Positions 1 to 64,000 of a stretch of 64,000 nt of DNA are shown here, one piece after another. A program made the translations under genes and the position numbers. Where the stretch lies: the NCBI RefSeq assembly GCF_014642835.1, contig NZ_BMJA01000003.1:479252-543251 (forward strand). The letters are read 5' to 3'. Under the pieces are notes generated by a model. The model was not told where the DNA came from, did no database searches, and worked only from the letters and a program-made list of their open reading frames with translations. Within the stretch, counting starts at the first letter, position 1. Every line of letters starts with the position of its first letter. This stretch comes from Dyella nitratireducens (GTDB taxonomy: Bacteria; Pseudomonadota; Gammaproteobacteria; Xanthomonadales; Rhodanobacteraceae).

Positions 1-14
1 CTGCAACGAAACCG

Positions 15-632
15 TCAAGCTTTTCTGTCTTGCTCCGGCACGGACGGAATGACGGATGCATCGTCGTGCAGAGCCGGCCACGCGGCGCGCAGATAGTGCA
101 GGCCCGACCAGATGGTGAGCACGCCGGCAACCACCAGCAGGCCCTCGCCAATGTGATACAAGCGCAGGGCTTCAGCTTCCTTTTCGTGCTGCAAAATCAG
201 CACGATCAAGGCAATCATCTGCATGACAGTCTTCAGTTTGCCGATAAAGGCCACACGCACGGTGGCGCGCATGCCGATCTCCGCCATCCATTCGCGCAAT
301 GCGGAAATGCTGATTTCACGCCCAACGATGATGGCCGAGGTGATGGCCATCACGATGCCCGACCAGTCGCCGCGATGCGAAGCCACCAGCATGAACAGCG
401 TGACGGCCACCATCAGCTTGTCCGCGACAGGGTCCAGGAAGGCACCGAACTTGGAGGTCATGTCCAGACGCCGTGCAAGATAGCCATCGAGCCAGTCGGT
501 GACGCCGGCCAGGGTGAACACCACGGCGGCAGTAAAGTTGTGGCCATGAAACGGCAGGTAGAACACCAGCACCATCACCGGCAGCAGCGCTACGCGGAAC
601 AGCGTCAGCCAGGTCGGTAGATTGATGCGCAT
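15..632 (-). CDS. pgsA: CDP-diacylglycerol--glycerol-3-phosphate 3-phosphatidyltransferase
   Basis: Inner-membrane enzyme that joins CDP-diacylglycerol and glycerol-3-phosphate to give phosphatidylglycerophosphate, the precursor of phosphatidylglycerol and cardiolipin. The CDP-alcohol phosphatidyltransferase signature D-G-x2-A-R-x8-G-x3-D-x3-D is seen directly (D49-G50, A53-R54, G63, D67, D71), with hydrophobic segments on both sides. The length of 205 aa is slightly above the usual 180-200. It lies 44 bp downstream of uvrC, the uvrC-pgsA order common in gammaproteobacteria, and is probably co-transcribed with it. Confidence 0.95.
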   Translation of the reverse strand: MRINLPTWLTLFRVALLPVMVLVFYLPFHGHNFTAAVVFTLAGVTDWLDGYLARRLDMTSKFGAFLDPVADKLMVAVTLFMLVASHRGDWSGIVMAITSAIIVGREISISALREWMAEIGMRATVRVAFIGKLKTVMQMIALIVLILQHEKEAEALRLYHIGEGLLVVAGVLTIWSGLHYLRAAWPALHDDASVIPSVPEQDRKA

Positions 633-676
633 GGGCTCCTTCCAATAGATGTGCAGTGTCTCACGAACGCGTGTGA

Positions 677-2503
677 TCAGGCATGGAGTGCGTCATAGAT
701 ACGCTCGGCCAGGCTGCGGTCAATGCCCTTTACTTGCATCAGTTCTTCGACGCCGGCCGCTTCCACGCCCGCCAAACCACCGAATGCCTTCAGCAGCGCA
801 GTGCGACGACGTGCGCCGACACCCTGCACGTCTTCCAGCACACTGCGCTCGCGTGCCTTTTCTCGGCGTTTGCGGTGTCCGCTGATGGCAAAGCGGTGGG
901 ATTCATCGCGCACCGCAGCCACCAAGTGCAGCGCAGGCGATGTCGGCCCAGGGTGAATCTCGCGGTTGGAACCAGCCAGTACCAGCGTTTCCTCGCCTGC
1001 GCGCCGGCCCGGCCCTTTGGCCACGCCAACCACTTCGATGCCTGTAATGCCAAGCTCGCGCAGTACGTCCAGCGCTTGCGCCACCTGCCCCGTGCCGCCG
1101 TCGATCAGCAGCACGTCGGGCCGGACGCCCTCGCCTTCCGCCACTTTACGGAACCGGCGAGTCAGCGCCTGATGCATGGCGGCGTAGTCATCGCCGGGCG
1201 TGATGCCTGCGATATTGAAGCGGCGGTAGTGCGATTTCTCCGGCCCTTCCGGCCCGAACACGACGCATGACGCCACCGTGGCTTCGCCGCGCGTATGGCT
1301 GATGTCGAAACATTCGATGCGTTTGGGAGGCTCGTCCAGACCGAGCACGTTCTGCAAATCATCAAAGCGTGCGCCCAGCGTCTGGCGACTGGCGATACGC
1401 GAGGTAAGCGATGCTTGCGCATTCCGCTCAGCCATCTGCAGGAATTGCGCACGGTCGCCACGCACGCGCGTCTTGATTTCCACCATGTGGCCGCATTGCT
1501 GTGACAGCATCTCGCTGAGCAGTTGTTCGTCTTCGACCGGCTCGCCGAGAATGATCTCGCGCGGCACCGGACGATCCAGGTAATACTGCGCCACGAACTG
1601 CGCAAGCACGTCGGCGGGTTCCGCATCCAACGGCAAGCGCGGATAGAAATCGCGTGTACCCAAGCTGATGCCGTTGCGGAAGAACAGCACACTGACGCAG
1701 GCGATACCGGCTTCGATGCGGCAGGCGATCACGTCCATGTCCGCCGTCGCGCCTTGCACGTGGTTCTGCGCATGCAGCTTGCGCAACGTGGCCACCTGAT
1801 CACGCAGGGCAGCAGCACGCTCGAAGTTCAGCGCAGTGCTGGCTTGTTCCATCGAAGCAACCAGCTCATCGATCACGGCGCTGCCGCGGCCTTCCAGAAA
1901 CATCTCCGCATGGCGCACGTCGCTGCGGTAGTCCTCGGTGTTGATCAAGCCCACGCAAGGGCCGGTGCAGCGGCCAATTTGATATTGCAGGCAAGGCCGC
2001 GAACGATTGCGGAAGTAGCTGTCCTCGCACTGACGCACTTTGAACAGCTTTTGCATCAGGTTGAGGCTTTCACGCACGGCGAAAGCGCTGGGAAATGGCC
2101 CGAAGTAGCGTCCCGGCTGATTACGCGCGCCGCGATGGAACGCCAGTCGCGGGTAATCCTCACCACCGGAAAGGTAGATGTACGGATAACTTTTGTCGTC
2201 ACGCAGCAGGATGTTGTAGCGCGGCTTCAGCGCCTTGATCAGCTGGGATTCCAGCAGCAGCGCTTCGGCTTCCGTGCGGGTAACGGTGATTTCGCAACGG
2301 GCGATCTGCGACACCATCGCCGCAATGCGTGGCTCCATGCGCGGCTTCAGGAAGTAGCTGCCGACGCGCTTCTTGAGGCTGCTGGCCTTGCCCACGTACA
2401 GCAATTCGCCGCCCTCGTCGAAGTAACGATAGACGCCTGGAGACGTGGTGAGCGTGCTGACAAAGGCCTTGCCGTCGAAGGCCTGGGAGGGAGCGGGCTG
2501 CAT
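677..2503 (-). CDS. uvrC: Excinuclease ABC subunit C
   Basis: Dual-incision endonuclease of UvrABC nucleotide excision repair; it cuts 3' and then 5' of a lesion once UvrB is loaded. Order: GIY-YIG domain near residues 20-55 (GVYRYF...LLYVGKA), a UVR coiled-coil motif near 205-242 that contacts UvrB, the RNase H-like nuclease domain with FDISHTRGE near residue 400, and a C-terminal helix-hairpin-helix pair. At 608 aa it is full length for the family. It sits between the phosphatase gene and pgsA on the same strand. Confidence 0.97.
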   Translation of the reverse strand: MQPAPSQAFDGKAFVSTLTTSPGVYRYFDEGGELLYVGKASSLKKRVGSYFLKPRMEPRIAAMVSQIARCEITVTRTEAEALLLESQLIKALKPRYNILLRDDKSYPYIYLSGGEDYPRLAFHRGARNQPGRYFGPFPSAFAVRESLNLMQKLFKVRQCEDSYFRNRSRPCLQYQIGRCTGPCVGLINTEDYRSDVRHAEMFLEGRGSAVIDELVASMEQASTALNFERAAALRDQVATLRKLHAQNHVQGATADMDVIACRIEAGIACVSVLFFRNGISLGTRDFYPRLPLDAEPADVLAQFVAQYYLDRPVPREIILGEPVEDEQLLSEMLSQQCGHMVEIKTRVRGDRAQFLQMAERNAQASLTSRIASRQTLGARFDDLQNVLGLDEPPKRIECFDISHTRGEATVASCVVFGPEGPEKSHYRRFNIAGITPGDDYAAMHQALTRRFRKVAEGEGVRPDVLLIDGGTGQVAQALDVLRELGITGIEVVGVAKGPGRRAGEETLVLAGSNREIHPGPTSPALHLVAAVRDESHRFAISGHRKRREKARERSVLEDVQGVGARRRTALLKAFGGLAGVEAAGVEELMQVKGIDRSLAERIYDALHA

Positions 2504-2557
2504 GGGAAGGATCTTAGCCCGATTGCTGCGTTTTCAATGCCTGCGGGTGCAGCAAGT

Positions 2558-3025
2558 TCAGCCCGCTCGCAGGCGCTGAATCAGGCCTTGAACACCCCGC
2601 TCGGCCAATGCCACCGATTGTGCGAAAGCGGTAAGTTGCTCGTAGTAGGGATCGGGAAAATCCCGCGGTGGTGCGGTGCCGGCCCAATCCAGGAACAAGG
2701 CCAGCCGGTCGTGCCACTTGCCGTCGAATACACGCCGCATGTCGCGCAGATTGTTGCTGTCCATCGCCAGCAACAGGTCGTAGCGTTCGGCATCGTCAAC
2801 CCGAAGCTGGCGTGCGCGATGAGGTTCGAGGTCATACCCCGCTTTTGCCGCAGCAGCGCACATGCGCGGATCGGCTTGTTCCCCTGCATGCCAGCCGCCG
2901 GTGCCGCAGGATGCCACCTCTATACCGAGACCCGCGTCGGCAAAACATTGGCGGGCCACCATTTCGACCAGGGGCGAGCGGCAGATATTGCCGAGGCAAA
3001 TAAACAGAATGCTGCCAACTGTCAC
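2558..3025 (-). CDS. Low-molecular-weight protein-tyrosine-phosphatase
   Basis: Cytosolic cysteine phosphatase; bacterial relatives dephosphorylate tyrosine kinases that control polysaccharide export, or arginine/tyrosine phosphoproteins. The P-loop C-x5-R is visible as CLGNICRS at the N-terminus, and the general-acid DPYY lies near the C-terminus. I place the start at GTG 3025 because this GTG overlaps the kdsB stop in a GTGA junction and gives the usual short lead before the P-loop (155 aa). A GTG at 3040 would add five residues. Its partner tyrosine kinase is not in the window. Confidence 0.88.
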
Positions 3026-3807
3026 GGGCTGCTTGCCCACGCTTCGGCTCGCTGCAGATCGGCTTCCGTATCGATGCCCGGTGGAAACGGCTCTGGCGTC
3101 AAGCGAACGGCGATGGGATAGCCGTGTTCCAGCACACGCAGTTGTTCCAGTGATTCAGCCTGTTCCAGAGGCGTACGCAGCAAGCCGGTGTATTGCTGCA
3201 AGAAGCCGGCGCGATAGGCATAGATGCCGATGTGTCGAAGGAATGGGAAGCCTTGCGGAAGTGTGTTTGGATCAGACGCGAAGGCATCACGTGCCCACGG
3301 CAACGGTGCACGGCTGAAATAAAGCGCGCGGCCGTTGGAGGAGCGCACCAGCTTTACCACGTTGGGATCAAACAACTCGTGCGCATCGGTAATCGGCGTG
3401 GCAAGCGTCGCCACGGGTGCCGTGTCTTCGGCGAGCGCGCGTGCCACTTCGCGAATACCTGCAGCGGGCGCAAATGGTTCATCGCCCTGCAAGTTCACCA
3501 CAATGGTGTCGGGTGACCACCCGTAGTACGCCGCGCATTCGGCCAGGCGATCGCTGCCTGAGGCGTGCTCGGCACGAGTCATACAGACATCTACACCCTG
3601 CATCGCCAAGGCATCGGCGATGCGCTCGTCATCCGTTGCTACCACTACTTGAGCAGCACCGGCCTGCTGCGCACGCTGCGCCACCCGTACGACCATCGGC
3701 ACGCCGGCGATCGTGCGCAGAGGCTTGCCTGGCAGACGGGTGGAGCCATAGCGGGCGGGGATGGCGACGACGAAATTGGGGATCTGCGGCATGATGGTTC
3801 GCTGCAA
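3022..3807 (-). CDS. kdsB: 3-deoxy-manno-octulosonate cytidylyltransferase (CMP-Kdo synthetase)
   Basis: Activates Kdo with CTP to CMP-Kdo for lipid A-core assembly in the cytoplasm. The nucleotide-binding [15 protein letters not shown] is near the N-terminus and [10 protein letters not shown] follows, both diagnostic. The start is either TTG 3807, which has an AGGAG seven bases upstream, or ATG 3792 (256 aa), which has no clear ribosome site; I keep TTG. The AGGAG is part of a small CTCCT/AGGAG stem left from a degenerate intergenic repeat, so it may affect translation. The other Kdo gene here, kdsA, lies 38 kb away. Confidence 0.94.
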
Positions 3808-3879
3808 AGCCCTGCTCCTTTGAGGAGAGGGGTTGAGGTGAGGGTTTGATCAGTGCACTGAGGATAAAACATGCCGGTC

Positions 3880-3951
3880 GTAGGTTGGGGTGCAAACCCC
3901 AACATGGTGCAATGATGAGCACGGCGATGTTGGGGTTTGCACCCCAACCTA
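3880..3951. repeat. GTAG-type paired REP element, family A (copy A1)
   Basis: Two inverted hairpin units (TTGGGG-TGCAAA-CCCCAA type) bounded by GTAGG on the left and CCTA on the right, with a variable ~20-nt centre. It lies between the 3' end of aroA and the 5' end of kdsB. The GTAG foot, nested hairpin and inverted pairing match REP/BIME elements mobilised by REP-associated tyrosine transposases and the SMAG repeats of Stenotrophomonas. Whether a matching transposase exists in this genome cannot be seen here. Confidence 0.85.
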
Positions 3952-3990
3952 TGGGTTCCGGCGAGATTTGTCCCTTACGGGAGAAAAACG

Positions 3991-5298
3991 TCAGCTCAGC
4001 GCAAATCCACAGCTACCAGCCAGCCCCAAAAACCCAGGGAAAGACGTCGCCACATTCGCGCAATCGCGAATGGTCACGGCATCGCTCGCTACTAACCCGG
4101 CCACCGCGAAGCTCATCGCAATACGATGATCGCCATGGCTATCCACCGTGCCACCATCGATGACACCACCATCGATGATCGCGCCATCGGGTGTTTCCTC
4201 GATACGCACACCCAATGCACGCAAGCCGGCCGCCATCGTGGCGATGCGGTCCGACTCTTTTACACGCAACTCTGCCGCGCCGCGCACCACGGTACGCCCT
4301 TTCGCGACCGCCGCTGCGACGAACAAAGCAGGGAATTCGTCGATCATGTCCGGCACCAATGTTTCGGGTAATTCAATGCCGTGCAAGGGCGCATGACGCA
4401 CGACCAGATCACCTACGGCTTCGCCACCGCTCTCGCCCTGGTTTTCGATGCGAATATCCGCGCCCATCAAGCGCAAGGCTTCGAGCAGGCCGGTACGGCG
4501 TGGATTCAAACCTACTGCAGGCAATCGCAGCACCGAGCCTAGCAGAATGCTGGCCGCCACCAGGAAAAACGCCGCTGAAGAAAAGTCCGCCGGCACGACG
4601 ACATTCGTGGCCAGCAAGCGATGACCGCCTTCGAGCTTGGCATGGCCAGGCGAGAATTCGATCGGCCAGCCGAACGCCTGCAGCATGCGTTCGGTGTAAT
4701 CACGCGTGGGATGAGGCTCGATCACTTCCGTGCTGCCTTCGGCGTACAAGCCAGCCAGCAACAATGCGGATTTTACCTGGGCACTGGCGACGGGCAATTC
4801 GTAGCGAATGCCATGCAGCTTGCGTCCACCACGTACCTGTAGCGGCGGCAAGCCATCCTGCGTATCAATCAGTGCTCCCATCTTCGCCAGTGGCTCGGTA
4901 ACACGACGCATCGGTCGTTTGGAGAGCGATTCGTCACCAACCAAGGTGCAATCGAAAGCCTGCCCCGCCAGCAAGCCAGCCAGCAGACGCATGCCGGTAC
5001 CTGCATTACCGCAGTCGAGTGGCTTGTCCGATGCGCGCAAACCGTGCAAACCCACGCCATGCACGATGCGCTCGCCTGACGACGGCGCTTCGATCCGCAC
5101 ACCCAATTGCGCCAGCACGGCAGCCGTTGCGCGCGTGTCTTCGCCTTCCAGAAAGCCGCGGATGTGCGAGGTGCCTTCGGCGATGGCCGACAGCATCATC
5201 GAACGATGCGATACCGACTTGTCGCCCGGCACAATCACGTCGCCATGCAGAGCCGTTGCGGGCCGACTGACCCAATCCAGACGCTGCGTACCGCTCAT
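3991..5298 (-). CDS. aroA: 3-phosphoshikimate 1-carboxyvinyltransferase (EPSP synthase)
   Basis: Sixth step of the shikimate pathway: shikimate-3-phosphate plus PEP gives EPSP. The PEP/phosphate-binding GDKSVSHR is near residue 25, the LDCGNAGTGMR motif near 96, and RVKESDRI and GDHRIAMS sit in the C-terminal half. Length 435 aa is typical. The CDS starts inside the pheA stop (ATGA overlap, 5295-5298), so pheA-aroA are translationally coupled; serC lies just upstream in the same orientation, a serC-pheA-aroA order common in proteobacteria. Confidence 0.97.
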   Translation of the reverse strand: MSGTQRLDWVSRPATALHGDVIVPGDKSVSHRSMMLSAIAEGTSHIRGFLEGEDTRATAAVLAQLGVRIEAPSSGERIVHGVGLHGLRASDKPLDCGNAGTGMRLLAGLLAGQAFDCTLVGDESLSKRPMRRVTEPLAKMGALIDTQDGLPPLQVRGGRKLHGIRYELPVASAQVKSALLLAGLYAEGSTEVIEPHPTRDYTERMLQAFGWPIEFSPGHAKLEGGHRLLATNVVVPADFSSAAFFLVAASILLGSVLRLPAVGLNPRRTGLLEALRLMGADIRIENQGESGGEAVGDLVVRHAPLHGIELPETLVPDMIDEFPALFVAAAVAKGRTVVRGAAELRVKESDRIATMAAGLRALGVRIEETPDGAIIDGGVIDGGTVDSHGDHRIAMSFAVAGLVASDAVTIRDCANVATSFPGFLGLAGSCGFALS

Positions 5299-6383
5299 GG
5301 CAGGGCCACCGGGTAGGCGCCGAGTACGCGCACTTGAGCTGCATGCGGACCCATGTCCTTCAAGGCGGCCTGCAACGACGCGTCATCGATATGGCCGGAA
5401 ACGTCGATAAAGAAAGCGTATTGCCACTTGCCCGTATGCGCCGGGCGCGATTCGATGCGGTTCAAGCTGACCCCATGTTTGGCGAACGGACTCAGGATTT
5501 CGTAGAGCGCGCCCGGTTTGTCGTTGACGGTAATCAAGAGTGAAGTACGGTCATTGCCCGATGACGGAAACAGCGAGCGGCCGATCACCAGGAAGCGCGT
5601 GGTGTTGTCGGCACGATCCTCGATCGCCTGGGCCACGGTCTTCAAACCATAAACTTTCGCCGCGGTGGCACCGGCAATGGCCGCTGCATCATCGGCATGA
5701 CGTGCCAGGCGCGCGCCTTCTGCATTACTGTGCACAGGAATGCATTCCGCATTCGGCAGGTTTACGCGCAGCCAGGTTTTGCACTGCTGTAGCGATTGCG
5801 CGTGACCGTAGACGCGCTTGATGCCTACCAGTGAGTCGCGCTGCGAAAGCAGGCATTGATGCACGCGCAGCTCCACTTCACCACAGATTCGCGCCTCGGA
5901 AGTCAGGAACATGTCCAGCGTCACCTGGATCATGCCTTGCCCGGAATTCTCCACCGGCACCACGCCAAAATCCGCGTGGCCGGCAGCGACTTCCTGGAAT
6001 ACTTCCTCGATGCTGCCCAGCGGCAATCCATAGGCGGCATGACCGAAATGCTTGCGCACGGCCTGTTCGCTGAAGGTGCCTTCCGGCCCGAGGTAACCTA
6101 CTTTGAGTGGATCTTCCTGCGCCAGGCAGGAGGACATGATTTCGCGAAACAGCCGCACCATTTCCGCGTCGGACAGCGGCCCATGGTTGCGGTCCACCAC
6201 CATGCGCAACACGTGCGCCTCGCGTTCGGGGCGGTAATAGTCAATCGCCGAAAGCCCCTCGCCTTTCACCTTGGCCACTTCGCGTGCCCAGTTGGCGCGT
6301 TCGGAGATCAGTTCCTGGATCTGCCGGTCAATGCTGTCGATGCGATCGCGCACCTGTACCAGCGATAGCTTGGGTTCATTCAT
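5295..6383 (-). CDS. pheA: Bifunctional chorismate mutase / prephenate dehydratase (P-protein)
   Basis: Converts chorismate to prephenate and then phenylpyruvate for phenylalanine synthesis. Residues 1-95 form an AroQ chorismate mutase (VRDRIDSIDRQIQELISERA). From about 97 comes the prephenate dehydratase domain (VGYLGPEGTFSEQAV, TRFLVIG), and from about 285 an ACT regulatory domain with the ESRP motif expected to bind phenylalanine. At 362 aa it is full length. No leader peptide or attenuator is evident upstream, so control is probably allosteric. Confidence 0.97.
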   Translation of the reverse strand: MNEPKLSLVQVRDRIDSIDRQIQELISERANWAREVAKVKGEGLSAIDYYRPEREAHVLRMVVDRNHGPLSDAEMVRLFREIMSSCLAQEDPLKVGYLGPEGTFSEQAVRKHFGHAAYGLPLGSIEEVFQEVAAGHADFGVVPVENSGQGMIQVTLDMFLTSEARICGEVELRVHQCLLSQRDSLVGIKRVYGHAQSLQQCKTWLRVNLPNAECIPVHSNAEGARLARHADDAAAIAGATAAKVYGLKTVAQAIEDRADNTTRFLVIGRSLFPSSGNDRTSLLITVNDKPGALYEILSPFAKHGVSLNRIESRPAHTGKWQYAFFIDVSGHIDDASLQAALKDMGPHAAQVRVLGAYPVALP

Positions 6384-6422
6384 TGCGATGGATGTCCAGA
6401 CGTAAATATGGCTAGCAGTGTA

Positions 6423-7508
6423 TCAGCCGTGCCGGTGCGCGAAGTCGTGCATGAAATCCACCAGCGCGTGTACAGCTTCCAGCGGCACGGCGTTATAGAG
6501 CGATGCACGCATGCCGCCCAGCGCCTTATGGCCTTTCAGCGCCATCAGTCCAGCTGCTTCCGACTCCTGCAGGAAAGCGGCGTCGAGCGCGCTGTCGTGC
6601 AAGGTAAACGGTACATTCATGCGCGAGCGCACCGGCGGATCGATGGGATTACGGTAGTAACCACCGGAGCCGTCGATGGTCGCATACAGCAATTCGGACT
6701 TCTGGCGATTGCGTTCCGCCATCGCAACAAGGCCGCCGTTGTCCTTCAACCATTCGAAGGTCAGGCCGGCCAGGTACCAGCCCCAAGTGTTGGGCGTGTT
6801 GAGCATCGAGTCGTTGGCCGCGTGTTCCAGGTAACGGAAGATCTTCGCCATCGGGCGAATGGGCCGTTCAAGCAGATCGCGGCGAATGATGATCAGCACA
6901 AGGCCGGAAGGGCCGATGTTCTTTTGCGCACCGGCATAAATCAGTCCATAGCGGCTGACGTCGACAGGACCCGAAAGAATGTCGGAGGACATGTCCGCCA
7001 CCAGCGGCACATCGCCTACTTCAGGCACCTGTTTGAATTGCACGCCGTGGATGGTCTCGTTGGTAGCGATGTGCACGTATGCGGCCTTGGGATCGAGCTG
7101 CCACGTTTCACGCGCCGGCATGCGCAGGAAGCTCTCAGCCTTGCTCGTGGCCGCCACATTGACGTGCACGTATGGCGCGCCTTCATTGGCAGCTTTCTCG
7201 CTCCAGTGCCCGGTGATGATGTAGTCAGCGCTATCGCCTTCGCGGGCAAGATTCATCGGTATCTGCGCAAAGTGCTGCGTCGCCCCACCCTGCTCGAACA
7301 GCACGGCGTAGTTGTCAGGGATACCCATCAACTCGCGAAGATCCGCGTCCACCTTATGGGCCATGGCGATGAAGCGTTTGCCGCGATGGGATTGCTCCAT
7401 CACCGAGGCGCCGCTGGCGTTCCAATCCAGCAGCTCGCGCTGCGCGCGTTCGAGCACCGGCAAAGGCAACGCCGCCGGACCTGCGCTGAAATTCCAAACC
7501 CTGCTCAC
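6423..7508 (-). CDS. serC: Phosphoserine aminotransferase
   Basis: PLP enzyme that converts 3-phosphohydroxypyruvate to phosphoserine; it also acts in pyridoxine synthesis in many gammaproteobacteria. It begins VWNFSAGPAALP, the family signature, and the PLP lysine lies in YAGAQKNIGPSG near residue 197. Length 361 aa matches the family. It is first in the serC-pheA-aroA run, 39 bp before pheA. Confidence 0.96.
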   Translation of the reverse strand: MSRVWNFSAGPAALPLPVLERAQRELLDWNASGASVMEQSHRGKRFIAMAHKVDADLRELMGIPDNYAVLFEQGGATQHFAQIPMNLAREGDSADYIITGHWSEKAANEGAPYVHVNVAATSKAESFLRMPARETWQLDPKAAYVHIATNETIHGVQFKQVPEVGDVPLVADMSSDILSGPVDVSRYGLIYAGAQKNIGPSGLVLIIIRRDLLERPIRPMAKIFRYLEHAANDSMLNTPNTWGWYLAGLTFEWLKDNGGLVAMAERNRQKSELLYATIDGSGGYYRNPIDPPVRSRMNVPFTLHDSALDAAFLQESEAAGLMALKGHKALGGMRASLYNAVPLEAVHALVDFMHDFAHRHG

Positions 7509-7565
7509 GCACTGGTTCCTGTCTTAAGGGATCGCCGCATTATGCCGCGACGCAGCAACCAAACG

Positions 7566-8339
7566 TCAATGCGCGTGCAACAACAATAGGAGGGCTATTC
7601 CTAAGGCCAGTACTGCGGCGGTGGCAATCAGCCACCAGACCTCCCCGCGTGGGCCAGCCGTGTCTTCCGGCAAGGGTTCGGCAGGCTCAGGAGAGAGCAC
7701 GATTTCCGGCTCGAGCTCCAGGCCCGGTGCATCGATCAGAAAGCGATGCATGCCGATGCCGATCTGGTCGCCCGGCAGCAGCTCGGTTTGCTGCACGGGA
7801 GTGCCGTTTACCCGCATGGGGTAACGCCCATCGATGGGCTGGTTGCTTTCCGTGCGTAGTTGGCCTTCACGCCAGAAAATTGTCACCGTGGCGGATTCGC
7901 CTTGCGGCAGATCCAGTGGAATACGTCCCTGGGGGCTCAATTCCAGGCGATCAGCCAAAGGGAGTACCTGGCCGGAAAGCGGCCCGGCGACGGCACGCAA
8001 GGCAACCGTGCAGCGTTCCTGCTCCGGCATCTCGGGTGAAGTGCGCCCGATGGGGGCTTCATCCGCACAAAGCAGCATGCGGCAATCACCCACACTCAAC
8101 GTATCGCCCGCGCGGAGAATCGCGCGCTCACGTACGGGCCGCGCATTGACGTAAATGCGGGTGGCGTCGGGTAGCACGTCGAGCACCCAGCCACGCTTGT
8201 CCAGACTGATGCGCAGGTGATGGGCAGCGGCTTGGCCGGCAGCCAGTACCAAGTCATTGTCGGAATCGCTGCCGATGCGCAACAGCGCCTGATTCCAGCT
8301 GAAATCAGCCCTGGTTGAGTTGGGAAACTCGATGCGCAT
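7566..8339 (-). CDS. FHA-domain protein with C-terminal membrane anchor
   Basis: Phosphothreonine-recognition protein of unknown role. Residues about 18-90 form a forkhead-associated domain (IGSDSDNDLVL ... HHLRI ... YVNARPV). A second, weaker FHA-like stretch lies around 165-205 (MRVNGTPVQQTELLPGDQIGIG). A Pro/Glu-rich linker then leads to one transmembrane helix at the extreme C-terminus (WWLIATAAVLALGIALLLLL), giving a cytoplasmic head with a tail anchor. No kinase, phosphatase or type VI secretion genes are nearby. Its translation start abuts a 161-bp inverted-repeat element, so its promoter is inside or beyond that element. Confidence 0.8.
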   Translation of the reverse strand: MRIEFPNSTRADFSWNQALLRIGSDSDNDLVLAAGQAAAHHLRISLDKRGWVLDVLPDATRIYVNARPVRERAILRAGDTLSVGDCRMLLCADEAPIGRTSPEMPEQERCTVALRAVAGPLSGQVLPLADRLELSPQGRIPLDLPQGESATVTIFWREGQLRTESNQPIDGRYPMRVNGTPVQQTELLPGDQIGIGMHRFLIDAPGLELEPEIVLSPEPAEPLPEDTAGPRGEVWWLIATAAVLALGIALLLLLHAH

Positions 8340-8341
8340 AA

Positions 8342-8502
8342 GAGCCTGCTTAATAACTCCGCGTAGTTTGCATTGCGTCTGAGCGGCAGCCAGGTAGTAG
8401 TGCGCGACGCAGCGTCAGACTGGCCGTCTGGTCAAGCCACGCGCTGCCGCATGGTGGCCGCTCAGACGCAATGCGGGCCACGCGGCGTTATTGAGCAGGC
8501 TC
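8342..8502. repeat. 161-bp element with 46-bp terminal inverted repeats
   Basis: The left arm (8342-8387) and the reverse complement of the right arm (8457-8502) match at 40 of 46 positions without gaps, both beginning GAGCCTGCT and ending GTCTGAGCGGC. The 69-nt centre contains further short self-complementary stretches (CAGAC...GTCTG). No coding capacity and no clear flanking target duplication are seen. It could be a miniature transposable element or a large cruciform regulatory palindrome. Confidence 0.75.
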
Positions 8503-8600
8503 GATGACCGGCAAAGTGACGGCGGGACTCTAGCAGATGCGCAGAAAATATCGACAGGATTTGCGTTTATCATGCTTAGTTGATCCATTTGAGCACCATC

Positions 8601-8879
8601 ATGCCCAGCATCGACATCCGCCGCCCGCATCGTCTGTCATCCACCGAAGCGCATGCCGTCATCGACCACGTAGCCGCACGCATGCGGGAGAAATTCCAGG
8701 TGGCGACGCAGTGGCAGAGCGACAGTACCCTCACCTTCCAGCGCTCCGGCATCAGCGGCAAGATCGCTATCGCTGCGGATGAAGTTCGCGTGAGCGCAGA
8801 GCTCGGCATGCTGTTCTCGCCGCTCAAAGGCATGATCGAGCAAGAAATTCGGCGCAAGTTGGACGAGCATTTCAGCTGA
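8601..8879 (+). CDS. Polyhydroxyalkanoic acid system (PHA granule region) family protein
   Basis: Small 92-aa cytosolic protein of the family annotated as putative polyhydroxyalkanoic acid system protein; the biochemical role is not established. It opens MPSIDIRRPH, is rich in Arg/Glu, and ends in an amphipathic helix (MIEQEIRRKLDEHF). I use ATG 8601 rather than the upstream in-frame TTG 8580. No PHA synthase or depolymerase gene is near, so a storage role is only a family-name inference. Confidence 0.72.
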   Translation: MPSIDIRRPHRLSSTEAHAVIDHVAARMREKFQVATQWQSDSTLTFQRSGISGKIAIAADEVRVSAELGMLFSPLKGMIEQEIRRKLDEHFS

Positions 8880-8904
8880 GCGGCGGGATCCTAGATCGAT
8901 TTCT

Positions 8905-8932
8905 TTGACCCGTCCCCGTTACGTGGCATAAT
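8905..8932 (+). promoter_or_regulatory. Sigma-70-type promoter of infA
   Basis: TTGACC (8905-8910) and CATAAT (8927-8932) are separated by 16 bp, a close match to the housekeeping consensus. The predicted transcription start near 8939 lies downstream of the in-frame ATG at 8935, which supports translation of infA from ATG 8980. Confidence 0.7.
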
Positions 8933-8979
8933 GGATGGCTTACGCGGCCATGGTGGCTCGCGCACATCTCCCGGAACGC

Positions 8980-9198
8980 ATGGCCAAAGACGACGTCATT
9001 GAAATGGATGGTACGGTCATCGAGACCCTGCCCAACACCATGTTTCGAGTAAAGCTTGAAAACGGCCACGTCGTGATTGCCCATATCTCCGGCCGCATGC
9101 GCAAGCATTACATCCGCATTCTCACCGGTGACAAGGTCAAGGTGGAAATGACGCCCTACGATCTCACCAAGGGCCGCATTACCTACCGCATGAAATAA
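8980..9198 (+). CDS. infA: Translation initiation factor IF-1
   Basis: Binds the A site of the 30S subunit during initiation with IF-2 and IF-3. The 72-aa product ([20 protein letters not shown]...) is a complete OB-fold S1-type domain with near-universal residues. The reading frame stays open upstream to an ATG at 8935, but the promoter at 8905-8932 and the family length both favour 8980. It is convergent with clpA and separated by a shared terminator. Confidence 0.97.
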
Positions 9199-9216
9199 GC
9201 ATGACGGTGTCTCCAT

Positions 9217-9249
9217 AAAAAAGCCGCGCTGCAGAGGCGCGGCTTTTTT
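9217..9249. terminator. Bidirectional intrinsic terminator between infA and clpA
   Basis: A 9-bp GC-rich stem (AAGCCGCGC / GCGCGGCTT) is flanked by six A's on the left and six T's on the right, so it can terminate infA on the plus strand and clpA on the minus strand. Confidence 0.9.
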
Positions 9250-9269
9250 GTTGCCCTGAGCGATCTTGC

Positions 9270-11540
<2,271 letters not shown>

Positions 11541-11661
11541 CCGGACCTACTCCACTGCTAATGTTGGGCGGCTTCACCGCGATGGATGCAAGATGGGGGC
11601 CAAAAGGGCCTGATCAATATCTCAGCGCGCGAACCGCCTTGACAAAAATTTGAACAGTTCC

Positions 11662-11988
11662 TCAAACCTTTTCCATCGTGCATAACAGAGGATGCTGATT
11701 GGCACGTGAATACTCGTTCACCTGCGTGACCTTGGTTTCTGCCACTTCGCGGGTGAACACCCCGCACACGCCCTTACCGCGAGTGTGTACGTGCAACATG
11801 ATCTGTACAGCCTTCTCCTGGTCCATGCCAAAGAACATCCGAAGCACTTCGACCACGAAGTCCATCGGTGTGAAGTCATCGTTTAGCAGCAATACCTGAA
11901 ACAAAGGCGGGCGCGCCACCTCGGGTTTCGATACTTCGACGGTGAGCCCATGCCCACTGCCGTGTTCGTGTTCGGATTCGTTCGCCAT
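11662..11988 (-). CDS. clpS: ATP-dependent Clp protease adapter ClpS
   Basis: N-end-rule adapter that delivers proteins with destabilising N-termini to ClpAP. The core motif [17 protein letters not shown] is present and the domain runs to the C-terminus; the first ~25 residues are a flexible, acidic and His-containing tail. Length 108 aa is typical. The clpS-clpA order is conserved and suggests co-regulation, though the 121-bp gap may hold a second promoter. Confidence 0.96.
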
Positions 11989-12123
11989 GCTTGAAAAGTG
12001 GATTCGGGCCTGTTCGATTGAAGTATACGCCTTGGGATTATTTTGCTACCCCGCGAGTGCGCTTGAGGTAATGGCACAATAACGCTATTTCCAGTGCCCC
12101 TTTCCCAGTTTTTTGACCTGACG

Positions 12124-12615
12124 ATGACAACACCCGGCAACTCCAGCTATGACGTATGGCGTCCGCATGTGACCGTCGCCTGCGTTGTGACCGACCGTGA
12201 CCGCTATCTCATGGTTGAAGAGGAGGTCAACGGCTGTATTGCGTATAACCAGCCAGCGGGACATCTGGATGATTTCGAGAGCCTGCAGCAGGCCGCTGTG
12301 CGCGAAACGCGTGAAGAAACCGGCTGGACCGTGGCGTTGACACATTTGATCGGCGTACACCAGTGGCGCAGCAAGGAGCATGGCGACGTGATCGTGCGCT
12401 TCACCTTTGCGGCCAAACCGTTAACGCATGATCCCCAGCAACCGCTCGATACGGGCGTCCGCCGCGCGCTATGGCTGACGCGCGGGGAGATCGCCGCCCT
12501 GGGTGAGTGCCTGCGCAGCCCCATGGTGCTGATGAGCATCGATGACTGGCTGGCCGGGCAACGGCTGCCATTGTCGATCGTGACCAGCCTGATGCCAGGC
12601 AGTGCCGTGCCATGA
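12124..12615 (+). CDS. nudJ: NUDIX hydrolase, phosphatase NudJ type
   Basis: Predicted nucleotide/HMP-PP pyrophosphohydrolase. The full Nudix box (G-x5-E-x7-R-E-x2-E-E-x-G) runs from [10 protein letters not shown] to RETREETGW, and the start [12 protein letters not shown] matches E. coli NudJ. ATG 12124 is chosen over GTG 12094. The stop overlaps the mnmA start by 4 nt (ATGA), giving a nudJ-mnmA-hflD run as seen in other gammaproteobacteria. Confidence 0.9.
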
Positions 12616-13739
12616 AAGTGATGCTTGGCATTTCCGGCGGCGTCGATTCCTCGGTCGCCGCACTACTACTACAACAGGCTGGCTACGCGGTGGAAGGCCT
12701 GTTCATGCAGAACTGGGAGGAAGACGACCGCAACGGTCCCTGCACCGCTGACGCGGATCGCAAGGACGCTGTGGCCGTCTGTGGCCGGCTGGGCATCCCC
12801 TTCCACGCCCGCAATTTCGCCGCCGAATACTGGGATGGGGTGTTTGAGCATTTCCTGGCCGAATACCGCGCTGGGCGCACGCCCAACCCGGATGTGCTTT
12901 GCAACCGCGAAATCAAGTTCAAGACCTTCCTGGACGAGGCACGCGCGCTCGGTGCGAAAAAAATTGCGACCGGCCATTACGCGCGAGTGGACTGCCTGGA
13001 CGGCCGTTACCGCCTGCTGCGCGCGGTGGATACCGGCAAGGACCAAACCTACTTTCTGCACGCCCTCGGACAAGACCAATTAGCCGCCACCTTGTTTCCG
13101 GTGGGTGAGATTGAAAAATCACAGGTACGCGACATGGCGCGCGCCGCAAGCCTGCCCACCCACGCCAAGAAGGACTCCACCGGCATCTGCTTTATTGGAG
13201 AGCGCGATTTCCGTCAGTTTCTGACGCAATACATCCCTGCCCGTCCCGGTGAGATGCGCAGCCCGGACGGCCGCCTGATCGGGGAGCACCAGGGCGTGAT
13301 GTACTACACCCTGGGCCAACGCAATGGTCTTGGCATCGGTGGCCGTCAAAATGCCGGCGGCGAGCCCTGGTACGTGGTGGGCAAGGACGTCGCCCGAAAT
13401 GTGCTCTACGTGGCCCAAGGCGGCGAGAACGAATGGCTTCAGTCCCGCCGGCTTACCGCCGAAACACCTACCTGGGTGGCTGGCGCGCCGCCAGCCCAGG
13501 AATTCCGTTGCACGGCCAAGACCCGTTACCGACAGCACGATCAGGCCTGCGTGGTGTCAGTACACAATGAGCGGCTGGAAGTGCGGTTCGACGACCCGCA
13601 ACGTGCCGTCACGCCTGGCCAGTCAGTGGTGTTCTATGCCGACGAGGAATGCCTGGGCGGAGCGGTGATCGCCGCCACCGATGCCGCTTATGGCGGACTT
13701 GTTCATGAAACTGCAGAGGGAATACCGCAGCGTGTTTGA
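12612..13739 (+). CDS. mnmA: tRNA-specific 2-thiouridylase
   Basis: Adds sulfur at U34 of tRNA-Lys, -Glu and -Gln anticodons, using ATP and a persulfide relay. The PP-loop GISGGVDSS is at residues 6-14, the nucleophile Cys97 in DVLCNRE and the persulfide Cys193 in [11 protein letters not shown]. Length 375 aa is normal. Translation is coupled to nudJ upstream (4-nt overlap) and overlaps hflD downstream. Confidence 0.97.
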
Positions 13740-14364
13740 AGCTTTCGCCATCAACGAGGAACGTGTACTGGCCCTGGCCGGACTGTTCCAGGCCTCCGCC
13801 CTGGCACATCAGCTGGCCAACGAGGGACGCTGCGACGACCTGGCGCTCGACGCCAGCCTGGCCAGCGTGTTTCGCATTGATGCGCCGTCGGTGGTCGGTG
13901 TGTATGGCAATGTCTCGGGCATACGCCTGGGGCTTCGCACGTTGATAGGCCAACTGGACGAAAACAGCCGCGACATGGCGATCACGCGCATGGTGGTCAC
14001 CATCATGCGCCTCGAGCGCAGCCTCGCGCATCACAAGGATCTGCTCGATGATCTGCAGCAGGGCATTGTCTCCACCAAGCGGCAGGTGGACCATTTCGGA
14101 TTGAATTCACCGCAGGTATTCAGCCGCCTCGCCGAGTTGTACGCCGGCACGCTATCCACGCTCAGGCCGCGTGTGATGGTGACCGGCAATCCGCAATGGC
14201 TGCAGCAGCCTGCGCTGGTGGAACGCGTGCGTGCAAGCTTGCTGGCGGCGGTGCGCTCCGCGGTGCTGTGGCGGCAGATTGGTGGACGGCAGTGGCAGAT
14301 GCTGTTGCATCGGCGGCAATGCACGATGCTTGCGCGTGGTTTATTGACTGGCACAACCCTGTAG
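13732..14364 (+). CDS. hflD: HflD-like protein
   Basis: Homologue of the E. coli membrane-associated HflD, known for modulating lambda CII; its general cell role is unclear. The pattern [20 protein letters not shown] aligns with the family N-terminus, and the C-terminal [12 protein letters not shown] is conserved. I use GTG 13732 (210 aa, 8-nt overlap with mnmA) because it best matches the family start; ATG 13705 and ATG 13681 are alternatives. The TAG stop lies inside a REP-type repeat (14361-14434). Confidence 0.82.
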
Positions 14365-14434
14365 GTTGGGGTGCAAACCCCAACATAGCGGCGTATATGC
14401 ACATAGCCATGTTGGGGTTTGCACCCCAACCTAC
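14361..14434. repeat. GTAG-type paired REP element, family A (copy A2)
   Basis: Perfectly bounded GTAGGTTGGGG...CCCCAACCTAC element between two convergent genes. Its left GTAG supplies the TAG stop of hflD (14362-14364) and its right CTAC supplies, on the minus strand, the TAG stop of the LysR gene (14431-14433). The paired hairpins could also serve as a bidirectional transcription stop. Confidence 0.9.
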
Positions 14435-15330
14435 GCCGCGTCGATTAAGCGCAAGCCAGGCCGCTGCTTCGCGAGCTTGCGCAATAACGCCGCAAAAGCT
14501 TGCAGATCGCCATGCCACGGTGACGCTTCGCGCCAAAACAGCGCAATCTCTCGCCCAGGCGCTTCTCCCTTGATTTTCGCCAGCGCAATATCCGGCATCG
14601 AAGCCAAGCGGTCATGCGCCAGCGCAGGTACCAGCGCATGCCCGCCGCGTAGGGTCACCAGTGCGGCCAAGCTTTCCAGGCTCACATCCTGCACATAGCC
14701 TTCGCCGTCGGCGTGGCTTTCCGCCATCAGGATTGCCTGGCTGGCATCCAATTGCTCCATCGAAACCGTGCGTTTGCCGGCTAGCGGATGGTCCGCACGC
14801 AGCAGCACTTCCCAGGGCTCAAAAAATAGCGGACACATCACGATGCCGCTCAATGATGATGCCGGTGGCGCCAGCACCGCATCGAGTTCACCTTCGTGCA
14901 ACCGGCGCAGCAAGCCGCGCGGCTTGCCTTCCGACAGGCTCAATCGCGCACCCGGAAAGTGCTGCGGAAACGGTTCAATCAAATGTGGCAGCAAATACGG
15001 TCCCAACGTAGCCAATACGCCCAGGCGCAACTCACCACCAAATGCAGTTTCGCCGGCTCGCGCAGCTTGCTGCAAATGCTCGGCGGCGAGCAGCACTGCA
15101 TCGATTTGCTCCAATAGGCGCTGCCCACCGGCTGTTGGCACCACCCGTCGCCCACCTCGCTCGAACAACGGCGCACCAAGTGCCTGCTCCACTTTCTGCA
15201 CTTGATGCGATAGCCCGGAAGGACTGATATGCATCGCCCGCGCGGCGCTATTGAAGCTGCCATGGCGATGCACGGCCTGTACCAGGATCAGGTCGCGCAA
15301 TGACACGGCAGATAGGTGGCTGGAAATCAT
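14431..15330 (-). CDS. LysR-family transcriptional regulator
   Basis: DNA-binding regulator. The N-terminal winged helix-turn-helix is clear (FNSAARAMHISPSGLSHQVQKVEQALGAPLFER, with its recognition helix near residues 32-52), followed by a periplasmic-binding-protein-like effector domain from about 90. Length 299 aa is standard. It is downstream of acnB on the same strand, with a hairpin between, so it need not be co-transcribed. There is no divergent target gene, so the regulon and inducer are unknown. Confidence 0.88.
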   Translation of the reverse strand: MISSHLSAVSLRDLILVQAVHRHGSFNSAARAMHISPSGLSHQVQKVEQALGAPLFERGGRRVVPTAGGQRLLEQIDAVLLAAEHLQQAARAGETAFGGELRLGVLATLGPYLLPHLIEPFPQHFPGARLSLSEGKPRGLLRRLHEGELDAVLAPPASSLSGIVMCPLFFEPWEVLLRADHPLAGKRTVSMEQLDASQAILMAESHADGEGYVQDVSLESLAALVTLRGGHALVPALAHDRLASMPDIALAKIKGEAPGREIALFWREASPWHGDLQAFAALLRKLAKQRPGLRLIDAA

Positions 15331-15369
15331 CCCTTCGCCTCAAGTGCATTTGCGCAAAGCATAAACGAC

Positions 15370-15394
15370 GAAGCCCGGCACTTGGCCGGGCTTC
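15370..15394 (-). terminator. Hairpin between acnB and the LysR gene
   Basis: A perfect 10-bp stem GAAGCCCGGC / GCCGGGCTTC with a 5-nt loop follows the acnB stop. There is no long U-tract on either strand, so it may act as an mRNA-stabilising 3' end or a weak terminator. Confidence 0.45.
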
Positions 15395-15433
15395 TTGTCA
15401 TCCACTCGCTATGGGAGTGGCTCCTGAGCACGC

Positions 15434-18025
15434 TCAGGCTTCGACGGTATCCGCCACTTCCTTGAAATCAGCGATCTGATCGAAGTTCATGTAGCGATAG
15501 ATCTTGTCACCATTCGCGTTGATCACGCCGATGTCAGCCAAGTACTCCTCGCGGGTTGGAATGCGGCCCAGGCGCGAGCAGATCGCGGCAAGCTCGGCCG
15601 AACCCAGGTACACGTTGGTGTTCTTGCCAAGGCGATTCGGGAAGTTACGCGTGGAGGTGGAGAACACCGTGGCACCTTCGCGCGCCTGCGCCTGGTTGCC
15701 CATGCACAGCGAGCAGCCCGGCATTTCCATGCGCGCACCAGCCGTGCCAAGCACACCGTAATGGCCTTCTTCGGTGAGCTGCTTCTGGTCCATCTTGGTC
15801 GGCGGTGCTACCCACAGGCGCGTGGGGATATCGCGCTTGCCTTCCAGCAGCTTCGAGGCTGCGCGGAAGTGGCCGATGTTGGTCATGCACGAACCGATGA
15901 ACACCTCGTCGATCTTCGCACCCGCCACGTCGGACAGCGTCTTGACGTCATCCGGATCGTTCGGACACGCGACGATGGGCTCATGGATTTCGTTGAGGTC
16001 GATCTCGATCACCGCGGCGTATTCGGCGTCCTTGTCGCCATCGAGCAACTGCGGGTTGGCCAGCCACGCCTCCATCGCCTTGATCCGGCGTTGCAGGCTG
16101 CGGACATCCTGATAGCCCTGGGCGATCATGTACTTCAACAGCGTGATGTTGCTGTTCAAGTATTCGATGATCGGTTCCTTGTTGAGCTTCACCGTGCAGC
16201 CGGCAGCGGAACGCTCGGCGGATGCATCCGACAGCTCGAATGCCTGCTCCACTTTCAGATTCGGCAGGCCTTCGATTTCCAGAATGCGGCCGGAGAAGAT
16301 GTTCTTCTTGCCCTGCTTGGCAACCGTGAGCAAACCCTGCTTGATACCGTAAAGCGGAATCGCATTGACCAGGTCACGCAGGGTCACGCCCGGCTGCAGT
16401 TCGCCCTTGAAGCGCACCAGCACGGACTCCGGCATATCCAGCGGCATCACGCCCGTTGCGGCGGCGAACGCGACCAGGCCAGAACCGGCCGGGAACGAGA
16501 TACCGATCGGGAAACGCGTGTGGCTGTCGCCACCGGTACCGACCGTATCGGGCAGCAGCATGCGATTGAGCCAGGAATGGATCACGCCGTCGCCCGGACG
16601 CAGGCTGATGCCGCCGCGCGTGGAGATGAAAGCCGGCAGTTCGTGGTGCGTCTTCACATCCACGGGCTTTGGATAGGCAGCGGTGTGGCAGAAAGACTGC
16701 ATCACCAGATCGGCGGAGAAGCCCAGGCAAGCCAGATCCTTCAACTCGTCACGGGTCATCGGGCCGGTGGTGTCCTGCGAACCCACCGAGGTCATCTTCG
16801 GCTCGCAGTAGGTACCCGGGCGCACGCCCTTGCCTTCCGGCAGACCGCAGGCACGGCCGACCATCTTCTGCGCCAGCGTGTAGCCCTTGCCGGTATCGGC
16901 CGGGTTCTGCGGCAGGCGGAACAGGTTGGACGGCGACAGGCCCAGCGCTTCACGGGCCTTGGCAGTCAGGCCACGGCCGATGATCAGCGGAATACGGCCA
17001 CCGGCGCGCACTTCGTCGAACAGCACGTCGGACTTCACCTGGAACTCGGCAATCACCTGCCCGTTCTTCAGCGCCTTGCCGTCGTACGGACGTAGCTCGA
17101 TCACGTCGCCCATATCCATGTTGGAGACGTCCAGCTCGATCGGCAACGCACCGGCATCTTCCATCGTGTTGTAGAAGATTGGCGCGATCTTGCTGCCCAG
17201 GCACACGCCGCCGAAGCGCTTGTTCGGAATGAAGGGGATGTCCTCGCCCGTCCACCACAGCACGGAGTTGGTGGCGGACTTGCGGCTGGAACCGGTGCCG
17301 ACCACGTCACCGACGTAGGCAACCAGGTGCCCCTCCTGCTTGAGGTCTTGAACGAGCTGGATCGGACCGCGCTTGCCGTCTTCTTCCGGCTGGAACGGCG
17401 CGCCATCGCGCTTGTTCTTCAGCATGGCCAGCGCATGCAGCGGGATGTCCGGACGCGTGGTGGCATCGGGCGCGGGTGACAGATCATCGGTATTGGTTTC
17501 ACCCGGCACCTTGAACACGGTGATGGTGAGGCTCTCCGGCACGGCTGGGCGGCTGGTGAACCACTCCGCATCGGCCCAGCTTTGCAGCACGGACTTTGCA
17601 TTGGCGTTGCCCTTGTCGGCCTTCTCTTTGACGTCGTGGAAGGCGTCGAACATCAGCAGCGTCTTCTTCAGCGCATCGGCGGCGATGCCACCGACTTGCG
17701 CATCATCCAACAGCTCGATCAGCGGATGGATGTTGTAGCCGCCAAGCATGGTGCCAAGGAGTTCCGTTGCCTTCTCGCGGCTGATCAGCGGGCACTTCTC
17801 GGTGCCGAACGCCACGGCGGCAAGGTAGGAGGCCTTGACCTTGGCCGCATCGTCCACGCCAGCCGGCACGCGGTTGGTAATCAGATCGACCAGGAAGGCT
17901 TCTTCGCCCGCGGGTGGGTTCTTCAGCAGTTCGATCAGGTCGGCGGTCTGCTGGGCCGACAGCGGCAGCGCGGGAATGCCCAGCGCGGCGCGCTCGGCAA
18001 CATGTTGGCGATAGGCGTTGAGCAT
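15434..18025 (-). CDS. acnB: Bifunctional aconitate hydratase 2 / 2-methylisocitrate dehydratase
   Basis: Main TCA-cycle aconitase of gammaproteobacteria; interconverts citrate and isocitrate with a 4Fe-4S cluster. The AcnB-type order is seen: N-terminal HEAT-like domain ([13 protein letters not shown] onward), the swivel domain moved forward, then the catalytic domains. Cluster cysteines are in [10 protein letters not shown] (near 712) and CSLCMGN (near 769 and 772). Length 863 aa matches E. coli (865). An AAGGA lies upstream of ATG 18025. It is divergent from acnA across a 299-bp intergenic region. Confidence 0.97.
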
Positions 18026-18324
18026 GCGAACGGATCCTTGGGGATGGCGAGTTGCCGTGAGCGGCTCTCACCCAAAAGGGGGAGCTGCGAAGCCGCCTAT
18101 TTTGCCAGTCGCCCCGGAACCGCAGCAACGACAAGCTGTTTCCGCCTGCGTTCGAAATCTTGCAATCCCCGTGCAACTTGCGCGGTGGGGAAATTGGCTC
18201 AAACTTCAGGGCATCCCCAAGCCGGAACGCGATCGCCTTGCAATTCCCCTAACGTCCGTGGCTTTAGCATTCCTGCCTTACGCCGCGTACGTCTTCAAGT
18301 CTTCAAGCAACAGGAGCTATCCCC
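18026..18324. other. Divergent promoter region of acnB and acnA
   Basis: This 299-bp gap between the two aconitase start codons must hold both promoters. No confident -35/-10 pair, operator palindrome or hairpin could be picked out by eye. The acnA ribosome site AGGAG lies at its right end, 8 bases before ATG 18325. Confidence 0.5.
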
Positions 18325-21075
18325 ATGCTGGACTCATTCGCCACCCGCGATACCCTCAAGGTCAACGGCAGCACGTACCAGATCGCCAGCCTCGCCAAGC
18401 TCGGCCAGCGTTTCGATCTGAAGCATCTGCCTTATTCGATGAAGATCCTGCTGGAAAACCTGTTGCGCCATGAGGACGGCGTCAACGTCACCAAGAAAGA
18501 AATCGAAGCCGTCGCCAAGTGGGATCCCAAGGCCGAACCGGATACGGAAATCGCGTTCATGCCTGCGCGCGTCGTGCTGCAGGACTTTACCGGCGTCCCC
18601 TGCGTGGTGGACCTGGCCGCGATGCGCGATGCGGTGGTGAAGCTGGGTGGCGATGCCAACCAGATCAATCCGCTCGCCCCGGCCGAACTGGTGATCGACC
18701 ACTCCGTGCAGGTCGACGTGTTCGGTACACCTTCCGCCGTGGAAAAGAACGTCGAGATTGAATTCGAGCGCAATCACGAACGCTACTCGTTTCTGCGCTG
18801 GGGACAGAAAGCCTTCAACAATTTCAAAGTGGTCCCGCCGCGCACGGGCATCGTCCACCAGGTGAATTTGGAACACCTTGCGCGCGTGGTGTTCACCGGC
18901 AAGAAGGACGGCGCGGATTGGGCCTACCCCGATACCGTGTTCGGCACGGACTCACACACCACCATGGTCAACGGCCTTGGCGTGCTGGGCTGGGGCGTAG
19001 GTGGTATCGAAGCGGAAGCGGCGATGCTTGGGCAGCCATCATCGATGCTGATTCCGCAAGTGGTGGGCTTCAAGCTCAGTGGCAAGCTGCCCGAAGGCGT
19101 GACGGCCACCGACCTGGTGCTGACCGTCACGCAGATGCTGCGCAAGCTCGGCGTGGTAGGCAAGTTCGTAGAATTCTTTGGCGACGGCTTGAAGCATTTG
19201 CCGTTGGCCGATCGCGCCACCATCGGCAACATGGCGCCGGAATACGGTGCGACGTGCGGCATTTTTCCCATCGATCAGGAAGCGCTGAACTATCTGCATC
19301 TGTCAGGGCGTAGCGACGACCAGATCGCCTTGGTCAAAGCCTACGCACAGGCGCAAGGCCTGTGGCACGACGAAAACACGCCGCATGCGCAATTCTCGGT
19401 CACGTTGGAACTCAATCTCGCCGACGTGAAACCATCGCTGGCCGGTCCCAAGCGCCCGCAGGATCGCGTGCTGCTCGAAGACGTCAAGAGGAGCTATCAC
19501 GACAACCTTGCCGCACTTACCGCAAATCGCAAGAACGGTGGCGAAGCACGCGCGGAGTCGCGCCTTGCCGGCGAAGGCGGTGGCACTGCGGTGGGTCATG
19601 ACGCCAGCGCGTTGGCGCAAGGTCCGCACGTCTCCATGAACGGCCACAACTTTCAATTGCAGGATGGCGCGGTGGTGATTGCAGCGATCACATCGTGCAC
19701 TAACACATCCAACCCGGCCGTGATGCTCGGTGCAGGTTTGCTCGCCAAGAAAGCTGCCGAGAAAGGATTGAAGGCCAAGCCTTGGGTGAAGACTTCACTT
19801 GCTCCAGGCTCACTAGTCGTCACCGACTACTTGGAAAAAACCGGCCTGTTGAAGGAGCTGGAAAAAGTCGGCTTCTATCTGGTCGGCTACGGGTGCACGA
19901 CCTGCATTGGCAACTCCGGCCCGCTGCCGCAGGAAATCAGCAAGGGCATCGGCGAAGGTGATCTTGCCGTGGCGTCCGTGCTGTCCGGCAATCGCAACTT
20001 CGAAGGCCGCGTGCATCCGGAAGTGAAGATGAATTACCTGGCATCGCCGCCACTGGTAGTGGCTTATGCGCTGGCCGGCTCGCTGGACGTCAATCTCGCC
20101 ACCGATTCGCTTGGCACGGGCAGCGACGGCAAGCCGGTGTACTTGAAGGACGTCTGGCCGAGCAACAAGGAGATCTCCGACGTGATCGCCGGTGCAGTAA
20201 GCCCGGAAATGTTCAAGAAGAACTATGCCGACGTGTTCAAGGGCGACAGTCGCTGGAACGCCATCCCCTCGCCGGAAGGCGCGGTGTACAAGTGGGCCGA
20301 CTCCACCTACATCAAGAACCCGCCTTACTTCGAAGGCATGACGATGGAGACAGGCAAGCTCGAAGACATCCACGGCGCACGCGTGCTGGGCTTGTTCGGC
20401 GATTCGATCACCACCGACCACATCTCGCCCGCAGGTTCGATCAAGAAGGACAGCCCGGCCGGACGCTTTCTGATGTCCAAAGGCGTGGAGCCGAAAGACT
20501 TCAACTCCTACGGCTCGCGCCGCGGCAACGACGACGTGATGGTGCGCGGCACTTTCGCCAATATCCGCATCAAGAACCTGATGCTGGATGGTGTGGAAGG
20601 CGGTTACACGTTGTACGTGCCAAACGGCGAACAGTTGTCCATCTACGATGCGGCGATGAAGTACAAGGCCGACAAGACGCCGCTGATCGTGATCGCCGGC
20701 AAGGAATATGGCACCGGTTCCTCACGCGACTGGGCGGCCAAAGGCACGCTGCTACTTGGCGTGAAAGCCGTGATCGCGGAAAGCTTCGAGCGCATCCATC
20801 GCTCCAACCTGGTCGGCATGGGTGTGTTGCCGCTGCAATTCAAAGAGGGCGAAAACGCGAAATCGCTCGGTTTGACCGGTAAGGAAACGTTCGAGATCAC
20901 CGGCCTCACGGATGGCGAGGCGAAAGAGGCCAAGGTCGTGGTCAAAGGTGACAAGGGCGAGAAGACCTTTACCGTGAAGGTGCTGCTATTGACGCCGAAG
21001 GAGCGGGAATTCTTCCGGCATGGCGGCATTCTGCAGTACGTGTTGCGGCAGTTGGCCAGCAAGAAGGCTGCCTGA
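18325..21075 (+). CDS. acnA: Aconitate hydratase A
   Basis: Stress-resistant, IRP-like aconitase. Cluster cysteines are in [11 protein letters not shown] (near 455) and [12 protein letters not shown] (near 521 and 524); the C-terminal swivel domain has [12 protein letters not shown]. At 916 aa it is about 25 residues longer than E. coli AcnA. The excess is partly a Gly/Ala-rich, probably disordered insertion near residues 395-425 just before the first cluster motif. An AGGAG lies 8 nt before ATG 18325. Acts in the TCA cycle alongside AcnB; apo-AcnA may bind mRNA as in relatives. Confidence 0.97.
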
Positions 21076-21079
21076 CCCT

Positions 21080-21152
21080 TAGGTTGGGGTGTAAACCCCA
21101 ACATTGCCATGTCGATCAGAATGGTGATGTTGGGGTTCGCACCCCAACCTAC
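21080..21152. repeat. GTAG-type paired REP element, family A (copy A3)
   Basis: TAGGTTGGGG...CCCCAACCTAC inverted pair starting five bases after the acnA stop, between acnA and a convergent lipoprotein gene. The left foot reads TTAGG, so one position of the GTAG tetranucleotide has changed. Confidence 0.88.
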
Positions 21153-21177
21153 GTGCGATTCTTGGCAAGGAGAGGAA

Positions 21178-21612
21178 TTAGAGTTGCTGCGTCCACGTCG
21201 CGCTATAACACCGCCAGTCATGCCCTTCCCTGCGCCACGCGGTTTCCACCTTGTACACACCCAGTTGCGACGGAAACAATTTGCCGCCACTGGTCAGCGT
21301 GACGGTGAAGCTCGCTACATATCGCTCACCGCGCGGCTGGACATCCACCGGTCCCAGTACGGCATGCAGTGTCTCACCACGAAATTTCGCGGCGCGCAGC
21401 AAATTGCCGATATCCTGGCGTGTCGTCGTGCCTCTGTTGCCGTCGAAATCATCGGTCAGCGGTTCGACCACTGCCGAAGCGTCAACCTGTTGGGTGGCCT
21501 TGGCCACTTGGTCAATGGCCTGCCGAATCAGCACCTCATCCGGCGCACGATGGCATCCGGTTGCGGTCAGTATCAACAGGGCTATAAACGAAAGTCGGTA
21601 CAGATATTTCAT
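21178..21612 (-). CDS. Putative lipoprotein
   Basis: A 144-aa protein with a short basic start, a hydrophobic core and a lipobox (LTATGC), so it is predicted to be lipidated and membrane-anchored. The mature part has the feel of an NTF2-like fold (VDASAVVEPLTDDFDG; regular alternating strands ending in WRCYSATW), but this is not certain. It is convergent with acnA. No function is assigned. Confidence 0.7.
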   Translation of the reverse strand: MKYLYRLSFIALLILTATGCHRAPDEVLIRQAIDQVAKATQQVDASAVVEPLTDDFDGNRGTTTRQDIGNLLRAAKFRGETLHAVLGPVDVQPRGERYVASFTVTLTSGGKLFPSQLGVYKVETAWRREGHDWRCYSATWTQQL

Positions 21613-21761
21613 GGTCGGCATCCGGCAGCTTTCCCAAAAAGACCTCGTTGCGACGCGGCTTGCCGCTATACGCTAGCGTATGCTCCAATGCCTCGCCGTC
21701 ATGATGCCTGATGCGCACACCCGTCACTATTGGCATTAATTCAGGGAACTTGGGATCGAAC

Positions 21762-23447
21762 ATGAGCAATCAGCGTCCGTGGCTGAGCAACTATCCGGAT
21801 GGCGTACCCGCAGAAATCGATATCAATAAGTACGCCTCGGTAGTAGCCGTACTGGAAGAAGCTTTTGAACGCTTCCGCGGGCGCGACGCTTTCTCCAGCT
21901 TTGGCAAGCGGATGAGCTACGCTGACATGGACACGCTCAGTCAGCAATTCGCCGCTTACCTCACAGGGGAATTGAAACTCACCCAAGGCGACCGTGTCGC
22001 GATCATGCTGCCGAACATCCTGCAGTATCCGATTGCGTTGTTTGGCGCGCTGCGTGCTGGCATGGTGGTGGTCAACACCAACCCAATGTACACCGCGCGC
22101 GAACTCAAGCATCAACTGGAAGATTCGGGTGCGGTCGCCATCGTGGTGCTGGATAACTTCGCCGCGACCTTGCAACAGGTCGTCGCCGAAACCCACGTCA
22201 AGCACATCGTGACCACCGGTATCGGCGATTTGCTCGGCCCCAAGGGCATGGCGATCAACTTCGTGCTCAAGCACATCAAGAAGATGGTGCCGCCTTATTC
22301 GCTGCCGCATGCGTTGCGCTTCAAGGATGCCTTGGCTGCTGGTGCGAAACACGCGGCGCCGAAGCCCTCCATCACACACGATGACATCGCTTTCCTGCAA
22401 TACACCGGCGGCACCACCGGTGTTGCCAAGGGCGCCATGCTCACCCACGGCAACATGGTGGCGAACATGATGCAGGCAGGCGCATGGATCGGCGCGAACC
22501 TCAAGGAAGAACGCGAAATCGTCATCACCGCGTTGCCGCTGTATCACATCTTTTCGCTGACAGCGAACGGTTTGGTGTTCATGCGCCTGGGTGGCTTGAA
22601 CATCCTTATCACCAATCCCCGCGACATGCCTGCCTTCGTCAAGGAACTCAAGCATTCGCGCTTCTCCGTGATCACCGGCGTCAACACGCTCTTCAACGGC
22701 TTGCTCAACACGCCAGGTTTTGAAAGCGTGGATTTCTCCAACCTGCATCTGAGTCTGGGCGGCGGCATGGCGGTGCAGCGCGCTGTAGCCGAGCGCTGGA
22801 AGAAAGTCACCGGCTGCACGCTGGCCGAAGCATACGGTCTCACTGAAACGTCGCCGGCAGCCTGCATCAATCCGCTGGATCTGAAGGAGTACAACGGCTC
22901 AATCGGCTTGCCGATTTCTTCTACCGACGTGGCGATCTGGTCCGAAGACAACCAGCCGCTGCCGATCGGCGAAGTGGGCGAGCTGATGGTGCACGGCCCG
23001 CAGGTGATGAAGGGCTATTGGAAGCGTCCCGACGAAACCGCCAAGGTGCTTGGGGCAGATGGTTGGCTGCACACCGGCGACATCGCCAAGATGGATGAGA
23101 ACGGCTATGTGTACATCGTCGATCGCAAGAAGGACATGATCCTGGTCTCCGGCTTCAACGTGTATCCGAACGAGATCGAGGATACGGTGATGAAGCATCC
23201 GGGCGTGGCCGAAGTGGCCGCCATCGGTGTGCCCGACGAACATTCTGGCGAAGCGGTCAAGCTGTTCGTGGTGCGCAAGGATCCAAGCCTCACCGTAGAG
23301 CAGCTCAAGGAGTTCTGCCGCGAGAACTTCACCGGCTACAAGCGTCCAAAGACCATCGAGTTCCGCGATGCGCTACCCAAGAGCAACGTAGGCAAGATTC
23401 TTCGGCGTGAACTGAGAGATGAGAAGAAGCAGCCGGCTAGCGTGTAA
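21762..23447 (+). CDS. fadD: Long-chain-fatty-acid--CoA ligase
   Basis: Activates free fatty acids to acyl-CoA via acyl-AMP at the inner membrane, feeding beta-oxidation. The AMP-binding P-loop [16 protein letters not shown] is near residue 213, YGLTETSP near 357, and the hinge [20 protein letters not shown] is in the C-terminal domain. Start ATG 21762 (MSNQRPW) gives 561 aa, matching E. coli FadD; an upstream in-frame start at 21711 is unlikely. It is a single gene here, followed by a family-B repeat. Confidence 0.94.
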
Positions 23448-23468
23448 TCGCCAAATAAGTCAGGAGTC

Positions 23469-23543
23469 GTAGGTTGGGTTAGCGCAGCGTAACCCAACAA
23501 TGTCCGCCGAAATGTTGGGTTACGCTGCGCTAACCCAACCTAC
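23469..23543. repeat. GTAG-type paired REP element, family B (copy B1)
   Basis: Perfect ~31-bp arms, GTAGGTTGGGTTAGCGCAGC... and its reverse complement, around a 13-nt centre. Each arm itself folds (TTGGGTTA...TAACCCAA). The GTAG/CTAC boundaries and overall architecture are shared with family A, but the hairpin core differs. It lies between convergent fadD and the PilZ gene. Confidence 0.9.
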
Positions 23544-23562
23544 GACGTGCATGTCAGCCAAC

Positions 23563-23934
23563 CTACTCGTCGTGCCACATCTCCAGGATGTCGGCATAGC
23601 CACCGAGCAGATTCCACAGTGGCACTTGCTTGTCCTCGGGAATGCGCGTGTACGCAAAACCGATGTGCCGCTCTGACACGCGCGCCACCTTTGCTTCCAG
23701 GTGTATGTGCAGATCACCGCCGAAGATCATGTCGAGCACCCAGCTCTCGCCAGCTTGTCCGTTCCACTCCAGGGGGCGGCGCAGCAAAGCGCCAGTTGCC
23801 GAAATATCGATCAGGTCGGTCGGATGGGATTCCTCGCCGTGGCTCATCAATACAGTGGTCTTGATGCGCATGCGTGCCGGGCGCAAATGCTCCCGGTCAG
23901 AACCGTCCATGGCGTGCCCATCTTTTGTCGTCAT
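23563..23934 (-). CDS. PilZ-domain protein
   Basis: Predicted cyclic di-GMP-binding protein. The two-part PilZ signature is visible: RxxxR (REHLR) near the N-terminus and DISATG (D/N-x-S-x-x-G) about 30 residues later, followed by a beta-barrel-like stretch ending in HIGFAYTRIP. ATG 23934 (123 aa) is preferred because AGGGAG lies 9 bases upstream; ATG 23943 would sit directly on that ribosome site. The target is unknown, and no flagellar or pilus genes adjoin it. Confidence 0.83.
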   Translation of the reverse strand: MTTKDGHAMDGSDREHLRPARMRIKTTVLMSHGEESHPTDLIDISATGALLRRPLEWNGQAGESWVLDMIFGGDLHIHLEAKVARVSERHIGFAYTRIPEDKQVPLWNLLGGYADILEMWHDE

Positions 23935-24239
23935 CTTTTTCATCTCCCTACAGCTTACGCCGCCTGCGCGACGTCCAGACCCGACCTTCGCAGCCATGAA
24001 CCGCGCCTCCAGAAAGCGGCTCCATGGCTCGTCGGCACCAGCGTATTCCCGCTGGTGTCCCCGAATGTGCGCGTATCATGAAGCAAGCCGCATGCCACTG
24101 CTACAACCGCATTTCACCGCTGAACAAAGGGTGTGACATGTTGCGCTGGCGACCTGTCGCCGACACTCAAGGTCACATGCTGCCGCAGCTTGCGCAGTCC
24201 CTTTCGGGCCTGCTTTTCAACTGCTGCATTCGCTAAGCA

Positions 24240-24655
24240 GGCTTATACAAGCCGTTACCGCAGCTGAAGCCCTCGCTGGACATGCCACGGCCGTGCCGCT
24301 AATCTGTAACCCGCGCGTGGAGCCATGCAGGGACGATCGCCGGGAGCCCCGGCTGAAATGACCTCCACCCGATGTACTCAGCCGACCTTTACGAATCGCG
24401 GGCGACGCCAGCGGCGTCACACCGGTTGTTGTCCGGTCTTATCAGTAACGCAAGTATTCCGTTACCGACCTGACATCCGGAGACCGCCAGCCTGACACGA
24501 ACCACAACCGTGGGGTTCATCAGGGCCAGCAATCGCGGGAAACCGCACGCTTGGTTGAGCATCACGCAGTGGCTTTATCGGAATGGCCTCAAGAACCCAG
24601 GCATTCCAGGCATGAACTCTTTGGTTTCCGTGTGGGAAAGAGGGTTCTGAGTCGT
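24240..24655. other. Densely hairpin-forming non-coding region upstream of scpA
   Basis: Within a 770-bp gene-free gap (23935-24704) at least six stems are visible: GCCGGG-AGC-CCCGGC (24339-24353), GACGCC-AGC-GGCGTC (24404-24418), ACCGG/CCGGT (24421-24437), GTAACG/CGTTAC (24445-24465), CCTGA..GAACC/GGTTC..TCAGG (24491-24524) and the long-range CTCA(A)GAACCC/GGGTTCTGAG (24588-24651). No credible protein is encoded on either strand. It could be a long structured 5' leader of scpA or an independent RNA. No RNase P, tmRNA, 6S or SRP signature was found. Confidence 0.4.
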
Positions 24656-24704
24656 CAACAGAACGAACGCCAGCCCATGCCGGGCGGGGCAATGACATGC
24701 ATTG

Positions 24705-25637
24705 ATGAGCACTGAGCCAACCGAGTCTCAGCCTGTACAAGCAACGCAAGATGCGTTTGCAGGGGTTCCGCAGCAGCAGGAAATGCCGCTGGCTATCGTG
24801 CGCGGCGAACCGATTCTGCAAATGCCGCAGGACCTGTACATTCCTCCGGACGCGCTGGAAGTTATCCTGGAGGCGTTCGAAGGGCCGTTGGATCTGCTGC
24901 TGTATCTGATCCGCCGGCAGAACCTGGATATTCTCGATATTCCGATCGCCGAGATCACCCGGCAGTACATGGAATACATCGATATGATGCGCGATGTGAT
25001 GCGCTTGGAGCTGGCCGCGGAATACCTGTTGATGGCAGCGATCCTGGCAGAGATCAAATCGCGATTGCTGCTACCGCGCCCACCGACGGAAGAAGGATTG
25101 GAGGAAGATCCCCGCGCCGAGTTGGTACGCCGCCTGCAGGAATACGAGCGCTTCAAGAAGGCCGCAGAGGATATCGATGCCCTGCCTCGCCTGGAACGCG
25201 ACACCGTGCTGGCGCAGGCCGATACAGGCGAGCGCAACGTGATCAAGCTGCCGCCGCCGCTGGATCTGAAGGAAATGCTGCTGGCCCTCAAGGACGTGCT
25301 GCACCGGGCCGAATTGTTCGGGCATCACGCCATCAAGCGCGAGGCGCTGAGTGTGCGCCAGCGCATGGGCGAGTTGCTCAGCCGTCTGGAAGGCGACCAG
25401 TTTCATCGCTTCGAAACACTGTTCGACGCAAGCGAAGGACGGCTGGGCGTGGTGGTCACCTTCCTGGCCATGCTGGAGCTGGCCAAGGAGTTCCTGATCA
25501 GCATCGTGCAAGAAGAACCGTTGGCGCCGATCTACGTAAAAGCCAGCAGCTCCGCCGCAGGGGAAGCAGCAGTGATGGAAGACGTCGGCGGCGACGATGT
25601 GTTCGAGCAACCGGATGCCGCCTCTGGCGGCGAATAA
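24705..25637 (+). CDS. scpA: Segregation and condensation protein A
   Basis: Kleisin subunit that bridges SMC heads; with ScpB it forms the bacterial condensin. The conserved N-terminal helix FEGPLDLLLYLIRRQNLDILDI starts near residue 64 and the C-terminal winged helix is at about 230-290. There is a ~50-residue N-terminal extension before the core. ATG 24705 is used; no strong ribosome site is seen, and a TTG sits immediately upstream. First of scpA-scpB-rluB; smc is not nearby. Confidence 0.93.
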   Translation: MSTEPTESQPVQATQDAFAGVPQQQEMPLAIVRGEPILQMPQDLYIPPDALEVILEAFEGPLDLLLYLIRRQNLDILDIPIAEITRQYMEYIDMMRDVMRLELAAEYLLMAAILAEIKSRLLLPRPPTEEGLEEDPRAELVRRLQEYERFKKAAEDIDALPRLERDTVLAQADTGERNVIKLPPPLDLKEMLLALKDVLHRAELFGHHAIKREALSVRQRMGELLSRLEGDQFHRFETLFDASEGRLGVVVTFLAMLELAKEFLISIVQEEPLAPIYVKASSSAAGEAAVMEDVGGDDVFEQPDAASGGE

Positions 25638-25688
25638 CGGGCAACCAAAACAAAAGCGCAACCGCTATGGATACCCAATCCTAAAGCT

Positions 25689-26639
25689 ATGCAGATCGAG
25701 CAACTCAAACCGATTATCGAAGCCGCTCTGCTGGCTGCCAGCCAGCCGCTGAGCATCGCGCAGCTGGGCGAGCTGTTCGTCGAGGAAGACGAGGTTGATC
25801 GCGCGCAGATCGCGATGGCACTCGAGCAGCTGGCCGAAGATTGCCAAGGACGCGGCGTGGAGTTGAAGGAAGTCGCCTCCGGCTTCCGCTACCAGATACG
25901 GCACGACGTGCACCCCTGGGTGTCACGCATGTGGACGGAAAAACCCAGCCGCTACTCGCGCGCCCTGCTGGAAACGCTAGCGCTGATCGCCTACCGGCAG
26001 CCGATCACCCGACCTGAAATCGAGCAGATCCGCGGCGTGGTGGTGTCCTCCAACATCATCAAGACGCTAGAGGAACGCGAATGGGTCCGCGTCGTCGGCC
26101 ACCGCGACGTACCCGGCAAACCCGCGCTCTTCGGCACCACCCGCGCCTTTCTCGACTACTTCAACCTCAAATCGCTGGATGAGCTGCCGCCGCTGTCTGA
26201 AATCCGCGACATGGAAGACCCGCAGTTGCGGCTGGACAATGATTCGCCCCCCCCCAGGCCCGTGCGAGATCTACCAATCGATCCGGATGCAGAAGAAGCC
26301 GAAAGCGAAACATTCGCCGACCAGGCGCACACCGCACACGTACACACGGAAGAAGAACACGCCTTAGAAGAGCAATCACACGAAGAACACGTCGACGCGG
26401 AAGATAACCACACGCCATCCGACGAAGCACTTTTGGACGAAGGACAGGAACGTCCCAAGCCCTCGCTCCACCAAGAAGAAGAAACAGCAGACGCTCCATC
26501 CCATCCCGACGAGTCCGCTGATGAAGCAAACGCCGTCGAAGAAACCAAAACCCATCCCGCCACTGCCGACGAGGCAGCGAATCCCGCGGATGCCGCTGAA
26601 GGCACCGCCGAGCAAGACACCGAGGAGTACCGCGCATGA
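25689..26639 (+). CDS. scpB: Segregation and condensation protein B with long acidic tail
   Basis: Dimeric winged-helix partner of the ScpA kleisin. The conserved core covers residues 1-180 (LAEDCQGRGVELKEVASGFR; RYSRALLETLALIAYRQPIT). After it come about 130 residues very rich in Glu, Asp, His and Ala (for example HVHTEEEHALEEQSHEEH), likely disordered and strongly acidic. A run of nine C's (26247-26255) marks the junction of core and tail, so slippage there would alter or remove the tail. The stop overlaps the rluB start by 4 nt (ATGA). Confidence 0.93.
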   Translation: MQIEQLKPIIEAALLAASQPLSIAQLGELFVEEDEVDRAQIAMALEQLAEDCQGRGVELKEVASGFRYQIRHDVHPWVSRMWTEKPSRYSRALLETLALIAYRQPITRPEIEQIRGVVVSSNIIKTLEEREWVRVVGHRDVPGKPALFGTTRAFLDYFNLKSLDELPPLSEIRDMEDPQLRLDNDSPPPRPVRDLPIDPDAEEAESETFADQAHTAHVHTEEEHALEEQSHEEHVDAEDNHTPSDEALLDEGQERPKPSLHQEEETADAPSHPDESADEANAVEETKTHPATADEAANPADAAEGTAEQDTEEYRA

Positions 26640-27994
26640 ATGCGCCGCAAAAATCCGTATTGAGCCTCAAGCGCGCCACGCCGCCTGAAAACGCCCCCCA
26701 GATCGAAGAGCGCCTGCACAAGGTGCTCGCCAACGCCGGACTCGGCTCGCGCCGCATGCTGGAGCAACGCATCCAGGCCGGCGAAGTCGAAGTCAACGGC
26801 AGCCCTGCGAACATCGGCGCCAGCGTACGCGCCGGTGACCGCGTAACGGTCGACGGCAAGCAATTCGTGGTTGCCACCGACAGCCGCGACGATGCCGAAG
26901 TGCTGGTCTACCACAAGCCCGAAGGCGTGGTGACCACGCGCGAAGACCCCGAGGGCCGCCCCACCGTGTTCGAACAGCTGCCGCGACTGAAAGGCGCGCG
27001 CTGGGTCGCCGTGGGCCGCCTGGACATCAACACTACGGGTCTCCTGCTACTCACCACCGACGGCGATCTCGCCAACGCGTTGATGCATCCGCGTAGCGGC
27101 ATGGAGCGCGAATATCTCTGTCGCGTACATGGCGAAGTGCCCGACGAAGTGGTCGAAAAACTCAAGGCCGGCGTCGAGCTGGAAGACGGCCCTGCCCGCT
27201 TCGACGAAATCGCCATCATCAGCCGTGGTGGGAGCCACAGCTGGTTCCGCGTGGTGATTCGCGAAGGACGCAACCGCGAAGTGCGCCGCCTGTGGGATTC
27301 ACAAGGCTTCCTGGTCAGCCGCCTCAAGCGCATCCGCTACGGCAGCATCGAACTGCCGCGCATGCTGCGCCGCGGTGATTGCGAAGCACTCAACGAAGAT
27401 GCCGTGAAGGACCTGCGCAAGACAGCGGGCCTAGGCGCACCGCAGCCCGTGCTGACGCTGAGCCCGGTGCTGCACCAGCGCCGCGCGCCGCGCAATGTTG
27501 TCGAATATCGCCCTGAAAAGGGCGGTAACGCGGCATGGAGCGGTGGCTATCACGACGAAGCACGCGAATTGCGCGCCTTCGATCGCATCCGCGAAGAACC
27601 CGCGCGCGGCAAACAGAAGCGCCGCAATCCGAACCGCGAAGTGAACGGTAACGTAGCCGCACCAGAACGCCAGAAGAAGGTGCAAAAAAAGAAGCGTGGT
27701 ATTGGCCCTGGCCAGGAACTGCCTCCCGCACGCACGTGGTTCGCTGGCGAATCCCGCGAGGGCGGCGGACGTGGCCATGGAGGAGCGCGTGGTCAAGGTG
27801 GTGGCCAGGCGCAAGGCAATCGTCGCGCTGGCGGTGGCAGTGGCGGCTCGAATCCTTATGGTGGCTTCAACGCCGGCGGGAACAACAACCGCAACAACCG
27901 CGGCGGCAATCGTCCCGCTGGCCGCCCTCAGCGAGGCAATCGCCCGCAAGGGCATGGTGGTAGCGGTGGCGGCAACCGTTCCGGCAATCGCTAA
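26636..27994 (+). CDS. rluB: 23S rRNA pseudouridine(2605) synthase with Gly/Arg/Asn-rich tail
   Basis: Isomerises U2605 in the peptidyl-transferase region of 23S rRNA. An S4 RNA-binding domain lies near residues 24-75 and the RsuA/RluB catalytic motif GRLDINTTGLLLLT near 126 contains the catalytic Asp. The core ends near residue 255. The remaining ~190 residues are basic and then Gly/Asn/Arg-rich with RGG-like spacing (GGGRGHGGARGQGGG), giving 452 aa against about 290 in E. coli. The tail probably binds RNA or ribosomes. Coupled to scpB by an ATGA overlap. Confidence 0.93.
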   Translation: MNAPQKSVLSLKRATPPENAPQIEERLHKVLANAGLGSRRMLEQRIQAGEVEVNGSPANIGASVRAGDRVTVDGKQFVVATDSRDDAEVLVYHKPEGVVTTREDPEGRPTVFEQLPRLKGARWVAVGRLDINTTGLLLLTTDGDLANALMHPRSGMEREYLCRVHGEVPDEVVEKLKAGVELEDGPARFDEIAIISRGGSHSWFRVVIREGRNREVRRLWDSQGFLVSRLKRIRYGSIELPRMLRRGDCEALNEDAVKDLRKTAGLGAPQPVLTLSPVLHQRRAPRNVVEYRPEKGGNAAWSGGYHDEARELRAFDRIREEPARGKQKRRNPNREVNGNVAAPERQKKVQKKKRGIGPGQELPPARTWFAGESREGGGRGHGGARGQGGGQAQGNRRAGGGSGGSNPYGGFNAGGNNNRNNRGGNRPAGRPQRGNRPQGHGGSGGGNRSGNR

Positions 27995-28000
27995 GCTTCC

Positions 28001-28351
28001 GTGATCCGCATCTATCACAATAGTCGCTGCTCGAAATCGCGCGGTGCGCTTGCCTTGCTCGAGCAGCACGGCAAGCCGTTCGAGACCATCCATTATCTCG
28101 AAACTCCGCCCACCGACGCCGAGTTGAAAGCGCTGCTATCACAACTCGGCATCACCGCGCGGCAGCTGCTGCGCACGGGCGAAGACGAGTATAGGGAGCT
28201 GGGGCTCGACGATCCGTCGCTTACCGAGCAAGCGCTCATCACGGCGATGACGAAGCATCCGCGATTGATCGAGCGCCCTATTGTGGTTGCGAATGGTAGC
28301 GCAGTGATCGGGCGACCACCGGAAAAAGTACTGGATATCCTCCGATCGTAA
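28001..28351 (+). CDS. arsC: ArsC-family (arsenate reductase-like) protein
   Basis: Thioredoxin-fold protein of the glutaredoxin-dependent arsenate reductase family (116 aa). The active-site Cys10 is in NSRCSKSR, and the C-terminal RPIVVANGSAVIGRPPE is the family signature. The start is GTG 28001, 6 bp after rluB. No arsR or arsB is nearby, so it may be a general YfgD-type reductase rather than a resistance gene. Its TAA stop is formed by the altered GTAA foot of repeat A4. Confidence 0.88.
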   Translation: MIRIYHNSRCSKSRGALALLEQHGKPFETIHYLETPPTDAELKALLSQLGITARQLLRTGEDEYRELGLDDPSLTEQALITAMTKHPRLIERPIVVANGSAVIGRPPEKVLDILRS

Positions 28352-28421
28352 GTTGGGGTGCGAACCCCAACGTTGTCATGCCCGACAACGCCTGACGTTG
28401 GGGTTTGCACCCCAACCTACG
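28348..28421. repeat. GTAG-type paired REP element, family A (copy A4)
   Basis: GTAAGTTGGGG...CCCCAACCTACG pair between convergent genes. The left foot (GTAA) gives the TAA stop of the ArsC-like gene and the right foot gives the TAG stop of the PAS-AraC regulator. Confidence 0.88.
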
Positions 28422-29133
28422 CCATGACTGTACCCTGCACTTGCACCAACCCTCGATACGCCCGCGGCGTCATTCCTACTGTCGCCTTGAACTGACGCGC
28501 AAATGCGCTTTGATCGACAAACCCGCATGCCACGCCGATGGACGCAACACTATCGTCGGTGTGCAGCATGCGCATCGCCGCCTCGATGCGCAGCTTGGTC
28601 AGCACCTGCTGCGGCGTAAGCTGAAAGACACGGCGAAAATGCCTCTCAAACTGCGCGATGGAAAGTTCGGCCTGCTCGGCCAGCGACTGTATGCGCACAC
28701 CATCGCCGTAATGTTCCTGCATATAGGTCAGGACGCGCTTCAAGCGATCGTAGATAGGATGGCGACCGTCCGGCAGACCAAGATCGCGCGAGATGCCGAC
28801 CACACCGCATATCTTGCCGCGCACGCGCAACGGACGCTTGCAGGTGAGGCACCAACCCGGCGCGCGATTGGCAAAAATGTGTACTTCCAGTTGGTTCTCG
28901 ATGATCTCGCCATTCAATACGCGGCGATCCTGCACGGCATAAGAGCCACCCATCGCACTCGGAAACAATTCCGTGACGTCTTTGCCGATGACGTCACAGC
29001 GTTGCTTGAGGCCAAGGCGGCGCACCAGCGTCAGATTGGCATGCGTGTAACGCCCCTGCATATCCTTCACGAAAAAGACGACGTCCGGCAGGACATCGAA
29101 TAAGGGCTCCAACTCATCGGCGGAAATCTTCAT
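28417..29133 (-). CDS. PAS-domain AraC-family transcriptional regulator
   Basis: A 238-aa regulator. The N-terminal half is a PAS sensor domain (LPDVVFFVKDMQGRYTHAN onward, to about residue 125), and the C-terminal half carries two AraC helix-turn-helix motifs (IQSLAEQAELSIAQFERHFR; IGVACGFVDQSAFARQFKA). ATG 29133 (MKISADELEPL) is preferred over an open extension to 29277. It is divergent from the C-terminal remnant of a TonB-dependent receptor, which may have been its target. The ligand is unknown. Confidence 0.87.
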   Translation of the reverse strand: MKISADELEPLFDVLPDVVFFVKDMQGRYTHANLTLVRRLGLKQRCDVIGKDVTELFPSAMGGSYAVQDRRVLNGEIIENQLEVHIFANRAPGWCLTCKRPLRVRGKICGVVGISRDLGLPDGRHPIYDRLKRVLTYMQEHYGDGVRIQSLAEQAELSIAQFERHFRRVFQLTPQQVLTKLRIEAAMRMLHTDDSVASIGVACGFVDQSAFARQFKATVGMTPRAYRGLVQVQGTVMA

Positions 29134-29341
29134 GGCGATAAGATACGGATTGGCAAGGAGTGATAACGGTCGGCTGCACGATCGTGCAGTCCGGTGCTGC
29201 ATCTTAAGGGTTATCTCGCGTACCCGTGCAAGTGCCCCGCCAGGAATGTGCTGCAGCGTAGCAAACCCATTATGCAAAATTGCGCACGCAAGGCTATCAA
29301 GCTGCTCTAGACGTCGACGTCAACGCGCACTGTTTTCCGAC

Positions 29342-29722
29342 ATGACGAAAGGCGCGCCTTACGGCTGTTTTGGCACTTATCCGAATGCAGCGGCCGTGCA
29401 AGCAAACCCGAACCTTGCTTCAGTCACGCACTACTGCAATGGTGCACTGGTGCCGCTCAACGGATTGGGCCGTTATCCCTTCAGTTGGCAATGGGATCTT
29501 GGCGTGGGCTATGCCTGGGCAATGGCCAGTCATCACACGCTGGACCTCAGCTTGAACGTCACCAACGTGACTAATCGCCAGACCGTACGCACGCGCTACG
29601 TGTCGGCCGATACCGGTAATTTTGCTGCCAATGGTCTGCTGATGCCCGACCCCAGTTTTCTTACCGTCACCGTCCTACTGGCACCGCGCGCTACCAACCT
29701 GGTCGTGCGCTATACGTTCTGA
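29342..29722 (+). pseudogene. TonB-dependent receptor, C-terminal remnant
   Basis: Only the last ~126 residues of an outer-membrane receptor remain. The motifs YPFSWQWDLGVGYAWAM, LDLSLNVTNVTNRQ and the aromatic C-terminus NLVVRYTF are those of Oar-like TonB receptors, which normally run to 700-1000 aa. No plug, TonB box or signal sequence is upstream; the regulator gene starts about 210 bp away. An intrinsic terminator follows at 29762-29786. The 5' part was evidently deleted. Confidence 0.75.
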
Positions 29723-29761
29723 AGGTTTCACATTGGCGTCTCCTCAAGCTGCGAAAGCTGA

Positions 29762-29786
29762 GAGCACACGGAAGTGCTCGTTTTTT
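29762..29786 (+). terminator. Intrinsic terminator after the TonB-receptor remnant
   Basis: Stem GAGCAC / GTGCTC with loop ACGGAA, then G and six T's. It is a well-formed plus-strand terminator for a gene that is now truncated. Confidence 0.8.
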
Positions 29787-29885
29787 GAGGAAGGTCGTGA
29801 TGTTACCGGGGCATGTCGCACGGCAAGCGCCCGCCCGGCTTCCTATGTCCGCTGCAAATAGCACTCCATGCAGAGGAAACTCCTT

Positions 29886-30482
29886 TCAGCGCGCAAAAGC
29901 GAGCCGCATGGCGTGGTCGCGAACATCAACCGGCCATGCGGCGATGCGTTCGGCAAATGCCGCCGGATCATTCGCAAACAAAGCGCGTGACGCTTCTTCA
30001 AAGCCAGGCATATCGCCTGCTATCGCCGACATGAAGTGATAGGCCCGTTCCTGGCAGGCACGCGCCTTATCGCGTTCGCCATGCGTACGGCGCCCTTCCT
30101 CAACCAACTTGCGCAGCGCCACCGAAGGGCCGCCCGGCTGCGAGGCCAGCCATTCCCAGTGCCTTGGCAGCAAGGTGACCTCACGGGCGACCACGCCAAG
30201 CTTGGGGCGTCCTCTGCCCCGTGGAGCCTCCGGGGCCGTATCCGACGTGACTGCTTCATCGGTAGCCGTTGGCTGATAACGGGCAAGCACGTCGTCGTCG
30301 GAGCCGCGGGTATCCACGTCGATGGAGCGTCCGTTGCTGTCGTCGAAGATCAGGATCGGCCTAGTGCCGCCGCGCTCTGCAGCAAGCTTGATGGCAAGAG
30401 CGGCGACGTGAAGCGGCCCAGACGCGAGCCGGCGGTAGCCCTCAAAGCTGGTGTAGGAAGCGGATGGTGCAGCGTGGGTCAT
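29886..30482 (-). CDS. DUF2239 family protein
   Basis: A 198-aa cytosolic protein matching the uncharacterised DUF2239 family. The N-terminal half contains IFDDSNGRSIDVDTRGSDDD and the middle has the basic RGRGRPKLGVVAREVTLLPRHWEWL, common in the family. The C-terminal half is a helical region (AYHFMSAIAGDMPGFEEA). Single gene, with a repeated CCCGGA-type motif upstream that looks like an operator. The function is unknown. Confidence 0.78.
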   Translation of the reverse strand: MTHAAPSASYTSFEGYRRLASGPLHVAALAIKLAAERGGTRPILIFDDSNGRSIDVDTRGSDDDVLARYQPTATDEAVTSDTAPEAPRGRGRPKLGVVAREVTLLPRHWEWLASQPGGPSVALRKLVEEGRRTHGERDKARACQERAYHFMSAIAGDMPGFEEASRALFANDPAAFAERIAAWPVDVRDHAMRLAFAR

Positions 30483-30506
30483 GGCGAGTCCTCCAGGAGC
30501 GCCAAA

Positions 30507-30555
30507 TAATACCCGGACAAAAATACCCCATGCAATATAACCCGGATAAAATTAT
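30507..30555 (-). promoter_or_regulatory. Direct repeat upstream of the DUF2239 gene, probable operator
   Basis: Two related AT-flanked sites, ATACCCGGACAAAA and AACCCGGATAAAA, have their CCCGGA cores at 30512-30517 and 30541-30546, 29 bp apart (nearly three helical turns). They lie just upstream of the translation start. The spacing and the AT-rich flanks suggest binding by a dimeric repressor; which one is unknown. Confidence 0.5.
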
Positions 30556-30568
30556 TGCCTCGCCCAGC

Positions 30569-30598
30569 AAAAAGGCCGCCCCGAAGGCGGCCTCTTTT
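30569..30598 (-). terminator. Intrinsic terminator of ftsH
   Basis: Read on the minus strand, the 7-bp stem GGCCGCC / GGCGGCC with a TTCGG-type loop is followed by five T's. It stands 20 bp after the ftsH stop. Confidence 0.88.
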
Positions 30599-30616
30599 CA
30601 TTTCCTGCGATCTAGC

Positions 30617-32554
30617 TCAAATCCGGCTTTGCGTGGCCGGGTCGCCCACCTTGGCCCCCGCATCACTGCGTGGCGGCGGCGGCGGCACCGAGCTCGATGG
30701 CGGCGTGGTCTTGGACCAATCCGCTGGCGGACCCGGTATCCGACCGGCCATGATGTCGTCGATCTGGCGTGCGTCGATCGTTTCGTATTGCAGCAACGCG
30801 TCCGACATCATGTGCAGCTTGTCGATGTTCTCGGTCAGCAACTGCTTGCTACGACCATAGGCGCGATCGAGGATTTCGCGCACGACTTCGTCGATCTTGC
30901 GCGCCGTCTCGTTGGAGACGTTCTTGTGCTGCGTCACCGAGCGACCGAGGAACACTTCATCCTCTTCCTCGCCATAGGTCACCGGGCCCAGCTCGTTCGA
31001 CAAGCCCCACTTGGTGACCATGTTGCGCGCCATCTTGGTCGCACGCTCAATGTCATTGGACGCGCCGGTGGTGACCTTGTCGGTACCGAAGATCAGCTCT
31101 TCGGCAACACGTCCGCCGTACAGCGAGCACAGCTGCGATTCGATCGCGGTCTTGTTCATGCTGTACTTGTCGCCTTCCGGCAAGTACATGGTCACGCCTA
31201 GCGCACGACCACGCGGAATGATCGTCACCTTGTAGACCGGGTCGTGCTCCGGCACCAGGCGGCCGACAATGGCGTGGCCGGCTTCGTGATAGGCCGTGAG
31301 CTTCTTTTCGTCCTCGCTCATCGCCATCGAGCGACGCTCGGTGCCCATCAGGATCTTGTCGCGCGCCTTGTCCAAGTGGGTCATGCGTACTTCACGGGCA
31401 TTTTCGCGTGCCGCGAACAGGGCTGCCTCGTTGACGAGATTGGCCAGGTCAGCACCGGAGAAACCAGGCGTACCACGTGCGATCACCATTGGATCGACGT
31501 CGCTGGCAATCGGTACCTTGCGCATGTGTACTTTGAGGATCTGCTCGCGCCCCTTCACGTCCGGCAGGCCCACCACCACCTGGCGGTCGAAGCGGCCAGG
31601 GCGCAGCAGCGCGGGGTCGAGCACGTCGGGACGGTTGGTGGCAGCAATAACGATGATGCCCTCGGTGCCTTCGAAGCCATCCATTTCCACCAGCAACTGG
31701 TTGAGCGTCTGCTCGCGCTCGTCGTGACCACCGCCGAGACCGGCGCCGCGATGACGGCCCACCGCATCGATTTCGTCGATGAAGATGATGCACGGCGCGT
31801 GCTTCTTGGCCTGATCGAACATGTCGCGTACGCGCGAGGCGCCCACGCCGACGAACATTTCGACGAAGTCGGAACCCGAAATCGAGAAAAACGGTACCTT
31901 GGCCTCGCCAGCGATCGCCTTGGCGAGCAAGGTCTTGCCGGTACCGGGCGGGCCCACCATCAGCACGCCGCGCGGAATCTTGCCGCCTAGGCGCTGGAAC
32001 TTGCCCGGATCACGCAGGAACTCGACCAGCTCACCCACTTCTTCCTTGGCTTCATCGCAGCCAGCGACGTCACTGAAATTGACCTTGACCTGGTCCTCGC
32101 CCTGCAATTTGGCCCGCGAACGCCCAAAGCTCATCGCCCCACGGCCACCGCCGCCCTGCTGCATCTGGCGCATGAACCAGATGAACACACCGACGATCAG
32201 AATGACCGGCAGCCAGTTCACCAGGAGACCGATCAGCGAAAAGCCGGTGCCGGAATCCTGGGTGACAGTGACATTCTTGTCCTGCATCTGCTTCACCACC
32301 GAGTTGGTGGAGAAACCGAGCACCGGCGCTACCGTGCGGTAATTGCTGCCGTCTTTCAGCTTGCCGCTGATGGTGGCCGGATTTTCGGCACTGATGTTGG
32401 CGGTAGCGACGTTGCCGCTATCCACACTCTGCACGAAGCTGCTGTAAGGCAGGTCCGAAGAGGCGCCACCGTGCGGGTTGAAGCTCTGGAACACGGTGAT
32501 CAACACCACCGCGATGACCAGCCAGAGCAACAAAGTTTTCCATGTCTCATTCAT
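30617..32554 (-). CDS. ftsH: ATP-dependent zinc metalloprotease FtsH
   Basis: Hexameric inner-membrane AAA+ protease that degrades LpxC, sigma-32 and misassembled membrane proteins. Two transmembrane helices are near residues 7-26 and 100-120, Walker A GPPGTGKT near 198, and the zinc motif HEAGH near 421. The C-terminus is Pro/Ser-rich. At 645 aa it is full length. The start overlaps the rlmE stop (ATGA at 32551-32554), the conserved rlmE-ftsH pair. Confidence 0.97.
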
Positions 32555-33201
32555 GCGCGGTTCTCGCCAGTTTGCCGGCCGGCCGGTCGGAACCCGGTGG
32601 CCAGCGCGTACACCTCACGCGAACGCGCGCGTGAGGCCTTAGGTTTACGCATACTTACGCGCGAGAACTCGACACGCAAGGTACGCAAGTAATCGTCGAA
32701 GCCTGTTCCCTGGAACAACTTGATTAGAAACGCTCCGCCTGGTTTCAGCCAGTGTCTGGAGAAATCAAGCGCCAGTTCCGCCAAATCCATCGCCCGGATC
32801 TGATCGGCCAGTGCCACACCACTCATATTGGGGGCCATGTCCGACAGCACAAGATCGAGCTTCTGGCTGTCCAGGCGCTGTTCCAATGCTCTCAAAACAC
32901 TTTCTTCACGGAAGTCGCCCTGCAGAAAATCGACGCCGGCAATACCCTGCATCGGCAGGATATCCAGCGCCACCACAGTACCACTATCACCCAGACGCTG
33001 CCGCACGAGCTGCGACCAGCCACCCGGCGCTGCGCCCAGATCGACCACACGCATGCCCGGTTTCAGGAGTTGGTCGCGGTCGATCAGCTCCTCCAGCTTG
33101 AACACGGCGCGCGAACGCAGACCCTCGGCTTGGGCCTTCTTTACGTAGACATCGTCAAAATGCTCCCGGAGCCAGCGGGAACTGCTCTTGCTGCGAGGCA
33201 T
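32551..33201 (-). CDS. rlmE: 23S rRNA (uridine(2552)-2'-O)-methyltransferase
   Basis: SAM-dependent methyltransferase (RrmJ/FtsJ) acting on U2552 of 23S rRNA late in 50S assembly. The SAM motif [13 protein letters not shown] and the motif [12 protein letters not shown] are clear. The start [10 protein letters not shown] at 33201 (216 aa) fits the family; the upstream open extension to 33297 does not. Translationally coupled to ftsH. Divergent from yhbY across 77 bp. Confidence 0.96.
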
Positions 33202-33278
33202 GGGTCGGCAACGGACCGGGAACAGGGGGTGGACATGATAACCTTTAAGATTACTTCGCAGTGCATCGGACCGAACGC

Positions 33279-33575
33279 ATGGCCATATCTCCTTCACAGA
33301 AGCGCTACCTGCGCAGCCTCGCCCACGACCTCCATCCGGTGATTCTGCTGGGCGCCAAGGGCGCTACCGAGGCCGTGGTGAAGGAGCTGGACCTGGCGCT
33401 GTCGCATCACGAACTGGTGAAAGTGAAGCTCTCCGGCGGTGACAAGGAAGAACGCGAAGCGCAGATCCAGATCCTGCTCGAAGGCACCGGTGCGGAAAGC
33501 GTGCAACAGATTGGCCACGTCGTGGTGCTGTTCCGGCGCAACGAGGACGACCCCCGGCTGGCCCTGCCACGCTGA
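33279..33575 (+). CDS. yhbY: Ribosome assembly RNA-binding protein YhbY (CRM domain)
   Basis: Small (98 aa) CRM-domain protein associated with pre-50S ribosomes. It has the family start [14 protein letters not shown] ([26 protein letters not shown]), with the GxxG-like loop in that segment. The divergent placement from rlmE/ftsH is conserved in gammaproteobacteria. ATG 33279 is preferred over the upstream 33261. Confidence 0.93.
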
Positions 33576-33585
33576 GGAGGCTGTC

Positions 33586-33963
33586 ATGGATCTCTCGCTG
33601 GACCGCCATGGTGAGTATCTGTTCGTCCGCCGCGTCACCGAGCGCAGCATCACGGTGGTCGACCGCGAACTGATCGCGAGCTTCTTGCTATCGCCGGAAC
33701 GCGCAGTAGAGCAATGGCCCGTCACCCACGCTCAGGCGCTGACCGATAATCATGTCGATGCCGTGCTCGAACTGAAGCCCGAAGTGGTGCTGCTCGGCAC
33801 CGGCACGCGCCAGCAGTTCCCTCCAGCCGCCTTCATGGCCGGCTTTCTGCGCAAGGGTATTGGTATTGAAGTAATGGACAACGCGGCGGCAGCACGTACC
33901 TACGACCTGCTCGCCAGTGAAGGGCGGCGCGTGGTGGCTGCTTTCATTCTTCCCGCAGCCTGA
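33586..33963 (+). CDS. Mth938-like domain protein (XCC1710-like)
   Basis: A 125-aa cytosolic protein of the Mth938/DUF498 family, of solved fold but unknown function. The motif ELKPEVVLLGTGTRQQFP and the end EGRRVVAAFILP are typical. It starts 10 bp after yhbY and is likely in the same transcript. Confidence 0.82.
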   Translation: MDLSLDRHGEYLFVRRVTERSITVVDRELIASFLLSPERAVEQWPVTHAQALTDNHVDAVLELKPEVVLLGTGTRQQFPPAAFMAGFLRKGIGIEVMDNAAAARTYDLLASEGRRVVAAFILPAA

Positions 33964-33979
33964 ACATTCTCTCCGCTAT

Positions 33980-34100
33980 ACCAAGGAGAAGGATTGGGGT
34001 GAGGGTCAATCGTGGCGAAAGCTCTCTCCAGCCTAGACGCGCCGAAAGCAGCTTCGCAACCAGATTGCCCCTCACCCTAACTCACTCCCACAAAGGGAAG
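33980..34100. repeat. Degenerate palindromic intergenic repeat (family C)
   Basis: GGATTGGGGTGAGGGTCAATC (33991-34011) and GATTGCCCCTCACCCTAACTC (34063-34083) are imperfect inverted repeats between two convergent genes. A half-copy of the same sequence (GGTTGAGGTGAGGGTTTGATC) lies at about 3830-3851 in front of kdsB. It lacks the GTAG feet of families A and B. Confidence 0.55.
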
Positions 34101-34108
34101 TAGCGGTT

Positions 34109-35035
34109 CTAGCGCGACGGCAGATAGTCGAGTGGATCGACCGGATTGCCATCCTTGCGAATCTGGAACTGCAGTTCGTCGCGCGAACTGCCGCTCGAAC
34201 CCATTTCGGCAATCTGCTGCCCGGCCTTAACCTGCTGCCCTTCCGTCACCAGTCGCTTGCGGTTGTGGCCATAGGCGGAAAGGAAGCTGTCGTTGTGCTT
34301 GATGATGATCAACTCGCCGTAGCCCACCAGGCCGTTGCCGCTATACACCACCGTGCCGTCTGCTGCAGCCACGACCGGATCGCCTGCCTTGCCAGCAATA
34401 TCGATGCCCGGTATCGCCGCGCTGGCTTGAAAACGACCGAACACCTGACCCGATGCCGGCCAGCGCCACTTCACGCCACCCGCGGTGCGCGTGCCGCCGC
34501 TTGCAGCGACCACCGGTGTGGCAGCCACGACGGGCGGCGGGTTGCTGGGAACGCTGGCGACTGGCGCCGATGTAGTGCTGGTTGGTAGTGCAGGATGCGC
34601 AACGGTTGCGGGCGCCGAAGCGACTGGGCTTGCGTGCGCGGGCGGTGGCGTGGTCACGGCTGGCGTTGTTTCCACCGTCTGGAACACGGGAGCCGACGTT
34701 GCCGGTGATGCCTTGGCCACAACCGGGGGCGGCACATGCGCGACGGCAGGCGCCGAGCCAGACCCAGACAACTTCAGTACCTGCCCCGGCCAGATTGTGT
34801 AAGGCGGCGGGATGTTGTTCAACCTCGCGACTTCGCGAAAATCCGTGCCATTGCGGAACGCGATCGAATAAAGCGTGTCCCCCTTCACGACGGTATAGGT
34901 GCCGACCTCATGTTGCACCGGCGCAGGCCGCGCACTGTTCGACGCACTGGGCGGCGGCTGCACCACCACCGTGCTGCAACCGGTCATGAGTAGGGCTATA
35001 GCGGCAAACGAGGACCATCGCATCAATCCATTCAT
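34109..35035 (-). CDS. nlpD: LysM/LytM-domain lipoprotein NlpD
   Basis: Outer-membrane lipoprotein that in relatives activates the AmiC amidase at the septum. A lipobox (LLMTGC) follows the start; a LysM domain comes next (YTVVKGDTLYSIAFRNGTDF); then a Pro/Ala/Thr-rich linker and a LytM domain (GIDIAGKAGDPVVAAADG). The LytM zinc ligands are lost (GIDIA in place of HxxxD; LQFQIR in place of HxH), as expected for a non-catalytic activator. I choose ATG 35035 (308 aa); ATG 35071 is possible. It is last in surE-pcm-yqaA-nlpD, and rpoS, often next, is not there. Confidence 0.9.
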   Translation of the reverse strand: MNGLMRWSSFAAIALLMTGCSTVVVQPPPSASNSARPAPVQHEVGTYTVVKGDTLYSIAFRNGTDFREVARLNNIPPPYTIWPGQVLKLSGSGSAPAVAHVPPPVVAKASPATSAPVFQTVETTPAVTTPPPAHASPVASAPATVAHPALPTSTTSAPVASVPSNPPPVVAATPVVAASGGTRTAGGVKWRWPASGQVFGRFQASAAIPGIDIAGKAGDPVVAAADGTVVYSGNGLVGYGELIIIKHNDSFLSAYGHNRKRLVTEGQQVKAGQQIAEMGSSGSSRDELQFQIRKDGNPVDPLDYLPSR

Positions 35036-35099
35036 GCGCGCCAGCATAGCGAGGTCGTAGAGAGTTTTCATGCGATCGACACAGAACGATCGCTCATCG

Positions 35100-35708
35100 T
35101 TAATGCTTGAGCGCCCACCACGCGCCAAGCGCTACCAGCGCCACCAGGGCCGCCCAGCCGATCCACTCGATGTGCTTATGCAGAATCCGCTCAGCGCGCT
35201 CGCCAAATAGACGGATCAGCAAAGCCAGCAGCCACACACGTTTGCCGCGACCGAGCAGGATGCACGCCAGGAACGGAAGCACCGGCACGCCGACAATGCC
35301 TGATGCCCAGGTCACGAATTTCATCGGTACCACCGGCTGGATCGCTGCAAGCATCAGCACCAGCAGCAGCTCCAACCAATGCTGATTCATTTGCGCGCGC
35401 AGGCTTTCCACGCCGTGCTCGATCGAGTCGTACAGATGCAAGGATTGCAGCAACGGTGTCAGCGCATGAAAGGCCCAATGGCCGAGCGCATACCCCACCA
35501 AGGAACCCAGCAGCGAAAACAGCAGGCTCACATTCGCGTAGAAAAAAGCACGATGACGCTTGCCCAGCATCATGGGCGCCAGCATCACTTCCGGCATGAC
35601 CGGAAAAATGAACGCCTCGACGAAACTCAGGCCACACAGGTAATAAACCGCCCGGCGATCGCGCGCCCACACCAGTACGCGCGCATAAAGCTTTCCGAAG
35701 AGCTGCAT
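35100..35708 (-). CDS. yqaA: YqaA-family membrane protein (VTT/DedA-like)
   Basis: A 202-aa integral membrane protein of the SNARE-associated/VTT superfamily. It carries the family pattern FVEAFIFPVMPEVMLAPMML near residue 30 and PVVPMKFVTWASG near 120, with about five hydrophobic segments. The superfamily includes lipid scramblases and flippases, but this subfamily is uncharacterised. Its ATG shares one base with the pcm stop (TGATG), so the two are translationally coupled. Confidence 0.87.
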   Translation of the reverse strand: MQLFGKLYARVLVWARDRRAVYYLCGLSFVEAFIFPVMPEVMLAPMMLGKRHRAFFYANVSLLFSLLGSLVGYALGHWAFHALTPLLQSLHLYDSIEHGVESLRAQMNQHWLELLLVLMLAAIQPVVPMKFVTWASGIVGVPVLPFLACILLGRGKRVWLLALLIRLFGERAERILHKHIEWIGWAALVALVALGAWWALKH

Positions 35709-36400
35709 CAGCCGATACCGCCCAGCAAAGGCACAAAGCTGACCGCCGCCAATTCTTCCTGCATGAAATCGCCCTTTCCGTCGCCGCGCATGCGGATCAA
35801 GGTTTGACTGCTGGGGGAACCGACCGGTGCGACCAGCACACCATCCGGCGCCAATTGTTCGAGAACCTGCGTAGGAATGGCATCGCCCGCCGCCGTGAGA
35901 ATGATGGCATCGAACGGCGCTTCGGCCGCCCAACCCAACTTGCCGTCGTCATGGCGCGAGCGGATGTTGTCGAGGCCGAGCTGGCGAAAGCGCCGACGCG
36001 CCTGGCGCAGCAATTCTTCGATGCGCTCCACCGTATAAAGCTGCGGCACCAGTTGCGACAACACCACCGCCTGGTAACCGGACCCGGTGCCGATCTCCAG
36101 CACCTTCTGCGGACGGCCGGACTTGGGCTCGAAAGGCTCGAGCAAAGCCTCCGTCATGCGTGCCACCACCCATGGCTGAGAAATCGTCTGGCCGTGACCG
36201 ATCGGCAGCGCCGTGTTTTCGTAAGCGCGCGAGTGCAGTGCCTGATCAATGAAATGATGGCGCGGCAAATTGCGCATCACATCCAGCACGCGTTGATCGC
36301 GAATGCCTTCTTCCTTCAATTTTGCGATGAGCCGGTCGCGCGCGCGTTGCGAGGTCATGCCCTCGCCTTTCAATGCGGATGGCGGCAACGGATGAATCAT
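35708..36400 (-). CDS. pcm: Protein-L-isoaspartate O-methyltransferase
   Basis: Repairs isoaspartyl residues in aged proteins using SAM. The SAM motif [15 protein letters not shown] and the post-motif [19 protein letters not shown] are diagnostic. The start ATG 36400 overlaps the surE stop (ATGA), giving 230 aa; MTSQRARD at 36358 is an alternative. The surE-pcm pair is conserved across gammaproteobacteria. Confidence 0.95.
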
Positions 36401-37191
36401 GCGGCCTTACCGTTGGTGCGATCGCTCATGCCTTCGCTCAAAGCATTGACCCAGTTGCCTACTTTTTCCAATGCCTGGAACCGGGTGAGATCTACATGGA
36501 TGGGCGTCACGGAAATGTAGCCACGACGCACGGCGTCGAAATCGGTACCGGGGCCGGCATCGTCCACATCACCCGCCGGCCCGATCCACCAGATCGGTCT
36601 GCCACGCGGATCGTTCTGCTTGATGCATGGTGCTGAACGATGACGCCTGCCCAGACGCGTGGTTTCGAAGCCGTGGATATCCTCCCACGGACGATCCGGC
36701 ACATTGACGTTGAGAATGGTGTCGGCCGGCAGCGGGTCCACCAGCAGGCGCTCCATCAACAGCAGCACGGCCTTGGCCGCCGACTCGTAGTGCTCGCCCT
36801 TGTGATCCTTGCTGACCAGCGACACCGCAATCGCTGGCAGACCGAGAAAACGCCCTTCCATCGCCGCCGACACGGTGCCGGAATAGATCACGTCATCGCC
36901 AAGATTAGCGGAATTGTTGATACCGGAAACGACAATATCGGGCTCGTAGTCCAGCATGCCGGCTAACGCGAGATGCACGCAGTCGGTCGGCGTGCCCGCC
37001 ACGCGGTAATAGCCGTTGTCCATGCGCGAGACGCGAATCGGCGCGTCGAGGGTAAGGGAATTGCTGGCTCCGGAGCGATCCCGATCCGGCGCTACCACCG
37101 TCACCTGGCCGACCGCACCGAGGCACTCGGCGAGTACGCGGATGCCCGGCGCGTCCACGCCATCATCATTGGAAACCAGAACTCGCATCAT
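36397..37191 (-). CDS. surE: 5'/3'-nucleotidase SurE
   Basis: Metal-dependent survival nucleotidase that hydrolyses nucleoside monophosphates and short polyphosphate. The N-terminal [14 protein letters not shown] carries the metal-binding Asp pair, and [19 protein letters not shown] follows near residue 90. ATG 37191 (264 aa) is used; the adjacent ATG 37188 is equally possible. First gene of surE-pcm-yqaA-nlpD. Confidence 0.96.
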
Positions 37192-37337
37192 GATCCGTTC
37201 GAGGTTGTCTACCTGGCGTGTGGCCCGAAGATGATCCGCACGCACCCTAGATTTATGAGTCTAACCGAGCCGACCATTTGTTTCACCGGCGATTTTCGCA
37301 ACCTTCTTTTCACCACCGTCGCCCTCCTTTCGCTACG

Positions 37338-37892
37338 ATGACGCACATGAAACGCCGTATCCCCGCCACCGTGAGCAACGAGGACAGCCGCCTCTTTCGC
37401 GAAGCCATCGGCGAGGTTCGCAAGTTCGACCCCGTCGCCCCGCCACCGGAAATCCCCAAGCCGGAACCACATCCCTACATGCTCGAGGCTGACGAGGCCG
37501 CCGTACCGGGCGAGCTGCTGGACATGGCTTTCGACCCTGGCCTGATGGAGGTGGGTGAGGAACTAAGTTACCTACGCGATGGCTATCCGCCGAAACTGCT
37601 ACGCCAGCTCAAGCGCGGTCAATTCAGCGTGCAGGACGACATCGATTTGCATCAGATGAACGCCGCAGCGGCGCAAGCCACGATTGCAGACTTTCTTGCG
37701 CAAGCCAACGATCGCGGACTGCGCTGTGTGCGCATCGTGCACGGCAAGGGATTGCGCTCGAAGGCTGCCGGCCCGGTGCTGAAAATCTTGACCGACCGTC
37801 TGCTGCGCCGTCGCAACGATGTGATTGCCTTTGCTTCCGCACGTCCCATGCAGGGTGGTACGGGAGCCGTAGTGGTACTGCTGAAAGGATAG
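37338..37892 (+). CDS. Smr-domain protein
   Basis: A 184-aa protein with a C-terminal Smr (MutS2-related) domain, predicted to be a DNA or RNA endonuclease or nucleic-acid binder. Its hallmarks are IDLHQMNAAAAQ (DLHG-like) and VRIVHGKGLRSKAAGP (H-G-K-G). The N-terminal ~100 residues are Pro/Glu-rich and less conserved. Divergent from surE across 146 bp and followed 10 bp later by the gamma-glutamylcyclotransferase gene. Confidence 0.88.
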   Translation: MTHMKRRIPATVSNEDSRLFREAIGEVRKFDPVAPPPEIPKPEPHPYMLEADEAAVPGELLDMAFDPGLMEVGEELSYLRDGYPPKLLRQLKRGQFSVQDDIDLHQMNAAAAQATIADFLAQANDRGLRCVRIVHGKGLRSKAAGPVLKILTDRLLRRRNDVIAFASARPMQGGTGAVVVLLKG

Positions 37893-37902
37893 ATCGCTGC
37901 CC

Positions 37903-38283
37903 ATGCCCAAGCTTTTTTCATACGGCACGTTGCAGCAGGAAAACGTGCAACTGGCAACGTTCGGTCGCAGATTGGCGGGTCATCGCGATCAACTGATCGG
38001 ATTCGTTCAAACCGACATCAAGATCGAAGATCCCGACGTCATCAAAGCCAGCGGGAAGACCCACCATCCCATGCTCGTATCTACCAACCGGCCAGATGAT
38101 TGCGTAAACGGCACAGTATTCGACATCACTGAAACCGAACTCGCGCAGGCCGATGAATACGAAGTCGATGACTACAAACGCATCGCAGTCACTCTGGTCT
38201 CCGGGCTGCAAGCGTGGGTGTATGTGGATGCGCGGCTGGCGACGTCATACGATCCTACGCCAACTCAAGCGACAAAAGGCTAG
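37903..38283 (+). CDS. Gamma-glutamylcyclotransferase / AIG2-like protein
   Basis: A 126-aa protein of the GGCT-like fold. The substrate loop YGTLQQENVQ lies at the N-terminus and the catalytic Glu/Asp lies in QADEYEVDDYKR near residue 85. The exact substrate cannot be told from sequence. Likely co-transcribed with the Smr gene. Confidence 0.83.
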   Translation: MPKLFSYGTLQQENVQLATFGRRLAGHRDQLIGFVQTDIKIEDPDVIKASGKTHHPMLVSTNRPDDCVNGTVFDITETELAQADEYEVDDYKRIAVTLVSGLQAWVYVDARLATSYDPTPTQATKG

Positions 38284-38309
38284 CCGATCGACTCGCACCA
38301 CGTATGCTC

Positions 38310-38383
38310 GTGGGTTGAGGTGCAAACCCCAACATCGTCATGCGTGCATACATTCCTATGTTGGGGTTCGCACCCCAACCTAC
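38310..38383. repeat. GTAG-type paired REP element, family A (copy A5)
   Basis: GTGGGTTGAGG...CCCCAACCTAC pair; the left foot has diverged (GTGG) and the right foot is intact. On the minus strand the right foot gives the TAG stop of truD (38380-38382). Confidence 0.85.
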
Positions 38384-39396
38384 AAAACCAGCTCGCGCAC
38401 GACTACGGTGGCATAGGCACCGGCGGGTAATTCAAACTCTAGTTGCAGCGTTTCCTTATCGGTCCAATGCCATTGCAGGTCCTTCGGAATCAGGCGCAAT
38501 GGACGGCGCTCCTGATCCATCCGTGCAACGGCAATCCCTTCGGAGAGATCGGTATATTGCGCAGCAATGGCGCGCTCCAGCTCACCTGCGCCATCCGTCG
38601 TCGGTGGTTCACCCTGCCCCCATAGCGGGCCAGAGGGATGAATATCACCTTGTGCCAGACGCGCAGCGAGTGTGTCGTCGAATGTTTCCGGACCGAACCA
38701 CGAACGCGAACCGGCCAGCGACCAGATTTCGCCCTCCAAAGGTTTGCCCCATGCATCGCGTTCTACGCGTGCAGCTAGCACGCTGTTGAAAATGTGCGAG
38801 CGTGCTGCAGACAACAGAATGGAACGCTTGTCCCGATCGACACGACGTCCAGCGAACATCGCGCGCGCCTGCGCCACGTTGCCGCCTTCGCGACCGAAGC
38901 GTTGTTCGCCAAAATAATTCGGTACGCCTCGAACAGCGATGGCCTGCAGCACCTCTTCAGCGCGTGATCGATCTCCACCAACATTACGCAATACCAGCAC
39001 GAAGCGATTACCGCGCAAAGCGCCGCGCTTGAGTTTACGTTTGTGGCGCGTACTCGAAAGCACCTTTACTTCGGCGTGTGGAAACGCACTCCAGTCTGGA
39101 TCGGCTTTGCCAGGCAATTGCACGGTGAAAGTCTGGCGTGTGACAGCGTGGCGGTCTTTCAAGCCTACGTAGCCGACATTCATCGGTGACACGCCTCCGA
39201 AGCGTGCCAGTTCACGCGCAACCCAGTCCGTGTTGGCATCACGCTTTTCTACCCATAGGAAGGCATGCTCACCTTCGCCGTCGGGTTCGTAGCCGAGGAT
39301 TTCGTCGACGCGGAAGTCTTCGGGCGTACTACGCAGCACTCCCGTCAAAGGTGGCTTGCCGTAGGCGCGGGGGAGTTCAGATTCAGGAGTATTCAT
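38380..39396 (-). CDS. truD: tRNA pseudouridine(13) synthase
   Basis: Makes pseudouridine 13 in tRNA-Glu. The TruD pattern FLWVEKRDANTDWVARELAR and the catalytic-region NVGYVGLKDRHAVTRQ are seen, then NYFGEQRFGREGGN. Start MNTPESELP at 39396 (338 aa) fits; the frame extends upstream without support. The C-terminus VRELVL is the normal family end even though its stop is supplied by repeat A5. In many relatives ispD-ispF lie between ftsB and truD; here there is only a 128-bp gap. Confidence 0.95.
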   Translation of the reverse strand: MNTPESELPRAYGKPPLTGVLRSTPEDFRVDEILGYEPDGEGEHAFLWVEKRDANTDWVARELARFGGVSPMNVGYVGLKDRHAVTRQTFTVQLPGKADPDWSAFPHAEVKVLSSTRHKRKLKRGALRGNRFVLVLRNVGGDRSRAEEVLQAIAVRGVPNYFGEQRFGREGGNVAQARAMFAGRRVDRDKRSILLSAARSHIFNSVLAARVERDAWGKPLEGEIWSLAGSRSWFGPETFDDTLAARLAQGDIHPSGPLWGQGEPPTTDGAGELERAIAAQYTDLSEGIAVARMDQERRPLRLIPKDLQWHWTDKETLQLEFELPAGAYATVVVRELVL

Positions 39397-39405
39397 ACAT
39401 ACCTT

Positions 39406-39515
39406 GCCGTCATTCCCGCGGAAGCAGAGGCGCTTTACAACAGCGAAGCTGGTCAATCCACGTTGCTTTCAGGCGAGAGGCCAAAATGGATTCCCGCTTC
39501 CGCGGGAATGACGGC
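39406..39515. repeat. Inverted repeat with perfect 20-bp arms (CGTCATTCCCGCG type)
   Basis: Arms 39406-39425 (GCCGTCATTCCCGCGGAAGC) and 39496-39515 are exact reverse complements across a 70-bp centre. The core CGTCATTCCCGCG belongs to a repeat type widespread in proteobacterial intergenic DNA. It occupies the place between ftsB and truD. Confidence 0.85.
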
Positions 39516-39524
39516 TAGAAAAGC

Positions 39525-39851
39525 TCAATGACCGCCGCTTGTCCCCGAAGCTGCTGGCGCATCTGTACTCGCCGCCGGCTTCGGCACCACCTGATAGAAC
39601 GTCTCGCCCGGTTTGATCAAACCCAGTTCACCGCGAGCACGCGCCTCTACCGCCTGCTCGCCATGCTTGAGATCGTCCACATCCGCAGCAAGCGCCTGGT
39701 TGCGTTGAGTGAGCTTGTCGTTTTCGTCCTGCTGTTTTTGAACTGCAGCATGCAAGTTTGTTACCTCGGACATGCCACCGTGACTGGACCACAGCTCAAA
39801 CTGCAGTCCAATCAGTATCAGCAGCAGGATCAAGGCGACCCAACGCAACAT
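39525..39851 (-). CDS. ftsB: Cell division protein FtsB
   Basis: Bitopic divisome protein that pairs with FtsL and FtsQ. One N-terminal transmembrane helix (WVALILLLILIGLQFELW) is followed by a coiled coil (VQKQQDENDKLTQRNQALAADV) and the conserved GELGLIKPGETFYQVV. Length 108 aa is normal. It lies 20 bp downstream of eno, the standard eno-ftsB order. Confidence 0.93.
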   Translation of the reverse strand: MLRWVALILLLILIGLQFELWSSHGGMSEVTNLHAAVQKQQDENDKLTQRNQALAADVDDLKHGEQAVEARARGELGLIKPGETFYQVVPKPAASTDAPAASGTSGGH

Positions 39852-39871
39852 GATTCAGGCGATAACCTCGC

Positions 39872-41182
<1,311 letters not shown>

Positions 41183-41190
41183 CTAATCGA

Positions 41191-41406
41191 TTAGTGCTTG
41201 AAGAGCCAAAACATCAGGACCGCGATGCCCACGAACAGCACCGCGACCACCATGCGGTAGAACTTCTGGAAGCGCCGGGTGACATCTAGCGCCTGCTCCT
41301 GCTTGGCGATGGCCAGTTCGCTGTGTTTCCGATACAGCTCCAAATGCTCGCGCTGAATATCGCGAATCTCAGTCAGTAATCGGATCAGCGATTCGTCTGT
41401 GGCCAT
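41191..41406 (-). CDS. Small membrane protein between kdsA and eno
   Basis: A 71-aa protein with an amphipathic, charged helix (EIRDIQREHLELYRKHSELA) and a single C-terminal transmembrane segment (VVAVLFVGIAVLMFWLF), so probably tail-anchored with a cytoplasmic coiled coil. ATG 41406, 13 bp after the kdsA stop. The tight placement in the pyrG-kdsA-eno run supports it as a real gene; the function is unknown. Confidence 0.72.
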   Translation of the reverse strand: MATDESLIRLLTEIRDIQREHLELYRKHSELAIAKQEQALDVTRRFQKFYRMVVAVLFVGIAVLMFWLFKH

Positions 41407-41419
41407 GCGCGTCCTTAGG

Positions 41420-44025
<2,606 letters not shown>

Positions 44026-44036
44026 TCAGCCCATTT

Positions 44037-44111
44037 GTAGGTTGGGTTAGCGCAGCGTAACCCAACGATGCCGCCTCGAATGTTGGGTTACGCTGCGCTA
44101 ACCCAACCTAC
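44037..44111. repeat. GTAG-type paired REP element, family B (copy B2)
   Basis: Same perfect arms as copy B1 (GTAGGTTGGGTTAGCGCAGC...) around a different 14-nt centre. The right foot gives the TAG stop of the terpene synthase gene (44108-44110). Confidence 0.9.
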
Positions 44112-45124
44112 GGGCTAAGGACAGCGGGCAGTGCTCGTTCGACGAGAGCCGGCGGCTTTTGGCAAGTGGATGGAATTTGGCAGGTAATGCGCTTCCGGTC
44201 ATAGCGCGGGCAAACAAAATGCCAATAACTGAAACCCTCGGCCATGTGAAGCATGAGCCGGCCCCACCCTTGCAGCCCGGCAGGCAGTGCATCGACCAAG
44301 GCTGACAGTTTCGCCAACTCCGTGCGGCACATGCCAACCACCCGGTCGTATGCCGATTCGACATCGCATTGATGCCGGTTCTGAACCAGCGCAACGAGAT
44401 TTACGCGATCGGCGTCCTTTTCCACACTTACCAGTTCATTCACGATAGCGACGACGGCGGACGCCGCCATCACGACGCGCCGGGCCACCGGCACGCAATC
44501 CACGTCCCCAACATCCAGATCGAGAAGCTGCGCGGTAGGAATCACGCCGATCGTGACGAGGCGCCTGCGTAGATGAGACCAAGGATTCACCACGCCAGCC
44601 GAACATACGGACTGATTTTCGCAGGCGACCGTCTTCACCCAGGTACCCATCTTTCGATTGAGCCGGTGCAGATAGTCGGGAGAAACGCCCAATCCTTTGT
44701 AGCCTTCTACGATCGACCTCCAAGCTCGTAGATAGGGGTCCTTTTCGTGCCAGGTGCCGCTATCCCATCGAAATGCATTCGCCAAGCCATGCAAGATGGC
44801 ACTCAGATCCGTGGCCCTTTCCACCACCACGTCGTCCCAGAGCAACCATAAGGTGATGTATTTCGAATACAGCAAAAGCTCTTCGTTTTTGGCAAAGGGA
44901 TGTGAAAAGCCTGCGTATCCCCACACCGCCATGTTGCTCACGCTTTCTAGATAACGCTCATCAGGGATAAGGCCCGAGACCTCCATCCAGGCAATCGTTT
45001 CGCGCTCTACTTCATACGCATAGGGCGAAAGTTTCACATGCGAAAGACTTAGCTTATGGCGTACAGGCATGCGCGAGCTCGCCGGAGCCTGCATCCGCAA
45101 CTCGTTAACCGAATCCATTCCCAT
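44108..45124 (-). CDS. Class I terpene synthase (bacterial sesquiterpene/monoterpene cyclase type)
   Basis: Predicted to ionise and cyclise an isoprenyl diphosphate such as FPP or GPP. All functional motifs of bacterial terpene cyclases are visible: Asp-rich DDVVVE (D97, D98, E102; the DDxxxE form), pyrophosphate-sensor Arg in SHLRRRLVTIG (186-188), an NSE-like triad NELVSVEKD (N229, S233, D237; the last ligand is Asp rather than Glu), and the C-terminal W...RY pair (W301, R307-Y308). Length 338 aa. GAGGTGG precedes ATG 45124. Stands alone; no P450 or methyltransferase adjoins it. Base composition looks lower in GC than its neighbours, consistent with transfer. The product cannot be predicted. 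Confidence 0.85.
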   Translation of the reverse strand: MGMDSVNELRMQAPASSRMPVRHKLSLSHVKLSPYAYEVERETIAWMEVSGLIPDERYLESVSNMAVWGYAGFSHPFAKNEELLLYSKYITLWLLWDDVVVERATDLSAILHGLANAFRWDSGTWHEKDPYLRAWRSIVEGYKGLGVSPDYLHRLNRKMGTWVKTVACENQSVCSAGVVNPWSHLRRRLVTIGVIPTAQLLDLDVGDVDCVPVARRVVMAASAVVAIVNELVSVEKDADRVNLVALVQNRHQCDVESAYDRVVGMCRTELAKLSALVDALPAGLQGWGRLMLHMAEGFSYWHFVCPRYDRKRITCQIPSTCQKPPALVERALPAVLSP

Positions 45125-45382
45125 CGTCCACCTCGTGTGGCGAGAAGTGACTGCAGCAACGAATGACTATCGACAAGGCGACACGTACCACCTAGCGCAT
45201 TCACGCTCCGAGCGGCACTCGCAACTTAGGAGTCGCACCCGTATCGGCACGCAGCTGATGCTATGCGTGCAGCTATAAACCTTGGAATAAATTGCCGTTA
45301 AAAACCTAATCGGCAACGTGTCCCCCTTCTTATTTCATGCAATTCATTTCGAGCACTACGCCGCAGCAAAGAAGCTGCGCAT
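45125..45382. other. Upstream region of the terpene synthase gene
   Basis: Gene-free stretch, richer in A+T than its surroundings, between the terpene synthase start and the cyo terminators. It contains an inverted repeat TTGCCG (45292-45297) / CGGCAA (45311-45316). On the minus strand the second arm could serve as a -35 with an AT-rich -10 17 bp on, but the match is weak. Confidence 0.35.
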
Positions 45383-45408
45383 AAAAAAAGCCTCCCGCAC
45401 GGGGAGGC
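45383..45408 (-). terminator. Distal intrinsic terminator of the cyo operon
   Basis: Minus-strand stem GCCTCCC / GGGAGGC followed by seven T's. A second terminator-like hairpin lies about 30 bp nearer cyoD. Confidence 0.9.
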
Positions 45409-45430
45409 TCATTCTTCGGGTCGGTACAAA

Positions 45431-45467
45431 AAGACCCACGATCCCGCCCACAGAGATGGGCGGGATC
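45431..45467 (-). terminator. Proximal terminator of the cyo operon
   Basis: Perfect 10-bp stem GATCCCGCCC / GGGCGGGATC immediately after the cyoD stop, with TTTTT a few bases downstream on the minus strand. In tandem with 45383-45408. Confidence 0.75.
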
Positions 45468-45477
45468 GCATACGCCT

Positions 45478-45849
45478 TTAGCCGATGCTTGAGGACATGG
45501 ACTGCGTCACCGGATGCATCATGTAGAGGTTCATGTTGTGCATCACCCACAACGAACCCACCACCACGATGGCGATGATAAGCAAGGTGAATACGCCGAT
45601 CGACAGGTTGTCGCGCTGCCCCGGGGCAGCGCTCATGTGCAGGAAGAACGCCAACTGCACCAGCAACTGCGCAATGCAGAACACCACGATGCCCGGCGCC
45701 ACCAGGTGCTGCGGCACTGCCCCGCTCATCACGCAGCCGAACGACAGCACCGTGAGAATCAGCGACAGCGCAAAGCCGACGGTGTAGCTCTTCAGGCTAC
45801 CGTGTGCGTTGTGTGCGTGGGCATCAGAATGACCATGTTGGCTCGACAT
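45478..45849 (-). CDS. cyoD: Cytochrome o ubiquinol oxidase subunit IV
   Basis: Small assembly-related subunit of the bo3 quinol oxidase. 123 aa with a His-rich N-terminus (HGHSDAHAHNAHG) and three transmembrane helices (VGFALSLILTVLSFGCVM, VVFCIAQLLVQLAFFLHM, LLIIAIVVVGSLWVM). Last gene of cyoABCD; cyoE (haem O synthase) does not follow. Confidence 0.95.
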   Translation of the reverse strand: MSSQHGHSDAHAHNAHGSLKSYTVGFALSLILTVLSFGCVMSGAVPQHLVAPGIVVFCIAQLLVQLAFFLHMSAAPGQRDNLSIGVFTLLIIAIVVVGSLWVMHNMNLYMMHPVTQSMSSSIG

Positions 45850-45850
45850 T

Positions 45851-46471
45851 TCAGAGCACTCCGAACAGATAGACGAAACTGAACACGCAGATCCACACCA
45901 GATCCAGGAAGTGCCAGAACAAGCTCAGGCACGACAGGCGGCGCTGCACGGCATCGTTGAGACCGAACTTGCCCACCATCACCATCATCACTGCCAGCCA
46001 GATCAAGCCGGAGGTAACGTGCAAACCGTGCGTACCGACCAGGCCGAAATACGCCGAAAGGAAGGCGCTGCGGCTTGGGCCCGCGTTCTCGAACGCTATC
46101 AGGTGGTGGAATTCGTAGACTTCCATGCCCACGAAGCCTGCACCGAACAGGAAGGTGACGAACAACCAGGCGATCACCTTGCCGCGCTTGCCCGCGTGCA
46201 TGTTCAGCATGGCCAAGCCGAAGGTGAAGCTGCTGATCAGCAGCAGCATGGTTTCGCCGAACACGAACTTGAGATTGAACAGCTCCTTGCCGGTCGGACC
46301 ACCGGCGGTGGCGTGTCCCAGCACGGCGAAGGTGGCGAACAGGCCCGAGAAGATCAGGCAGTCGCTCATCAGGTAGATCCAGAAACCCAGCAAGGTCTTG
46401 GAACCGTCGTCGTGATGCTCGTGGGCACCGCCGTGTGCGACGGCGCCGTTAGCAGTAATTGCGGTACTCAT
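45851..46471 (-). CDS. cyoC: Cytochrome o ubiquinol oxidase subunit III
   Basis: Five-helix subunit III of bo3 oxidase, stabilising the catalytic core. 206 aa; recognisable segments include [33 protein letters not shown] and [14 protein letters not shown]. Packed one base from cyoD and three bases from cyoB. Confidence 0.96.
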
Positions 46472-46474
46472 GGT

Positions 46475-48490
46475 TTAAGCCACCTTCTCGCCGGCCGATG
46501 CCGGGCCCACGTTTTCGATCAGCTTGTGCAGCGGCACCAGGCGTGCACGCTCGATCTTCTCGACCTCGGCACCCGGTACGTAGTAATCCACGTCGGTGTC
46601 GAAGGCCCGCACGAGGAACGTGCCGATCATGCAGAGCAGACCGCCAATGGCCAGCCACCAGATGTGCCACACCATGGCAAAGCCGAACACTGTGCCGAAT
46701 GCCGCCATGATCAGGCCCGCACCCGTGTTGCGCGGCATATGGATATCGTCGTAGTGCGCATGCTGCGGGTAGGCGCGCTTGTGTTCCTTGTCGGCCCAGA
46801 ACTGATCCAGCTCTTCCACCTTCGGCAACACCGCGAAGTTGTAGAACGGCGCTGGCGAGCTTGTCGCCCACTCCAGCGTACGGCCGCCCCACGGGTCGCC
46901 AGTCAGGTCGGGATTCGCAGCGCGGTTGCGGATGCTCACCACGAACTGCAGCAGCATGAAACCAATGCCCGCGGCGATGAAGACGGCACCGACGGCCGCC
47001 ACGATCAGGTACGGCTGCCACGCAGGGTTCGCATAGTGATTCATGCGGCGCGTCATGCCCATCAGGCCCAGCACATACAGCGGCATGAAGGCCATATAGA
47101 AGCCGATCACCCAGCACCAGAACGAGGCTTTGCCCCAACGCTCTTCCAACTTGAAGCCGAAAGCCTTCGGGAACCAGTAGTTCAATGCCGCAAACAGACC
47201 AAACAGCACACCGCCGATGATCACGTTATGGAAGTGCGCGATCAGGAACAGACTGTTATGCAGCACGAAGTCCGCACCCGGCACCGCCAGCAACACGCCA
47301 GTCATGCCACCGATGGTGAACGTGACCATGAACGCCACCGTCCACATCATCGGCAAGGTGAAGCGGATGCGGCCGCGATACATGGTGAACAGCCAGTTGA
47401 ACAGCTTCACGCCGGTCGGGATCGAAATGATCATGGTCGAGATGCCGAAGAAGGCATTCACGTCCGCGCCCGATCCCATGGTGAAGAAGTGATGCAGCCA
47501 CACCACGAAGGACGCCACGCCAATACCCGCGGTGGCGTATACCATCGACTTGTAGCCGAACAGCGGCTTGCCACTAAACGTCGCCACGACCTCGGAAAAT
47601 ACACCGAAGCACGGCAGGATCAGGATGTACACCTCGGGATGGCCCCAGATCCAGATCAGGTTGATGTACAGCATGGCGTTGCCGCCAAGCTCGTTGGTGA
47701 AGAAGTGCATGCCCAGATAGCGATCGGCTGCCAGCAGCGCCAGCGCCACCGTCAGGATCGGGAAGGCCGCCACGATCAGGATGTTGGTGACCAGCGCCGT
47801 CCAGGTGAACACCGGCATCTGCATCATCTTCATGCCCGGCGTACGCATGCGCAGGATGGTCACAATGAAGTTGATACCGCTCAGCGTAGTGCCCAAGCCG
47901 GATAGCTGCAGTGCCCAGATGTAGTAATCCACCCCTACGGTGGGACTGAATTTCAGCTCCGACAGCGGCGGATACGCCAGCCAGCCGGTGGCGGCAAAGT
48001 CACCCACGAACATCGAGATCATGACCAGCACCACACCCGAAGCGGTGAGCCAGTAGCTGAGCGAGTTCAGGAACGGATAGGCCACGTCGCGTGCGCCGAT
48101 CTGCAGCGGCACCACCAGGTTCATCAGGCCCACCACGAACGGCATGGCCACGAAGAAGATCATGATCACGCCGTGCGCGGTGAAAATCTGATCGTAGTGA
48201 TGCGGCGGCAGGTAGCCGGCCGCATCCGCCGAAGCGACCGCTTGCTGGGCGCGCATCATGATGGCGTCGGCAAAGCCGCGCAGCAGCATCACGATCGCCA
48301 GGATCACGTACATGATGCCGATGCGCTTGTGGTCCACCGTAGTGAACCATTCACTCCACAGATAACCCCACTTGCGCTGGAAGGTGACCCAGCCAAGCAG
48401 TGCCGCGGTGCCGAGGGACACCATCAACAGGGTGCCCATGATGATCGGCTCATGATAAGGAATGGCCGATAGAGAAAGTTTTCCGAACAT
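46475..48490 (-). CDS. cyoB: Cytochrome o ubiquinol oxidase subunit I
   Basis: Catalytic haem-copper subunit that reduces oxygen and pumps protons. The copper site [11 protein letters not shown] with the His-Tyr crosslink is near residue 284, and HHFFTMG near 333-334, matching E. coli positions. The haem-ligand segment [13 protein letters not shown] is also present. Length 671 aa (E. coli 663), 15 helices expected. Its quinol-binding region belongs to the ubiquinol rather than the cytochrome c branch. Confidence 0.98.
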
Positions 48491-48493
48491 GGC

Positions 48494-49423
48494 CTACTCC
48501 GCAGCCTTGGCGTGATCGTTTGGCGAAGGAATGGCGCTGGCCTGCGCAGGCTCGGCACCGATCTTGTCCATCTTCATGTCGCCCATGTACTGGGCAATGA
48601 TGGCGTTGAACAGGCCGGGCTTGACGTTGGTGTAGTACGTCACCGGCACCTTTTCGCTCGGTTGCGCCAGCGTGTGATAGGTCTGGTCATCCAGGCTGAG
48701 CTGGCTGGCCTTGGCCTTGTTGATCCAGTCCTGGAAACCCTGCTGCGACGTCGCGATCGCCGTGAAGTGCATGTCCGAGAAACCCGCACCGCTGTAGTTG
48801 CTGGACAGGCCGGCATAGGTGCCCGGCTGGTTCGCAATCAGGTGGAGCTGTGTTTCCATGCCCGCCATCGCGTAGATCTGGCTACCGAGCTGCGGAATGA
48901 AAAACGCATTCATCACCGAGTCGGACGTGATCTCGAAATGCACCGGCACGTTGGTCGGCAGCGCCAATTCATTGACGCTGGCTACGCCGTATTCCGGATA
49001 GATGAACACCCACTTCCAATCCATTGACACGGCCTGGATGGTGATCGCCTTGGCCTGATGATCCAGCGGCTTGTACGGATCAAGCTCGTGCGTGGTGCGC
49101 CAGGTGATCGTGCCGAGAATCGCGATGATGATGCAGGGAATGATCCACACCACTGCCTCGATCGCGGTCGAATGCGACCACTTCGGCGCATACTTGGCTT
49201 TGGTATTGGAAGCACGATAGCGCCAGGCGAAGATCAGGGTCATCGCAATGACCGGGACCACGACCAGCAGCATCAAACCCGTGGCGATCAGGATCAACGA
49301 CTTTTCCTGGGCGCCGATATCGCCCATGGGCGACATGAGTTCCAAATTGCAACCGCTGAGCAGGAGCGCAGCGAAGCCTACGCACGACCAGCGTGCGGCG
49401 GAGACGAGGGAACGCTTGTTCAC
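48494..49423 (-). CDS. cyoA: Cytochrome o ubiquinol oxidase subunit II
   Basis: Membrane-anchored subunit II with a periplasmic cupredoxin domain lacking the CuA ligands, as expected for quinol oxidases. A lipobox (LLLSGC) ends the signal peptide, followed by two transmembrane helices and the domain with MDWKWVFIYPEYGVASVNEL and SYSGAGFSDMHF-like segments. 309 aa. First gene of the operon; 209 bp separate it from the divergent peptidase gene and must hold the cyo promoter. Confidence 0.96.
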   Translation of the reverse strand: MNKRSLVSAARWSCVGFAALLLSGCNLELMSPMGDIGAQEKSLILIATGLMLLVVVPVIAMTLIFAWRYRASNTKAKYAPKWSHSTAIEAVVWIIPCIIIAILGTITWRTTHELDPYKPLDHQAKAITIQAVSMDWKWVFIYPEYGVASVNELALPTNVPVHFEITSDSVMNAFFIPQLGSQIYAMAGMETQLHLIANQPGTYAGLSSNYSGAGFSDMHFTAIATSQQGFQDWINKAKASQLSLDDQTYHTLAQPSEKVPVTYYTNVKPGLFNAIIAQYMGDMKMDKIGAEPAQASAIPSPNDHAKAAE

Positions 49424-49632
49424 GAACGACTCTTAAGAAGGACTGATTGGGAGGTGTCGTGGGGAAACGACTCAGATATGTTATCGCGCTGCAGCAAGGT
49501 GTGACTAGCCTGCAGGCTGTTACATCCGCCAGACAGAATGTCGCGGGCGATGCGCAACGCAATGTGTCGCGACTAACGCAGGGTGCATCTGTGTAGATAA
49601 AGTACGCACGATATGCCTGCTACCATGCGCCG

Positions 49633-51432
49633 ATGAGCACTCCGATTCCCGCCCGCATCGCCGCCTTGCGCGAAATGATGGCCAGGCATGGCATCGCCGC
49701 CTGTCTTGTTCCCACCGCCGATCCGCATTTGTCGGAATACCTGCCCGCACATTGGCAGGCACGCGAATGGCTATCCGGTTTCGACGGCTCGGCAGGCACC
49801 TTGCTTGTCACCGCCAAGGATGCTGGGGTGTGGACCGATTCGCGCTATTTCTCACAGGCCGAACAACAGCTTGCGGGTAGTGGTATTGCCTTGATGAAGC
49901 AACGCGTTTCGCATGCGCCGGAACATCTGACGTGGTTGCAGCAGCACCTGCATCAGGGCGACGTGGTGGCAGTAGCCGGCGACAGCGTATCGGTGGCGAT
50001 ACAACGCCAGATCGAGCGTCTGCTGGGCAGCGTGGGCGCGACGCTGCGCGTCGATCTCGACCTGCCTGGCATGGTGTGGCATGACCGTCCCACCCTGCCG
50101 CATGCGCCGGTGTTCGAACATCCGCTCACCTACGCCGGCACGACCCGCGCCGAAAAATTCGAGAAGCTGCGCAACGCGATGCGCAAGCAGCACGCCACGC
50201 ATCATCTCGTCTCCAGCTTGGACGACGTCGCCTGGCTCACCAACCTGCGTGGCAGTGATGTCGAATGCAATCCGGTGTTCCTGGCGCACTTGTTGGCAGA
50301 ATTATCCGGACAGGCCACGCTGTTCGTCGATCGGGACAAGCTCAACGATGATATCGTCGCGGCGCTCCATACCGACGGCATCCGCATCGCCAATTACGCT
50401 ACGCTGGCCGATGCGCTTGGTGAATTGAAAGCCAGCGACACCTTATTGTTCGATCCAGGCCGCGTGGTAAGTCTGGTATTGCAAGCCGTCGCGCCGGACG
50501 TAAAACGCGTTGAGGCGCAAAACCCCTCCACGGCGTTCAAGGCGATCAAGAGCAAGAGCGAACTGGCGCATATCCGCGAAGCGATGCGCCGCGATGGCGC
50601 TGCGCTGGTACGCGCATTTCGCCGCCTGGAAGAGCGGCTCGCCGCCGGTATGACGCAGACCGAACTCGATGTGGATGCGCTGCTGCGTGATGAGCGCTCG
50701 GCCCAACCGAACTTCGTTGGCGAAAGTTTCGCCACCATCGCCGGCTACATGGAGAACGGCGCGCTGCCGCACTATCGCGCCACATCGGAAGCACATAACA
50801 CCTTGCAGCGCCACGGTCTGTTGCTGGTCGATTCGGGTGGACAATACTTGGGCGGCACCACCGACATCACGCGCGTATTGGCGCTGGGGCCGACTACCTC
50901 CGAACAACGGCGTGATGCCACGCTGGTCATGAAAGGCATGATCGCGCTCTCGCGCGCTCGCTTTCCGAAAGGCGCGAGCGGCCCGCAACTCGACGCGCTG
51001 GCCCGCGCTCCGCTCTGGGCCAGCGGCATGGACTACGGCCATGGCACCGGCCACGGTGTCGGGTATTTCTTGAATGTGCACGAAGGGCCGCACGGCATCC
51101 GCCCACCGGTTTCCGGCACCACGCTGGTGCCGCTCGAACCCGGCATGATCACCTCGATCGAGCCCGGCTTATATAAGCCGGCCCGCCATGGCATCCGTCA
51201 CGAGAACCTCGCTGTGGTGGTGGAAGCCGACCAGACCGAGTTCGGTGATTTCTACGCGTTCGAAACACTCACGCTGTGCCCGTTCGACCGCCGCGCACTG
51301 GAACCCAGCCTGCTCAATCCTGAGGAGCGCGCATGGCTGGACGATTACCACGCCACCGTGCGAGCGGCGCTGGCGCCGTTGCTGGAGGGAGCGGATCTGG
51401 CGTGGCTGCAGAAGCACTGCGCACCGCTATAA
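49633..51432 (+). CDS. Xaa-Pro aminopeptidase (M24B, aminopeptidase P family)
   Basis: Removes N-terminal residues ahead of proline. 599 aa with the three-part layout of the longer aminopeptidase P type: two creatinase-like N-domains and a C-terminal pita-bread metal domain. Metal ligands are visible in LLVDSGGQYLGGTTDIT (two Asp), HGTGHGVGYFLNVHEGP (His), TSIEPGLY (Glu) and HENLAVVVE (Glu), followed by a short M24_C tail. No signal peptide is seen, so it is likely cytosolic. Divergent from cyoA. Confidence 0.92.
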   Translation: MSTPIPARIAALREMMARHGIAACLVPTADPHLSEYLPAHWQAREWLSGFDGSAGTLLVTAKDAGVWTDSRYFSQAEQQLAGSGIALMKQRVSHAPEHLTWLQQHLHQGDVVAVAGDSVSVAIQRQIERLLGSVGATLRVDLDLPGMVWHDRPTLPHAPVFEHPLTYAGTTRAEKFEKLRNAMRKQHATHHLVSSLDDVAWLTNLRGSDVECNPVFLAHLLAELSGQATLFVDRDKLNDDIVAALHTDGIRIANYATLADALGELKASDTLLFDPGRVVSLVLQAVAPDVKRVEAQNPSTAFKAIKSKSELAHIREAMRRDGAALVRAFRRLEERLAAGMTQTELDVDALLRDERSAQPNFVGESFATIAGYMENGALPHYRATSEAHNTLQRHGLLLVDSGGQYLGGTTDITRVLALGPTTSEQRRDATLVMKGMIALSRARFPKGASGPQLDALARAPLWASGMDYGHGTGHGVGYFLNVHEGPHGIRPPVSGTTLVPLEPGMITSIEPGLYKPARHGIRHENLAVVVEADQTEFGDFYAFETLTLCPFDRRALEPSLLNPEERAWLDDYHATVRAALAPLLEGADLAWLQKHCAPL

Positions 51433-51475
51433 GAAGCCGACTCAACGATACCTTGCTCCCAGTCGAGTTTGAGCT

Positions 51476-51507
51476 ACGACATGTCGCTTATACGACATGT
51501 CGCTTAA
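51476..51507. repeat. Two tandem 16-bp units each holding a palindrome
   Basis: ACGACATGTCGCTTAT and ACGACATGTCGCTTAA lie head to tail (period 16), each with the 10-bp palindrome CGACATGTCG. They sit between convergent gene ends, 44 bp after the aminopeptidase stop. Confidence 0.7.
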
Positions 51508-51608
51508 CTGAGTGTCCGTGATTCAGGGGCAAGATCAAGGCACCCAGATGACCTCGATCGAGCCCTCACCTGAGTTGTTGTGGAGATTGCTCGTGTCGGG
51601 AAACCGCG

Positions 51609-52163
51609 TTACCGGGAAGGGGCAAAGGTGACGCCGAGGAAAGTCACTGTCTCGGCGGCATTGGCCTGAAGAGAGCCTGTACCAAAACCCCTATCGTTAG
51701 CGGTGTAATCGATTTGCCAATTGCCGTTGGCGTCCGCGGTCGTACGGCCGAGAATTGACCATTCGGCTTGCTCATCAAGGGTCCCTTGGCGACCACTAGG
51801 GTCATGAAGTACCACCTCTGCATTCGGGTTCGCGGTTCCTTTGAAAGTGACAGTTTCATATGGGTGAATGACTGTGCCGTCAGCTGGGCTGGTAAACTTT
51901 ACCGGAGCGACACTTGCACGTGAATCAGAGCTTGCACTCGATGAGGATCCTCCGGCAGCAGGTGCCGGGTTGTTCGCTTGAAGAAGTGTCGCCGGGTAGT
52001 GCGTTGCTGTATTTGTGCTTTGCTTAGTATCCGTATTGAACGGATTACCTACATTGGTTGTAGACGGCCCTGCTTGCGCGTTGGAAGCGGCGCCAGCTGC
52101 ACTCGATGAGGGTACTGTGGGCGCAAGCGTCGTCGGGCAGTTCGATTGAACAGGATTAATCAT
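51609..52163 (-). CDS. Ser/Thr/Ala/Pro-rich protein with bacterial Ig-like domain
   Basis: A 184-aa protein of unknown function. Residues 1-90 are low complexity (rich in S, T, A, P and N) with no Sec or Tat signal. Residues about 93-180 read as one bacterial Ig-like domain (FTSPADGTVIHPYETVTFKG ... DANGNWQIDYTAN). GGAGAG lies about 9 bases before ATG 52163. Composition differs from its neighbours (lower GC). A disordered Ser/Thr-rich N-terminus on a non-Sec protein can be a type III secretion signal, but no secretion genes are in the window, so this is only a possibility. Confidence 0.65.
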   Translation of the reverse strand: MINPVQSNCPTTLAPTVPSSSAAGAASNAQAGPSTTNVGNPFNTDTKQSTNTATHYPATLLQANNPAPAAGGSSSSASSDSRASVAPVKFTSPADGTVIHPYETVTFKGTANPNAEVVLHDPSGRQGTLDEQAEWSILGRTTADANGNWQIDYTANDRGFGTGSLQANAAETVTFLGVTFAPSR

Positions 52164-52451
52164 GGGGAGACTCTCCGCTGGAAGAGCACACAGGCTAGAA
52201 CTTAGAGAACACGAATCTGCGGCATTCCTATATTTCGCTCAAAGCGTTCTTTCTCCTCTTGCTTCGAAGGCGCATGACGTATGTGAGCAACGGGGGGCGC
52301 GCGGCGATTTACCGCCGGATCAGATAGATTTGAAAACAGCATCTAAGAGGCTAATACTCGGCAGCAGGACAAGGCGAGATCGCCCCGCCATCTTGACCTC
52401 TCCGGCCTCACCACCCATCCTCCCGCGCTCACTCCCGTATCCAGCATCCGC

Positions 52452-54341
52452 ATGAGCAGCCGCTATAACGCCGCCGACATCGAAGTCCTCTCCGGCCTAG
52501 ACCCCGTCAAACGCCGACCGGGCATGTACACCGACACCACGCGCCCGAACCACCTGGCGCAGGAAGTGATCGACAACTCGGTCGACGAGGCGCTGGCCGG
52601 CCACGCCAAATCGATCGAAGTGATCGTGCATACCGACGGCTCGGTGGAAGTGACCGACGACGGCCGTGGCATGCCGGTGGACATCCACCCGGAAGAAGGC
52701 ATTCCCGGCGTCGAGCTGATCCTCACCCGCCTGCATGCGGGCGGCAAATTCTCCGGCAAGAACTACAACTTCTCCGGCGGCCTGCACGGCGTGGGCGTGT
52801 CGGTGGTGAATGCACTGTCGAACAAGGTGGAAGTGACCATCCGCCGCGACGGCAACGAATACCGCATGGCGTTCGCCAACGGCGACCGCGCCAGTCCGCT
52901 GGAAACCATCGGCACGGTCCCGAAGAAGAAAACCGGCACCACCGTGCGCTTCTGGGCCGATCCCAAATACTTCGACTCGCCGAAGATTTCGCTTTCCAAG
53001 CTCAAGCATCTGCTGCGCGCCAAGGCGGTGCTGTGCGCCGGCCTCAACGTGAAACTCCTCGACGAAGCCAGCGGCGAAGTCAGCGAGTGGTATTACGAGG
53101 ACGGGCTGCGTGACTACCTGCGCGGCGAACTCGACGGTGCCGAATGCGTGCCGGCCGACCTGTTCGTGCACCACGTCGCACGCGACACGGAAGGCCTCGA
53201 CGTCGCCTTCACCTGGCTACCGGAAGGCGAGTTGGTGCAGGAAAGCTACGTCAACCTGATTCCTACCGTGCAAGGCGGCACGCACGTCAACGGCTTGCGC
53301 AGCGGCCTGACCAATGCGGTGCGCGAATTCTGCGACATCCGCAACCTGCTGCCGCGCGGTGTGAAGCTCGCGCCGGAAGATGTGTGGGAACGGCTGGCCT
53401 TCGTACTATCAGCCAAATTGCAGGACCCGCAGTTCGCCGGCCAAACCAAAGAACGCCTTTCCTCGCGCAACGCCGCGGCACTGGTGGAAGGTGTGGTGCA
53501 TGACGCCTTCAGTCTTTGGCTCAACCAGCATGTCGATCTCGGCGAACGCATCGCACAGCTCGCGATTGAACGCGCCAGCGCACGATTGAAAGCCGCCAAG
53601 CAGGTGGTGCGCAAGAAAATCACTCAAGGCCCTGCCCTGCCGGGCAAGCTGGCCGACTGCACGGCCACCGATCTCACGCGCACTGAGCTGTTCCTGGTGG
53701 AAGGCGATTCGGCTGGCGGCAGCGCCAAGCAGGCACGTGACAAGGAATTCCAGGCGATCCTTCCACTGCGCGGCAAGATCCTCAACACCTGGGAAGTGGA
53801 ATCCACTTCCGTGCTCGCTTCGGAAGAAGTGCATAACCTCGCCGTAGCTATCGGCTGCGATCCGGGCAAGGATGATTTGAGCGGCTTGCGCTACGGCAAG
53901 GTGGTCATCCTGGCCGACGCGGATTCCGACGGATTGCACATCGCCACCCTGCTCAGCGCATTGTTCCTGCGTCACTTCCCTGCCCTGGTGCGTGAAGGCC
54001 ATGTATTTGTGGCCATGCCGCCGCTTTTCCGTGTCGACGTTGGCAAGCAGGTGTTCTACTGCCTGGACGAAAACGAAAAACAGGCCATGCTGCAGAAAGT
54101 CGAGCGCGAGAAGATGAAGGGCCAGGTCACCGTTACCCGCTTCAAGGGCCTGGGTGAAATGAATCCAGGGCAGTTGCGCGAATCCACCATCCATCCCGAC
54201 ACGCGCCGTCTGGTGCAACTTACGGTGGAAGACAGCGATGGCACGGCCAAGCTGATGGATATGTTGCTGGCGAAAAAGCGCGCTTCGGATCGCAAGAGCT
54301 GGCTGGAAGAGAAAGGCGATTTGGCCACGCTGGAAGTCTGA
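52452..54341 (+). CDS. parE: DNA topoisomerase IV subunit B
   Basis: ATPase subunit of topoisomerase IV, which decatenates daughter chromosomes. GHKL ATP-binding motifs are NSVDEALAG near 43 and VTDDGRGMPVD near 73; the ATP lid is GLHGVGVSVVNALS; TOPRIM begins EGDSAGGSAKQARD near 416. Length 629 aa matches ParE, not the longer GyrB. parC is not nearby. A strong terminator follows. Confidence 0.96.
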   Translation: MSSRYNAADIEVLSGLDPVKRRPGMYTDTTRPNHLAQEVIDNSVDEALAGHAKSIEVIVHTDGSVEVTDDGRGMPVDIHPEEGIPGVELILTRLHAGGKFSGKNYNFSGGLHGVGVSVVNALSNKVEVTIRRDGNEYRMAFANGDRASPLETIGTVPKKKTGTTVRFWADPKYFDSPKISLSKLKHLLRAKAVLCAGLNVKLLDEASGEVSEWYYEDGLRDYLRGELDGAECVPADLFVHHVARDTEGLDVAFTWLPEGELVQESYVNLIPTVQGGTHVNGLRSGLTNAVREFCDIRNLLPRGVKLAPEDVWERLAFVLSAKLQDPQFAGQTKERLSSRNAAALVEGVVHDAFSLWLNQHVDLGERIAQLAIERASARLKAAKQVVRKKITQGPALPGKLADCTATDLTRTELFLVEGDSAGGSAKQARDKEFQAILPLRGKILNTWEVESTSVLASEEVHNLAVAIGCDPGKDDLSGLRYGKVVILADADSDGLHIATLLSALFLRHFPALVREGHVFVAMPPLFRVDVGKQVFYCLDENEKQAMLQKVEREKMKGQVTVTRFKGLGEMNPGQLRESTIHPDTRRLVQLTVEDSDGTAKLMDMLLAKKRASDRKSWLEEKGDLATLEV

Positions 54342-54414
54342 ACCCGACAACAGCATTCGCCTTCACGAACGCGAGGCACACGCCGAGTAGGGCCGCTACG
54401 AAACGTCGGACACA

Positions 54415-54443
54415 ATGCGCCGCTACACGCGGCGCATTTTTTT
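54415..54443 (+). terminator. Intrinsic terminator of parE
   Basis: Perfect 9-bp stem ATGCGCCGC / GCGGCGCAT with a TACAC loop, running into seven T's. Confidence 0.92.
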
Positions 54444-54470
54444 GTGCGCATATGGACAGGCGCATTGGGC

Positions 54471-55223
54471 ATGAAGAAGTTCTCGAGATGGTGGTTGGCG
54501 CTCCTTGCCCTAGCTTGCGCGGGATGCAAGCCCACTCCCCCCGTCAATGGCCACATCGTGCCCGAAGCAAAACTCAGCAAGGGCCAATTGATCCAGTCCG
54601 ACCCCAACCGCATGGCCAACCTGGAGATGCGCAACAATCTCGAGGCGCTGTACCTGTTGATGGACAAGCTCTACAAGCGCAATCCTTCGGAATGGAAAAA
54701 AGGCAGCGCATCCAGCCGCGATGCAGCGGAAACACAAATACGCCATGCCATCGACCAGCACACGCCGCTGCCTGGGCTGGACGCGCGCGACACCAAGGCC
54801 ATGGAGCTGGCACTGGATCCGCATTTCAAGGGCGATCGCGTCGCCACCTTCATCTATGGCATCGGCGACATGCTGGTCACCGCGCACGGCGGCAAGCACG
54901 TGTTCTATCTCATTGACGGGCTTGACGCCCAGCGTGTCTACAACGCCGCGCGCAACGTGGAGATTGCCATGTGACTGCTGTCCCAGCGCAAAGACAGTGC
55001 TGGACATCCGCTGCTGCTCTCCAATGCGCTGTCCGATCAGGGGCAGAACCTCAGCTTCGAGCGCCTGTTCGGCGGCATCATCGGGCGAACCGACCTGGTG
55101 GCGGAATTCACCTCCGAAAAATATCGCCGCGCGGTGATCGACTATGGGCAAAGCTTCGTTGGTGGACAATTCCTACAATTTCTGCCAGTAAGCGAAGTCG
55201 CTGGCGCCGCGTCTTCCCTCTAA
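54471..55223 (+). pseudogene. Lipoprotein gene interrupted by an in-frame TGA
   Basis: ATG 54471 opens a lipoprotein (KKFSRWWLALLALACAGC, with a lipobox) that reads to TGA at 54972-54974. The same frame continues at once with coherent protein, LLSQRKDSAGHPLLLSNALS through FERLFGGIIGRTDLVAEFTS and RRAVIDYGQSFVGGQFLQFL, to TAA at 55221-55223. One TGG-to-TGA change would explain it, giving an original of about 250 aa. As it stands the product is 167 aa. No selenocysteine element is evident. Function unknown. Confidence 0.8.
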
Positions 55224-55271
55224 TGCCGCGTCAGCGTTATGGTGACGCCCGGCTTCCACCGGATCGGGCTT

Positions 55272-55793
55272 ATGTCGTTGCTACCTTCCTTCGACCTGCA
55301 ACGCTGGATCGACGAACACCGTCACCTACTCAAACCGCCTGTTGGCAATAAATGCATTGTCGATGGCGATTTCATCATCATGATCGTCGGCGGTCCGAAT
55401 GCACGTACCGACTATCACCATGACGAAGGTCCCGAGTTCTTCTACCAGCTCGAAGGCGAGATGGTACTGAAAGTGCAAGACGACGGTGTCGCCCGCGACA
55501 TTCCCATCCGTGCCGGCGAAATTTTCTATCTGCCACCACGCGTACCGCATTCGCCGCAACGCATGCCCGAATCGATTGGCATGGTGATCGAACGCCGTCG
55601 GCTTGCTCATGAGAAAGATGGCTTGCTGTGGTTCTGCGAGCGCTGCAATCACAAGCTGTATGAGGAATATTTCATACTGCAGAGCATCGAAGCGGATTTT
55701 CCACCGGTATTCGATCGATTCTATGCGTCGAAAGATGCACGCACGTGCAAGGCGTGCGGGCACCTCAATCCGGCGCCAGCACGTTACGGCTGA
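55272..55793 (+). CDS. nbaC: 3-hydroxyanthranilate 3,4-dioxygenase
   Basis: Non-haem iron cupin that opens 3-hydroxyanthranilate in the kynurenine pathway toward quinolinate (NAD) or 2-nitrobenzoate/tryptophan breakdown. Metal ligands lie in [17 protein letters not shown] and PHSPQR; the bacterial C-terminal rubredoxin-like iron site is intact (CERC ... CKAC). Start MSLLPSF at 55272, 173 aa. Other kynurenine genes are not in the window. Confidence 0.94.
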
Positions 55794-55796
55794 CGC

Positions 55797-56330
55797 TCAA
55801 GCTGAACTCGCCAGCCACTTGCGCGCCATGCGGCGCAGCGATTCGTCCGTATCGTGCGCTTCCGCCAACTCACGTATGGCCACCCAGGCAAGCTCCAGGG
55901 ATTCATCGCTGACCAAGAAATCCTCATGCTCACCAGCGCGCACGATGTAACGCACGTCGTAATGCCAATGTCCTGGCTCATGCTTGCGTTCCGGTATCCA
56001 ATGCCGATCGACATCGAAAATGCCTGGCTCGACCGTCAGACCCTGCAGTCCTGACTCCTCCTCCGCTTCGCGCAATGCCACTGCGGCCAAATCGCTATCG
56101 CCGTCGGCGTGACCGCCCAATTGCAACCAGCGCTGCAACTTGCGGTGATGCGTCAACAGCACGCGCTCGCCATCGCCGCTTACCAGCCAGGCCGAACCCG
56201 TGAAATGGCCCGTTACATGCTCGCGATCGAATGGCCGCTCCGCCTCCTCCAGAAAAGCCAGACATGCCACGACATGTGGATCGCCCGGAAACGTTTCTGC
56301 ATAGCGGCGCAAAGTCTGGTGCAAGGTCAC
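55797..56330 (-). CDS. NUDIX hydrolase
   Basis: A 177-aa NUDIX-fold protein of unassigned substrate. The box reads GHADGDSDLAAVALREAEEE, then SGL: REx2EExG is intact but the first Glu (G-x5-E) is Ser, as in a subgroup of these proteins, so activity may differ. Convergent with nbaC, three bases apart. Confidence 0.85.
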   Translation of the reverse strand: MTLHQTLRRYAETFPGDPHVVACLAFLEEAERPFDREHVTGHFTGSAWLVSGDGERVLLTHHRKLQRWLQLGGHADGDSDLAAVALREAEEESGLQGLTVEPGIFDVDRHWIPERKHEPGHWHYDVRYIVRAGEHEDFLVSDESLELAWVAIRELAEAHDTDESLRRMARKWLASSA

Positions 56331-56477
56331 ACATCCACCTCAATGAATACGCTTGATAGCCGGGTCATTTTAAAAGTAATCCGATAGATCGGCTGCAAAG
56401 CCTTCTTTAGTTTCAATCGTGTGTCGGCGCTCGCCTACGGCCCCTTCCTACTCCTCCACACGATTGGGACTTTTCCG

Positions 56478-57455
56478 ATGAAACGATTTGGCCTGAAACA
56501 TACGACCTTTGCGCTGCTGTTCGCCTCCCTTGGTTGGTGCGCACAAGCCAGCGCCGCGGATTCGGATGTCAACTTCACCGGACCGCTGCTGACACCAAGT
56601 CCCAACGTGCCGCCCCAAGGCACATGGATGATCGAACCCTACCTCATGTACTACAAGAGTGCGGATGCCTACGACGATCAAGGCAACAGTCAGCCCAAGA
56701 CCAACAGCGTCCGCCAATGGCAAACCCTGGTTCCGATCTTCTACAGCGTCACCGACCGTTTCATGCTGACAGCCTCCGTCGGTGCGGCACATTCCATGTC
56801 CGGTGGCATGCACACGGACGGCTGGGGCGCTACTGACACAACCATCGGCGGCCAATACCAGTTGCTCGCGCATAACGAAGACCGCACTTCGCCCGCGTTG
56901 GCCGTGCGCTACACACACCGGTTCCCCACCGGCGCCTATGACGAACTCAACGAAAATCCGCTTAATGCCACCGGCAATGGTGCGCATGTCGATACGTTCT
57001 CGCTGCTCGCGCAGCAGTACGCCTGGTTACCCAATGGTCGGCCCCTGCGCTTTCGCGCATCGATATCCTATTCGCTGCCGCCAAGCCGCGTAGACGTGAA
57101 AGGCACAAGTGCTTACGGCACACCGCAGGATTTTCGCGGTGGCATTCGACTGGGCAATTCGTTCGGCATCTCCACCGCGGTGGAATACAGCATCAACTCC
57201 AAATGGGCACTGGCGCTGGACTTGGCCTACAACCGCACGTCTGCTTCGCAGTTGAATGGTGTGCGGGGCGAAGGTGAAAACACGTCAGCGTTTTCACGAC
57301 GTGATCCGCTACAGAACGTCTACAGCCTCGCGCCCGCCGTGGAATACAACTTCAATGATCGCTTCGGCCTGATTGCCGGCGTGCAATTCAGCTTTGCTGG
57401 GCGCAACAACGATGCGTTCATGACACCGATGGCGGCCTTCAACATGGTTTTCTGA
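56478..57455 (+). CDS. Outer-membrane beta-barrel protein
   Basis: A 325-aa exported protein: Sec signal (FALLFASLGWCAQASAA, cleaved near residue 26), then repeated amphipathic strands with aromatic girdles (MIEPYLMYYKSADAYD; FSLLAQQYAWLPNGRPLRF) ending in Phe (FNMVF), the C-terminal mark for BAM insertion. It resembles the transporter/phenol-degradation meta-pathway outer-membrane family. No operon partner is apparent. Start ATG 56478. Confidence 0.75.
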   Translation: MKRFGLKHTTFALLFASLGWCAQASAADSDVNFTGPLLTPSPNVPPQGTWMIEPYLMYYKSADAYDDQGNSQPKTNSVRQWQTLVPIFYSVTDRFMLTASVGAAHSMSGGMHTDGWGATDTTIGGQYQLLAHNEDRTSPALAVRYTHRFPTGAYDELNENPLNATGNGAHVDTFSLLAQQYAWLPNGRPLRFRASISYSLPPSRVDVKGTSAYGTPQDFRGGIRLGNSFGISTAVEYSINSKWALALDLAYNRTSASQLNGVRGEGENTSAFSRRDPLQNVYSLAPAVEYNFNDRFGLIAGVQFSFAGRNNDAFMTPMAAFNMVF

Positions 57456-57654
57456 CGGTCGTCGCGACAAAAACGCAAGTGCCATCCGATGTCGAAAAAA
57501 CGGTGTCGGATTGATTCACACCCCGTGATTTCAACTGCAATGCAGCTTGTACCACCGCCCTCCGCTGGGCTATGGTTCGCCGATGCCTCGGGCCCTTGGG
57601 CTCATTCTTAGGTGTCTATTAAGCGAGGCAGTTCGTTCTCATGGGGACTACTCA

Positions 57655-59139
57655 ATGCTATTCAAACGCGTCAAGCCACTCGACCAGATTCTCGCCACGG
57701 CGGAAAAGAAAGCGCTCACTCGACAGCTTGGCGCGTTCCAGCTCACCATGCTCGGCATGGGTGCGATCATCGGCACCGGCATCTTCGTACTTACTGCGGA
57801 AGCCGGTCAGAAGGCCGGTCCCGGCATGATGATCTCGTTCGTGATTGCCGCAGTCGTCTGCGCGCTGGCCGCACTGGCCTATGCAGAACTTGCATCGATG
57901 GTGCCGGTGGCCGGCTCCGCTTACACCTACACCTATGGCGTGCTCGGTGAAGGCCTGGCCTGGATCGTCGGCTGGGCGCTGGTGCTTGAATACACGATCG
58001 CGGCCAGTACCGTGTGCGTGGGCTGGTCCGGCTACATGAACGGCCTGCTCGCCAATCATGGACTCGGTTTGCCAGCCTTCCTGCGCGCCGGTCCGATGGA
58101 TGGCGGCATGTTCAATCTGCTGGCCTTCCTTATCGGCGCCGTGGTCACTTTCCTGCTGATCATCGGTACGTCGAAGTCCGCCAAAGTCAATTCGATTCTG
58201 GTGCTGATCAAAGTCATCGCCTTGACTGTCTTCATCGTCATCGCCCTGCCCAAGGTGCAAGACACCAACTTCCATCCTTTCACTCCCAACGGCTGGGGCA
58301 GCCCGATGGGTGGCATCGGCGTGCTGGGGGCGGCCGCCTCCATCGTCTTCGCCTACATAGGTTTCGACGCCGTTTCCACCGCTGCCGAGGAAACCAAGAA
58401 CCCCAATCGGAACATCCCCATCGGCCTGATCGGTTCGCTCGGCATCTGCACTGTCTACTACTTGTTGGTGAGCTATGGCGCGATTGGTTCGGTAGGTGCG
58501 CAGCCGGTAACCGGTCCCGGCGGCATCATGCTGCAGCCAGGCACGCCGGAAATGGCGGAAGCCTGCAATGGCTCCGCCGCACTGGTATGCAGCAAGGAAG
58601 CGCTTGCGCATGCCCTGCGCGTGCTGCACCACAACTGGTGGGGTGACGTGATCGGCGCGGCAGCGAGCATTGCGTTGCCTTCGGTGATCCTCACCATGAC
58701 CTACGGCCAGACGCGCATCTTCTTCACCATGGCGCGCGACGGCCTGCTCCCCGCATCATTCTCCAAGATCCATCCACGTTTCCACACGCCGCACGTGATC
58801 ACACTGACCACCGGCCTGTTCGTATCGCTGTTCGGCGCGATCTATCCTGTCGGTCAACTTGCCGACATCACCAACTCGGGCACGCTGTTCGCGTTCATGA
58901 TGGTAGCCGTCGGCGTGATGGTGCTGCGCGTGACGCAACCTGATCGCAAGCGTCCGTTCCGCACGCCACTGGTGTGGGTGGTGTGTCCGCTCGCAGTGGC
59001 GGGTTGCCTGCTGCTTTTCGTCAACCTGCCGCTGAGGACGCTGGAAGTGTTCTTCGGCTGGGGTATCGTTGGCCTGGTGGTGTACTACCTGTATGGCCGT
59101 CGCAAGAGTCATCTGGCCAACGGCACCGAACCTGCCTGA
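57655..59139 (+). CDS. APC-family amino acid permease (first of pair)
   Basis: Inner-membrane amino acid/proton transporter, 494 aa, about 12-13 helices. The motif LTMLGMGAIIGTGIFVLTAEAG in helix 1 (the unwound GAIIGTGIF substrate site) and FAYIGFDAVSTAAEETKNP in helix 6 are typical of the YfnA/cationic amino acid transporter group. Start MLFKRVKPLDQ at 57655. Likely a pair with the next gene, from which a perfect hairpin separates it. Substrate not determinable. Confidence 0.9.
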   Translation: MLFKRVKPLDQILATAEKKALTRQLGAFQLTMLGMGAIIGTGIFVLTAEAGQKAGPGMMISFVIAAVVCALAALAYAELASMVPVAGSAYTYTYGVLGEGLAWIVGWALVLEYTIAASTVCVGWSGYMNGLLANHGLGLPAFLRAGPMDGGMFNLLAFLIGAVVTFLLIIGTSKSAKVNSILVLIKVIALTVFIVIALPKVQDTNFHPFTPNGWGSPMGGIGVLGAAASIVFAYIGFDAVSTAAEETKNPNRNIPIGLIGSLGICTVYYLLVSYGAIGSVGAQPVTGPGGIMLQPGTPEMAEACNGSAALVCSKEALAHALRVLHHNWWGDVIGAAASIALPSVILTMTYGQTRIFFTMARDGLLPASFSKIHPRFHTPHVITLTTGLFVSLFGAIYPVGQLADITNSGTLFAFMMVAVGVMVLRVTQPDRKRPFRTPLVWVVCPLAVAGCLLLFVNLPLRTLEVFFGWGIVGLVVYYLYGRRKSHLANGTEPA

Positions 59140-59173
59140 GGTCGTGCGCCACGCTATAAAGTGAATCCGGTCC

Positions 59174-59203
59174 GGCACGGTGTACAACACCGTGCCGACT
59201 TTC
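59174..59203 (+). terminator. Perfect hairpin between the two permease genes
   Basis: GGCACGGTGT / ACACCGTGCC (10-bp stem, 3-nt loop) followed by a T-rich GACTTTCTTTC, ending a few bases before the second gene's AGGGGA ribosome site. Probably a partial terminator that lowers expression of the second permease. Confidence 0.65.
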
Positions 59204-59217
59204 TTTCAGGGGACCCT

Positions 59218-60687
59218 ATGCTGAAACAGCTGTTCGCCCGCAAAACCGATTTTTCCGAGGATGAGAACGCGCACGGCCCAAGCCTGCGCCGGACACTCGG
59301 TCCCTGGGGCATTACCGCATTGGGTATTGGTGCCGTCATCGGCACCGGCATTTTCGTGGTGACAGGTCAGGCGGCGGCGGATCATGCAGGGCCGGCGGTA
59401 CTCATCTCCTTCATCCTGGCCGCGATCTGCAGCGGCTTCACCGCGCTTTGCTATTCGGAATTCGCCACGCTGATTCCGATTTCCGGCAGTTCCTATTCCT
59501 ATGCCTACGCCACACTCGGCGAATCGGTAGCGTGGTTCATCGGCTGGAACATGGTGCTGGAATACGGCATTTCCGCGTCAGCCGTGGCGACGAGTTGGAC
59601 CGGCTATTTCGTCAGCCTGCTCGATCACGTCGGTATCGAACTGCCGGCCACGCTAACGGATGCCCCATTCGCTTACACCAACGGCACGCTTGTCAGCACG
59701 GGCCACCTGTTCAATCTGCCTGCTGTCGCCATCGTGCTGGCATTGACCTGGGTGTGCTATATCGGCATCCGCGAATCTGCCGGCATCAACTTCCTGATGG
59801 TGTTGCTGAAGGTCGGCCTGATCATTGTGGTTGTGGTTGCCGGTTATCGCTACGTCAACCCGGCCAACTGGCATCCCTTCATTCCACCCTCCCAAGGTGA
59901 GCACAAATACGGTTGGGACGGCATCCTGCGCGGTGCAGGCATGGTGTTCTTTGCTTATATCGGCTTTGAGGCAACCTCGACCGCCGCGCAAGAATGCAAG
60001 AATCCGCAGCGCGATCTGCCATTTGGCACGCTGGTGTCACTGGTGATCTGCACCGTGCTGTACCTGGCGATGGCCGCCGTACTGACTGGACTCATTCCTT
60101 ACACGCAACTTGGCACCGCCGAGCCGGTCGTCACGGCGATCAAGGTGCACCCCGAACTCGGTTGGCTGCGCCTGATCGTGGAAATCGGCGCCATGATCGG
60201 CCTGTCGTCCGTGATCCTGGTGATGATCATCGCGCAACCGCGCATCTTCATGATCATGGCGCGTGATGGACTGTTGCCGCGCGTGTTCAGCCGTATCCAT
60301 CCGCGTCATCGCACGCCGCACATCAACACGCTCATCACGGGCGGGAGCATTGCGTTGCTTTCCGCCATATTCCCGCTCGATCTGCTCGCGAACCTCACCT
60401 CCATGGGTACGCTGATCGCCTTCGTTGCCGTGTGCGCAGGCGTGTTGATCCTGCGCTACACCTCGCCGGAGTTGCCGCGCACGTTCCGGGTGCCGTGGGC
60501 TCCGGTGATCTGTGTTGCCGGCGTGCTGAGCTGCGGGGGCTTGCTGGCCACGTTTGACTGGTTCAACTGGGCGTTGATGGTGGTCTGGACGCTGTTCGGC
60601 TTTGCGATTTATTTCACCTATGGGGTTCGCCATAGTCGGCTGCGAATTGCCAATGATTCAATAAAGAGCCAAACGTCGGCAATTTGA
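59218..60687 (+). CDS. APC-family amino acid permease (second of pair)
   Basis: Paralogue of the preceding permease, 489 aa. It has the helix-1 motif IGAVIGTGIFVVTGQAA and the helix-6 motif FFAYIGFEATSTAAQECKNP. Both proteins open with a ~35-residue cytoplasmic lead of the same length. AGGGGA lies a few bases before ATG 59218. Substrate unknown; the pair may have arisen by tandem duplication and diverged. Confidence 0.9.
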   Translation: MLKQLFARKTDFSEDENAHGPSLRRTLGPWGITALGIGAVIGTGIFVVTGQAAADHAGPAVLISFILAAICSGFTALCYSEFATLIPISGSSYSYAYATLGESVAWFIGWNMVLEYGISASAVATSWTGYFVSLLDHVGIELPATLTDAPFAYTNGTLVSTGHLFNLPAVAIVLALTWVCYIGIRESAGINFLMVLLKVGLIIVVVVAGYRYVNPANWHPFIPPSQGEHKYGWDGILRGAGMVFFAYIGFEATSTAAQECKNPQRDLPFGTLVSLVICTVLYLAMAAVLTGLIPYTQLGTAEPVVTAIKVHPELGWLRLIVEIGAMIGLSSVILVMIIAQPRIFMIMARDGLLPRVFSRIHPRHRTPHINTLITGGSIALLSAIFPLDLLANLTSMGTLIAFVAVCAGVLILRYTSPELPRTFRVPWAPVICVAGVLSCGGLLATFDWFNWALMVVWTLFGFAIYFTYGVRHSRLRIANDSIKSQTSAI

Positions 60688-60866
60688 CGCGATCTGCGGT
60701 CAGGTGCCGCGAACTTCCGCCAAACTGCCGCTAACGACGTTTTAATGAACTAAATGTTGAATCATCGATTTATCTCTTAACTATTTGAATTTAAAGAATA
60801 AATTTTTTTGACCATACAAATTTCCTGCCCCACCCCGCCGCATTTCGGTCAACCGGAGTATCATCG
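60688..60866. other. AT-rich intergenic island
   Basis: No gene. Positions about 60735-60815 are far more A+T-rich than anything nearby (TTTGAATTTAAAGAATAAAT and similar), which suggests an UP-element, bent DNA or an H-NS/IHF-type site. It leads into the candidate small RNA. A TATCAT at 60859-60864 could be a -10, but no good -35 accompanies it. Confidence 0.5.
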
Positions 60867-61020
60867 GTGGCCCGTGGGTTGATCACTTGGCAGTGGGCCC
60901 CGGATCGCGACCCGGCGCGTCAGGCCAGTTAGCTCCTCGTCCTGACGCGTCCGGGAAGCACCTTTCAGCAACACCCCTTCGTTTCTTTTACAAACGCCTG
61001 TCTCGTACAGGCGTTTTTTT
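60867..61020 (+). ncRNA. Candidate small RNA with anti-Shine-Dalgarno-like loop
   Basis: No ORF is present, yet there is a strong secondary structure. A GGCCC/GGGCC stem (60869-60899) is followed by CCCGGCGCGTCAGG paired with CCTGACGCG(T)CCGGG (60911-60924 with 60941-60955; 14 bp, one bulge), then an intrinsic terminator. The 16-nt loop of the large stem contains TAGCTCCTCGT, complementary to GAGGAG ribosome sites. The transcript would be about 150 nt; the 5' end is uncertain. Confidence 0.5.
60993..61020 (+). terminator. Strong intrinsic terminator
   Basis: Stem ACGCCTGT / ACAGGCGT with loop CTCGT, then seven T's. It points in the plus direction, while the next gene downstream is on the minus strand with its own terminator, so it must end either the permease mRNA or the candidate small RNA. 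Confidence 0.88.
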
Positions 61021-61056
61021 ATGCGCGCATTTTTTTATGGACACGTTCGTACAAAC

Positions 61057-61082
61057 GAAAAGGCCGGCGCGAGGCCGGCCTT
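61057..61082 (-). terminator. Intrinsic terminator of the HiPIP gene
   Basis: On the minus strand, AAGGCCGGCC pairs with GCCGGCCTT around a CTCGC loop, followed by TTTTC; it lies 20 bp after the HiPIP stop. Confidence 0.8.
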
Positions 61083-61101
61083 GCCAACGTCAAGCAAAGC
61101 G

Positions 61102-61434
61102 TCACGCTTGCTTGGCAGTGTGCGAGATGCACCATCCCTTCGCCGACACCGCTTTGCCTGGAAACAGCTGACACGGTCCGTAACCTGTCGCACCGCCGGT
61201 GTAAAACTGACAGTTGGCGCATGTATCGCCAGCCTTGTGCTTGGGGTCCTTGGTGGTCGAGGCGTCGTCGACGTAGCCGAGCGCCTTGGCTGTCGGATCA
61301 GCGTCGGAAACGTGCGGCAGATCATCGGCGCGTGCGACACGCGGCAATCCGCTCACCAGCATCGCCGCGGCGGCGCTACCTGCTGCAAACTTGAGGAAAC
61401 GACGGCGTGCTTCGATATCTTCTCGTTCTGACAT
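61102..61434 (-). CDS. High-potential iron-sulfur protein (HiPIP)
   Basis: Periplasmic electron carrier with a 4Fe-4S cluster. The N-terminus has a Tat signal (RRRFLKFAAGSAAAAMLVSG), so the folded protein is exported. The cluster cysteines follow the HiPIP spacing C-x2-C (C72, C75), C88 and C102 in KGWC. 110 aa; ATG 61434 (MSEREDIEAR). Could donate electrons to a terminal oxidase or other periplasmic enzyme; no partner is adjacent. Confidence 0.93.
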   Translation of the reverse strand: MSEREDIEARRRFLKFAAGSAAAAMLVSGLPRVARADDLPHVSDADPTAKALGYVDDASTTKDPKHKAGDTCANCQFYTGGATGYGPCQLFPGKAVSAKGWCISHTAKQA

Positions 61435-61589
61435 AACCACCCTCATGGCACGTTGTTCGCCGCGGGGCTGCGGCGATGCTTTCGGCATCCTAACGCCACG
61501 CACCATGCCGAAGCCTTTTCGCGAATAACTCGCATTTCGCCAGTTCCCGTCCATGCTATAGTCGCCGCTCATTTGGACGTCCATTTGCC

Positions 61590-62237
61590 ATGAGCCAAGA
61601 TCTGCCCGTCTCCATTCCCGCCGCGCTTTTCTACGAACGTGCCGACGCCATCGCCGACGCTGCGCGTGAACTTGCGCAACACGGCTGGACGCCCGCAACC
61701 AGCAGCAATTTTTCGATGCGTGTCGATGACGATCACGCAGCGATAACAATCTCCGGACGCGACAAAGGCAAGCTTGGACGCGACGACATCATGTTGGTGG
61801 ATATGCAAGGCAAAGCCGTCGGCACTGCCTCGCGCCCCAGTGCAGAAACCGAATTGCACACCCAGGTATATCGCCGTTGGCCCGATGTGAATGTAGTGCT
61901 GCATACGCACTCGCGCACGCAAAGCGTCGCATCGCGCCTGTTCGCCGCCGATCAGGTGATCCGGCTGGAAGGCTGGGAATTGCAGAAAGCGATCCGCGGC
62001 CATACCACACACGAAAGCGTGCTGAACATCCCCGTCTTCCCCAACACGCAACATATGCCCGAACTGGTGGCGCAGGTGGATGCCTGGATCGATTCCGGCA
62101 AACCGCTGCACGCCTACTTGATCAATGGCCACGGCATCTATACGTGGGGTCATGACATGGCCGAAGCGCGCCGCCATCTGGAGGCGCTGGAATTCCTGCT
62201 CGGCTGCGAACTGGACTTGAGGAGACTGAACGCATGA
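61590..62237 (+). CDS. mtnB: Methylthioribulose-1-phosphate dehydratase
   Basis: Zinc enzyme of the class II aldolase fold; third step of the methionine salvage pathway (MTRu-1-P to diketo-MTP-1-P). [12 protein letters not shown] and the zinc-binding HTHSRTQS near residue 107 are seen. 215 aa. Its stop overlaps the mtnD start by 4 nt. An isolated TATAGT (61557-61562) may be its -10. mtnA and mtnK/mtnP are not in the window. Confidence 0.95.
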
Positions 62238-62794
62238 GCCGCCTGCGCATTTTCGACGAGCGCCACCCGCAAAGCCCGCTATCGGTGCACGAGGATGACT
62301 CTGGCATCGCTCGCGAGCTGGGCAAAGTGGGCGTGCGCTTCGAGCAATGGGAAGCGAACCAGCCGGTTGCACCCGGTGCCGGCCAGGACGAAGTCATCGC
62401 CGCCTACCGTGCCGACATCGATCGCCTGATGCGCGAAGAAGGTTACCAATCGGTCGACGTGATCAGCTTGACGCCAGACCACCCCGACCGCGCCGCGCTG
62501 CGCCAGAAGTTCCTCAGCGAGCACACGCACAGCGAAGACGAAGTGCGCTTCTTTGTCGCCGGCGCGGGGCAGTTCACCCTGCACATCGGCGACAAGGTTT
62601 ATGACGTCCTGTGCGAACAGGGCGATCTAATCGGCGTCCCCGACAGCACCCGTCACTGGTTCGACATGAGCGAGTCGCCCTACTTCGTGGCTATCCGCCT
62701 GTTCACCAACAAGGAAGGCTGGGTAGCCAATTTCACCGGATCGGACATTGCAGGGCAGTTCCCGCGGATGCAGCCGTTGGCGACCGCGGCGTAA
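62234..62794 (+). CDS. mtnD: Acireductone dioxygenase
   Basis: Cupin enzyme that cleaves acireductone to the keto acid precursor of methionine plus formate (iron form), or to CO and other products (nickel form). Metal ligands are in [15 protein letters not shown] and STRHWFDM. 186 aa. Coupled to mtnB by an ATGA overlap. The TAA stop falls in the degenerate REP copy A6. Confidence 0.95.
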
Positions 62795-62860
62795 GCCGCG
62801 GCGCAAACCCAGCATTCGGGCGTATGTGCATGGCAATGCTGGGATTTGCATCCCAGCCCA
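62791..62860. repeat. Degenerate GTAG-type REP element, family A (copy A6)
   Basis: GTAAGCCGCGGCGCAAACCC...ATGCTGGGATTTGCATCCCAGCC aligns with the family A pattern but with many changes in both arms. The left foot (GTAA) provides the mtnD stop codon. It separates mtnD from mtnC by about 130 bp. Confidence 0.6.
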
Positions 62861-62928
62861 GGAAATCAACCGCTTGCGCCCACGCAAGCCCACGCTAAGC
62901 TTGGGAGCCCCCATCCCCCGATGCTCCC

Positions 62929-63615
62929 ATGACCGCCATCCGCGCCATCGTCACCGATATCGAAGGAACCACCAGCTCGATCAGCTTCGTCAAGGACGTG
63001 CTGTTTCCCTACGCCCGCCAACGCCTGCCGGCCTATGTGGAAACCCATGGCGACACGTCCGAAGTGCAGCACTGGCTGCACGAAGCCGCCAAGGAAGCCG
63101 ATATCGTGGAGGCAACCCGGCAGGAGATCATCGAGCTGCTGCTGGGCTGGATCGACGAGGACCGCAAATCCACCGCCCTCAAGGCCCTGCAGGGCATGAT
63201 CTGGCAGGAAGGCTACGAATCCGGCGAATACCGCGCGCACATGTATCCGGAAGTCGCCTCGCGCCTGCACGCGTGGCGCGGCGAGGGGCTGCATCTGTAC
63301 GTGTACTCCTCAGGCTCGGTGCAAGCGCAGAAGCTGTTCTTCCGCTACAGCGAATCGGGCGATCTCACCCCGCTATTCGCCGGTTACTTCGACACCGAGA
63401 CTGGCCCCAAGCGTGAGCAGGTCTCCTACCAGCGCATCGTAGAAGCCATCGGTGAGCGGCCCGAGCACGTGTTGTTCCTGTCTGACGTGGTGCAGGAACT
63501 CGACGCTGCACGCGCCGCCGGCCTGCATACCGGCTGGCTGCTGCGTCCACCGCTGGAGGTTCCGCCCCAGCCTGCGCATCCTGCCTACGCCAGCTTCGAC
63601 GCCATCCAGCCCTGA
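62929..63615 (+). CDS. mtnC: Enolase-phosphatase E1
   Basis: Bifunctional HAD enzyme that enolises and dephosphorylates DK-MTP-1-P to acireductone, the substrate of MtnD. The HAD nucleophile is in [16 protein letters not shown], the Ser motif in [11 protein letters not shown], and the last Asp in [12 protein letters not shown]. 228 aa. Although mtnB-D-C act consecutively, a repeat lies before this gene, so it may depend on readthrough. Confidence 0.95.
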
Positions 63616-63628
63616 GCGTGAGTTCGCC

Positions 63629-64000
63629 ATGCGCATGCGCACCCTACTAACCGCCTTGCTCTCCTTCGCCGCCGGCGTGCTGGTGATGTTGCTGGTGACC
63701 GGCCACCGGGCGCCGCCCAACCAGGAAAAACCAAGCGTGGCAGCCAGCAGCAGTGCAGCGCCGGCGCCCGCCTCGTCCAGTAGCGATACGGACGATAACG
63801 ATGACAACGATAACTGGCCTAGCCAGGGCCCTTCGCCTGAGCAGGTGATCTACTCGCAGCCGACCATGGTCAGCCAAGCGGTGTCGAAACTCTCGCCGCG
63901 CGTACCCGACAAGACCAACCTCTACTTGGTCACCTTTGCCGGCGATGGCGGCGAGGACGTGTTCCGCAACGAAGCCGAATACGCCGCACAGCTATTCACC
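63629..64000 (+). CDS. C13-family peptidase, N-terminal part (cut by window end)
   Basis: Open frame from ATG 63629 to the window edge (124 codons). A single N-terminal membrane anchor/signal (LLTALLSFAAGVLVMLLVTG) is followed by a Ser/Ala/Asp-rich linker and then RVPDKTNLYLVTFAGDGGED with VFRNEAEYAAQLF, the pattern that opens the periplasmic C13 (legumain-like) peptidases of Xanthomonadales. The catalytic His/Cys lie beyond the window. Confidence 0.75.
   Translation, partial: MRMRTLLTALLSFAAGVLVMLLVTGHRAPPNQEKPSVAASSSAAPAPASSSSDTDDNDDNDNWPSQGPSPEQVIYSQPTMVSQAVSKLSPRVPDKTNLYLVTFAGDGGEDVFRNEAEYAAQLFT

Follow-up and report, generated by a model that had tools for sequence, protein, structure and literature searches.

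A class I terpene synthase gene with an aspartate third metal ligand at a fixed site in Dyella

The 64,000-nucleotide stretch of Dyella nitratireducens DNA that we analysed (hereafter the window) encodes a class I terpene synthase of 338 residues at positions 44108 to 45124 of the reverse strand. On the combined grounds of its family, predicted fold, motifs, selection, fixed site, and relatives in isoprenoid gene clusters, we hold with good confidence that it is a functional single-domain enzyme of a distinct and apparently uncharacterised clade of Pseudomonadota. The same reading has it convert farnesyl diphosphate (FPP) into a sesquiterpene, and places its gene early in the genus, from which it would then have been lost repeatedly.

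The gene and its family

The open reading frame begins with an ATG and has an alternative start at M3 (window position 45118), which yields the 336 residues of the database copy of the protein (P0001). The 338-residue product scored 60.6 bits against PF19086 (Terpene_syn_C_2) in a profile search, for a curated Pfam cut-off of 23.7, and its predicted fold is the alpha-domain fold of class I terpene synthases. A protein search at E≤1e-3 retrieved 23 further proteins, P0001 not being counted. The gene is under purifying selection, since the dN/dS values of the four comparisons range between 0.14 and 0.22 (0.216 with D. acidisoli, 0.220 with D. monticola, 0.143 with the metagenome-assembled genome [MAG] G150, and 0.174 with D. 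lipolytica). The profile score, the relatives, and the selection confirm, well above chance, that this is a real class I terpene synthase gene. The preliminary description, made from the sequence alone, had called it a terpene synthase with all the catalytic motifs and an Asp-rich motif of the DDxxxE form, and the motif residues are indeed invariant or nearly so among the relatives (see below).

A putative Shine-Dalgarno sequence, AGGTGG (45128 to 45133, reverse strand), precedes the start codon and is largely invariant across the five loci of alignment A3. Nothing firm beyond this region emerged in A3 as a conserved promoter, and no sigma-70-like promoter was found between positions 43900 and 45500. 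The window has no tRNAs and no RNA families at Rfam gathering scores.

Such genes are rare in the order, as had been suggested. In Lysobacterales (Xanthomonadales), 13 of the 398 sampled genomes have a PF19086 match (12 over the cut-off), and the corresponding figure for the phylum is 11 out of 398, the window genome being counted in both cases. The terpene chemistry of this order looks little explored. Another genome of Rhodanobacteraceae has four PF19086 matches within 14 kb (G094:C1:2759577-2773473; loci L065 and L071 to L073).

The locus

The synthase gene is flanked by cyoABCD (cytochrome o oxidase) and by pyrG-kdsA-eno-ftsB-truD; from their translated sequences, we take the neighbours to be these genes and pepP. 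Synteny shows that its fixed neighbours are cyoD upstream (encoding a cytochrome o oxidase subunit; 45478 to 45849, reverse strand) and pyrG downstream (encoding CTP synthase; 42250 to 43923, reverse strand). The gene was initially seen as an orphan that stands alone. This is correct locally, because there is no adjacent pathway gene between the cyo operon and pyrG-kdsA-eno, but not at the scale of the genome (5.68 Mb), which has five PF19086 genes, that of the window included.

The gene ends, as originally noticed, in a REP-like element. It is a perfect inverted repeat (44037 to 44111) with arms of 30 nt (44037-44066 and 44082-44111) and a loop of 15 nt, and the TAG stop codon of the synthase (44108-44110) falls inside one of the arms. 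The tail of the protein before this stop is not conserved in alignment A1 of the family (25 rows for 24 distinct proteins, P0001 being the window's own). The repeat may thus have set the C-terminus. A second copy of it lies at about 23469-23543. The idea that the gene sits between terminators held on one side only: two terminator-like hairpins stand between cyoD and the synthase gene, on the upstream side of the latter (45388-45410 and 45437-45470, reverse strand), a count that does not exceed the 2.0 expected in shuffles of the region, but the downstream side, with its REP hairpin, yielded none.

The gene has a lower GC content than the window (56.4% versus 60.3%), in line with the initial observation, and its GC3 (0.64) is below that of eight of the nine neighbours measured (0.74-0.84). 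The exception is truD, with 0.585. Low GC and GC3 do not imply a recent arrival.

A probably old gene with a patchy distribution

We found the same gene order in D. acidisoli (87% protein identity), D. monticola (68%), a MAG contig (67%), and D. lipolytica (62%). Among 16 Dyella genomes, the site between cyoD and pyrG holds the synthase in 5 and lacks it in 10, in which the cyoD and pyrG matches are 130-191 bp apart; the remaining genome (G017) has no cyo gene within the 6 kb fetched beside pyrG. Comparison with a near empty site (G104) delimits the absent stretch, approximately and from the edges of the BLASTN matches, to positions 43989 to 45439, i.e., to the synthase and some flanking DNA. 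Because the gene is present or absent at a single fixed position, and close relatives such as G104 and G145 lack it there by nature, the volatiles of sister species can be compared directly. A contig labelled Candidatus Eremiobacteraeota (L014) has the gene content and order of Dyella, and is probably a mislabelled MAG.

We built a tree of the flanks from cyoA-D and pyrG in 15 genomes (G017 was left out because it has no cyo gene in the fetched region), after cutting a non-genuine upstream extension of 24 residues from the pyrG reference. The distribution of the synthase requires four changes on this tree, about as many as when the labels are shuffled (4.4 on average, and four or fewer in 238 out of 500 shuffles). 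In the gene tree, the five copies branch as their genomes do in the flank tree, although only one branch of the gene tree is strongly supported, and the protein identity of the synthase falls as the divergence of the flanks rises. Synonymous divergence fits an old presence, but tracks the flanks only loosely. The dS to D. acidisoli is 0.304 for the synthase, slightly under the values of the flanks (0.357 for cyoB, 0.433 for cyoA, 0.528 for eno, and 0.749 for kdsA), whereas the dS to three farther relatives is 0.96, 1.53, and 1.57, against 0.46-1.04 for five flank genes. These sets exclude two synthase pairs, for which dS was undefined, and four pyrG comparisons with D. acidisoli, whose protein identity (about 8%, versus 98% by tblastn) is a likely artefact, arising most likely from stop signs in the non-genuine extension of the reference that shifted the codons.

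In summary, the cyoD-pyrG site probably held the gene already early in the history of the genus, with repeated losses since. A single gain followed by repeated losses is the simplest reading of these data, but exchange through the flanks has to be taken seriously as well. In that case, homologous recombination in the conserved cyo and pyrG regions on either side would have carried the synthase from one Dyella to another, and its present distribution would not go back to ancient descent and loss. The number of changes on the flank tree and the loose tie between the synonymous divergence of the synthase and that of the flanks speak for it, but the order of the gene tree and the decay of protein identity with flank divergence point the other way, and the higher dS of the synthase in the farther relatives may instead reflect a weaker codon bias. 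On balance, we find this scenario unlikely.

The preliminary description had favoured an acquired gene, on account of its composition, the terminators, and the REP element. As a recent event, this was not upheld. The low GC and GC3 and the patchiness (5 out of 16 genomes, four changes of state) would suit a recent horizontal acquisition. Yet, the gene occupies one and the same position in five genomes, that of the window included, at 62-87% protein identity, its tree agrees with that of the flanks, its dS to D. acidisoli lies a little below theirs, and its low GC3 is shared with truD. We thus rejected recent transfer on the grounds of synteny and congruent trees, and judge it decidedly doubtful. 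An origin in a mobile element was also rejected, as the synthase has no plasmid or phage match in two collections, from which records near the window genome may be omitted.

Catalytic motifs and the aspartate ligand

All the catalytic motifs announced for this protein were found. The Asp-rich metal-binding motif is DDVVVE, of the DDxxxE form (residues 97-102; 44819 to 44836, reverse strand), with D97, D98, and E102 invariant in all 25 rows of A1. The putative diphosphate-sensor Arg, R188 in helix G1 (44561 to 44563, reverse strand), is just as invariant and aligns with the Arg of solved synthases. In the second metal-binding motif, NELVSVEKD (residues 229-237; 44414 to 44440, reverse strand), N229, E230, L231, and D237 are invariant over the 25 rows, and S233 and K236 are conserved at 90% or more, so that N229, S233, and an acidic third ligand (D237) stand at the expected places. 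The C-terminal motif W301xxxxxRY (44201 to 44224, reverse strand) has W301, R307, and Y308 invariant. The signature of the clade is TLWLLWDDxxxE together with NExxSxxKD.

The third ligand is indeed an Asp rather than a Glu, so that the triad is N-S-D instead of N-S-E. The column holds a Glu in all five alignments to solved synthases (two T-muurolol synthase chains, terpene cyclase 6, 10-epi-cubebol synthase, and an SVS variant), which were taken from the 10 structural matches listed. The second letter of the motif, Glu230, is also unusual, yet terpene cyclase 6 likewise has NE. The strict consensus given in PMC7192455, (N,D)D(L,I,V)X(S,T)XXXE, differs from NELVSVEKD at both points, with Glu at position 2 and Asp at position 9.

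Eight distant sequences, with no named characterised synthase among them, came out of a deeper search with A1, which scored the 7998 candidates that share most words. Seven of the eight were read, the other being a fragment of 173 residues; all seven carry an Asp at position 9 of the motif, and in three of them a Gly replaces the Ser. With Asp in 25/25 rows of A1 and 7/7 distant relatives, the Asp ligand is a real trait of the family. We also aligned by script 33 rows of PF19086 proteins of Pseudomonadota, of which 9 belong to the window family (all with Asp, some genes being present twice) and the other 24 represent 22 distinct genes, several of them only partial matches. These 22 genes have 11 Asp, 9 Glu, 1 Met, and 1 Asn at position 9. 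Hence, PF19086 does not require the strict consensus, with its Asp and Glu at positions 2 and 9, and, as far as aligned sequences can tell, the Asp ligand is not unique to the window family but occurs in other PF19086 proteins of Pseudomonadota.

The N-S-D triad offers a clean test of the need for a Glu as third ligand. An 'NSD triad' is mentioned for mushroom linalool/nerolidol synthases in PMC11740858, which is not in itself proof of an active natural N-S-D enzyme. At the linker position of the effector triad, the window protein has Thr191 in our own alignment; an Asp is reported there for selinadiene synthase in PMC9018054.

Relatives in other bacteria

The context of some relatives supports a role in terpene biosynthesis. 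In Burkholderia multivorans WS-FJ9, the gene of a protein with 38% identity to that of the window (P0022; L017:5938-6903) immediately follows dxs (two ORFs), ispH, ispG, and dxr, which are presumably the genes behind the Pfam families found, and precedes two more PF19086 genes. This region (L017:54-9606), with its three PF19086 genes, is a terpene cluster that includes genes for its precursors. In another genus of Rhodanobacteraceae (G006), a relative with 33% identity lies between the genes of a Rieske oxygenase and a cytochrome P450, with a gene for a LuxR-type regulator nearby. No terpene or tailoring gene was recognised among the neighbours scanned in a Duganella MAG (L016) and in Paraburkholderia (L018). 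When the four paralogues of the window genome served as outgroup to the clade, the outgroup branches of the tree were very long and its deep forks open, and we thus used only its inner groups.

Other terpene synthase genes of the genome

The window protein has 20-22% identity with its four paralogues in the genome (13% for the C6 gene), and the five genes make up a compact test set. Paralogue C2 keeps the DD, the N-S-E triad, and the RY pair. The C6 gene (L010:7055-8065) matches PF19086 without a recognisable Asp-rich or NSE motif, and is degenerate or repurposed. Paralogue C5 (L009:6918-7982) has lost the NSE residues (now S-H-D), the RY pair and, as aligned, the sensor Arg. Two other Dyella genomes (L026 and L027) have kept it, with a conservation of about 76% and dN/dS of 0.15-0.17, and its gene adjoins an HMG-CoA-synthase-like gene in all three species (L009:8192-9751 in the window genome). 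This protein is possibly a repurposed non-cyclase.

The case of C5, in which residues were lost and selection was kept, raises the question of whether the window protein might have the terpene synthase fold without the cyclase activity, e.g., as a hydrolase or a binding protein, because an Asp replaces the Glu of its metal site. We find this very improbable, since the family shows little or no variation at the other catalytic positions, the same Asp is found in other PF19086 proteins of Pseudomonadota, and a relative sits in an isoprenoid-precursor cassette.

The remaining paralogue (G000:C3) lies about 11-12 kb before the window and overlaps the ORF of a geranyl diphosphate (GPP) 2-C-methyltransferase (L007:5213-7145). 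The methyltransferase, whose gene precedes the window start by about 12-13 kb on this contig, scored 445.3 bits for a cut-off of 400, and the cyclase scored 386.7 bits against the model of the encapsulin-cargo terpene cyclase, just short of its cut-off of 400. From these matches, the two genes would constitute a 2-methylisoborneol-type C11 pathway. The methyltransferase was found in 1 out of 147 genomes of Rhodanobacteraceae, that of the window, and this locus is a better candidate than the window gene for a horizontally acquired terpene locus. That the window enzyme itself takes 2-methyl-GPP from this methyltransferase to make a C11 terpenoid, as their common contig might suggest, is most improbable given the distribution of the methyltransferase, whose ORF overlaps that of its own partner synthase and which has no match in three other genomes with the window synthase (G066, G092, and G038).

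Proposed function

We favour a cyclase fed by FPP. According to the mechanism of class I synthases, D97/D98/E102 and N229/S233/D237 would hold three Mg2+ ions, to which the diphosphate group of an acyclic prenyl substrate would bind, and R188 and R307-Y308 would sense this diphosphate and close the site. Ionisation would then produce an allyl cation, and its cyclisation would follow in the helical pocket. FPP from the housekeeping pathway is the likeliest substrate, although GPP, geranylgeranyl diphosphate (GGPP), or another prenyl diphosphate may also serve. A sesquiterpene made from FPP is our best guess because of the structural neighbours of the protein, and the likeliest product would be a volatile hydrocarbon or alcohol, presumably released without further tailoring since no tailoring gene is adjacent. 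Several observations count against the main reading: the Asp ligand, Thr191 at the linker, the ten genomes of the genus without the gene at the site, the negative outcome of the search for a sigma-70-like promoter, and the neighbours of the relatives in L016 and L018.

One can extend this reading to the whole clade, which spans Dyella, the other genus of Rhodanobacteraceae, and Burkholderiales, and is marked by TLWLLWDDxxxE and N-S-D. Its enzymes might make a terpene skeleton new to bacteria, with an Asp-for-Glu metal site that would reshape the ionisation, and in Dyella this would be an old, repeatedly lost volatile trait. We put this forward tentatively, as an idea that is rather less probable than not.

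Comparison with known synthases

We judged the distance to characterised synthases from the scores of NCBIfam models and from the matches to solved structures. Membership in a named synthase family was rejected, as no NCBIfam cut-off was reached. The protein scored 33.3 bits for isoafricanol, 27.3 for 4-epi-cubebol, and 24.6 for 7-epi-alpha-eudesmol synthases (the cut-offs of these models and of the delta-cadinene model are 400-680), and 37.1 for the 2-methylisoborneol synthase/encapsulin cargo terpene cyclase (NF041167; cut-off of 400). The structural matches listed have 14-22% identity and include diterpene and monoterpene synthases, with no solved structure near in sequence among them. Open-access papers, among those listed and judged by title and the start of the abstract (most subscription journals being outside this scope), included none on this clade and no study of a terpene synthase from Lysobacterales (Xanthomonadales). 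We therefore regard the protein as an apparently uncharacterised addition to a known kind of enzyme.

The best NCBIfam match is the model of the (-)-delta-cadinene synthase (NF052294), but with 42.1 bits for a cut-off of 400 the window protein is not a member. The (+)-T-muurolol synthase of Roseiflexus castenholzii (PDB 9hqi and 9hqd), whose triad is N-S-E and whose product is known, has 18-19% identity with it, and the 1-epi-cubenol synthase of Nonomuraea coxensis (PDB 9hqb) has 17%. Identity with the N-terminal domain of geosmin synthase (PDB 5dz2) is also 17%. Geosmin synthase has two terpene synthase domains in one protein, whereas the window protein has a single domain, with one PF19086 stretch over its 338 residues. 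The likewise apparently uncharacterised P0022 of B. multivorans has in common with the window protein the TLWLLWDD, DDxxxE, and NELxSVEKD signature, but its gene belongs to a precursor cassette that includes two other synthase genes, and the window gene does not.
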